Assembly (NCBI GenBank): GCA_947471115.1
Contig: CANIXX010000003.1
Coordinates: forward strand, 1 to 45,063
Source: Opitutaceae bacterium
Lineage (GTDB): Bacteria > Verrucomicrobiota > Verrucomicrobiia > Opitutales > Opitutaceae
Length of the DNA: 45,063 nucleotides
Reading direction: 5' to 3'
Numbering within the stretch: the first letter of the stretch is position 1; each line of letters begins with the position of its first letter. Below, piece by piece: positions 1 to 45,063 of the stretch. Below the pieces are notes generated by a model, which saw only the letters and a program-made list of their open reading frames with translations, was not told where the DNA came from and did no database searches. Position numbers and translations under genes: made by a program.

Positions 1-1439
1 GTGATTTTAACCAAGTCGCTAACCATGCCCTTTATGCTGCAACCGTTGTCGGTCTCCCACATCAGGATGGAGGGGTGGTTGCGGTCGCGGATGATGAGGT
101 TCCGGTGCAGCTCCTTCTTCAGCGTGAGCATCGGACCGGAAGCCTTCTGCAAGACGTATTCATCATCGCCGCTCGGCTGGGCGATCATCACTCCATAAGC
201 GTCGCAGGCGGCGACGGTCTCCGGACTGCTGGCGCAATGGCCGGGCCGAACAAAACGGCCCCCGGCCTCGGCCACGAGACGGATATCGCGCCACTGCTGC
301 TCCTCGGGCACCGCAGTGCCCAAGGCAGGGTATTCATAGCGCAGGCCGAACCCCCACAGCACATGCGGCCGTCCATTGATCGACGGATAATACCGGTCCC
401 AAGTAATCACCCGGATGCCGAGCGGACTTTCGACCACATCCACCACCCGACCGTCGCGCTTCACCGTACTCACCACCTTGTAGAGGTAAGGCTTCCCATA
501 AGGACTCCAGGCGGGATACCACAACTTGGGATTGGCGATGTTGGCCAATTGGCTGAACACATGGGACTGCTGGCTGGGAATGGTCGCGGATTCCGTCAAC
601 GACGCGACCACCTTGCGATCGGCATCAACCACCGTGGTGGTTAATTCGATGGTTTTCGCGGAGGACGACTCGTTTTCCACGTTGGTCTTCACGCTGATCT
701 TGGCGGCCGTGTCATCGGCGGAAACGGTCGCCACATGGGTGCCCCATTTCTTCACCACCGCATAGACGTTGAGCGGTACATATACCTGATCGGTAACAAT
801 CAGCTTCACCGGCCGGAAAATGCCCCCCATCCCCATGGAGAACATAAACCGGGTACCGAAACCCGGCGCCACAAACCAGGGAGCCTTACCGTTGGAGACG
901 CGTACCGCTAGAGTGTTACCGTCCGGACCAAATTTCACCACCTTGGTCACATCGACCACGAAACCCACAAAACCATGGACATGAGTGGCCTCCTGATTGG
1001 CGACGGCACTGCTCCCTGGCATGAAAGTGCCATTAATATACACAGCAGCGGCAACGTTAACGCCCTCGAACTCTATAAATATTTTCCGATCTTTGAGCGA
1101 CTCGTCCAAGATGAAGCTTTTCCGGTACCATGCAGTGTCCTGATAGGGCTTATCGTAGCCCTTTTTTATGTTCACATAAGTGTCGGTATCATTGAAGCAG
1201 TGGGGAATGCCCACGCTCTGCCAAGACCGGTCATCAAAGCCGGGTTCTTTCGCCTCAGGGAAGGGATCACCCTGGGCAAACTTCCACCCCGTATTGCCCA
1301 GATTAATGGTAACCCGGTGGCCGGTATCGGCCTGGGGGGCCGCGTTGCATAAGACGGTAACGGCGATCCACAATAAGGAGACGCGCAACCCACGGGACCA
1401 CCTCGATAGCGAATCAAAAACAGGATAAGAGGAGCACAT
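1..1439 (-). CDS. Glycoside hydrolase family 2-like (beta-galactosidase type), secreted; 3' end truncated by the window edge
   Basis: Absent from the ORF track because it has no stop inside the window. Manual minus-strand translation from ATG at 1439 gives MCSSYPVFDSLSRWSRGLRVSLLWIAVTVLCNAAPQADTGHRVTINLGNTGWKFAQGDPFPEAKEPGFDDRSWQSVGIPHCFNDTD...DTAWYRKSFILDESLKDRKIFIEFEGVNVAAAVYINGT..., then ...DRNHPSILMWETDNG near the window start. This is a GH2 jelly-roll / TIM-barrel signature. Confidence 0.82.
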   Translation of the reverse strand, partial: MCSSYPVFDSLSRWSRGLRVSLLWIAVTVLCNAAPQADTGHRVTINLGNTGWKFAQGDPFPEAKEPGFDDRSWQSVGIPHCFNDTDTYVNIKKGYDKPYQDTAWYRKSFILDESLKDRKIFIEFEGVNVAAAVYINGTFMPGSSAVANQEATHVHGFVGFVVDVTKVVKFGPDGNTLAVRVSNGKAPWFVAPGFGTRFMFSMGMGGIFRPVKLIVTDQVYVPLNVYAVVKKWGTHVATVSADDTAAKISVKTNVENESSSAKTIELTTTVVDADRKVVASLTESATIPSQQSHVFSQLANIANPKLWYPAWSPYGKPYLYKVVSTVKRDGRVVDVVESPLGIRVITWDRYYPSINGRPHVLWGFGLRYEYPALGTAVPEEQQWRDIRLVAEAGGRFVRPGHCASSPETVAACDAYGVMIAQPSGDDEYVLQKASGPMLTLKKELHRNLIIRDRNHPSILMWETDNGCSIKGMVSDLVKI

Positions 1440-1606
1440 AAAATTGTTTTAGCTGAATAAAATGAGGGGAAAGGAGGGACTCGCAGCACTGGTATAAATC
1501 AAGACAACGCCTATTTCAGAATTTTGCCGCTTTTTCTTATTTGGAGCGTGGCTATTGAATGCCGTTCTCCCGTGCCCCATTGCGCGTAATTTCCTAACGC
1601 GGGATA

Positions 1607-3079
1607 TCAGTTCTTCGGCTCATCTCGGTCTGCAAGCTCCTGGAGTTTTTTGCTGGTGATGAGCTGCACCTTGCCCCCATTCCTTGTTGCCAGTTTACCG
1701 AGCTTTGCCATCGAGTCGTTGGGGTTTTCGGCCGGCCCGACGAAAAGGAAAACATTCAACTCCGCGCGCTCTTTGAGTAGGGCCCGTTGCAGCTGGGAAA
1801 CATACAACAAAATCTCAGCGTACTCAGTGCCCTCTATATCATTATACCCTCCTGGTACATGAATCGGCTTCCCCTCTTTGTTGCTCCAGCCTGTGTAGTC
1901 GCGCTGGATACTAAACCCCTGACGCTTGAGCGCGGCTTGGAAATCAGAATCCCAAATCCGGTTAACGTTCTGAATCACAAACGGGGGCTTCCCCTGCGCC
2001 TTGAGCTTGGCGTTGATCGCATTCAACTGGGCTTGAGCCTTGGCATCGGAGGCGCTGCGAGCGGCGCGGACAGCCTCGACGTCCACTCCGGCGCGTTTTA
2101 ACTCGGCGAGTGTTTGCTCGTACGCCTTTTTGCGCTTGGCGAGTTCCGCCCCATCTACTTTCCCAATTCCTTTTCCTGGCCCTGTGGTGATTGTGTAGAT
2201 CACATCGGGGCCCATTTCGAGGCCGCAGCGCAGTGCCTTTAGCCACAGCGATACGGATAAGTCCGAATCGAGGCCGGCATTTGGCAGCGGCTTCGGCGCC
2301 CATGCGACCCGCCTCACTCCTTTTAGGCCCAGTTTTGCCGAATCGGTATTAAGAGGTTTGAACCACTCAAAGAACCGAGTCTTGTTGGCAGTGGTCGCTG
2401 GCAGCAACTTGGTGTCGAACGGGCTGACCATGCCGCCCATGTCATTATCTGAATCAAAGAGGACGACACCGAATTCGGCACTTGGGGGGAGGCGGCTGAC
2501 CAGTTTCATTGTCTCTTCGCGAATGATCTTAAATGCCTCGAATCCGCCCTTGCGGATGTCCAAGAGCCTTGGGCCGACCTCGATCACAAAAACGACCTTG
2601 GAGGCGCGCTGGCTAGTGGTGCCCAAAAAACTCATACTCATAAACCCACTGCCTAACCCAGACCCCGCCCCCAGACCCGTGCCGTAACCGGTTCCGGTGC
2701 CCATCCCACCGGCTCCGGACCCGAACCCTGTGCCAGCGAGCGCACTCGCTCCTACCGATGGCAGGTCCGGCAAGGCCGGAAGCGCCAACGCATTCGACGC
2801 GGTTGAGAAAATACGATTGGCCGAAACCGGCGAGGCGCTGGCCGAGCCACCGCCTTTACGGGCGACTTGCAGGCGGTGTTCAGCCTTTTTTTGTAAGATG
2901 TTTTCGGAAGCGGCCGCCGCCTCGAAGTTTTTCTTTTTACCGAGGATCTGTTCGCTGACGACAAAGTAGCCGGCCACGGCGACCAGAACCATGTGTACGA
3001 TTACGGTGGTTAGTAAGGGTACACTGGAGGTTAGTCGGGTGTAGAGTTTTTTAGAAAGGCGCGGAGTGGGGGTGGACAT
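1607..3079 (-). CDS. Membrane-anchored vWA-like domain protein with Gly-rich linker
   Basis: 490 aa ORF; N-terminal TM (LLTTVIVHMVLVAVAGYFVV), Gly/Ser-rich spacer (GTGFGSGAGGMGTGTGYGTGLGAGSGLGSGF), then SKVVFVIEVGPRLLD...EFGVVLFDSDND as in vWA-like folds. Confidence 0.6.
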   Translation of the reverse strand: MSTPTPRLSKKLYTRLTSSVPLLTTVIVHMVLVAVAGYFVVSEQILGKKKNFEAAAASENILQKKAEHRLQVARKGGGSASASPVSANRIFSTASNALALPALPDLPSVGASALAGTGFGSGAGGMGTGTGYGTGLGAGSGLGSGFMSMSFLGTTSQRASKVVFVIEVGPRLLDIRKGGFEAFKIIREETMKLVSRLPPSAEFGVVLFDSDNDMGGMVSPFDTKLLPATTANKTRFFEWFKPLNTDSAKLGLKGVRRVAWAPKPLPNAGLDSDLSVSLWLKALRCGLEMGPDVIYTITTGPGKGIGKVDGAELAKRKKAYEQTLAELKRAGVDVEAVRAARSASDAKAQAQLNAINAKLKAQGKPPFVIQNVNRIWDSDFQAALKRQGFSIQRDYTGWSNKEGKPIHVPGGYNDIEGTEYAEILLYVSQLQRALLKERAELNVFLFVGPAENPNDSMAKLGKLATRNGGKVQLITSKKLQELADRDEPKN

Positions 3080-3180
3080 ACAGAGAGGATTTACTAACTC
3101 ATATGAAACTAAATCCGTTAAGCGTTGGGGTGTAACGTCGGCTTAGTTTTTTCCGGATCACAGACAAAATTCGTTTTTTT

Positions 3181-3191
3181 GGGGGGGGGGG
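3181..3191. repeat. Homopolymer G11 tract preceded by T7
   Basis: Direct reading: cgtttttttgggggggggggacg upstream of the minus-strand vWA-like gene. Confidence 0.9.
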
Positions 3192-3409
3192 ACGTAATCG
3201 AGGTAAAAGAGGTACTCCTGTCGCCCTCATTATGCTGCATATCAACCCGCCCCAATAGCTATTTTCGCGTATTTAAGGTGCTTTTTTGCGCATAATATTA
3301 GTGGCGCGAGCCTCCGGAACACATACCGACAGTTAACCGGCAAGATAAAGTTCGCCCATGCCGTGGGCGCGAGAGGAGGCACTGGTCGGGGGGCAAAATC
3401 ACACGGTTC

Positions 3410-3764
3410 ACCGCAATCCAACCGAATTAATCCATGCGCATTTGTGCCCATCGACTCATCATCAGCCCCGGCGGGTTACGCAGTCGGTATTCAAGCCGCC
3501 AGAGGACGCCACATGGCAAAACCAAGTTGAGCGATGGCGCCCGTTGATGTTAAAATTTAGGCCAACGCCCCACTTCGACCGGTTCAAATTCACACCACTT
3601 GCGCAAAGTTGTATGTTTTGGGGTGTCCGCGTGGGTATCCGAACGGCGTTGCGAGTGCTAAGGTTGGGATTCGTTTTAAGCACCGTCATCAGTTCAGGCA
3701 ATTCACCTCGGCGCATCCTCCACCTGTTCGTTTTAAATTTGCAGCCGCCATCGCTTTATCCACT
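3410..3764 (+). repeat. Imperfect direct repeat copy 1 (leader + signal-peptide start of a lost PEP-CTERM-type gene)
   Basis: Aligns with 6521..6873, e.g. accaagttgagcgatggcgYccgttgatg, tttaggccaacgcc, cgcaaagttgtatgttt, gctttatccact. The position matching the downstream gene's ATG is GCG here. Confidence 0.8.
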
Positions 3765-3926
3765 ACCAACGTGGTCAAAAACGGCTTGGTCCATGGACAG
3801 AATAACACAACGGATGCCTTAGGTATCTCGACTGACCCAGGCTCGTGGAGACCCCAAGTTCCACTCGCAGCTTAATTACGCTCAAATTACTGCAATACAG
3901 GCTATTAAAGAATTTTAACCCCACCC

Positions 3927-6068
3927 ATGAAGTTCATTTCGTTCTGTCTGCTAATGCTGAGTGTGATTTCCCACGCTGAAACCACGATTTCTCCTGTAGA
4001 TTCCCCTCAATTGCGGTTTGCCTTGGCGGAAATCAAAAGCGCGGCGAGGGGCGCGAACCAAACCGTGCCCGAGATCACCATCGAGTTGAAAACGGGCCCA
4101 GCTCAGAGCTATCAAATCGAGCGTGAGGGTTCCAAAGTACGCGTGATCGGCGGCGACGCGAACGGGGCGATGTATGGAGGTTTGGATGTTGCGGAGGCAG
4201 TCCGCTTGGGAACCCTCGCGGAACTCAAGGGCGGCGAGCATAAGCCCCACATTGCCAAACGCGGCATCAAGCTCAACGTCCCGCTGGATCTGCGCACGCC
4301 GAGTTACTCAGACAGTGGCGACGCTGCGCAGGCAAACATTCCGGAAATGTGGAAGCGTGAGTTCTGGACTGAGCTCCTGGACGGCATGGCGCGGAACCGT
4401 TACAACGTTCTCTCGCTGTGGAACCTGCATCCCTTCCCGTCCATGGTGAAGGTGCCCGAATTTCCGGACGTCGCCCTCGACGACGTTTGGCGTACGCGGG
4501 AAAAGCTGCCGGAAGCTACCAGCTTCAAGGGCACCCTCATGGCCGAACCCGATCTGTTGGCCAACCATGAGGTGGTTAAAAAAATGGGGATCGACGAAAA
4601 AATTGCCTTCTGGCGGTGGATGATGCAGTACGCCCAAGAACGCGGGATCCAAGTTTATATATTTACATGGAACGTGTTTATTTACGGCGCCGAGGGAAAG
4701 CACGGCATCACCGACAGCTTGGAGAACGATATTACTAAAAAATATTACCGGACCAGCGTGCGGGAAATGGTGAAAACTTATCCTTTACTGGCGGGCATGG
4801 GAATCACGGCGGGCGAAGCGATGCCGAGGAAAATAAGTGCCAAGATCAAGGAAGCCTGGTTGTGGGACACCTATGGCGAGGGAGTGCGCGATGCCTTGAA
4901 GGATGAACCCAAGCGGGTGTTTCCGCTGATTCACCGGCTTCACTGGGCGGATGAGGGCGTGATTCTCAACGCCTTTAAAGATTATCCCGGTCCATTTGAA
5001 TTCAGCTTCAAGTATTCGATGGCCCACATGTATTCGATTCCCAATCCGCCCTTTATCCAGCCAATACTCAAGCAGCTAACCCGGGGAAGGAAAACGTGGC
5101 TAACCGTGCGTAACGACGATATTTATTCCTTCCGCTTCGGCGACCCGGTTTTTACGCGCAACTTCATCGTGAACATTCCGCCTGCCGAGAAAATCGCGGG
5201 CTTTTACATGGGGTCCGATGGCTATACGTGGGGTCGTGAATTTATCGATCGCAATCCGGCACCCGGTCCAAGGCCATTGGTCATGGAGAAACAATGGTAT
5301 TCATTTATGCTCTGGGGGCGGCTCGCCTACGAGCCTCAGCTGCCCGATTCCCATTTCGAGAAAGTCCTTGCTGCCCGCCATCCCAAGGCCGATTCAAAAT
5401 CTCTCTATAAAGCCCTTCAGGGCGCCTCGCAGGTCATGCCGTTGGTCAACCGATTTTTCTGGAAGCCCAACGACTACCAGTTCTTTCCCGAGGCGTGCTC
5501 AGGTCATCCCACATTAAAGGGATTCTACACCGTGAAGGACTTTATGGATGGAGTCTCCATGGAGGGTTCGTATGTGCTTAGTATCCGCGCCTGGCTGAAA
5601 AAACTCGCCGCCAAGGAGCCGATGAAGCAGACAACCCCGCTCCAAATCGCCGACGCCTTGGAAGCTGCCGCGGAGGAGACGATCCACTCGATCGAAGGCT
5701 TACGAAAGGCCTCGGAACAGGACTTGGAGTTGAAAAAGACCCTGAATGACTGTGAGGCATTGTCATGGCTGGGGCGCTATTATTCGGCGAAGATTCGCGC
5801 AGCCTGTTCGCTCGCGCAGTTTGACGCCAGTGATGACAAGGTGGAGCGCGAAGCGAGCATTCGATCTTTGACCGATGCGCTCTCCCACTGGAAGCAGTAC
5901 GCGGCGGTCCGCGATGGGCAATACCTCCCGGCACTCTACGCCAGGGTCGGCTACGTGGATATCACCGCCCTCACAACCAATGTAGCCGAGGACATCAAAA
6001 TCGCTCAAAGTTGGAAACCGAGCAGTTCCCGGAGCGCGCCCCGCGCGTCGGCCGGACCTGAGCTATAG
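3927..6068 (+). CDS. Secreted glycoside hydrolase, alpha-glucuronidase-like (GH67-type N-terminal region)
   Basis: 713 aa ORF; signal peptide MKFISFCLLMLSVISHA; SPQLRFALAEIKSA...YQIEREGSKVRVIGGDANGAMYGGLDVAEAVR...RGIKLNVPLDLRTPSYSD resembles the Glyco_hydro_67 N-terminal domain plus a TIM-barrel. Confidence 0.55.
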   Translation: MKFISFCLLMLSVISHAETTISPVDSPQLRFALAEIKSAARGANQTVPEITIELKTGPAQSYQIEREGSKVRVIGGDANGAMYGGLDVAEAVRLGTLAELKGGEHKPHIAKRGIKLNVPLDLRTPSYSDSGDAAQANIPEMWKREFWTELLDGMARNRYNVLSLWNLHPFPSMVKVPEFPDVALDDVWRTREKLPEATSFKGTLMAEPDLLANHEVVKKMGIDEKIAFWRWMMQYAQERGIQVYIFTWNVFIYGAEGKHGITDSLENDITKKYYRTSVREMVKTYPLLAGMGITAGEAMPRKISAKIKEAWLWDTYGEGVRDALKDEPKRVFPLIHRLHWADEGVILNAFKDYPGPFEFSFKYSMAHMYSIPNPPFIQPILKQLTRGRKTWLTVRNDDIYSFRFGDPVFTRNFIVNIPPAEKIAGFYMGSDGYTWGREFIDRNPAPGPRPLVMEKQWYSFMLWGRLAYEPQLPDSHFEKVLAARHPKADSKSLYKALQGASQVMPLVNRFFWKPNDYQFFPEACSGHPTLKGFYTVKDFMDGVSMEGSYVLSIRAWLKKLAAKEPMKQTTPLQIADALEAAAEETIHSIEGLRKASEQDLELKKTLNDCEALSWLGRYYSAKIRAACSLAQFDASDDKVEREASIRSLTDALSHWKQYAAVRDGQYLPALYARVGYVDITALTTNVAEDIKIAQSWKPSSSRSAPRASAGPEL

Positions 6069-6094
6069 TAAGATTAATTACCGCGGCCATACAC

Positions 6095-6185
6095 TCAGAA
6101 GGTGTATTTCATACTAAATTGCGTGCCGTCCACTCCCACCAGTCGCAGTTCGTGGTAAAACGCCTCGGGATACATCGGGTGCGTT
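6095..6185 (-). pseudogene. IS4-type transposase remnant (short internal fragment)
   Basis: Minus-strand reading gives HPMYPEAFYHELRLVGVDGTQFSMKYTF*, resembling the LRLVxxDGTxFSL region of IS4-family DDE transposases; no flanking ORF. Confidence 0.4.
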
Positions 6186-6394
6186 CGAGGAAATCACCCT
6201 TCGTCATTTTTTCACCAAGAAAACTCACGAAAAGGCCGCGAAACCCAATGGCACTGATTTTGATCGGCTTCATTTTCGCGTAATTTCATAATTTTAAGTG
6301 GTTAACTGGATTGATCGTGTCGATTGCTCCGTGGTTTGCCCTACAGCGACACACCTCGGAGGCTCGCGGCAAAAGCCGGAAAATAATGAGGCGA

Positions 6395-6425
6395 AAGTAG
6401 CGCAGACTGGAAGTCTGCGCTACTT
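6395..6425. repeat. Perfect 14-bp palindrome/hairpin (REP-like or terminator-like)
   Basis: AAGTAGCGCAGACT-GGA-AGTCTGCGCTACTT; perfect inverted repeat, 3-nt loop, intergenic. Confidence 0.85.
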
Positions 6426-6520
6426 GCCTGTGGCCCAGCCAAGGCCAACTTAATCGGGTATCCAACTCTCATGCTACTAATAGCATCTGGATTGTTACTT
6501 GAGCGGCATTGGGGCGATCC

Positions 6521-6873
6521 ACCGCAATCCAGTCAGATTGGTCCATGCGCATTTATGCCCATCGGCTCTTCTGCAGTCCCGGCGGATTGCGCCGTCGATA
6601 TTCCAAACGCCGGAGGACGTCACACGACAAAACCAAGTTGAGCGATGGCGTCCGTTGATGCTGAAATTTAGGCCAACGCCTCATTTCCGACCGGTTCAAA
6701 TTCGCGTCATTTACGCAAAGTTGTATGTTTTATGGCGCTTCAGTGAATATCCGAACGACGTTGCGAATGTTAAGGTGTGCTTAGTTTTAAGCACTACATC
6801 AGCTCAATCGCTAACCACTATGCATCCTTCCAACGTTCGCCTCAAATTAACCACAGCCGTTGCTTTATCCACT
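6521..6873 (+). repeat. Imperfect direct repeat copy 2 (leader + first codons of the PEP-CTERM gene)
   Basis: Counterpart of 3410..3764, covering about 300 nt upstream of ATG 6820 plus the start of the signal peptide. Confidence 0.8.
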
Positions 6874-8166
6874 CTCGCCGCCGCTATAAGCAGTGCCGCT
6901 GATATTACGGCAACGCTGACGGCGAACCCAACTGCCAATTTCAACCTGACGAGCGATTCGACGATCAGCGGCTCCACCGACCTCGCTCTATCTGGGGATT
7001 TCACCAATAGTGGGGCCAGCAACAGACTAACGGTCAATAACACAGGACTAACCACCTTTGCCGGGCCTGTGTGGATTAGTGAAAGCACCGCTAATCGCAG
7101 TCTCACGTTCAGCGGCACTGGGAACATCCTCATCAGTGGTGCGATCGGCAAAAACGCAGCCGGCGGGAGCGCGTCGACAAATGGAAATTTTTCTTATAGC
7201 GGCAGTGGAATCCTTACTTTGGCAGGTGCCAATACCTTCGGCGGAAGTATTGGCGTGAGTGGTGGCGGCACGGTCAGTGTGAGTAATCTCAGTACGGCCA
7301 CACCCACATCTATCTCCTTTTTTCGCATCGGCGGAGGTACTTCGACTAGCACCGGCCGATTGCTCTACACAGGCAGCGGAGAAACTTACAACAAGCAGAT
7401 CGGAGTCGGAACAGCTGTCGGAGACTCGGTCGGTATCATTGACCAAACTGGAACTGGGCAGCTCACTCTGAGTGGCGGTGTCACGGCATCCCATAGTGGC
7501 AATAAAACACTTATCCTTCAGGGCTCAACCAACGGCGCGGTCGCGGCGATCACCAAAGGCTTAAGCACCAGCTTTGCCCTCATCAAACAGGGCGCGGGCA
7601 CCTGGTCGCTCTCTGGAGTCAACGACTTCACCGGCACGACCACGGTTGAGCAGGGGACATTGACGCTGACGGGTTCACTTGCCAGCACTCGCATCGCGGT
7701 GGGCAACGGGGCGACCTTTGACTTCCAAAAATCAGGAACCAACGTTTTGACCAGAAACTTTACCCTGACCGAGGGTGCCTCGCTGATCGGCAGTGCTACC
7801 AACAGTTTTGCCTCCAGCGGAACCACCACGCTGGCGGCCGACCTCAGCGACGGGTTCACCGCGATCACCTTAGGGGCCACCTTCACTGCCTCAGGCATCC
7901 TCAACTTCGACTTAACTAATATATCTGAGGGAGTTTACGGATTGTTTTCCGGTACGACCCCGACAGGAGCGTTCACCAGCGTGGTCGGTACCGGTTTCAT
8001 CACCGCAGATAACTTCACGGGCACGGTGAACGGATTTAACTATTCTTTTAATAATAGCTCAAACACACTCTCGATTTCGGCAGTTCCTGAGCCGGCGACC
8101 TACGGTGCCTTGGCCGGATTGGGTATTTTGGGCTTTGCGGTTTACCGCCGCCGCCGGGCAAGCTAA
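6820..8166 (+). CDS. Autotransporter-associated beta-strand repeat protein with PEP-CTERM sorting signal
   Basis: Re-started at ATG 6820 (MHPSNVRLKLTTAVALSTLAAAISSAA signal peptide) rather than 6499; repeats such as GTGNILISG, GSGILTLAGANTFGG; C-terminus VPEPATYGALAGLGILGFAVYRRRRAS. Confidence 0.85.
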   Translation: MHPSNVRLKLTTAVALSTLAAAISSAADITATLTANPTANFNLTSDSTISGSTDLALSGDFTNSGASNRLTVNNTGLTTFAGPVWISESTANRSLTFSGTGNILISGAIGKNAAGGSASTNGNFSYSGSGILTLAGANTFGGSIGVSGGGTVSVSNLSTATPTSISFFRIGGGTSTSTGRLLYTGSGETYNKQIGVGTAVGDSVGIIDQTGTGQLTLSGGVTASHSGNKTLILQGSTNGAVAAITKGLSTSFALIKQGAGTWSLSGVNDFTGTTTVEQGTLTLTGSLASTRIAVGNGATFDFQKSGTNVLTRNFTLTEGASLIGSATNSFASSGTTTLAADLSDGFTAITLGATFTASGILNFDLTNISEGVYGLFSGTTPTGAFTSVVGTGFITADNFTGTVNGFNYSFNNSSNTLSISAVPEPATYGALAGLGILGFAVYRRRRAS

Positions 8167-8314
8167 GTACGCGAATAGAATACTCTGGGTATAGGTAGCA
8201 CATGAGCGGTTGGCAGTATTTTACCCACCGCTTTCCAATCGATACGTCGAGTACGCTTGATGATGCAAGTGATTGATTCCGTTTCGCACTCAAAGCAATA
8301 CAAACAAACCGGTT

Positions 8315-8403
8315 TTAACCGCTAATGAATGCTAATGGCCGCCAATAAAAACCAGGGCGAATTGCTTCTGAATTAGCGTATCTTAGCGTTCATTAGCTGT
8401 TAA
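8315..8403. repeat. Imperfect inverted repeat, 32-nt arms (25/32 by hand count)
   Basis: TTAACCGCTAATGAATGCTAATGGCCGCCAAT (8315-8346) against the reverse complement of 8372-8403, TTAACAGCTAATGAACGCTAAGATACGCTAAT. Confidence 0.8.
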
Positions 8404-8580
8404 GAATCCTTAGATGAATACTTGGCCGGCTGATCGCTCCAGACTTGGTTGGCGTAGTGGTAGTTGGGTTTTTATTCGTATGAATGCAAAGCGGCATCAG
8501 GCCGCTGACCACGGGCCGCCGCCAACAGTTTGAGCATAATACTCCATCCAAATAATAGGATACGGCGAATGCAAAATGGC
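8400..8580 (-). pseudogene. Decayed 3' fragment of an unidentified protein gene
   Basis: Minus-strand reading gives ILHSPYPIIWMEYYAQTVGGGPWSAA*, then in the next frame DAALHSYE*KPNYHYANQVWSDQPAKYSSKDS*: one frameshift and one internal stop. Confidence 0.5.
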
Positions 8581-8586
8581 GTTGGT

Positions 8587-9342
8587 TTATCGCGGCGCGG
8601 GAACGGCAGACGGAGTCGGCGGCATAGGGAGGTCGCCGACGGTTAGAATGCTGATATTATTAAACTCGGCGGTCATCGGGTAGGCTAGTAACAGCAAACG
8701 AGGGGCACTCAACTTAGGCAGGCCGGTTTTAACCGCCACCGGACGCCCATCCTCACTGCGTGTGGCGAAGATCTTAATCGGCATGAAGGTGGTGGCGCTA
8801 CTCACGTCCAAGTCGGCCGATTGATGGGGATTAATAGAAGCCTGAGTGCCCGCCAAGACCACCGCCAGTTTAACCGGACATAAATTATAAAAGCGCACAT
8901 GCTTATCTGCAATATCTCCACCCCAAAACTCAATGGGAGTAAACTGGTAAGGATAGGGAGAAAGGGCCCGATTATACCTGACCAGAAACAGAGCCCCTTT
9001 CCAGGCAGGAGGAAAACTCAGGCTGGCCAGGGTCTTGCGCTCCTCCCGTTCACCTTTCTTAACCGTTTTAAAAAGAGTCAGCGGCAGCCCCCGCCGGAAT
9101 TCGATTACCGGAGACTGCCCGCCAGGGCCGAGCAGAAGCTCATTTATACCAGTACCACTGTCCAGTAAAGCCTGCAGATCAGGTTCGGGTTGGCCGTCAG
9201 GCAGATCACCGGAGCTGACATATACAAAGCGAACCGGCAGAATCGACTGTGCACCGGAAGCCTCGGATGGTTGTCCGTGCATCAGCGTGCCGATGAACGG
9301 GATGGCCGCTATTATACAAATGGACTTAATTAGTTTATTCAT
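8587..9342 (-). CDS. Small secreted protein of uncharacterised family (paralog of 11489..12238)
   Basis: Re-started at MNKLIKSICIIAAIPFIGTLMHG. Shares FTPIEFWG, KHVRFYNLCPVKLAV, VKTGLPK and AYPMTAEFNNIS with the paralog. Confidence 0.75.
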   Translation of the reverse strand: MNKLIKSICIIAAIPFIGTLMHGQPSEASGAQSILPVRFVYVSSGDLPDGQPEPDLQALLDSGTGINELLLGPGGQSPVIEFRRGLPLTLFKTVKKGEREERKTLASLSFPPAWKGALFLVRYNRALSPYPYQFTPIEFWGGDIADKHVRFYNLCPVKLAVVLAGTQASINPHQSADLDVSSATTFMPIKIFATRSEDGRPVAVKTGLPKLSAPRLLLLAYPMTAEFNNISILTVGDLPMPPTPSAVPAPR

Positions 9343-9392
9343 AAAAAGGAATATTAGATTCAGGCGTAAACTGTGTTTATGCGTATTTTTGA

Positions 9393-11417
9393 CTAAAGTC
9401 GCGTGGCCGGTTGACCGGCATTTGTTTCCAGCCAGCCCGCCCACCCACCAGCGGGCTGCAGGCTCAATTTGATCGTCTCACCGGCGTGAACGAGGCGATT
9501 TTTTTTCACCGCCGAACGCTCGAGACCTGCTCCAGGAGCATCTTCAAAATAAGTAAGTATATAATCGGTCGCCGGCTTAAGGAAATCCAGTTTAACCGCC
9601 GTCTCTAAAGGCTGGTCCGCTGTCAAAGCGCCAAGAAACCAGCGCGTACCCTGGCGGCGAGCCACCCCGAGGTTTTGCCCAATCTCACCAAAAAGCATAC
9701 GCGACTCATCCCATGTGTCGGGCAGCTCACGCAAGAACTCGAGTTCGACCCCGCCGCGCGAACCGGCGTCATCCCAAGCAGAAAAACCTCCCCGGATCAC
9801 CGGCGCCGGATTGTACAACACCAGCATGTAGGCCATGTGATACATATTGCTGCGACCGGAAGTATAAATATGCGGAGTATAATCATAGGGGCCGGCTAGG
9901 CCACGCGTGAAAGGTAGGGCCAAATCATGGCTGACCGGTGGCTTATTCTCAGCCCCGGCCCCGGCCTCACAGGAGAGCAAATTCGGGTAAGTACGCCAGG
10001 ATCCATCCGGAAGGTATTCATCATGTATATTAAGAGTAAGTCGGTGCTGGGCAGCAGTGCGTAGCAACCGTAGCAGCCAGGCGGAATTTTCCTGGGTACC
10101 ATAATGCACAAAACCCGGCTTCAGCCCCTCCACCCCCCAGCGCGCCTGAGTGGCCATGACCAGATCCATGTCCTGCTTAGGCAAAGACCAACGGCTGTTA
10201 GCATACAGTGATAGACCCACGCCTTTGGCTTTGCCGTAGGCAATTAACGCAGGCATATCCAAATCGACCAAAATATCCACGCCCTGGGTTTTGGGATTGG
10301 GACGAAAAGGCACGTAGCCGGAAGCAACCCTTGTCAGGTCGCCGGTGGTGTTGGCCTCCCAGCCACTGTCCCGATACGCCGCCGGAACTTGCTCGCGATA
10401 GGCCGCCCGTTCCTCGTTCGTCCAGGGAGCCTCGGTTGCGTTCCAGCCCCAATCCAATTGGATGTATTTAAAGTTTTGCGCGGCGGCCCAATCGATCATT
10501 TTTTTCAATTGCCCCGTTTCCATCCGGCGTATGCCCGTATGTTTTTTAAAATTCCCAATAGCACTGAGCATTTTGCCAGTTTTAACCCACGAAAAATTAC
10601 CGGTTGCCGGTGGATTCAACGTGGCGATCAAGTTTTGATTGCGAACAAGATCGATCGCTTCACGACCAATTAAAAGCACACGCCATGGGGAGCAGATACC
10701 GGCATCGCCGCGATACTCACCCAGCAACCGACCGCTGACGCCTCCGTTGCTTTGGACTCCTTGCAAGCGGGGATAATCCCGGACGTCAGCTTCAAGGATC
10801 GCTGCATAGCCGGCAGGTGTGCGCACAGTGAGGGGCAGTTGCATCCATCCTTTATACTCGGCGAGTTTCACCGGGGCCTGAGGATAGATTCCCTCCGTTT
10901 TTTTGATCGGCCAGGCGACCGTATCCGGCACAAAGTTAAAAGCAATTTGCTCTTTGGTCAGTTCGACCGGTCCACCCGCTGTGCCGTCCACCCGGTAGCG
11001 CAAAGCGACACCCTCATCATAAGCGCGCAACTCGACTTGTACACGCCGTTCGGGAGTGCCGTTTTCGCGCAATTCAATCACCAGCGCATTATAACGATCG
11101 GGCAGCACCGCCTGCTCCCCGTATAGAGGCCGCCACATGTCGCGCACTTGCGTGCGTGAGGCGTTCACCTGCGCGAACTTGGTGGTGCGCTTCGGCTTCA
11201 GCTCCAAACTCATGGGCGAAGACACCAGCAATGGTTGCTGATGATAACTGACCGCATAAACCGGCTCCCCGCCCTCAAGCGTAAACGTCACCACCACGGA
11301 GCGATCGGGAGACTCCAGCACCTCGGTTGGCACCAAGGCAAAACCCCCTTGGGGAATCATGAGTGCGGAGAAGGCCGCAGCCAGTCGGATGAGGTTAGTT
11401 TTCATCAATTTGTACAA
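9393..11417 (-). CDS. Glycoside hydrolase family 97
   Basis: 674 aa ORF; SPDRSVVVTFTLEGGEPVYAVSYHQQPLL N-domain, FKYIQLDWGWNATEAPW, LNIHDEYLPDGSWRTYPNLLSCEAGAGAE, FTRGLAGPYDYTP; typical GH97 layout. Confidence 0.85.
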   Translation of the reverse strand: MYKLMKTNLIRLAAAFSALMIPQGGFALVPTEVLESPDRSVVVTFTLEGGEPVYAVSYHQQPLLVSSPMSLELKPKRTTKFAQVNASRTQVRDMWRPLYGEQAVLPDRYNALVIELRENGTPERRVQVELRAYDEGVALRYRVDGTAGGPVELTKEQIAFNFVPDTVAWPIKKTEGIYPQAPVKLAEYKGWMQLPLTVRTPAGYAAILEADVRDYPRLQGVQSNGGVSGRLLGEYRGDAGICSPWRVLLIGREAIDLVRNQNLIATLNPPATGNFSWVKTGKMLSAIGNFKKHTGIRRMETGQLKKMIDWAAAQNFKYIQLDWGWNATEAPWTNEERAAYREQVPAAYRDSGWEANTTGDLTRVASGYVPFRPNPKTQGVDILVDLDMPALIAYGKAKGVGLSLYANSRWSLPKQDMDLVMATQARWGVEGLKPGFVHYGTQENSAWLLRLLRTAAQHRLTLNIHDEYLPDGSWRTYPNLLSCEAGAGAENKPPVSHDLALPFTRGLAGPYDYTPHIYTSGRSNMYHMAYMLVLYNPAPVIRGGFSAWDDAGSRGGVELEFLRELPDTWDESRMLFGEIGQNLGVARRQGTRWFLGALTADQPLETAVKLDFLKPATDYILTYFEDAPGAGLERSAVKKNRLVHAGETIKLSLQPAGGWAGWLETNAGQPATRL

Positions 11418-11488
11418 AAAACGAATTCATTATAAAACCCAAGGTCAGCCCAAGACCATAATAGATATTATGCGACACGCAGACTGGA

Positions 11489-12238
11489 TCACTTCGAGGC
11501 AGGAGGAGGCGGAGGCATCGGCACGTTACCGATAATCAAGGTGCTGATATTATTAAACTCACTGGTCATGGGATAAGCTATAATCAGGGTGCGCGAGTCC
11601 CTTGGTTTGGGCAGACCGGTTTTAACCACCATCTTCCAACCCTCCTCACGCAGACAGGCAATCTTGATGGGCAGGAAGTCGACCGCCGCACTTACGTCGA
11701 TATCCGCATGTTTTTTGGCTTCGACAATCGATTGCCCTCCGGCCAATTGGACGGCTAAATTGGCAGGGCAAAAATTGTGAAAGCGAACGTGTTTCTCGGG
11801 GATGGTTTCCCCCCAGAATTCGACCGGCGTAAATTGAAAGGGAAAGGGGGCCAACTCGGGGGCATAGGTCACCAGAAACAAAACCCCTCGCCAGTGGTTG
11901 GGGATATCGACGCTGCCAACTTTGCGCTGCTCCATCTTATCTTTGACTTTGACCTTGCGGAAAAGCGTGATGGTTTCCGGACCATAGTATTCGATAATCG
12001 GAGAGCGCCCGCTGCTGCCGAGTGACAGATCATGGATCACCTTGCCGCTGGCCAGTGAAACCCGCAGGTCAGGCTCCGGCTTGTCGTTTATAAGCAGACC
12101 GGTACCGACATATATAAATTGCACCATCACCGGCGGCTTTTTATCGGCAGGCGGGAGCTCTTGCGCGTTCCCTGTAGCTATACATCCGCACGCAATGAAT
12201 AGACTTTGAATGATTAAATATCGAAGGGACTTAGCCAT
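11489..12238 (-). CDS. Small secreted protein of uncharacterised family (paralog of 8587..9342)
   Basis: 249 aa, N-terminal signal; overlaps the 3' end of the upstream 1261-aa gene by 25 nt. Confidence 0.75.
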   Translation of the reverse strand: MAKSLRYLIIQSLFIACGCIATGNAQELPPADKKPPVMVQFIYVGTGLLINDKPEPDLRVSLASGKVIHDLSLGSSGRSPIIEYYGPETITLFRKVKVKDKMEQRKVGSVDIPNHWRGVLFLVTYAPELAPFPFQFTPVEFWGETIPEKHVRFHNFCPANLAVQLAGGQSIVEAKKHADIDVSAAVDFLPIKIACLREEGWKMVVKTGLPKPRDSRTLIIAYPMTSEFNNISTLIIGNVPMPPPPPASK

Positions 12239-15200
12239 TTGAAGGAGATGATTTTAAACCTACGGCCGAAGGTTTGGTTAATAGAATTCACGGCAGTGGG
12301 CCTTTGCCAGGCCTCTTGTCCGGCTGAGGTATTATCCACATAGTCCGGAAGGCGCTGCACCACTGCTTCACACCAGGCACGACTTTGGACCTGCGGATTG
12401 GCCTTAGTACTATTCACTGCATCCAACACATCGCCGTAAGTGCGGATCACGAAGGTGTCAGAGCGTGCACTGAGAACCGGACCAAGGGTTTGCAAGACGT
12501 CAGCCTGTGTCACCCAACCAGGCACGCCCTGCGAGAGGCGGTTGACGCTGATCGGGGTCGCCAATGACCTCCCCGGCAGGGGCAGACTCGTCGTCGAGAA
12601 AACTTCAAAGTCCGTGCTATTGGAACTGAACGCACCATTGGGGCGTTTGGCCGGGAGCGCCTGTTGGGTGGCATCCAAGGCATTGGCCAACGCCCCCATC
12701 GTGCGCTCATCAAAGGTGGTGGCAGGATTGTCCACCAGAGCCCGATTGACGAAGTCGGCCAAGCAGACAAAGGGGCCACGGTTTTTCACCTCAGTGACGA
12801 TGGCCGTCGCCAGTGAGTCGAGCTGATCGCTCGTAAGAAAACGATAACCTTTGAAGCTGTTTGGGGCCGAATCGGCGCTGGACGCGGCGGTCATAACGCT
12901 GGTTTCGTCGGGGGGATAGAGTGTGCGTGAAAACGGGGCTTCATCGGAACGTGCAGTTGCTCCGACCGGCACGTTAAGTGTACTGCCCAGGATTGCCCGC
13001 CAGGCCTCAACCGAAGTTGAATTGATATTAAAGGCCCCGGTGGTTAATAACCCCGCCCCAGCATGCGCAGTGGTCCGCAGATCCGCCGGGTCCAGGTTGG
13101 TGGACGTCTGGATCAAACGGGAATTGGGCAGTATAGACGGAATGGCCCCGGTGGCCGGAACCCCGGAAAAGAAATAACCATCCCACAAGGCCCGATTAAA
13201 CAGGTAAGAATGATCATAAAAGCCAAAGCCTAGACGAGGCGCAGGACACTGATAAGCAACTGCTCCGTAGCCGACTTGGAGATCCGCCCGTGAATTGCCA
13301 ATCGGATTGGCGGGGCTGAATCGACTATTTTGCTCCTTCCTCACCTCGCGGTAGGCGTTGACGTGCTGCAACGCACCAAGCGATAAAATACGGGTTTCGG
13401 GTCGAGGCACATCATAAAAAATAGCACCTTGGCTATTGACCGTAAAATCATAGCCAAAATAGGCCTTGCCGCCTTCCGCTGGAGTGTCGGCCACGATGCT
13501 GTAGGATGAACTTGGCACGGCATTGACGGTGTCGGCAGCTGGTTCTACTCCAATGGTTCCATACGGGTTTTTATAGCTGTAAACGAACGGGGTTTCGCCT
13601 GATGAAATTACGGCACGGGGATTATAGCCTTCCGCCCAACGAATTTTTCCAGGGGTTCTATAATTATAGGAATTAAGGGTGGTTCTCAGCACAATCTTGA
13701 TCGGGAAATGACTGGCCACCTCCGTGCTGACGGGCGCCGAACCCAAGTTCTTATAAGCGTTCTCTTTTGGTGTCGTCTTCCCGGCCTTAAACGTGGGATC
13801 CTGTACCGATCTGATATTTTGCACCAAGTTACCCAATGCTTTATTAGTTGGACTCGTGGAAGTAAACTCACGCAGAGTCAGCCCCAGACCAGCGATATAA
13901 TCATCCACATCAGGGGCTTTTTCATTATGAGCGGGCATTGAATTCGATCTGCTGGAATAAAAAACAAAAAAGTACTTTTCCTGATCGCCTGGGTCGGCGG
14001 CCACTGGGAGTGCGGGCAGGGAAAACGAAGGCGACTTTACGACAATGCCATAGCCATTGGATGCTCCCACGCCCCAGCCACGGGTCAGAGTCGGGGTGGC
14101 CGGATCGATCACGGTGGTCGGGAAATCAGCATCAAGCGCATAGACATAAGCGGAACCCGGGGACATGACCCCAGTATTAAGATAAAAATCACACGCCCGG
14201 TTTCTCGACGACACCACATTCGGAGTGTATGGCCCCCAGTTGCCGGAAGTGCCGGTAATAGGATATGTTATAGCATATTTTGGAACAGCTGAATTTGCTG
14301 TATTATTATAAAAATAAGGACTGGCGATATTCGCCGCACTGCTGATCGCATTGGCCGCAAACGAGGGAAGAAGCCCCTTCATGACGCGGGCGTAAAAAAT
14401 ACTGGGCCTGACAACCGAATCATCGGAAAAATCAATCTGGCCGTAATATTGAGCATTGTTGAGGGTTATATTATAGGGATTCCATAGTACGACTGCAGGG
14501 ATATGGCGCAGCTCCAAGTGAAAATTCCCCGAGCCCTCTGGCACGAGCTTCGCCTCGGTGTACATCTGAAAGAGGGCGACCACTGGACTCACCCCGTGCT
14601 GGGTCGTATCACCAGGGATATCGACCCGATGGGCCCGCTGTGCAATGGTTGCACTGGCGCCTGTGCCCGTAACGGAATCAGCTAATTGATAATACGAACG
14701 CAGTAATTGCCAGGTCGGCCCCTTGCCGTCGAAGCCTTGAGTGGGATCGGGGTTCCAGGTGGGATTAACCGGATGCTTAGTCAGTTGCCAGATCGGCCCG
14801 GTGGGGGCGTCGACGGCAGTGGTGCCGGTTTTGAACGCTGCGGTCAGGTCCTGGCGTAAACCGCCACGCAATGTGTCGGTGAGTACGCCGTGGCTATAAG
14901 TAGTCAGATCGTGAAAGCGCAGTTTCCGGGTGGTACCCAGCACCGCCTTTTTGGCGGTATCGGCTCCAATCAACGCGAGCTGATTAGAATCCAAAATTTT
15001 GCTCACTGCCAAGCTGTTGGCCGGGAAATAGGTTTTAAGCAGGGTACCATTGGTGAAATTGCTGTCGTCATCGATCAGTTCGGTGGCGACGCGTTGAGCC
15101 ACCTGGACCCGGGCACGCAACTGGGCCTCGGTGGGCGAGATGGTGGCGCAGGCCGGATTGTAGGGATCCTGCAGGTTGATGCGGGCCTTGACCCCTTCAT

Positions 15201-15999
15201 CGCCAACCCAGTAGGCGTAACGACCAATCGGGATCTGCGTAGCCCCCCCCAGGCCAGGGATCAGATTACCGCCCGCCTTGATGTCCACCAGCGGAGCCAC
15301 CACATAGCCAGACTCAGCCCCCGAAGTTTTCCCGCAACTATTCGGACCGGCGAGGAGCACACCCGGAACACTACCAATGGTATAGCTGGTCAACGCATCC
15401 TGGGTGATGGCGGGCGACGGGCTGATGGTTACGTCGGGAGCGAACGCCAAGCCGGTGGCCGCCGTGGTGATTTGGCCAAAGTTATCCGCCGCGGTTGACG
15501 CGGTGAAGGTCACTTTTTCATTGCCGCTCACCAGCCAATTCAGCAGTTGCGGGGTGCTGGTAGTGGAGGCTGGATCGGTATAGGAGGGCTCAACCGAGGA
15601 AGACTGGTTATTACCCCACACACCGGTCCACAGTTTAGCGCCATTGGTCGCGGTCGTGGCCACTCCAGTCAGATTGGTGGCAAAGGCCTGCGCGGTCGTG
15701 GTGACACGCTGATCAGGACCGGCGGTTTGTTGCAACTGGCCAAGGGCGATATTCAGCGCCAGCAGCGCATTGCTGCGGGCCTTGTCGAGTTGCTGGTAGT
15801 TGGTGGCGATTTGGACTTCGACGCGGGTCAAGGCAGCTATACTGACCATCAGCAAAACCAGAAATGAAATCAGCACGATGGTGATGAGTAGCGTAAAGCC
15901 GTTGCGGCGCGAAGTGCCGGCCTGACGCAATAAACGGGACCGAGATGAATTTTGCACAGAAGTTGGTGGGATAGGTGGAAACGTGAAACCAGAAGGCAA
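12214..15999 (-). CDS. Giant prepilin-like/PilX-like protein, resembling Verru_Chthon cassette protein A
   Basis: 1261 aa; N-terminal NGFTLLITIVLISFLVLLMVSIAALTRVEVQIATNYQQLDKARSNALLALNIALGQLQ (prepilin-like hydrophobic start), extended C-terminal region. Confidence 0.6.
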   Translation of the reverse strand: MPSGFTFPPIPPTSVQNSSRSRLLRQAGTSRRNGFTLLITIVLISFLVLLMVSIAALTRVEVQIATNYQQLDKARSNALLALNIALGQLQQTAGPDQRVTTTAQAFATNLTGVATTATNGAKLWTGVWGNNQSSSVEPSYTDPASTTSTPQLLNWLVSGNEKVTFTASTAADNFGQITTAATGLAFAPDVTISPSPAITQDALTSYTIGSVPGVLLAGPNSCGKTSGAESGYVVAPLVDIKAGGNLIPGLGGATQIPIGRYAYWVGDEGVKARINLQDPYNPACATISPTEAQLRARVQVAQRVATELIDDDSNFTNGTLLKTYFPANSLAVSKILDSNQLALIGADTAKKAVLGTTRKLRFHDLTTYSHGVLTDTLRGGLRQDLTAAFKTGTTAVDAPTGPIWQLTKHPVNPTWNPDPTQGFDGKGPTWQLLRSYYQLADSVTGTGASATIAQRAHRVDIPGDTTQHGVSPVVALFQMYTEAKLVPEGSGNFHLELRHIPAVVLWNPYNITLNNAQYYGQIDFSDDSVVRPSIFYARVMKGLLPSFAANAISSAANIASPYFYNNTANSAVPKYAITYPITGTSGNWGPYTPNVVSSRNRACDFYLNTGVMSPGSAYVYALDADFPTTVIDPATPTLTRGWGVGASNGYGIVVKSPSFSLPALPVAADPGDQEKYFFVFYSSRSNSMPAHNEKAPDVDDYIAGLGLTLREFTSTSPTNKALGNLVQNIRSVQDPTFKAGKTTPKENAYKNLGSAPVSTEVASHFPIKIVLRTTLNSYNYRTPGKIRWAEGYNPRAVISSGETPFVYSYKNPYGTIGVEPAADTVNAVPSSSYSIVADTPAEGGKAYFGYDFTVNSQGAIFYDVPRPETRILSLGALQHVNAYREVRKEQNSRFSPANPIGNSRADLQVGYGAVAYQCPAPRLGFGFYDHSYLFNRALWDGYFFSGVPATGAIPSILPNSRLIQTSTNLDPADLRTTAHAGAGLLTTGAFNINSTSVEAWRAILGSTLNVPVGATARSDEAPFSRTLYPPDETSVMTAASSADSAPNSFKGYRFLTSDQLDSLATAIVTEVKNRGPFVCLADFVNRALVDNPATTFDERTMGALANALDATQQALPAKRPNGAFSSNSTDFEVFSTTSLPLPGRSLATPISVNRLSQGVPGWVTQADVLQTLGPVLSARSDTFVIRTYGDVLDAVNSTKANPQVQSRAWCEAVVQRLPDYVDNTSAGQEAWQRPTAVNSINQTFGRRFKIISFKWLSPFDI

Positions 16000-16387
16000 T
16001 CGATGAACTACCTCCGGCCCAGTTGCCGGCTACGGCTACTAAGTCCAAGCGCGAATACGTGAAATGGGTTACGCATGCTGAGGGGTATTTCGTCGCAGTA
16101 GGGGTAAAAATGAAGTCGCCGATCAAAAATAAACCCGAGGGCTTATGCATTTGACCTGACCAAAAGCCGCTAAACGGGGCCAATTTCCAAGTGCTGGAGG
16201 TAGGTCATTTAAGATCTACAGAATACCGGAAGCACCTGGCGTGAAATAGCTGGGAATGCGCTTTAAATGTGCACTTTTGGGCAAGCACCCTAGTGAAATA
16301 GCAGCCCTCCCTCCCCCGCCAACCTACGTAACAATCAGCCCCAATTAAACTTAGTATCCCGCCAAGGTTTATTCCCCGCGCCGGAAA

Positions 16388-18391
16388 TCATCGGGAGGTT
16401 GAAAGGTCGAGTCGCAGCGAGGTCAAATAACTGAAGTCCGGCAGCGCCTCGCTACCGCCCACCGCCACGGTGATTCGGTTTTCACCGCGGTGAAGCAACT
16501 CGACGGGCAAGGCGATCCGCAGGGGGAATACCACCTCGCGCCACCCCGCCAGAAACGCCGGGGTCTGGGTCGCGGGCAACGCACGGCCATTCACGCTCAG
16601 ATGCAAAGCCCGGGGCTTAGCCGGCCCGGTTGCAAACGCGAGATTGAGTACCAACTCGGCCGTGCCGCCGACCGGCTCGACCGGTAGCACCAGGGTGGAT
16701 TCGACTGCCCCCGCCGCCTGGAGGGGAAGTACCGTCTCCCGCGCATAGAAACGCTCCACCGTGCGCTGGTGATGGGAGGCGGTTGCCGCCAGCGGAATTC
16801 GCAACAGCGCGGTCTCTTCGCCGGCCAATTCGATCCGAGCGGGATCAACGAGTTCCTTGGCCACTGAATCGATCCGCCACCCCCCCGTGAACTGAGCGCG
16901 AAAATCCGTCGGGAGGGGGGCATCCCAACGCATGCGGGCGATCAGCGACGGCCCGATCGGGAGAGTCGGCAAGCGCAACCCAAACCCGAGCGGACGGGAC
17001 GAGGCATTATGTAGGAGCACGCGCAACTCGTTACCCTCACGGGCGGCGATGGCCATGACACCCACCGCTTGAGCGGCGTCCACGCCGGTCCACGCCAGCG
17101 GTACGCGGGTGCCGGAAAAGTCACGGAAAAAACCATAAAACTCCCGCAGCGGGGTGGGCTTTAAGACCATGTCGGCGGGAGCGTTCGGCCGCGTGTAGAG
17201 CGCTTGGCCGCGTTGCGGAGCGTAACCGGCATCGCTCTCGGGCAGAATAAAGGGCACGGTGAGCGCGACTTCCGGGCGGTCCATAAACCGCATCCACAGC
17301 CGGGTAACCGTTGTACCATAAAGGTAATAGAGATAATCATTGGGCCAAGGGCCCTTTTGCGGGGTGATCCCCTGACGGCCGAATTCGCTGACAATCATCG
17401 GCAGGCCGGGCTGGTTCCAGCGCTGCTGATGGTAGGCGTAGATTAAGTCGAGCAGGCCATCCTGCTTGCCAAATTCCCAGAGGTTGTTGTGCCCGTTAAA
17501 CAAGCTGTCGTAGGCGTTGGCCATGGGCTGCCGGCGAGCGGCCTTGTACCCCGGAGATTCGGTCCCATAGGCCCACAATTCTTTGGAATAAAAATGAAGG
17601 TCGTAGGCCCCGACCACATCGCCGGCCATGTCGATGAAGGCGCGCTCCCACCCGCCAGCTAACCAGCGCTTCCAGTCTACCCCAGGGTAAGGCCAGGCGC
17701 TGCACGGACCGGAAACCTTCACCTCTGGCTGGTCTGCGGCCAGTCGGGTGGCCAGCACGCGGCTAAACGCGGCGTAATCCTGCGGAGGATTGGCTGTGCC
17801 CCGCCAGGACGCATCCGGCTCGTTCAGCGGTGAAAAATAACGCGGTTTTGAGCCCCCGGCTGAATCAATCGCGCCCAACCAACGTGCGATCAATTCGGCG
17901 GCCTGCCCGTGCGCTTCAGGGGGCACTGACTGCACATGCTCCACTTTCATGGTCGCATCCACCGGCACCGCGTTCCCTTCCGTGGATGCTAATTTTTTCG
18001 GATACGAACCACCGGCCATGGCGTGCACCAGACCAGGGTAAAGTTGGGCGGTGCGCTGGTAAAAGGTCGCATAATTAGCGATCTGCGTGTCGATGCGATC
18101 ACTCCAACACAGCCGGTCCGAGCCGCCGCCATTGTCGCCGAAATACGGCCCGGTCCCCCGTCCGGGCGGCGCCCCGAGCGCCCGTAACTCGGCGTTGCGC
18201 TCATCGCTGAACATGCCGGGGACGTGGTAAGTGCGAAAATAGCGTGCACGGTCGACCACCGTGATTTCGTGGGGGCCTGCCCTTAGCGTCAGGGTGGTAT
18301 CGGGCTCCAGGGTGAGCATCACCGCCTCAGTCGCCCCAAGGGTGCACGAGCCGGCCGCGAATAAAAGCAAAGCAAGGAAGGCGGGGTTCAT
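16388..18391 (-). CDS. Secreted glycoside hydrolase, GH86-like (beta-agarase/beta-porphyranase type)
   Basis: 667 aa, signal peptide; RYFRTYHVPGMFS, DRIDTQIANYATFYQRTAQLYPGLVHAMAGGSYP, YFSPLNEPDASW, YDLHFYSKEL, IVSEFGRQG, VPFILPESDAGY. Confidence 0.5.
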   Translation of the reverse strand: MNPAFLALLLFAAGSCTLGATEAVMLTLEPDTTLTLRAGPHEITVVDRARYFRTYHVPGMFSDERNAELRALGAPPGRGTGPYFGDNGGGSDRLCWSDRIDTQIANYATFYQRTAQLYPGLVHAMAGGSYPKKLASTEGNAVPVDATMKVEHVQSVPPEAHGQAAELIARWLGAIDSAGGSKPRYFSPLNEPDASWRGTANPPQDYAAFSRVLATRLAADQPEVKVSGPCSAWPYPGVDWKRWLAGGWERAFIDMAGDVVGAYDLHFYSKELWAYGTESPGYKAARRQPMANAYDSLFNGHNNLWEFGKQDGLLDLIYAYHQQRWNQPGLPMIVSEFGRQGITPQKGPWPNDYLYYLYGTTVTRLWMRFMDRPEVALTVPFILPESDAGYAPQRGQALYTRPNAPADMVLKPTPLREFYGFFRDFSGTRVPLAWTGVDAAQAVGVMAIAAREGNELRVLLHNASSRPLGFGLRLPTLPIGPSLIARMRWDAPLPTDFRAQFTGGWRIDSVAKELVDPARIELAGEETALLRIPLAATASHHQRTVERFYARETVLPLQAAGAVESTLVLPVEPVGGTAELVLNLAFATGPAKPRALHLSVNGRALPATQTPAFLAGWREVVFPLRIALPVELLHRGENRITVAVGGSEALPDFSYLTSLRLDLSTSR

Positions 18392-18418
18392 AACATTTTG
18401 AAGAGTGCGGTGGGGGGA

Positions 18419-19405
18419 TTATAATGTTTCGGGCCTAAACACGAGGAAAGCATCGCCATCGCCGTAGGGTTTCACGGCAAAGGAAAGGCAAGGTTGCGGG
18501 GCATTAAGGCAATAGCTGGGACGCTCCAATCGCTCCACCCCCTCGATCACCCCGTCGGGCCGACGTAAGTACGGGGTAGTGATGACCCGGTAGCGTTCCA
18601 AATCCCAGTTCAACCCGTCATCCGATTCAAACAGCAGGTTGCAACACGGTCCGGTGCCGCGCACGCCTTGCATGTCTTTCATCAGGCAACGGTAGCGATT
18701 GCCCTCGCGCCACAAATAGGGGTCCTCGAACGCGAACTTCACGCCAGGCAGATCAAAGCGTGTGCCCGGCAATTTGAAAAAGGGGCCGGCCGGATCGTCG
18801 GCGATCGCCATACCGTGCAGCACGCGGCTGCCGAATGGATGCGGCGGGCCCACGGTCACGCCTTTGTAAACCATCAGAAACCGCCCGTTCGCCATCTCGC
18901 AGACCGACGGGTTGGCCACACAAAGACTATCCCAACTGTCGGCGGAGACATCAATGATCGGCCGATCGAAACGACGCCACGGTCCTGTGAGTGAGTCGGC
19001 TACCGCCACCCCGATACGCTGGTGATTACGATGATCCCACCATTCGCCATTTCCGTAATTGCCCGTGTAGTACATATAGTACCGGCCGAGGAAGGCCTTG
19101 ACCGTGACGTTGTGAAAATTATGCGCGTCCCAAGTCGACTCGGTGGTGCGTGTGAACACCGTTTCCACATAGTTAAACGGGCCCCACGGGTTCGGTCCCT
19201 CGGCCCGGCAGATCTCGGAATAATCGATCCAAGCGTCATGGCCGCGCGGCCCCGGCCAACGGGAAAAAAACAACGTGAAGCCGCCGGTGGGCAACGGCAG
19301 GACGCACCCGCACCAGACGTTCCACCCCGGCATAGCAAACAGGTGCGTGGTGTCGGTGGCTTTGGCGTGCAAAGGGGACGGTTCGGTAAGCATGGCAGTG
19401 GGCAT
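18419..19405 (-). CDS. Five-bladed beta-propeller glycoside hydrolase (GH43/GH117-like)
   Basis: 328 aa; FHNVTVKAFLGRYYMYYTGNYGN, GVAVADSLTGPWRRFDRPIID, WDSLCVANPSVCEMANGRFLMVYKG, FAFEDPYLWREGNRYRCLMKDM. Confidence 0.65.
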   Translation of the reverse strand: MPTAMLTEPSPLHAKATDTTHLFAMPGWNVWCGCVLPLPTGGFTLFFSRWPGPRGHDAWIDYSEICRAEGPNPWGPFNYVETVFTRTTESTWDAHNFHNVTVKAFLGRYYMYYTGNYGNGEWWDHRNHQRIGVAVADSLTGPWRRFDRPIIDVSADSWDSLCVANPSVCEMANGRFLMVYKGVTVGPPHPFGSRVLHGMAIADDPAGPFFKLPGTRFDLPGVKFAFEDPYLWREGNRYRCLMKDMQGVRGTGPCCNLLFESDDGLNWDLERYRVITTPYLRRPDGVIEGVERLERPSYCLNAPQPCLSFAVKPYGDGDAFLVFRPETL

Positions 19406-19452
19406 AGGGTGATTGGAATAGATTAATAACGATCAGATTGCAGATCGAAGGC

Positions 19453-21762
19453 TCACCGCGTGACGACGTCGGGACCGTAACAGCGCACCGCAAACAGAGA
19501 GGCCGGTGCCTGAGCCGCGATTTTGTGGAGAACAATACTCAGCCGCGTGGTGGTTACGCCGGCAGGTAGTTCCAGCGTACGCTGACTTTGGTGGTTATCC
19601 GAAACCGTGGCCACAACCAGCCCCGCATCATCGACGACACTGCAAGCGGTCACACAAAACGGCATGACCCGCTCCGGATGCCCCATGATGACCGACTCCA
19701 TCGGGTGGTCGAAATCCGTGTCGAAACACAACTCAACGCGGCTGACGTTCACGGGCTCGTCCCACCTCAAACTTAGCGTCGGTTGTGTATCGGCCACGTC
19801 GGCTACCCAAGCGTTGGGTGCGCGCACGGGTCGGCCGAAGCCGTTGGTGAGATTCTCCGGACCAAACACATTTAACGGCGGCGAAACCTCGATTGCGAAA
19901 TTTTGCCCTCCGGGGCGACGTTGGGGGATCCAGAACTCGAAGCTGTCGATCCCGCTACCGGCCGGCGGCTCCTGACTGGGAGACTTGGCGACCGCCTTGT
20001 TGAACCGCTGGGTGACCGCCAGAACACCGGTCACCCGCTGGTCACTCAGGTGAACGGCGACATCGGGGTTGGCCATCAGGCAAACGAAGACGTAACGCGG
20101 CCCGTCGATGCGTACATTGAACTTTACACTCAACGGCTGGTCGACCCCCGCCACGAGGAAAACGTTGCTGCCAGCCAAAACGGAATCGGGGGTGTGATTG
20201 GAGGGATTCTTGCCGGTGCGCAGCTCGACCCGCAGCACGGTATCGCGAGCTACATTGACCCGGAATCTCACCTCCGGCATGGCCCCAGTCTTGATCGGCA
20301 AAAGCATGGCCCAAGCATCCTCCAGCGGGCGGGTTTGACCGTTAGGCGCAAGGTGGTCCAGGACCAGCCGCGAAGACGCCGTGATTTGCGCGCGCACAGC
20401 CAGATCGGACGGATCACGCAAGGGCACTTCGGGAATGTATTGGCCCGTGCGCAACAGGTCGCGTTGCAAGGTGGCCATGGACTCGGGGTCAAGCAGCGCA
20501 CGCGGACGAACCCCGAGCCGTTTGCACAAGGCGGCGGCGTGCCCCACGGCCTGACCATTGTGCGCGCAAGTCGCCATCACCCGTGTCGAACCAAAAGCCA
20601 TATGGCTGGCGCTGATCAGGCGGCCACCGAGAAACAGGTTCGTGATGTTGCGGCTATAAAGTGCGCGAAAAGGAATCTGGTAAACCCCCTTGCTGTGCCA
20701 CTGGGTGCAGCCGGGCTTTTCGCTGTAAAGGCCCTCGACCGGATGGTGGTCGATGGCCCAACCACCGAAGGAAACCGCATCGGCATGCAGGCGCTGCTCA
20801 ATAAGGTCCTGCTGGATAACCATCGCGTCGCCTTCAAAGCGCCGGCTCTCACGCTTGCCGGGAATCTGCGATACCCATTCCAAGGTGAGCGTGGCCGCGT
20901 CGGAAAACTCGCCGGAGTTTTTAATGTAATTCCAAATACCGTAGGCCACCCGCGAGAGTTCGCGTTTGATCGCTTGGGTTTCGTGAATCGTGTCGAGGTG
21001 TCCGCCGAACTCGACCCACCAGAAATTACAGGCCTGGCTCTTGGCGTCGAAGCCCCGGTAACGGTGAATACGCCGGACCGTCTCAATCGGCAGGGCAAAA
21101 CTGGGCGGAACAAAGCTCACCGGCCGCCCCAGATCCTTGCTCATAAAATACATGGAGTGGCCGAGCAGGTCACTGGTGGCCTCGGCGGGCGCGGCCTTTT
21201 CGCCAAATTCAGAACTCGCTTCCTGACCGATGCGGAAGGCGGCGCCAGCCAGAAACCCAACAATACCGTCGCCCGAGCAATCGCTAAACAAAGGCGCGGT
21301 GATCTCGTACAGCGTGGAATCTTGAGGGCAAAAACCGCGCACCGACGCGATCGTGTCCGCATCGCTTTTACGGACCTCAAAGGCGGCCGTGTCGAGCAAC
21401 AGGCGAATCGAGGGCTCCTCCAGCATTTTTTCCAGCAACAAGGCGTCGAACAGGATCGGATTGCCCTCGGGATTGCGGAAGGTGTTTTCGACCATCAGTT
21501 CATCGACGATCCCGCCCTCGCGGGCCCAGCGGTTGTTGTTACCCATGTGGGAAGTGGCCCCGAGGGTCCACAAGCGGACCTCGCTGGAAGCGTTGCCGCC
21601 AAGCACGGGGCGATCCTGCATCAAGACCACTTGGAGGCCGGCGCGGGCGGCGGCGATAGCGGTACAGACGCCGGCCAGACCGCCGCCAATTACGCATAAA
21701 TCGGTGGTGATCACCACGGTCTTGAGGGTACGGTTTTCAGATATGTCAGTAACGAGGTGCAT
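19453..21762 (-). CDS. FAD-dependent oxidoreductase with C-terminal extension
   Basis: TTDLCVIGGGLAGVCTAIAAARAGLQVVLMQDRPVLGGNASSEVRLW Rossmann motif. ORF opens at 21810; M at 21762 is an equally plausible start. Confidence 0.85.
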   Translation of the reverse strand: MHLVTDISENRTLKTVVITTDLCVIGGGLAGVCTAIAAARAGLQVVLMQDRPVLGGNASSEVRLWTLGATSHMGNNNRWAREGGIVDELMVENTFRNPEGNPILFDALLLEKMLEEPSIRLLLDTAAFEVRKSDADTIASVRGFCPQDSTLYEITAPLFSDCSGDGIVGFLAGAAFRIGQEASSEFGEKAAPAEATSDLLGHSMYFMSKDLGRPVSFVPPSFALPIETVRRIHRYRGFDAKSQACNFWWVEFGGHLDTIHETQAIKRELSRVAYGIWNYIKNSGEFSDAATLTLEWVSQIPGKRESRRFEGDAMVIQQDLIEQRLHADAVSFGGWAIDHHPVEGLYSEKPGCTQWHSKGVYQIPFRALYSRNITNLFLGGRLISASHMAFGSTRVMATCAHNGQAVGHAAALCKRLGVRPRALLDPESMATLQRDLLRTGQYIPEVPLRDPSDLAVRAQITASSRLVLDHLAPNGQTRPLEDAWAMLLPIKTGAMPEVRFRVNVARDTVLRVELRTGKNPSNHTPDSVLAGSNVFLVAGVDQPLSVKFNVRIDGPRYVFVCLMANPDVAVHLSDQRVTGVLAVTQRFNKAVAKSPSQEPPAGSGIDSFEFWIPQRRPGGQNFAIEVSPPLNVFGPENLTNGFGRPVRAPNAWVADVADTQPTLSLRWDEPVNVSRVELCFDTDFDHPMESVIMGHPERVMPFCVTACSVVDDAGLVVATVSDNHQSQRTLELPAGVTTTRLSIVLHKIAAQAPASLFAVRCYGPDVVTR

Positions 21763-21945
21763 GGATAAAGAAGAAGTTTGGAGGGGAACGAGGGTTCCGT
21801 CGTGTGCCATCCTAGCAGCGGTGGGGGCGGAAGAATATCGGCTGTTGCGCCTTTAACATATGATTTCGCGCAAAATCCTTGGGCGTTAACGCGCCGAGCA
21901 TGAAGCTAGATTGACAAACCTGAGAGGGGCTTTCGCCATACGCAC

Positions 21946-23112
21946 ATGCTTACCCCCGCATCCCCTCCCCCTCCCGTCCAAGCGAGCGAGCCCACGATCG
22001 CGATTTTAGTTGAGACCGGTTCATCCTGGGGCCGTCGCCTGATTACAGGCATTCTGGATTATTCCCGACAGAATGGCCCTTGGCACGTTCACATTGAGCC
22101 CATCGGGCCGGGCGAACCGGCACGGCTACCGGCTGGCTGGCATGGGGATGGCGTGATCGCACGGATCAATTCCACCGAACTCTACGAACAACTGAAGCAA
22201 TTGGGCGTCCCTGCGGTCAACACCACCGCGATTAACATTGCGGGCGATACATACCCGCGGATTACCACCAATTTTCAGGACTCCGCGCAACTCGCCGCCT
22301 CGCTCTTTTGGTCGCGGGGTTTCACCCGGTTTGTGTACATGGGCGACGCCACCCTGCCGTACGTGCAAGACCAGATCGGTGCGTTTGCACGCAGCTTGGC
22401 TACACGCGGCCAAACTTGCCTGCAGCACAACCCCATCGAGTCAGTGGAAAAGCTGGCGGAATGGATGCAGACACTGCCCAAACCGATCGCCGTATATTGT
22501 TGGGGGCCGAGCATTGGGCGCAAAGTAATCGACGCCTGTCGCCTGGCCGGAATCCGTGTCCCTCATGACGTTGCCGTTTTGGGGGCCGATTATGATGATT
22601 TGCTCAGTGAGGCCTCCTACCCTCCTCAGTCGGGCATCCGCTTGGCAGCAGAACAGATCGGGATGACCGCCGCCGCCCTGCTCGATGGCATGATGAAAGG
22701 TCGCAAACCCGAAAAGATGCACTGGGTGATTCCGCCATTGGGGGTGATTGAAAAACTCTCCACCGATACGATGGCGGTGGCGGATCGGCGCATGGGTGCT
22801 GTCATGCGCTACATTCTCGACCACTACCAAGAGCCGATTTCGGTGGAAGATATCCTCAAGGCCAACCCCATGAGTCGGCGCTCGTTGGAAGGGAAGTTCC
22901 GCCAAACCTTTGGCTGCTCGGTGGCGGAACAAATCCGGCAGATTCGAGTGAACCAAGCCCGCCTGCTACTCGCCACCACCGATGATCCCGTGACCCTGAT
23001 CGCGGAAAAATGCGGCTTTTCCACCTATAATTACATGGGGCGGGTGTTTCAGGCTGACACGGGCCAGTCACCGCGGGACTACCGGATGACTTGTCGCGCG
23101 CGACGCATTTAG
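21946..23112 (+). CDS. XylR-like transcriptional regulator (LacI-type sensor domain + AraC-type HTH)
   Basis: TIAILVETGSSWGRRLITGILDYSRQNGPWHVHIEP..., VAVLGADYDDLLSEASYPPQSGIRLAAEQIG, C-terminal AraC HTH (NPMSRRSLEGKFRQTFGCSVAEQIRQIRVNQARLLL...CGFSTYNYMGRVFQADTGQSPRDYR). Confidence 0.9.
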   Translation: MLTPASPPPPVQASEPTIAILVETGSSWGRRLITGILDYSRQNGPWHVHIEPIGPGEPARLPAGWHGDGVIARINSTELYEQLKQLGVPAVNTTAINIAGDTYPRITTNFQDSAQLAASLFWSRGFTRFVYMGDATLPYVQDQIGAFARSLATRGQTCLQHNPIESVEKLAEWMQTLPKPIAVYCWGPSIGRKVIDACRLAGIRVPHDVAVLGADYDDLLSEASYPPQSGIRLAAEQIGMTAAALLDGMMKGRKPEKMHWVIPPLGVIEKLSTDTMAVADRRMGAVMRYILDHYQEPISVEDILKANPMSRRSLEGKFRQTFGCSVAEQIRQIRVNQARLLLATTDDPVTLIAEKCGFSTYNYMGRVFQADTGQSPRDYRMTCRARRI

Positions 23113-23158
23113 CGCGAACAGCCCAGGCGCGCGCCAGGGGTGAGGCCACTTGGTCGGA

Positions 23159-23196
23159 TTAAGCCTTGGTCGCCGATCAACCGAGCCAAGGTTAAA
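23159..23196. terminator. Imperfect hairpin between convergent genes, candidate terminator
   Basis: TTAAGCCTTGGTCG...CGAGCCAAGGTTAA between the 23112(+) and 23224(-) gene ends; no clear U-tract. Confidence 0.35.
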
Positions 23197-23223
23197 TAGC
23201 CCGTTAGTGGACCAAAATGTGCC

Positions 23224-26200
23224 TCACGGCAGGTTAGCCTGTAGACGCATAAATCGGCTCGGTTTGGCTGGATCGCTAAGATTACATCGATCCGTGATCA
23301 CCACCTGCCGCGTGAGCCCAGTGCCGGTTTCGCTGGCTTGATAGTTGGGCGATGCGGTGAAGGCATTGCCGGCAAGGCTGGTGGCGGCAATTTCCCACGG
23401 CCCGGTTGGTGAATCGGCAGATTGAATCGTAAGCGTGATATCGGTGAGTGCAGGTATACGCCTCAGGGTGAGCGTCAAATGTCCGCCAGAATACGCCACC
23501 GTAGGGAGTAAGCCTGTAGCCGTCGCGACGGGTGAGGCCGCACCGAGTGCGTAGGCGAGCAGATTATTCACGCCATCGCCATTGGGGTCGGCGCTGGGAG
23601 CCTTTTGGGCCGCATTCAGCCCGGAAGGGCTATTAATCCAAAAACTGAAGGAATTGGGTCCACCGGTGGTAACGATCAGTGCGCCGCTGCCGGTAATACG
23701 ACCTAAACCGTTGGCGCTAGAATAGGTGCCTGCCGGTTTCCAGACACCGTTAAGGCGCAGGGCCGTGATTGTCTGCGCGGTGGTCAAACTGAGTGTACCG
23801 GCGTCGAGCATCACCCAGGAGGAAGCGTTGAGCGCACTGGAGCCAATTGCCAAAACTCCACCCGTCACCGTTGTGTTTCCCGTGTAGTTGTTGGCGGCAC
23901 CACTCAGGTTGAGTGTACCTGTCCCGACTTTGACCAGAGAGAGGTTGCCCGTAACCCGACCGGAGAAGGTGGTCGTTACCGTCTGATTCAGCGTCAACGT
24001 CGCCGGCATGACGGAGGAGTTGGTAAGCATGCTGACTTGGGTGGCGTTGGTGCTGGTGCGTTTGATGCCGGCGAGGGTCTGGTTAAACCCGGCGAGATCG
24101 AAGCTGGTACTGGTCGCCACCGTGCTCGAGCCGAGATCGACCACGGTGGTAACAGGCAGCGTATTCGTGGCACCGAGCTTAAGGGTGCCGCCGGCGATAT
24201 TGGTCAGACCCGTGTAGGTGTTGGTGCCGTACAGGGTCAGGCTGCCCGTGCCGTCTTTGGTGAGAGTTCCCGAAGTGGTGGCGATGCTGCTGGCGATGAG
24301 GATGTCGCCCGACCCGCTGAGGGTCAGATTGAAGGTGTCACCGGTGATCGAGCCGGGGTTACTGAGGTAGAGGGTACCCGAATCGGAGTGGATCCGGCTG
24401 GCGGCGCTCATGGTGATCAGGCCTCCGTAGGTGTTGTTGCCGGAAATGTTGCGTAATGCGCCGGTGGAGGAAATGCCTCCCCCCGCCAGGGTGATGGGTT
24501 CGTTTCCGACAACGATGCCGCCTTGGAGCTGAAGCACCCCGCCGCTGGCCACGGTGGTGCCGGCGGCGATGGTGCCCAGAGCGGAGCCGTTTTGCGCATT
24601 CAACACGCCCGTGCTGGTGATCGAAGTGGTGCCGGTGTAATTGTTGACCCCGGAAAGGATCAGGGGGCCCGCGCCGCTTTTGGTCAGGTTGGCCGTCCCG
24701 TTGAGGTTGGCCGAGATGATCGCCGTGCCGCTGCCGTTGGAGATCGAGTAGGAGGTGCCCGTGAGACTGCCGTTTTTCAAGGTGTCGTCGCTAGCGGCGG
24801 CCGTCAGGGTCAACGCCGCCACAGTCCGGGTGGTGCCGCCAAGATCTAGGGCGCCGCCGCCAAGGACGAGCGCATTGGTCGACGCACCCAGCGTGCCCTT
24901 ACCAGAAAGCAGCAAGGTACCGCCAGTAATCGCGGTTTTGCCGAGGTAGGTGTTAACCCCGCTCAGCAGCCAGGTGCTGCTGTTTTGCTTGTATAGGGTG
25001 GTCGTCGCAGATCCGCCTGAAATGATGCCATCAATTCGGCTGCCGGAATGAGTCCCGCTCAAATAGAGTCCCTGGGTTCCGGCATTGGAGGCCAAAATGA
25101 CGGAGGTGGTAACAATGAGCGCCGCCGTAGTGGGGTTGAGGGTCGTGCTGCGATTATAGCCCTGATTCAGACTGCCGACGGCCAGCCGGTAGCCGTGAGC
25201 GCCGGTGATATCGACGGAGTAGTTCTGACTGCCGTTGCTGTCGATATTGCCGATTTTCAGGGTCTGGTTCGCGCCTGTGGAAGTGTTGTCCACGTTGATC
25301 GCGAGTTTGGCCTCAGGGGCGGCCATTTGAATGTTATAACCCGAAGCTGGCCCAAAAGTGCCCGTAACATCGGAGCGCAAATCCAGCACCGCCGCGCCCG
25401 CAACGGTATTGGCGGTCTGGATGGCGTTGAGTCCTACATTGGCACCGGCGGCGTTGAAATTCGTGAGTTTCAAGGTGCCGGCCGTGATCGTGTTAACCCC
25501 TGAGTAAGTATTCGCCGCAGTGAGGGTGAGCGTGCCCGTGCCGCCTTTGGTTAATGTGCCCGATCCGGTGCCGATCACGCCGTTAATCATCGTATCGCCC
25601 GCGCCTCCGACGGTCAGCCCGAAGCCCGCACCGGTAATCCTCCCCGGATTACTCAACGTGAGCATCGAGCCGACGGTGTCGGAATTGATCTGGGTTGCCC
25701 CACCGAGGGTAATCAATCCGCCAAACGTGTTGTTACCCGAGAGGTTGCGCAGGACACCACCGGAGGCAATGCCGCTGCCGGTGATCATCAAGGGTTCGCC
25801 GCCGATCGCGATGTCGCCCTGGAATTGCAGGGCGGCGCCGTTTTCCACGACCGTGCCCGCCGAGGTTACCCCCAAGGCGGTGGAGTTTTGAACCGAAAGC
25901 GCCCCTGTCTGCACCCACGTCGCTCCGGTGTAAGAGTTGGCGCCAGCGAGACCGACCACGCCCTGACCAGTTGAGGAGGTAATGTAAAGAGAGCCTCCGC
26001 CGCTGAGCGCGCCGTTGAGCTGAAGCACGCCATCGCTGGCCGTCGTAAGGGTGTAACCGGCGGCGGTTTGGGTGAGTGTGCCGCGCAGCGTGAGATTGCC
26101 CTGACCGGCACTAATAGTGGAGTCGCCGGCCAGTGTAATAGGGCCGGAAAACGCCATGGTACTGGTATCGGCGACGCCCAGTGCTCCGAACTGGCCGTCG

Positions 26201-29200
26201 GCACCGGCACCGGCAATCGTCAGGGCTTCAGGCGCGCTGTAATTAACGGCTTGAGCGAGCAAGAGGCTCGCACCGGCATTGACGATGGTGCCGGAACCGC
26301 TGGCCGTGGAGCCCAACGACCCCGACGCGGCAATCACGAGCCCACCTGCATTGATAGTGGTCAGGCCGGTGTAGGTATTGGCGGCGGCGAGCACGGGGAA
26401 ACTCGTGCCCGTTTTGGTCAACGGCCCCGTGCCAGTGATCGCGCCCGCCAAGCGGAATTCGGCGGTGCCGTTGCCGGAAATCGCCAGGCCTGAGCTGAGT
26501 GCAATCGGGGTGTTGAGCGTATAAGCCAGGCCAGGGCCCTTGGCCGTGAGGGCGAGTTCGGGCGCGAGTGACTTGTTGGGAATGAGCTTAAGCGAACTGC
26601 CGGCCAGGGTGACCGTGGACTGACCGCTCGCTGGACCTGCACCAGCCAAAGTGAGGGCGTGGCAAGTTAAGCCGGCGATATCCTGCTGGAGCAAGTAAGT
26701 GCGTGCTTGCAGCGACGTGCTGGGAAAAAGGTCCAGTTGCGCGGACGCCCCTCCTGTTGGGACGCCATTTTTCCAGTTGGCTGAATTAGACCACATAGCC
26801 GTGGCGCCCACCGAGGGCTGACCGGTCCAAATCGACTCCGTGGGGGTGACCGCCACGGCTACTGTCGCCGAGGCCGTTTTTCCCGAGGCGGCATCGGTAA
26901 CCGTGTAAGTAAAGGACGGGGCCGCGACAATCGCGTTGGCTGGAATAAAGCGGGCGGTGTAACCGTCCGCCAGTAGCGTAACACCGCCCTGCACCGCGCC
27001 GGAGACAGCGAAGCTTAATTGAGCGGGGAGAGAATCCCCATCGGTCACCAAGGTGCGCAGGTCGATATCCACCGGGCCGGTCACCGGGCCCATGGCGACA
27101 CCCGGGGAAGCGACGGGCGCTTCGTTGGCATAGGTCATCCATGCATCAAGTGTTTCAACAGCCGGCAAAGCGGCATCGGAGGGAATGGCTTCTCCATGGC
27201 GCAGGGGGTGGAAATATACGCTGATGGTGGTGGTAACGTTCGGCGTCGTCGTGGTTTGAATCGTGAGTTTTTTAAAATCCGAATTGTCCCGGTTTTGGGG
27301 GGGGCTGAGGACAAATGCCTTCGCATCGCGCAGAGTAAATTTGTAGGTATTTGTGCCAAGGATGCGGCCCCACAGGCGGTCGGCGCCTTGGGTCAGCAAG
27401 ACCGACTTCCCGTCAGCAGCGATGTCCACCTGGGTGACCACATTCCATTTATAGGGGGTAACCGTGGTGGTTTTAACGCCCGCCTTGATGATCGACTGCG
27501 TTTTCGTATAAACGGTCGTGCCGTCGGGCACGGTGCCATCGCCGGTTCTAACAAAATAGCCCGTGCTGTCAGCCTGGCCGGGGGCGGGCTCGGTCGTGGT
27601 CGTTGCGGTACTAAAGGTGGTCAGGCTAGTTTGCACATGCATGAACCAATAAGTCGCCGCCACATCCGTGCGCTTTATCTCGTCTTGTACGATCACGTTG
27701 CGCTTGCCGTTAATCATACGCACGCCGCGGCGCACGCTGATGCAGTTATTTTTCGCCGGATCGTTATAGGCGGGCCTGAGATCCACCACACTCGTGGCGC
27801 GGTCGCCATCAGGCCGTATACTCCAGAAAATCACTGGCGAAGCGGTATTGGTCTGGCCAGCCCCCCCCCTCGCCCCCGTCGTTGAAGGACTAAAAACTAA
27901 AGTATTCCCCCCCTCGGCCCGATCCGAGTATAATGTCGATCGGTCAAAATTAAAATCATTATATACATAACGATCGCCACCGATTTTGTGAATCCAGCGC
28001 TTGCCCAGGGCATCGAGCACGATGGAGCCGGCATCCCAGATAGCATGCCCACCAACACTCGAATTGCCCTTTAATCCCACAAAGGTGGAGTCGGCGTCGC
28101 GGTTCTGGCGCATGACAGTCACCTCTCCGCACGACAGCTTATCGGGATTGGGAGCCGAACCGCGAAACTGGCTGTTCATCGGGATGGCGGCGAGATCCGC
28201 CTTCGTGCCGCTCTCATCCCACCACAAAACGGCAAGCGGATAGCCCGTGTAGTAGGTGTAATCAATAGTATTGCGTTTGTGGACCGCGTAGGCGGGCCGG
28301 TTGAAGCGCCGCGCCAGCCAAAACATTTCCCAGGTGCAACCTTCCTCTCCTCCGCTTTGGTTGTCGGCCACATTAAAAGAGAAGCCAGACGGACCGGTAT
28401 TCTGAATAGGGTATAGGCCCTGTTCTGCAACGCCGCGCTGAGTACTGATGCCGAAATCACTACCCAGGCAGCCCTCCAGCAATGCCATCGCCTTCACGAA
28501 ATTATCGGTCTGGTAGAGCCAGTAGCCCTCGACATTGCCGCCGTTGTCGATCGTCACCCGATCCTGCCAAGCCTGGAGCGAGTCGATTGACTGGCGCAGC
28601 ACCCTGCGCGCCTGTGCCGCGTTCACCGGATCGTCATTACCGATTGCGAGTGCACCGCTGATATTTGCTCCATTACACACGGCGTTCCAGTTGCCGTGGG
28701 TCGTCAACCACCAGGCGTTAGTATTAAATGACCTCGCGCTGAAAGCGAGCCCCTGGCTGGTTAGGGCGGTGAGCAGGGTGGTGCGTTGGGCCGCAGTCCA
28801 ATATGGATAGAGCCAGTCATAACCAAATGCCATTCCTAGCGTTAACTCGGCATAGCCCAACCCATTGTCAGTGCTAACCCACGTGCTCCAGTTGGTGGCA
28901 GCAAGATTATTCAGGTCGGTCCAAGCCCGCTGGGCATAGGTGTTATCCCCGGTCATATGCCAGGCCATGGCCAGGATGCAGACACGTTCCTGAAGATCGC
29001 GCCCCGCATAAATCGCCCCTCTTGGATGATTGATAAAAAGGAGATCGGCGCCCGTTTTGTATTGGTTAGCTTTGGTAATGACTTTCTTTAACTGCAGCCC
29101 GAAGGGTGACTGCGGGGACACCGTTTGATACTGGGTTTTCAGCCAGGCAAAGCGCTCCGGGCTAGCCAACAGGCGCGGGTGCCCGCTGCTCAAGCGATCG

Positions 29201-30330
29201 AACAGGGCGGATTCGGCTGGCTGGCTCTGATCAATGCCGCTCGGCACCAGGTAATCGCCAGGAATGACCGACCACGCGGAACTTCCCGGCGGCTGCCAGG
29301 CTACCGCAAAATGGCTGCTGCCAGCGCCTGCCTTATGCAGGACGCGCAGGGCGTACTGTTGGCCGGCGATGAGGTTAACCGTGATGGAGGAAACCTGCCC
29401 GGTTTGCCGGGTGTAGTCGTAGGGCGTGGTCGCGCTGGTAACCGTCGCAAGCTGCGTGTACGAGGCAGCGTCGATGGCGACGCCGGCGGTGGTACTAAGT
29501 TCAAGACTAACGGCATCGCCGCCGGAAACCGCAAAGCGGTAAGCTCCGCTCACCGCAGGCGCAAGGTATCCGCTCAGGCGGCAGCCGGAGTTCGGCGCCC
29601 AACTGGAGAGCACCGATTCACTGCGGGTGATCACCTCGCGGTAACTCGGCCTGTTGGATGTATAAGCCGTGGATGCGGTCAGATTGTTGATTGCCGTGCC
29701 GGGGACGTTCAACCACGCCTCCTTCATCAAACCACCGCGCTGCGGAGTAACGGCGGTCGGATATAGGCAGGCCCTCGGGATGACCTCGCGCAGCATCTGC
29801 GGGGTGGACCACTCCAGCTTTACCTCGGCCTGGCTAGTGAACTGCCTGTATTCAATCCGGATGGCATACCTGCGACCTGTCTCCAGCGGCAGGGCGCAGC
29901 GCAACTCCTTGGCAGAAGTGCTCACCGAGACGGTGCGCGAAGCGACGAGTTGGCCGTCAATCCAGATGCTCGCCGTATCATCCGCAGTAAGGTAAAAAGT
30001 ATAATAGCCACTCGCGGGGGGCTGAATTTGACCGCTCCAGATCGCCGAATAATTCGTCGCTGTGGCGATTCCGGTACCGGCTGGTACCGACGTGCCCCAG
30101 TTGAAATTTATTTGGGCGTCAACCCGCACCCCGACAGTAGGCGCGGTGAAGCTAGTATTATTGTAATACGAACCTGTTAAGCCTGTACCTTGTGCAAACA
30201 CCGGAAGCCCGGTTAACCAAGCAATATAGAAAATGAAGACAGTCAGGGAGTAACTGCCAAGGCGTAAGCAGGGAGAAGACATACGGGGGGGGGGTAACCG
30301 ACAGCTAAGGGGTAGTGCTGAGGCTTTCAA
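23224..30330 (-). CDS. Giant secreted protein: PA14-like domain(s), heparinase II/III / alginate-lyase-like region, many autotransporter-associated beta-strand repeats
   Basis: 2368 aa; GLTGSYYNNTSF...YYTFYLTADDTASIWIDGQLV (PA14), HPRLLASPERFAWLK...GNWNAVCNGANISGALAIG... (heparinase-like), repeated GTLTLTAANTYSGVNTITAGTLKL units, C-terminus SPSGLNAAQKAPSADPNGDGVNNLLAYALG. An alternative ATG at 30282 lies just downstream of a C10 tract. Confidence 0.85.
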   Translation of the reverse strand: MKASALPLSCRLPPPRMSSPCLRLGSYSLTVFIFYIAWLTGLPVFAQGTGLTGSYYNNTSFTAPTVGVRVDAQINFNWGTSVPAGTGIATATNYSAIWSGQIQPPASGYYTFYLTADDTASIWIDGQLVASRTVSVSTSAKELRCALPLETGRRYAIRIEYRQFTSQAEVKLEWSTPQMLREVIPRACLYPTAVTPQRGGLMKEAWLNVPGTAINNLTASTAYTSNRPSYREVITRSESVLSSWAPNSGCRLSGYLAPAVSGAYRFAVSGGDAVSLELSTTAGVAIDAASYTQLATVTSATTPYDYTRQTGQVSSITVNLIAGQQYALRVLHKAGAGSSHFAVAWQPPGSSAWSVIPGDYLVPSGIDQSQPAESALFDRLSSGHPRLLASPERFAWLKTQYQTVSPQSPFGLQLKKVITKANQYKTGADLLFINHPRGAIYAGRDLQERVCILAMAWHMTGDNTYAQRAWTDLNNLAATNWSTWVSTDNGLGYAELTLGMAFGYDWLYPYWTAAQRTTLLTALTSQGLAFSARSFNTNAWWLTTHGNWNAVCNGANISGALAIGNDDPVNAAQARRVLRQSIDSLQAWQDRVTIDNGGNVEGYWLYQTDNFVKAMALLEGCLGSDFGISTQRGVAEQGLYPIQNTGPSGFSFNVADNQSGGEEGCTWEMFWLARRFNRPAYAVHKRNTIDYTYYTGYPLAVLWWDESGTKADLAAIPMNSQFRGSAPNPDKLSCGEVTVMRQNRDADSTFVGLKGNSSVGGHAIWDAGSIVLDALGKRWIHKIGGDRYVYNDFNFDRSTLYSDRAEGGNTLVFSPSTTGARGGAGQTNTASPVIFWSIRPDGDRATSVVDLRPAYNDPAKNNCISVRRGVRMINGKRNVIVQDEIKRTDVAATYWFMHVQTSLTTFSTATTTTEPAPGQADSTGYFVRTGDGTVPDGTTVYTKTQSIIKAGVKTTTVTPYKWNVVTQVDIAADGKSVLLTQGADRLWGRILGTNTYKFTLRDAKAFVLSPPQNRDNSDFKKLTIQTTTTPNVTTTISVYFHPLRHGEAIPSDAALPAVETLDAWMTYANEAPVASPGVAMGPVTGPVDIDLRTLVTDGDSLPAQLSFAVSGAVQGGVTLLADGYTARFIPANAIVAAPSFTYTVTDAASGKTASATVAVAVTPTESIWTGQPSVGATAMWSNSANWKNGVPTGGASAQLDLFPSTSLQARTYLLQQDIAGLTCHALTLAGAGPASGQSTVTLAGSSLKLIPNKSLAPELALTAKGPGLAYTLNTPIALSSGLAISGNGTAEFRLAGAITGTGPLTKTGTSFPVLAAANTYTGLTTINAGGLVIAASGSLGSTASGSGTIVNAGASLLLAQAVNYSAPEALTIAGAGADGQFGALGVADTSTMAFSGPITLAGDSTISAGQGNLTLRGTLTQTAAGYTLTTASDGVLQLNGALSGGGSLYITSSTGQGVVGLAGANSYTGATWVQTGALSVQNSTALGVTSAGTVVENGAALQFQGDIAIGGEPLMITGSGIASGGVLRNLSGNNTFGGLITLGGATQINSDTVGSMLTLSNPGRITGAGFGLTVGGAGDTMINGVIGTGSGTLTKGGTGTLTLTAANTYSGVNTITAGTLKLTNFNAAGANVGLNAIQTANTVAGAAVLDLRSDVTGTFGPASGYNIQMAAPEAKLAINVDNTSTGANQTLKIGNIDSNGSQNYSVDITGAHGYRLAVGSLNQGYNRSTTLNPTTAALIVTTSVILASNAGTQGLYLSGTHSGSRIDGIISGGSATTTLYKQNSSTWLLSGVNTYLGKTAITGGTLLLSGKGTLGASTNALVLGGGALDLGGTTRTVAALTLTAAASDDTLKNGSLTGTSYSISNGSGTAIISANLNGTANLTKSGAGPLILSGVNNYTGTTSITSTGVLNAQNGSALGTIAAGTTVASGGVLQLQGGIVVGNEPITLAGGGISSTGALRNISGNNTYGGLITMSAASRIHSDSGTLYLSNPGSITGDTFNLTLSGSGDILIASSIATTSGTLTKDGTGSLTLYGTNTYTGLTNIAGGTLKLGATNTLPVTTVVDLGSSTVATSTSFDLAGFNQTLAGIKRTSTNATQVSMLTNSSVMPATLTLNQTVTTTFSGRVTGNLSLVKVGTGTLNLSGAANNYTGNTTVTGGVLAIGSSALNASSWVMLDAGTLSLTTAQTITALRLNGVWKPAGTYSSANGLGRITGSGALIVTTGGPNSFSFWINSPSGLNAAQKAPSADPNGDGVNNLLAYALGAASPVATATGLLPTVAYSGGHLTLTLRRIPALTDITLTIQSADSPTGPWEIAATSLAGNAFTASPNYQASETGTGLTRQVVITDRCNLSDPAKPSRFMRLQANLP
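24175..25905 (-). repeat. Duplicated ~140-aa beta-strand-repeat module (two copies, approx. 25905-25470 and 24610-24175)
   Basis: NSTALGVTSAGTVVENGAALQFQGDIAIGGEPLMITGSGIASGGVLRNLSGNNTFGGLITLGGA... versus NGSALGTIAAGTTVASGGVLQLQGGIVVGNEPITLAGGGISSTGALRNISGNNTYGGLITMSAA...; boundaries approximate. Confidence 0.75.
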
Positions 30331-30479
30331 ATTATCAGGTTGGGGGATCCATTGATAGTTACTTTAAGCCACTAAAATATGGATATTTGCGCAACCCCAT
30401 TACGCACCGCCTCATGCCCACCATCCGGAACATCTCCTCGAAATGGGCCAAGGACCCATCACTTATAACCGAGGTATTC

Positions 30480-30556
30480 TTGCGTGAAAAGCCATATCTA
30501 TTACGCAAAGCAGACTATCCCCCCCACCCTTCATATGGAATTATGCGATAAAGTTA
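30480..30556 (+). promoter_or_regulatory. Conserved upstream block, copy A
   Basis: TTGCGTGAAAAGCCATATCTATTACGCAAAGCAGACTAT...ATATGGAATTATGCGATAAAGTTA; aligns with copies B and C. Confidence 0.55.
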
Positions 30557-30801
30557 TTTTCATCCCCGCCGATACCCCTTATTTAATCAGCCGCATTCCG
30601 CTGGTTCACCCCACCCAAAATCTAGCCCGTGTGGTTTAAGTGTGCAGCCTTAACCTCATCGTCATCCTCTCGCTTAAGCTCATCTATTATTTACATTTTT
30701 AGACCTCGCGACAGCGGCAAAAAATTCAGATTTAAGAACCCAAAAATAAAATCTCATTCATTTAATAATAAACCAACAACAACACTCACTACCACCAAAT
30801 C

Positions 30802-32775
30802 ATGATGATTATAAACCGCCGCCTGTTACTTGGACTCGTTGCCACTGCCTTGATGCTAGCTCCGGCGAATTTTCTTGGCGCGCAGACGCCCGCTCCGAAA
30901 ACCGCAACGTTTCCTATTTTGTCCCCATTCCCTTATTCTGGGAATGCGCCGGCACCGAACGGCACGAAGCGCAAGCTGACTCTTGAAGAGGGGAAATTCA
31001 AAATTGATGGCCAACCGGTTTTGCTCATGGCCGGCGAAATTCATTTAATTCGGGTGCCACATGCAACATGGGAAACGCGTATTTTACAGGCCAAAGCGAT
31101 GGGGTTGAATTCGATGAGCGTTTACTTAATGTGGAACAGCATTGAAGCGGAAGAGGGGCAATTTGATTTTACTGGACAGAATGATGTGCGCCGATTCGCC
31201 GAATTGTGTCAAAAACATGGAATGTGGCTTCTTGTTCGTCCCGGACCCTATGTTTGTGCGGAGGTTGACTGGGGGGGGATTCCATACTGGCTTGGCACCA
31301 AAGATATCACAAAACTTCGCGGGGTTGATTTAACCAAGGAGGCCTATGATCGACGCTATATTAAAAAAGTTGGCGAGCAAATCGCCGGAATGGAGGCACA
31401 TGAAGGCGGACCGATTCTGATGGTGCAGATTGAAAATGAACATCGGTCGATTGATGATTACATGATTCAGCTGGAAAGGATTTTCCGTGAATCAGGTTTT
31501 GATGGGCAACTTTTCACGTGCGATCCTGGTATGAAATCATTTGACAAAGAGGTTGGCATTCCGGGGGTTTTAAGAGGGGTAAACGGGCTCACCAATGACG
31601 ACAAATTGCTTGCCCGCGCTCGCGAGCTTTCTGCCAAGGTCACTGGACATCCTGTTTTTTGCGCAGAAAGCTACACGTCATGGTTCGCGCGCTGGGGGAA
31701 GAAAATCCCACGCCGCGACTCGAGTTCCGAACTTAATCGCCTTCGTTGGTTATTGAAAAACGATGTGAGTTTTTGTTACTACATGTTCCATGGAGGGTCG
31801 AATTTCACTTACAACACCATGCCAACGGTGGTGACAAGTTATGACTATGATGCGCCGATTGACGAGGCAGGCCGGACCACCCCTAAATATTATGCATTAC
31901 GGGAGGCGATTTCACAACAGTTTGGTTTGACACTGCCTGATCCACCACCCGAGCCGAAGGTCATTACCATACCGCCCTTCACCGTTGAGCGCCAGGCATC
32001 CTTGATGGATCTGCTGACCGGGGTGCCTATCACCACGCCCGACGCTCCAAAAACCTTCGAACCCCTTGGTGTCGGTGGCGGATTTGTTCTTTACCGAAAA
32101 AAATTCCCCGAGGGTCTGCGCGGGACGCTGAATCTTTCCCATGCCAAGGACATGGCGCTGGTGATGATCAACGGCGAGCGCGTGGCATTCGTTCACCAGT
32201 TCCTCGAAAAGACGGATATGCAGGTATCGATTCCTGAAACCAAAGGTCCCGCCGTACTTGATATTCTCGTCCATAATCTGGGTCGTGACCGCGCGGTCAT
32301 GGAAGAAAAAAAGGGGCTGACATCCGCACCGTTGTTGGATGGCAAACCGCTCAAAGGGTGGGAAATGTATCCGCTCCCGCTTTTGGAAATGCCTACTAGT
32401 CAAAAAGGAAAGACCACCGGATCCGCCCCAGCGCTCTATCGGGGTACCTTCAAGCTTGCGGAGACCGGGGAGACTTTCTTGGACATGTCTAAGTTCCGGT
32501 TCGGGGTTGCCTGGGTGAATGGACATATTCTCGGGCGCCATTGGGATGCCGGTTCACCTCGGTCCCTATTCCTCCCAAGTTCATGGCAGAAGAAGGGGAT
32601 CAATGAGATCGTGGTGCTGGATATTCTTCCGTCTGCGGATAACAAAATCCCCATCAGCGGCACCGAGCGTCTCATAGAAATCAAACCCCAAGCATTCAAG
32701 CGTGACATCAAAGTAACCGCCGATGCCATCGTTGATGAAACCGTCACGCCGAACACCACCCCGGTGAATCAATAA
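30802..32775 (+). CDS. Glycoside hydrolase family 35 beta-galactosidase-like, secreted
   Basis: KFKIDGQPVLLMAGEIHLIRVPHATWETRILQAKAMGLNSMSVYLMWNSIEAEEGQFDFTG, LLVRPGPYVCAEVDWGGIPYWL, MVQIENE. Confidence 0.9.
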   Translation: MMIINRRLLLGLVATALMLAPANFLGAQTPAPKTATFPILSPFPYSGNAPAPNGTKRKLTLEEGKFKIDGQPVLLMAGEIHLIRVPHATWETRILQAKAMGLNSMSVYLMWNSIEAEEGQFDFTGQNDVRRFAELCQKHGMWLLVRPGPYVCAEVDWGGIPYWLGTKDITKLRGVDLTKEAYDRRYIKKVGEQIAGMEAHEGGPILMVQIENEHRSIDDYMIQLERIFRESGFDGQLFTCDPGMKSFDKEVGIPGVLRGVNGLTNDDKLLARARELSAKVTGHPVFCAESYTSWFARWGKKIPRRDSSSELNRLRWLLKNDVSFCYYMFHGGSNFTYNTMPTVVTSYDYDAPIDEAGRTTPKYYALREAISQQFGLTLPDPPPEPKVITIPPFTVERQASLMDLLTGVPITTPDAPKTFEPLGVGGGFVLYRKKFPEGLRGTLNLSHAKDMALVMINGERVAFVHQFLEKTDMQVSIPETKGPAVLDILVHNLGRDRAVMEEKKGLTSAPLLDGKPLKGWEMYPLPLLEMPTSQKGKTTGSAPALYRGTFKLAETGETFLDMSKFRFGVAWVNGHILGRHWDAGSPRSLFLPSSWQKKGINEIVVLDILPSADNKIPISGTERLIEIKPQAFKRDIKVTADAIVDETVTPNTTPVNQ

Positions 32776-33174
32776 GGATCGCACAACGATTCAGTTTAAT
32801 ATTGCAGCGAGGCGTCCCCTGCCGGGAGGGGGAGCCTTTCAGTTTCTGGAGAGCGACTAGTTCCCACTGTATAAATATATAAATCGGCCAAGGAAAACAC
32901 CCACCATTATATGCTTTAATTTTATATGCCTAAAGGTTATCTCGTATTAGGTACCTTATACCGCGCGTGATATAGAGTTAAAATGCGGCCCAAAGCACTA
33001 CGTCCCGACGCAGCAGTTACACGAGCCGTTGTCCTGAAATCTGAATGAGCCCCACGTTTAGCCCCCAAATTGCAGATAATTTAATGCGTAATTCCAGTAC
33101 CTGCGCCCCTCGCCACAATCCGGAACTTCTTCTCGAAAGCAGCCGGGGATCGACCAAGTTAACCCGATGCATCC

Positions 33175-33252
33175 TTGCGTGAAAAACCACATCAATTTCG
33201 CAATGAACGCTATTCGCGAGCCACGTAATGTATGATCATGAAAGCATAGTTA
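33175..33252 (+). promoter_or_regulatory. Conserved upstream block, copy B
   Basis: TTGCGTGAAAAACCACATCAATTTCGCAATGAACGCTATTCGCGAGCCACGTAATGTATGATCATGAAAGCATAGTTA. Confidence 0.6.
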
Positions 33253-33357
33253 TTGCCGTCTGCGCCACCCGTATTCACTCAGCAAATCCCTACCCCAAAA
33301 ATCCATTCCGGTTTGCTTGATTCAGTAACCACGGTTCCCCCAAACCACCCCACTCCC

Positions 33358-34836
33358 ATGTTCCGTTCCGAAAAATTAATAAATAAACAAAAATCCCCTA
33401 TAAACACAAAAACCAGGACGCGAACCTTGGGGCTCATCGCCGCGCTTGCGCTCGGCCTCGCTCCGTTCGCCAGCGGAAACGCCGCGCAGGCCGACCTCGC
33501 GCTCAGTTGGCCCGAAGTGAGTCGCCCTCCACTATTTTCTAGAGGCCAACGCATTGGCTGCATCGGGGATAGCATAACCCGCCCGGGACAGTATATTACT
33601 TACCTCTATGATTATTACGTTACCCGCCTACCCGATCAGCCCATTCGCCTTTATAATCTAGGCATAGGCGGTGATACGCTCAAGGAAGTGCTGGCCCGCT
33701 ACGACGATGACATCCGCGCGATTCCACTTGATAGTGTAATGATCCTGATGGGCATGAACGATGCCGCCCGGGGAGCGTATACAGCCGACTCTGAAAACAA
33801 CCCATCCCTGCTCGCGCGACGCACGTCTGACCGTGCCGGCTTTGACAACCGACTCACCACCCTGATCGGCCGACTCAAGACGGATAATATCGCTCCGATC
33901 CTTTGCACACCGACTTGCTATGATGAAACCACAGTATCTAAATACGAACTTATTCCTAAGGCAAATCGGGCGCTTCAGTCGCTCGCCGAAGTGCTGAAGA
34001 TCCGCGCACTCGCGGACAATCTCCCCCTGATTGAACTCAACGAGCCACTCTTAGCCGCCAACGCTTCCCTGCAAACCAACAGCCAAACCACTTCGATCAT
34101 AGGCGGGGACCGAGTCCACCCCCTGAATAGCGGCCAAGCCATCATGGCTTGGGCGATTCTTCGGCAGCAGCAAGCCCCGAAAGAGATTGCCGAAGTAATA
34201 ATAGACGCCCGAGCACAACGCACCTTGTTGATGCGCGGCTGTGAAGTTTCGGCGCTCTCCATACAACCCAATGAGATTAGCTATAATTACCAGCCCAAAT
34301 CCCTTCCGCTACCACGCGATCATGGCTGGGCCGTCGCGGCCTCCTGCACCACGCTGACACGCGACTTCAACCAAGAATTGCTGAAGATCAACTCATTGGC
34401 CGATGGCGTATGGCTGCTTAAAATCGGAGAGATTGAAGTCGGCCAATTTACCTCTAGCCAACTGGCCGAGGGAATAAACCTAGCCAACCAAAAAAACACC
34501 CCGCAACTCCAGGCTGCCGATCATATTCATGAGCTAAATCTCGCCCGCAGTAAAATCGAATCAAAAATCCGAGGAGTTCACTATATAGAAAAAGTGGCCA
34601 AAATCCCCAGCGGGGCAAAAGAAGATGTCTGGCAAAAAAAAATCGCAAACTACCTAGAATCTGCGAACTACAAAAATCTTCCGGAAACCAATTACTTCCG
34701 AACCGAGGCCAATCAGTATGTACAGAACAAATCAGACCTTGGGAAACTATTCGAAAAACTAGAGACCGCCACCCAAAATATGTACGCAGCTTTTCCCCGA
34801 ACAGCTTGGCCAGTACGGCTTATAAAAGCCCCCTAG
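33358..34836 (+). CDS. SGNH/GDSL hydrolase family protein, secreted
   Basis: ORF opens at 33253; ATG 33358 gives MFRSEKLINKQ...LGLIAALALGLAPFASGNAAQA signal peptide; GQRIGCIGDSITRPGQ, LYNLGIGGDT, MNDAARGAY, DRVHPLNSGQAIMA. Confidence 0.85.
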   Translation: MFRSEKLINKQKSPINTKTRTRTLGLIAALALGLAPFASGNAAQADLALSWPEVSRPPLFSRGQRIGCIGDSITRPGQYITYLYDYYVTRLPDQPIRLYNLGIGGDTLKEVLARYDDDIRAIPLDSVMILMGMNDAARGAYTADSENNPSLLARRTSDRAGFDNRLTTLIGRLKTDNIAPILCTPTCYDETTVSKYELIPKANRALQSLAEVLKIRALADNLPLIELNEPLLAANASLQTNSQTTSIIGGDRVHPLNSGQAIMAWAILRQQQAPKEIAEVIIDARAQRTLLMRGCEVSALSIQPNEISYNYQPKSLPLPRDHGWAVAASCTTLTRDFNQELLKINSLADGVWLLKIGEIEVGQFTSSQLAEGINLANQKNTPQLQAADHIHELNLARSKIESKIRGVHYIEKVAKIPSGAKEDVWQKKIANYLESANYKNLPETNYFRTEANQYVQNKSDLGKLFEKLETATQNMYAAFPRTAWPVRLIKAP

Positions 34837-35089
34837 TTTTCAGCGCAACGGATCGCCTTTTTATGACTGTGCAACCCAGCTCCTCCCGTTATACGCCTGA
34901 GCTATCCACTTCTAAATTTAAGTATAACACCGTGGTGAAAACTTAAGGGGCCACTAAAAAAGCCAAACAAAGAGGGGCGGTATGGTCATTTAATCGCTCT
35001 ACTTCTTTATCCATAAAATATCGTTCGATTCCGAAGTCCACGGAGCTCGCGTCGGCTTTAATCCGAGCAACTTCCATGCATTCATTTCA

Positions 35090-37030
35090 ATGAAAACACA
35101 CAAGCTATTCACCAAAATTCTCCGGCTTACATTGAAGATTAGCTGGATACTCGGATTCGGGTCGAACTTGCTCGGCGCTGCAAGCGCGGCCGCTCCGCAA
35201 CTGCTGAGTCCGCCCCATCGCATGGAAATGACCGATGTAGCGGCATTCTTCTCCTGGTCAAAAGTCGCAGACTGCGCCAACTTCGAGCTACAAATCGCTC
35301 GAGATTATAACTTTAAAAACATATACAAAGAGGTAAAAACCGAGAACAAGGGATACCGCCCCAATAGCTACTTCCCTAAGGACCTGTTGCCGCCGGGGAT
35401 CTATTTTTGGCGGGTGCGTGCGGTGCTGGACGGCAAACCTGGCACCTGGTCCGAACCCTCTGGATTTCGAGTGAACGACCTGCATCTAAAAAAAAACGAA
35501 TTGATCCGCACGATCAGTCCGCAAACGCCGCTCTTTTTAATGCGCAACCGCGCATGGGATCCACGCAAGTCGACAAAAAGTCTCCAGCAAATCATTCCGC
35601 CTCACCTGCAGCAGGTGATCATCGTTGACGACACGTCGATGGCCTCCGATCAGGTCTTCGATCGAGCCAAGAAATACCAAGAGAGCGGGGTCGACTTTGT
35701 AATCTGGAATGATCGAGGCCAAGTCTCGCTGGCAACCATTGAATATATTTTTCAAAACTATAGTCACTGTATCGGCACGGCCGAAGGCGAACATTTTAGC
35801 GGCATGTATTGGGAGCGTGGACCGGAAGGTAATCTGGCCGAACTCGACTACATCCATCGCGCATGGACATTATGCGCGAAATACGGTCGATTTTACTTTT
35901 TCGCAGATGGTGATAACGGTCATTACCGCTGGCCAGTTTTTGCGCAAAAGGAGAAGGAAAGACTTAAAACCTACCGGCGTAATGTAGTATTGATGTTCAA
36001 AACCACCAATGGCGATGTCGCACTTCATTCCTATGGCGCGGTAGCAGGACTGCTGGCGCGCGGTATGACCGAAAACTCTGGTATATGGGTAGACGAATGG
36101 ATCTGGCCCATCGCCGGATTTGGCAAACTCGGCGAAACCATTCCACCCGATCAGATTTGGTCAAATAGACGCAAAGTCGGCACCAAGCAGTGCCCGTGGA
36201 TTTATGATATCCAGATGTGGCTTATGGGTATCGTCTCCGGCTCGACTGTCTTTCACCTTGAATCCGCCCATCAATGGACTGGTGACGGCAGGCCGTCGCG
36301 GCAATATACGCGGATCTTTCTACCCTTCGTAAAGGCAGTGGTGGAGCGCCAACTCATTCCTTCGCGCCAAGCTTTTTTCGCAAGCCTCAAACTCGCCGTG
36401 ATCACCGATCCAAAAAGCACAGAGGGTAAGCATGCAAAGCGTTACACCGGCGGCTTTGCCTACCTCAATGAGCTCTATAAAATTAAAGACACTGGCGACC
36501 GAGAATTCATTCCCAATGACAGTCGCTATGGAATCGTCTGCCTACTGCCGGCCCAAGCGACCGACCTGAGTGTCAGTCCGCGTATCTTGCCTCAATCCGA
36601 ATTATCGGACCCTATCAAGGCCAAGGAAATATTTGATCGCAACTATCCGCTGAGGTTCACCGGCGATGCGTTTATGTGGGAATGCGATGGCACTGTCATT
36701 ATTACTAATTCAAACGAAAACCAGGACATAGCCCAACGTTTCACGATGCCCATTGAGCAGAATATAATTCGTGAAATCAGTGGCGAAATCGGTGTTCACC
36801 AATATCTCATTGGAAAACTGTCAAAGGATGGCAAAAGTTTTTGGTTTCAAGCCAATGGGGAGTACCCTGATCGCACGTTTAAGATAACCTTGGCCTGTAC
36901 GGATAAGCCTAATGTGCTGGTCACACCCTCCACCGCCGCCAAGGAGATACACTGGAATGCCGATAGCCGCAGTTTACAACTCAGTCTCTCTAACGCCGAG
37001 GGTGCGGTTGAAGTTAATATTAAAAACTAA
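35090..37030 (+). CDS. GH98-like glycoside hydrolase with N-terminal FN3-like domain
   Basis: 646 aa; N-terminal Ig/FN3-like (RMEMTDVAAFFSWSKVADCANFELQIARD...YFWRVRAVLDGKPGTWSEPSGFRV); then LIRTISPQTPLFLMRNRAWDPRKSTKSLQQIIPPHLQQVIIVDDTSM resembling the GH98 catalytic domain start. Confidence 0.6.
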   Translation: MKTHKLFTKILRLTLKISWILGFGSNLLGAASAAAPQLLSPPHRMEMTDVAAFFSWSKVADCANFELQIARDYNFKNIYKEVKTENKGYRPNSYFPKDLLPPGIYFWRVRAVLDGKPGTWSEPSGFRVNDLHLKKNELIRTISPQTPLFLMRNRAWDPRKSTKSLQQIIPPHLQQVIIVDDTSMASDQVFDRAKKYQESGVDFVIWNDRGQVSLATIEYIFQNYSHCIGTAEGEHFSGMYWERGPEGNLAELDYIHRAWTLCAKYGRFYFFADGDNGHYRWPVFAQKEKERLKTYRRNVVLMFKTTNGDVALHSYGAVAGLLARGMTENSGIWVDEWIWPIAGFGKLGETIPPDQIWSNRRKVGTKQCPWIYDIQMWLMGIVSGSTVFHLESAHQWTGDGRPSRQYTRIFLPFVKAVVERQLIPSRQAFFASLKLAVITDPKSTEGKHAKRYTGGFAYLNELYKIKDTGDREFIPNDSRYGIVCLLPAQATDLSVSPRILPQSELSDPIKAKEIFDRNYPLRFTGDAFMWECDGTVIITNSNENQDIAQRFTMPIEQNIIREISGEIGVHQYLIGKLSKDGKSFWFQANGEYPDRTFKITLACTDKPNVLVTPSTAAKEIHWNADSRSLQLSLSNAEGAVEVNIKN

Positions 37031-37106
37031 GGCCCCACTCCTTGCAGGCACAGGACCTTTCACCACTCAGCCCTTTCAATTCGTTTAGGCTGGTCAACCA
37101 AATCCT

Positions 37107-38042
37107 ATGAATTACCACACCCTCGGTGCCACTGGCGTTAAAGTCTCAGCCCTCGCCTATGGCGGCTCCTCGCTCGGATCCGTATTTCACGATATCGACG
37201 AATCCGAGGGTATCCGCTCGGTTCATGTCGCCCTTGATCACGGCATAAACCTGATCGACACCGCGCCCTATTACGGTGCAACCAAAGCCGAGACGGTTCT
37301 CGGCAAAGCGCTCCAAGGCATTGCCCGCGACCGCTACATCCTCGCCACCAAGGTTGCCCGTTACGGCCCAACCATCGCCGACTTCGATTTCTCCGCGGCC
37401 CGTGTCACCCGCAGCGTGGACGAGAGCCTTGCGCGCATCGGCGTGGATTACATCGATTTTATTCAAGTCCACGACATGGAATTCGGCGACATCAACCTGA
37501 TTGTTAATGAAACCATCCCCGCACTGCGTAAGCTACAAGCTGCGGGCAAAGTCCGCTTTGTGGGTATCTCATGTCTGCCCGTACGCCTGTTCAAAGCCGT
37601 GATGGACCGCGTGGCGGTGGACCAGATCCAGAGCTACTGCCACTACTGCCTTAATGACACCGCGCTGGCGGACCAGTTGCCCTACTTTAAGGCGAAGGGC
37701 GTTGGCATCTTCAACTCCGCCCCGTTGGCGATGCGACTCTTGAGCAACGAAGGACCGCCCGCTTGGCACCCCGCTCCCGCCGCTCTCGTGGCGAAATGCG
37801 CCAAGGCTTCCGCGCTTTGCATATCCCGAGGGTCCGACTTGGCAAAACTCGCGCTCCAATACGCGATGGCGAATCCCGAAATCCATACCCACGTCGTCGG
37901 CACCGCCAGTCCGGACCGCGTCCTGCAAAACCTCGCCGACGCCGCCGCGCCGCTCGATGAGGCCTTGCTCGAGGACGTCCTCGCGATCCTTGCACCCGTC
38001 CACAACCTCACTTGGCCCTCCGGTCGGCCGGAAAACAACTAA
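37107..38042 (+). CDS. Aldo/keto reductase, L-galactose dehydrogenase-like
   Basis: YHTLGATGVKVSALAYGGSSLGSVF; IDFIQVHDMEFGDINLIVNETIPALRKLQAAGKVRFVGISCLPV; SYCHYCLNDTALADQLPYFKAKGVGIFNSAPLAMRLLSNEGPPAWHPAP closely resembles plant L-GalDH. Confidence 0.85.
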   Translation: MNYHTLGATGVKVSALAYGGSSLGSVFHDIDESEGIRSVHVALDHGINLIDTAPYYGATKAETVLGKALQGIARDRYILATKVARYGPTIADFDFSAARVTRSVDESLARIGVDYIDFIQVHDMEFGDINLIVNETIPALRKLQAAGKVRFVGISCLPVRLFKAVMDRVAVDQIQSYCHYCLNDTALADQLPYFKAKGVGIFNSAPLAMRLLSNEGPPAWHPAPAALVAKCAKASALCISRGSDLAKLALQYAMANPEIHTHVVGTASPDRVLQNLADAAAPLDEALLEDVLAILAPVHNLTWPSGRPENN

Positions 38043-38111
38043 GCCCGCACTTACCGCCCCGTAACGTTACGCCAACCATCGTAGAGCGGCCCTTACCCGC
38101 TTAAAAAATCA

Positions 38112-38136
38112 GCCCGAGGTATTAGATACCTCGGGC
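38112..38136. terminator. Bidirectional intrinsic terminator-like hairpin
   Basis: aaaaaatca-GCCCGAGGTAT-TAG-ATACCTCGGGC-caaatttt, perfect 11-bp stem between convergent genes. Confidence 0.8.
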
Positions 38137-38176
38137 CAAATTTTGTATGAGTGCGCCAGCAGTGAGCGACTCGTGT

Positions 38177-38209
38177 GGGGGGGGGGACTAGTAGGACTGC
38201 CCCCCCCCC
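38177..38209. repeat. G10 ... C10 homopolymer inverted repeat
   Basis: GGGGGGGGGG-actagtaggactg-CCCCCCCCCC just downstream of the terminator hairpin and 11 nt from the end of the FucP-like gene. Confidence 0.9.
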
Positions 38210-38220
38210 TTGAGCACCGA

Positions 38221-39558
38221 TCAGTGCCCGCTTTTGGTTTTTAGTCCGACAATACCATCGGCCTTGCTCAAACGGGCCCAGTTACAGCCGTAATAAGCGA
38301 CCACGGCGAAGCAGACCAACGGCACAATGAAGCTGCGGGCCATGCCAAAGTGATCACCGACGGCCCCCATGACCTTGGGCACAATCGCGCCACCCATAAT
38401 AGCCATAACAATGAAGGAGGATGCCTGTTTCGCACGCGAACCCAGACCATGTATGCCCAGCGCGAAGATGGTCGGAAACATGATCGACATGAAGAAATAG
38501 CTGACGAACACCGCAGCGACGGAAATCCAACCCAGTTTCAAAAAGACAACGAGGCAAGCGACGATGTTAAGTAGACCGTAAAGGCCGAGGACCTTGTGCG
38601 CGGCGAACTTTTTAAGAATGGCTGCACCGGAGAATCGACCGGCCATGAAACAAGTGAAGCCAAGAGAGGCGAGGTAGGCAGCCCCCTTGTCGGTGAGCGT
38701 GAGCAGTCCGGCCGTGTTCGTTTCAAAGCAACCGGCAGCCATGCCCGTGTTCCAGGACGCAGGGATTGTCGGCAACTCGGTGGTCATGTAATTTATGAAA
38801 AAACTAAAAATGCCCGACTGGGCCGCCACATAGAAAAACTGGGCGACTACGGCCATGACAAAGTGGGGATGTGACCAAATGGAATGCGAGACACCGGGAT
38901 TGGCCTCTTCGAGGTGATAGTTGTCCTCTGATTTGATGTCGGGGACGCGGGCGTGGTAGAAGACCACTGCGAGGATGGTTACCACTAGGCCGACCGCGGC
39001 GTAGGGTATCCACAGGGTCTCACTGCCGGTGCTCGCACCCGATGCGTCCTTGCCGTAGAAAAAAATACCGCCAGCGATGGGGCCGAAAATCCAGCCGATA
39101 CCATTGCAGGATTGGGCCAGATTGATGCGCGTGGCGGCAAATTCAGGTGGCCCGAGCACCGTCGTATAGGGGTTGGCCACGGTTTCCAAAAAGGTGAGGC
39201 CGGCGGCGATCACACAGACGCCGAGCAAGAATGCCCAGAAAGTGGCGATATGGGAGGCGGGTATAAACCAAAAGCCGCCCACGGCGACCATGAGCAGCCC
39301 CACTATAATCGCGCCCTTATAACCAAATTTGGATGCCAGTAGCCCGGCGGGTAAAGCCATCAGGAAATAGCCAAGGTAGTGAGCAAACTGCACCCAAGCG
39401 GACTGCGCCAGAGTTAGCCCCAGTTCCTGTTGAAAATGTTTATCCATAACGTCGATCATACCGTTGCAAAACCCCCAGAGGAGGAACAACGACGTGATGA
39501 GCACGTAGGTGATAAGATGGTTTTGACCGTCGTCGGTCCGGAATAGTCCTTTTTTCAT
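38221..39558 (-). CDS. fucP: FucP-like MFS sugar:H+ symporter (L-fucose permease family)
   Basis: YVLITSLFLLWGFCNGMIDVMDKHFQQELGLTLAQSAWVQFAHYLGYFLMALPAGLLASKFGYKGAIIVGL; LTFLETVANPYTTVLGP; typical FucP layout. Substrate not determined. Confidence 0.9.
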   Translation of the reverse strand: MKKGLFRTDDGQNHLITYVLITSLFLLWGFCNGMIDVMDKHFQQELGLTLAQSAWVQFAHYLGYFLMALPAGLLASKFGYKGAIIVGLLMVAVGGFWFIPASHIATFWAFLLGVCVIAAGLTFLETVANPYTTVLGPPEFAATRINLAQSCNGIGWIFGPIAGGIFFYGKDASGASTGSETLWIPYAAVGLVVTILAVVFYHARVPDIKSEDNYHLEEANPGVSHSIWSHPHFVMAVVAQFFYVAAQSGIFSFFINYMTTELPTIPASWNTGMAAGCFETNTAGLLTLTDKGAAYLASLGFTCFMAGRFSGAAILKKFAAHKVLGLYGLLNIVACLVVFLKLGWISVAAVFVSYFFMSIMFPTIFALGIHGLGSRAKQASSFIVMAIMGGAIVPKVMGAVGDHFGMARSFIVPLVCFAVVAYYGCNWARLSKADGIVGLKTKSGH

Positions 39559-39818
39559 ATTTTTGGGAAGAAAGTGTTTAGGCGGATTCGATAATCAGGT
39601 TGCCGTATTGGGTCGTCTCCCGGTGCGGATGAGGCCAATCGCATGACCGATTGCTGGAGCTGGGTTGCCATATCAATTCCCGCGCTTGGCGACAGGAGGC
39701 GTATCCGCTTTGGCGACGCCCAGGACGTCACACATGGCGAGCACGAGCGTAGTAAACAGAACGTGGGCAACGGCAATCTCTAGCCTGGCTGGTTGCGGTG
39801 GGCGGAAGCGATCCCCAT

Positions 39819-42242
39819 TTATAGAGAGGGCTTCGCCGGTGGGGTTGAGATGAGCGTGATCTCGGCCATAGGCAGGCCGAAGACCTCCGCACGTAGCTTG
39901 ATGGGGCCGGGCGTAAGTCCTGCGCGCACATAGGCAAAGGCAACCCCGGCCTGCGCTCGGAACGGGTTGGCTCCGATTGAAGTATCACCAACAATTGAGC
40001 CGGGGCCGACGATGGAGAAGCGCACTTCGTCGTCAGCGGTGGGCGAAGGTTGGCCGTTGGCGTCCTGCAACTCGGCGTAGATCATGACCAAGTCCGAGCC
40101 GTTGGCTTGAAGGGCCGGGCCGGCGTTGTCGGCTTTAAACACGATTCGCCTTGGGATTCCCGGGGCGCGGACGACATGCGTGGCCACGACCTGGCCGCCG
40201 ATCAGTCCCTCGGCATTGAGTTCACCGGGCACCCACCGCGTGGACTTGCCGTCAGCGGTGGTCTGCTTGCGGCCGCGTGAATAGGTAAGACCTTTGAAGG
40301 TGAAAGGAGGATGAGGCAGGTTGGCGAATGCGTCGGGTTTCTGTTGGGCGATGAGTTTGCCGTCTTGGATGAGTCGAACCTCTTCGCAGTTAGCGAAAAC
40401 GGTGACGTCAGGGGTGGACGTGAGGTGCCATTGGTTGGCGATGAACACGAACGGGCCGTCAGTTAGACCGGGGACTTTTACCTCGGGCGGGCGCTGGCTG
40501 GCGAAGAGCCAGTAAGCGTATTTGGGGATACGATAAACATCAAGGAAACCGCCGAGGAAGGGATTGCGATTATAGCCTCGTTGGTGGTCGATGCCAGCCC
40601 AGTGGGTCATTCCGCAGAGTCGGCCACCGGAGCGAGCCGGTGACAGGCACCAGTCCATTTTGGTGGTAAGCCAGGAGGATTGGCGGAGGAGGGCCGCCTC
40701 ACCCCAAATGCGGCGCTGGCGGTTCCAACCTTGCTGGTCGTAGTAGGTATCGGTCGCATCGCCATCGCCCCACTCACGGATCCAAAGCGGCTTGGGAATG
40801 CTGGCGTTGTAGGTGACGTCAAAGGTCATCGCGACCTCCCTGCTCGGATAGTGGTCGGAGGCGGTGTAGGTCTGGTCGCCGGGTAATTCGTTATGGACGA
40901 TGCGGTGAATGGCTTCGGAAAACTCCGCGGTCACGTTGGTTGCTTCGTTAAGCTGGGGCTCCCACAGAATGACTGAAGGGCGGTTACGATCCCGTCGGAC
41001 CATGGTGCGCACAGCGGCCCTGGCGCGTTCGTCGAACGCACCGGGTTGATACCATTGCCAGCCGGGATTGGAGACGATGTTCAGCATCCCGAGTTCATCT
41101 GAGGCGTCCATAAACGCGGGCGATTGCGGGTAGTGGCTGCGAATTGATAGACAGCCGGCTTCGCGCAGTTTTTTGACATCACGATACTGTAAACTATCCG
41201 GCGCGGCGTAGCCGATGTAGGGAAAGTCTTGGTGGCGGTTGGTGCCAATAGCGATCAGGCGTTCACCGTTAATAAAAAAGCCCTTTTCGCGATCAAAACG
41301 AATTCTGCGGATGCCAATGCGGGTGCTTTGAGTGTCCGTAACCGCCTTACCTAGCAGAACCTCGGAAACAACGGTGTAAAGGTGCGGATGGTAGGGGTGC
41401 CAAAGTAGAGGTTGGGGCACTTCGATGTCTTGCTTGAGCGTCGCCAGGTTACCCGCCGGCACGATGAGCGGGCCGACGTTTCGAGCGACTTCCTTACCGT
41501 CGGGGGCGAGTATTCGCGTGAGGATCTGGGTTTCTGTGCTGGCGGTGGTTCGGTTGCCGACTTCGGTGGCCACCCGAACCACAGCGCGTTCCTTGCCGAC
41601 TTCAGGGAAGGTAACGAGCACACCTCCGCCACCAACGGTGGGGGAGAGCAGCGCATCGGTGATGGAGACTGGATTGCTAACAGTAAGGGTGACGTTTCGA
41701 TAAATACCGCCGAAGTAGGTCATATCGGTGCGCCCCTGCGGCTTACCTGGCGGCACCTCTGGGTTGTCGCGGTTGTCGAGTTTGACCGCGATCACGTTGC
41801 GCTGGCCCAGACGCAAGCGATCCGATAGGTCGATAACAAAGGGAATATAGCCGCCATGGTGGGTGAACAGCGGTTCGCCGTTGAGCCAAAGCTCGGCAAC
41901 CTGCATCGCGCCGTCGAAGCGCAGCAGCACATTGCGCCCCTGCCAAGTGGCAGGCACCTCGATCTCCCGACGGTACCAGGCGATCCCTTGAAAGTTGCGA
42001 TTGCCGCTGGCGTTTTCGGGCTCCAAGCGCACGGAGTGAGGCAGGTGCACCACCTCCCAACGGCTGTCGTCCAACGCTGGGCTTTGATATTCGCCGTCCA
42101 TATCCGGCCTGTCGATGCGTAGAAAACGCCAGGTCGGGTTCAGGTTAAATTCCTGTCGCGTAAGGTCTGCCCGACTTTCGGTGCGCAGTCCGGCAAATGC
42201 GAGGAGGGTAACAATCAATAAGTAACGTACGAAGAGGTGCAT
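39819..42242 (-). CDS. Glycoside hydrolase family 2 (beta-galactosidase-like), secreted
   Basis: ORF opens at 42329; MHLFVRYLLIVTLLAFAGLRTESRA at 42242 is a good signal peptide. LNPTWRFLRID...WEVVHLPHSVRLE, GIAWYRREIEVPATWQGRNVLLRFDGAMQVAELWLNGEPLFTHHGGYIPF, GTNRHQDFPYIGYA, DRNRPSVILWEPQLNE. Confidence 0.9.
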   Translation of the reverse strand: MHLFVRYLLIVTLLAFAGLRTESRADLTRQEFNLNPTWRFLRIDRPDMDGEYQSPALDDSRWEVVHLPHSVRLEPENASGNRNFQGIAWYRREIEVPATWQGRNVLLRFDGAMQVAELWLNGEPLFTHHGGYIPFVIDLSDRLRLGQRNVIAVKLDNRDNPEVPPGKPQGRTDMTYFGGIYRNVTLTVSNPVSITDALLSPTVGGGGVLVTFPEVGKERAVVRVATEVGNRTTASTETQILTRILAPDGKEVARNVGPLIVPAGNLATLKQDIEVPQPLLWHPYHPHLYTVVSEVLLGKAVTDTQSTRIGIRRIRFDREKGFFINGERLIAIGTNRHQDFPYIGYAAPDSLQYRDVKKLREAGCLSIRSHYPQSPAFMDASDELGMLNIVSNPGWQWYQPGAFDERARAAVRTMVRRDRNRPSVILWEPQLNEATNVTAEFSEAIHRIVHNELPGDQTYTASDHYPSREVAMTFDVTYNASIPKPLWIREWGDGDATDTYYDQQGWNRQRRIWGEAALLRQSSWLTTKMDWCLSPARSGGRLCGMTHWAGIDHQRGYNRNPFLGGFLDVYRIPKYAYWLFASQRPPEVKVPGLTDGPFVFIANQWHLTSTPDVTVFANCEEVRLIQDGKLIAQQKPDAFANLPHPPFTFKGLTYSRGRKQTTADGKSTRWVPGELNAEGLIGGQVVATHVVRAPGIPRRIVFKADNAGPALQANGSDLVMIYAELQDANGQPSPTADDEVRFSIVGPGSIVGDTSIGANPFRAQAGVAFAYVRAGLTPGPIKLRAEVFGLPMAEITLISTPPAKPSL

Positions 42243-42695
42243 GAATTCATTGGGCGTAGGGGCAATGACTGTAAGGCATTGCGCAACTTGGTGTTTTTTC
42301 GGCGTCAGGGGTATCGTGGGCGTGAACAATAATCACTTGGGGGCGGCGAGCGCGTTCACTGCGAAAGAGGCGGCCAACAGGAGTCGAAAGATTGCGGGCT
42401 GCATAGGAGTATATCATTAAAACTGCGGCCGGCGTTTAATACTTTTCCGATTGTATCACCTGCCCCCCGTGTCCGATACCCACAACCACACCGAATATTA
42501 TGCATTTTCACGCAAAGACCGCTTTAAAAACTTCTTAACGGCTATTCGTCAGCCGGAACCCGCCACCCACCCCAACAACCGTCAATAAAGCTGCTGCTGC
42601 ATCACTCGACTATTATTCACTGGTTTATAATGATCGGTCAAAGATTGATTGGTTGTGAGCGGCGAGCATGAAGCTGCCTATTTTTGGCGGTCGCA

Positions 42696-42773
42696 TTGCG
42701 TAAAAATCCACATAAAGCGCCCTAAAAACACTATTGGTGAGGTCCGTAATGTGGGATTATACGAGCCGAGTTA
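42696..42773 (+). promoter_or_regulatory. Conserved upstream block, copy C
   Basis: TTGCGTAAAAATCCACATAAAGCGCCCTAAAAACACTATTGGTGAGGTCCGTAATGTGGGATTATACGAGCCGAGTTA; gap-free alignment to copy B, about 54/78 identical by hand count. Confidence 0.6.
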
Positions 42774-42871
42774 CTTCACCCCTGCAGGTGCCCCGTATCA
42801 GACCACGCCACCGCTCCGCGAAAGCCAAATAGTGCCATGGCCGCTCAAATCCGGATCTCTTTCATTAATTT

Positions 42872-43163
42872 ATGAACACAATTCAAAGCTTCACTCTCCT
42901 AGCGGCCTACTTGGCCTTCGCTGGTTCATTTCACGCCAACGTAAACTAGACCGCAGTATTCTCCAAAAAGGAAAGTGGCGATCACCACCGATCTCAAGGA
43001 CGGTAAAAAAGAGTGGAGGATCACTTACCGCGGCAAACCGCTTCCGGCCGAGGGCGCCCATGGCGTAATGACCGTCAACAGCGATTTCGCTGCCCCCCTA
43101 AGATCCCAGGCACCGAGCTGCTTGCTCCGACTCCAACTTAAACTGCGTACGATCATCCCATGA
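42872..43163 (+). pseudogene. Decayed secreted protein gene, N-terminal part GH97-like
   Basis: ATG 42872: MNTIQSFTLLAAYLAFAGSFHANVN* (signal peptide, stop at 42947-42949), then in another frame SPKRKVAITTDLKDGKKEWRITYRGKPLPAEGAHGVMTVNSDFAAPL, resembling the GH97 N-domain start; a further frame ends KIPGTELLAPTPT*. Confidence 0.5.
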
Positions 43164-45063
43164 ACCCAACTTTCGAACCTCCACAAATGCCCCCCTGCCG
43201 ACGTCTCGCAACATGGCTGCTCATGGCGGTGCTATCCGCCACGATGTCAGCCGCCGACCTCCCTGCAGTGGTGGGCACCACCGCAGTAAAGGCGGCAGGT
43301 TCGTTCGTCATAAAGGACGAGCAGTTCATGCTCAACGGCCAGCCGTTCGTCTATCGGGCCGGCGAGATTCATCCGGCACGAGTGCCCAAGGAATACTGGC
43401 GGCATCGGCTCCAGATGCTTAAGGCCATGGGCCTAAACACGGTGGGTATCTACCTTTTTTGGAACCAGATAGAATCTACTCCAGGCCAATTTGATTGGAC
43501 GGGCCAGGCGGACTACGCCGAGTTCTGCCGTATCGCCAAAGAAGAGGGGATGTGGGTGGTGTTGCGCCCCGGACCCTATGTCTGCGCGGAATGGGACATG
43601 GGCGGTCATCCCTGGTGGCTGGCCCAAAGCGGATCCATGGAGGTCCGTTCCCGAGACCCCAAATACCTGGAACCAGCGCTGCGATATCTCAAGGAGGTCT
43701 GCCGGGTCCTGGCTCCGCACCAGATCACCCGGGGCGGTTCAATCATTCTTTATCAGGTGGAAAACGAATATTCCAAATCGGATCAGGAGTATCTGTCCTT
43801 GCTGATGAAGGTCGCCACCGACAACGGCATCGAGGTGCCGCTGATCGCCTGCAATCCACCCGGAGATGATGGACGTCGCCTTAAGCTGAACTACCGGGAT
43901 GACCTGTTCCAGACCGTCAATTTCGGACGCGGCAATGCTCAAACGGCCATAGCGACGCTAAAGAAATTCAAGAAGCACGGCCCCTACGCCAACGGAGAAT
44001 TCTACCCCGGCTGGTTCGATTCCTGGGGCCGCAACCACCAGAAGGGTTCGGCGACGTCCAGCCTCAAGGACCTGGATTGGATGATGACCAACCGCATCTC
44101 GTTCAGCATTTACATGGCCCATGGAGGCACCAATTTCGGCCTGTGGGCCTCGGGGGGGGCAGCGCCGATCCGGCCGTTGACTACCAGTTACGACTATGAC
44201 GCGCCGCTCAACGAATCCGGCCAGATTACTGAGAAATACACCCTAATCCGGGACCTGATCACCAAGCATCTGCCGGCTGGTGAAACGCTGCCTCCGGTGC
44301 CTGCGCCGCTGCCCACCATAGCCGTGGAGCCATTCACCCTAACTGCGGTCAGTCCGGTGCTGGAGACCACCACTCCGGCGATCGCGGCCGAGATACCGCA
44401 ATCCATGGAGTTCTACAACCAGGGCCATGGGGCAATCCTCTATCGAACCAAATTGTCCGCCGGACCGGCTGCGGATCTGGTGGTGAAGGACATCCACGAT
44501 TTTGCATGGGTGTTCCTCAACGGGAAGAAGCTGGGGATGATGGATCGCCGGACCGCGTCCTGCACGGTGGCGCTGCCGGAATTGAAAGAGCCGGCCACGC
44601 TGGATATCTTCGTCATGGCGATGGGGCGCGGCAACAGCGGGCAGATCGAACTCAAGGGGGTGATCGCTCCAGTGAAGCGGGGAACCCAGGAGCTAAAGGG
44701 CTGGAGCGTCTTCCCCATGCCGCTGGATGCCGCCCAGTTATCGCGTCTGCGTTTTGCGCCGGGCACCTCGACCAATCCGGCCTTTTATCGTGGCTCCTTC
44801 CAGGTCGCCACGGTGGGTGACACCTTCCTAGATTTTCGCGGATTGGGCCACGGGGTGATGTGGGTGAATGGCCATTGCTTGGGTCGTTACTGGAACATCG
44901 GTCCCCAGCAGACCCTGTATTGCCCCGGTCCCTGGCTGAAAACCGGCACCAACGAAGTGATCATCCTCGAATGCCTGGAGACCGCCGCGCCCCGGATCGC
45001 CGGGCTCAAGGAGGCGATCCTGTCCGAACTCCACAATGAGTTGGATTTCTCCAAGGTAACGTA
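43160..45063 (+). CDS. Glycoside hydrolase family 35 beta-galactosidase, secreted; truncated by window end
   Basis: Absent from the ORF track because it has no stop. ATG 43160 gives MNPTFEPPQMPPCRRLATWLLMAVLSATMSAADLP...FVIKDEQFMLNGQPFVYRAGEIHPARVPKEYWRHRLQMLKAMGLNTVGIYLFWNQIESTPGQFDWTG...LRPGPYVCAEWDMGGHPWWL...YQVENEYS. Confidence 0.9.
   Translation, partial: MNPTFEPPQMPPCRRLATWLLMAVLSATMSAADLPAVVGTTAVKAAGSFVIKDEQFMLNGQPFVYRAGEIHPARVPKEYWRHRLQMLKAMGLNTVGIYLFWNQIESTPGQFDWTGQADYAEFCRIAKEEGMWVVLRPGPYVCAEWDMGGHPWWLAQSGSMEVRSRDPKYLEPALRYLKEVCRVLAPHQITRGGSIILYQVENEYSKSDQEYLSLLMKVATDNGIEVPLIACNPPGDDGRRLKLNYRDDLFQTVNFGRGNAQTAIATLKKFKKHGPYANGEFYPGWFDSWGRNHQKGSATSSLKDLDWMMTNRISFSIYMAHGGTNFGLWASGGAAPIRPLTTSYDYDAPLNESGQITEKYTLIRDLITKHLPAGETLPPVPAPLPTIAVEPFTLTAVSPVLETTTPAIAAEIPQSMEFYNQGHGAILYRTKLSAGPAADLVVKDIHDFAWVFLNGKKLGMMDRRTASCTVALPELKEPATLDIFVMAMGRGNSGQIELKGVIAPVKRGTQELKGWSVFPMPLDAAQLSRLRFAPGTSTNPAFYRGSFQVATVGDTFLDFRGLGHGVMWVNGHCLGRYWNIGPQQTLYCPGPWLKTGTNEVIILECLETAAPRIAGLKEAILSELHNELDFSKVT

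Follow-up and report, generated by a model that had tools for sequence, protein, structure and literature searches.

In this work, we showed that a giant prepilin-like gene of an Opitutaceae bacterium and the overlapping gene of a small secreted protein (small A) are one copy of a previously unnamed gene pair found across Verrucomicrobiota. Both genes lie in the 45,063-nt stretch of DNA that was analysed as a whole (the window). At a probability of about 0.58, the giant and small A would work as a coupled module of tip pseudopilin and partner on a T2SS pseudopilus that serves a carbohydrate locus.

All four genes of the locus are co-directional on the minus strand, in the order giant, small A, GH97 and small B. 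The layout given by the sequence-only reading stood in its positions, in the lengths of 1261 and 249 aa and in the 25-nt overlap, but small B has 251 aa, not 252. The features are as follows.

12214..15999, minus strand: giant, putative GspK-like minor pseudopilin, ORF of 1261 aa with a TTG start at 15999
15820..15999, minus strand: class III (prepilin) leader and hydrophobic helix of the giant, ...TSRRNG/FTLLITIVLISFLVLLMVSIAALTRVEVQ
13417..14376, minus strand: central region of the giant, residues 542-861, from the conservation blocks and the model
12217..12576, minus strand: conserved C-terminal core of the giant, residues 1142-1261, from alignments
12214..12238, minus strand: 25-nt overlap of giant and small A, from the sequence
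11489..12238, minus strand: small A, 249-aa secreted protein with a Sec-type signal peptide and two predicted Ig-like domains, from the sequence, the AlphaFold2 model and fold matches
9393..11405, minus strand: GH97 gene, ORF 9393-11417, read from an ATG at about 11405, with PF14508, PF10566 and PF14509
8587..9342, minus strand: small B, 251-aa paralog of A (47% identity end to end) with an ATG start and no giant adjoining

The TTG start of the giant is preceded by GGAGG 11 nt upstream. No clear Shine-Dalgarno sequence was found in the stretch upstream of small A, and its start ATG spans the codons of a conserved K-W near the end of the giant; together these suggest translational coupling from the giant to small A. 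A promoter and terminator scan of the locus gave matches at chance level and is no guide to operon structure. The cluster is flanked by a gene for a PEP-CTERM protein with passenger repeats (6499-8166, plus strand) and by one for a very long protein with autotransporter-type strand repeats (23224-30330, minus strand). A regulator with a periplasmic-binding-protein-like domain and an AraC-type helix-turn-helix (21946-23112, plus strand) lies near GH43 and FAD oxidoreductase genes.

Matches to the small-family profile were found in 59 of 388 genomes of the phylum. A giant tail lay directly upstream of all 29 sampled small genes and of 39 of 40 further ones (68/69 over both samples); for the 40, a script scored 31, and 8 of its 9 misses show the giant tail by eye. 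The sole exception among the 40, a small-family gene without a giant directly upstream, was L311 (G213:C93:21200-23200). Counted from the giant's side, a small gene came next in 71 of the 78 loci of named genomes, while inspection of the remaining seven revealed no convincing small-gene candidate adjoining, so the partner is not strictly required. Cerasicoccus and Luteolibacter, both culturable, appeared in a scan of genome contigs with an alignment of the giant's C-terminus. Every giant of the window's GTDB family with its 3' end covered (n = 23) was followed by a secreted-type ORF of 230-280 aa, starting at -22, -8 or -1, or a few to about 60 nt past the giant's end. The small profile detected seven copies in the window genome, of which six follow giants and one is small B, and each of the six giants there whose 3' end is intact has a small gene behind it. 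The small proteins had been proposed as dedicated partners of the giant gene, and the counts from both sides agree with this; the neighbourhood survey did not find the family mostly away from giants. In other genomes, a 270-aa secreted protein adjoining the giant (L171:6379-7191 and L174:6738-7559, both minus strand) gave 9.4 and 8.6 bits with the small profile, and its sequence is perhaps that of a diverged small partner.

By sequence comparison, giant and small gene are passed on together and rarely change partners: starting from multi-paralog genomes, the best giant and best small matches in another genome agreed in 46 of 53 cases (10.1 expected), and nearest neighbours of giant and small agreed in 55 of 99 pairs overall and in 36 of 42 with a small match above 40% identity. 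The pairs in this test were chosen for adjacency. The arrangement resembles the SusC/SusD-type paralogous pairs, which belong to polysaccharide loci of Bacteroidota, in that many co-inherited, diverged pairs occur per genome, often beside carbohydrate genes. However, SusC and SusD proteins are unrelated to the giant and small proteins, and no sign of transport was seen for the giant-small pair.

A tree of 47 family members joined small A and small B as sisters (support 100/99). Because of this sister position and their 47% identity, their resemblance is evidently not chance, and the two are paralogous as had been claimed. Searches of Pfam and NCBIfam matched neither protein, which agrees with the earlier statement that they could not be assigned to a known family; the searches likewise placed the small family in no enzyme family, and no DUF4397 Pfam match appeared among 25 members at E 0.5. 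The AlphaFold2 model of small A (47-row alignment, mean pLDDT 85) is all-beta after the signal peptide. Its best Foldseek matches, tandem Ig-like sandwiches, were the two-domain extracellular region of PepT1/PepT2 (E 1.4e-6) and two pithovirus DUF4397 models (E 4.9e-7 and 9.8e-6, TM about 0.46-0.50); these share only 8-13% sequence identity with small A, whose sequence matches no Pfam model. Given the all-beta model and these fold matches, the small protein is most likely a secreted tandem Ig-like (DUF4397-like) binding or chaperone protein. An enzyme was considered and rejected, as no family matched and Ig-like domains lead the structural hits.

Among pseudopilins, GspK is the type without Glu5. 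The cleavage context of the giant is RRNG/FTLLITIVL (G34/F35) with Ile, not Glu, at residue +5, and the marks of GspK, i.e. a class III leader, a G/F site and no Glu at +5, are all present in it; most of the giant relatives shown also have the G/F site and a non-Glu residue at +5. As in GspK, a large domain follows the helix, but the giant is three to four times GspK's size and falls far under the GspK model cut-off: NF037980 (T2SS GspK) matched residues about 33-110 only, with 17.9 bits (E 0.0017) against a cut-off of 130. A 900-aa relative reached E 3.7e-4, and the best relative tested gave 20.1 bits, also below the cut-off. PDB sequence searches with the giant and with both profiles returned nothing usable. 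When the AlphaFold2 model of residues 62-1261, a confident one (pLDDT 78.7, pTM 0.86), was compared with PDB structures, GspK (3ci0_K) was the top fold match, though not significant (E 1.3), and XcpX (5vtm_X) was listed, also not significant. The 17.9 of 130 bits and the E of 1.3 weaken the place of the giant in the preferred reading. The giant is conserved at its ends (0.66 for residues 62-101, 0.48-0.61 for residues 1142-1261), and its C-terminal core carries the motifs ARSDTF.IR.YG, RAWCEAVVQR and a terminal FGRRFKIISF(K/R)WLSPxDI. The centre, residues 542-861, is the most variable and insertion-rich part, with conservation of 0.12-0.26 per 40-residue block, and is predicted to be beta-rich, partly at low confidence in the AlphaFold2 model.

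The sequence-only reading had likened the giant to component A of the Verru_Chthon cassette, a prepilin-like protein of about 1200-1300 aa whose N-terminus and C-terminal strand are like those of the giant, and whose partners B, C and D (TIGR02598, TIGR02599, TIGR02596) resemble I, J and H pilins. A distant N-terminal likeness stands, but TIGR02600 (Verru_Chthon_A) gave only 21.6 bits against a cut-off of 332.3, over residues 34-94 only; within NCBIfam this is nearly the same stretch as the GspK match, and a GspK-like description is as good. The remark that no B, C or D partner is visible held, as none is in the window gene list and TIGR02598 was not found anywhere in the window genome. The locus could be a divergent Verru_Chthon cassette that lost its B, C and D genes and counts the small gene as a fifth, so far unrecorded component. 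The N-terminal match would fit such an origin, as would the C-terminus YRFRIIN.K.F.P of TIGR02600 proteins, similar to the giant's, and the weak matches of short pilins in related cassettes to TIGR02596, TIGR02598 and TIGR02599. We nevertheless regard it as quite unlikely in view of the low score, the absence of TIGR02598 from the genome and the make-up of true TIGR02600 cassettes, in which A occurs together with B, C and D and, at the loci examined (G261, G272), the small-family gene is missing. The giant was rejected as a Verru_Chthon A protein on score, on its absent partners and on the lack of a small gene in true cassettes, and its sequence features are better described as those of a very large GspK-like tip pseudopilin.

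The position of GspK after G/H/I/J-like genes is matched by the giants of related cassettes, not in this window, where the gene list contains no short prepilin genes and the giant adjoins no pilin genes. Six Opitutaceae genomes (L316-L320, L324), mostly with one small-family copy each, share the order acs (acetyl-CoA synthetase), two to five short pilins, giant and small gene. The short pilins are GspG/H/I/J-like; because those of L317 match GspG (TIGR01710), GspH (TIGR01708), I/PilV-like (PilV/TIGR02598) and J-like (TIGR02599/GspJ) models, the giant stands at the GspK position there. It is possible that this cassette is the ancestral form. Many giants stand alone, with no Glu5-type pilin genes nearby in 107 of 122 cases. 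Further differences from GspK are the Ig-like secreted protein gene that comes next and the many copies per genome.

At least seven giants are present in the window genome, on different contigs, with the 5' part found in seven places and the 3' end in six. The N_methyl model detected only four Glu5-type prepilins in this 318-contig draft, which is 93% complete and could lack other pilin genes. All four belong to one conventional gspGHIJK operon on contig C2. It encodes GspG (107.6 bits, over the cut-off), H, I, J and a GspK of the conventional kind (46.5 bits), and one of its genes is weakly GspM-like; assembly ATPases are also present in the genome. As one G/H/I/J set was found, the giants, if they are pilus subunits, would share the C2 set or use a machine unrecovered in the draft. 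GspK caps the pseudopilus tip complex, and the substrate interacts with the tip (PMC4471445). At least seven giants beside a single G/H/I/J set lead to a hypothesis of tip swapping and suggest exchangeable giant tips on one secretion pilus. In its full form, one T2SS pseudopilus would take many giant tips, each with its Ig-like partner and each matched to a carbohydrate locus, and swapping would retarget the machine to other glycans or enzymes; we put this forward tentatively and consider it doubtful. The preferred reading is weakened by the conventional GspK that the genome already carries besides its giants, and by the place of the window giant away from pilin genes.

According to the preferred reading, the giant and small A form a two-gene module that is conserved in Verrucomicrobiota and apparently coupled in translation. 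The giant would be a very large GspK-like minor pseudopilin, with a core that is conserved at either end and a large centre that is variable and predicted to be beta-rich. After Sec export, small A would partner its particular giant, either as a periplasmic chaperone or as a co-subunit of the tip. The giant may then cap a T2SS pseudopilus built from the single G/H/I/J set detected in the genome, and its variable centre at the tip may serve the adjoining carbohydrate locus by capturing a glycan-related substrate or enzyme. Small B would be a duplicate of A with GH97 in between.

Alternatively, the small protein may be purely a periplasmic chaperone or assembly factor outside any filament, with the giant a membrane-anchored surface protein independent of T2SS. 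The strict gene order with coupling, the tandem Ig-like domains of the small protein and the many giants that stand alone are all compatible with this, and Foldseek gave a weak match to the pilus chaperone Caf1M (E 0.013, TM 0.17). The Caf1M match is not specific, however, and the conserved order of pilins, giant and small gene in single-copy genomes favours a pilus role, so that we consider a chaperone without a filament rather unlikely.

The variable centre of the giant between its conserved ends also raises the possibility that the pair acts as an adhesin on the cell surface or at the pilus tip, its binding face varying under diversifying selection; the carbohydrate link would then reflect attachment to glycan surfaces and not secretion. 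Minor pilins acting as adhesins have precedent (PMC4471445), and in G218 (family f10, putatively Akkermansiaceae-like) the intact copy and the extra giant copies have identical blocks in common, while full copies differ mainly in the centre. Domain-family searches, on the other hand, recognised no binding domain in the giant, and rearranged copies were examined in detail in one genome only; we regard an adhesin as possible, if somewhat unlikely. The three G218 copies with identical blocks are located at L170:501-4400, L171:7587-11498 and L171:11786-14731, and one copy, without its 5' part, is inverted about 300 nt from an intact one. From the sequence, the arrangement is suggestive of silent cassettes by which the giant is varied.

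The GH97 protein has its N, catalytic and C domains above cut-off (PF14508, PF10566, PF14509), while NF053844 was below cut-off, and by these matches it is a putative retaining alpha-galactosidase-like enzyme. Small B begins about 50 nt past the GH97 stop codon. With GH97 lying between A and B at short gaps, the enzyme and both small proteins could be a functional unit of their own in which the small proteins partner the enzyme. This is very improbable, because no GH97 adjoins the most closely related pairs in three genomes (G134, G041, CSMAG_1313) and because the survey, in which the family pairs with giants and not with GH97, largely refutes it. GH97 as functional centre was also rejected on the related pairs without it. 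In the tree, the related pair of G134 branched off before A and B split, and tandem small genes without GH97 occur elsewhere. The simplest account of the sequences would be that the small gene was duplicated, with GH97 now between the copies and B a lineage-specific duplicate of A.

It had been suggested that GH97 was inserted between, or is deployed with, the assembly. A dedicated link of this kind is weakened by the three genomes without GH97 and by the apparent origin of B as a local duplicate, but a general association with carbohydrate genes stands. Pairs in the window genome adjoin GH3, GH28, SSF and MFS transporters and a LacI regulator. The 106 neighbour proteins of named loci belonged most often to families of esterases, glycoside hydrolases and lectin-like domains, whereas control regions gave housekeeping families instead; the comparison is qualitative, over the 25 commonest families, without a statistical test. 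One pair of the window genome, on C40, has housekeeping genes around it; in the tree it clusters, at weak support, with copies from single-copy genomes.

A literature search, which mostly lacked subscription journals and preprints, found no paper on the giant-small pair. The genome of Verruconatronum alginivorum, which like the window organism belongs to Opitutales, was reported to encode 67 PulG-like pseudopilin homologues, one of them in an alginate-induced operon (PMC13274419); the text consulted describes neither a giant nor a small partner. Pilins and pseudopilins were also found enriched in two Verrucomicrobiae populations (PMC12487129). It is still not settled how Verrucomicrobiota handle the many polysaccharides targeted by their genomes, and most of their many pilin-like genes lack an explanation. 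Within this set, the present work defines a fixed gene pair: its partner family is unannotated, its tip subunit is of a recognisable type, and the same genome offers a single candidate machine. What had been a vague expansion of prepilin genes thereby becomes a module that can be tested.
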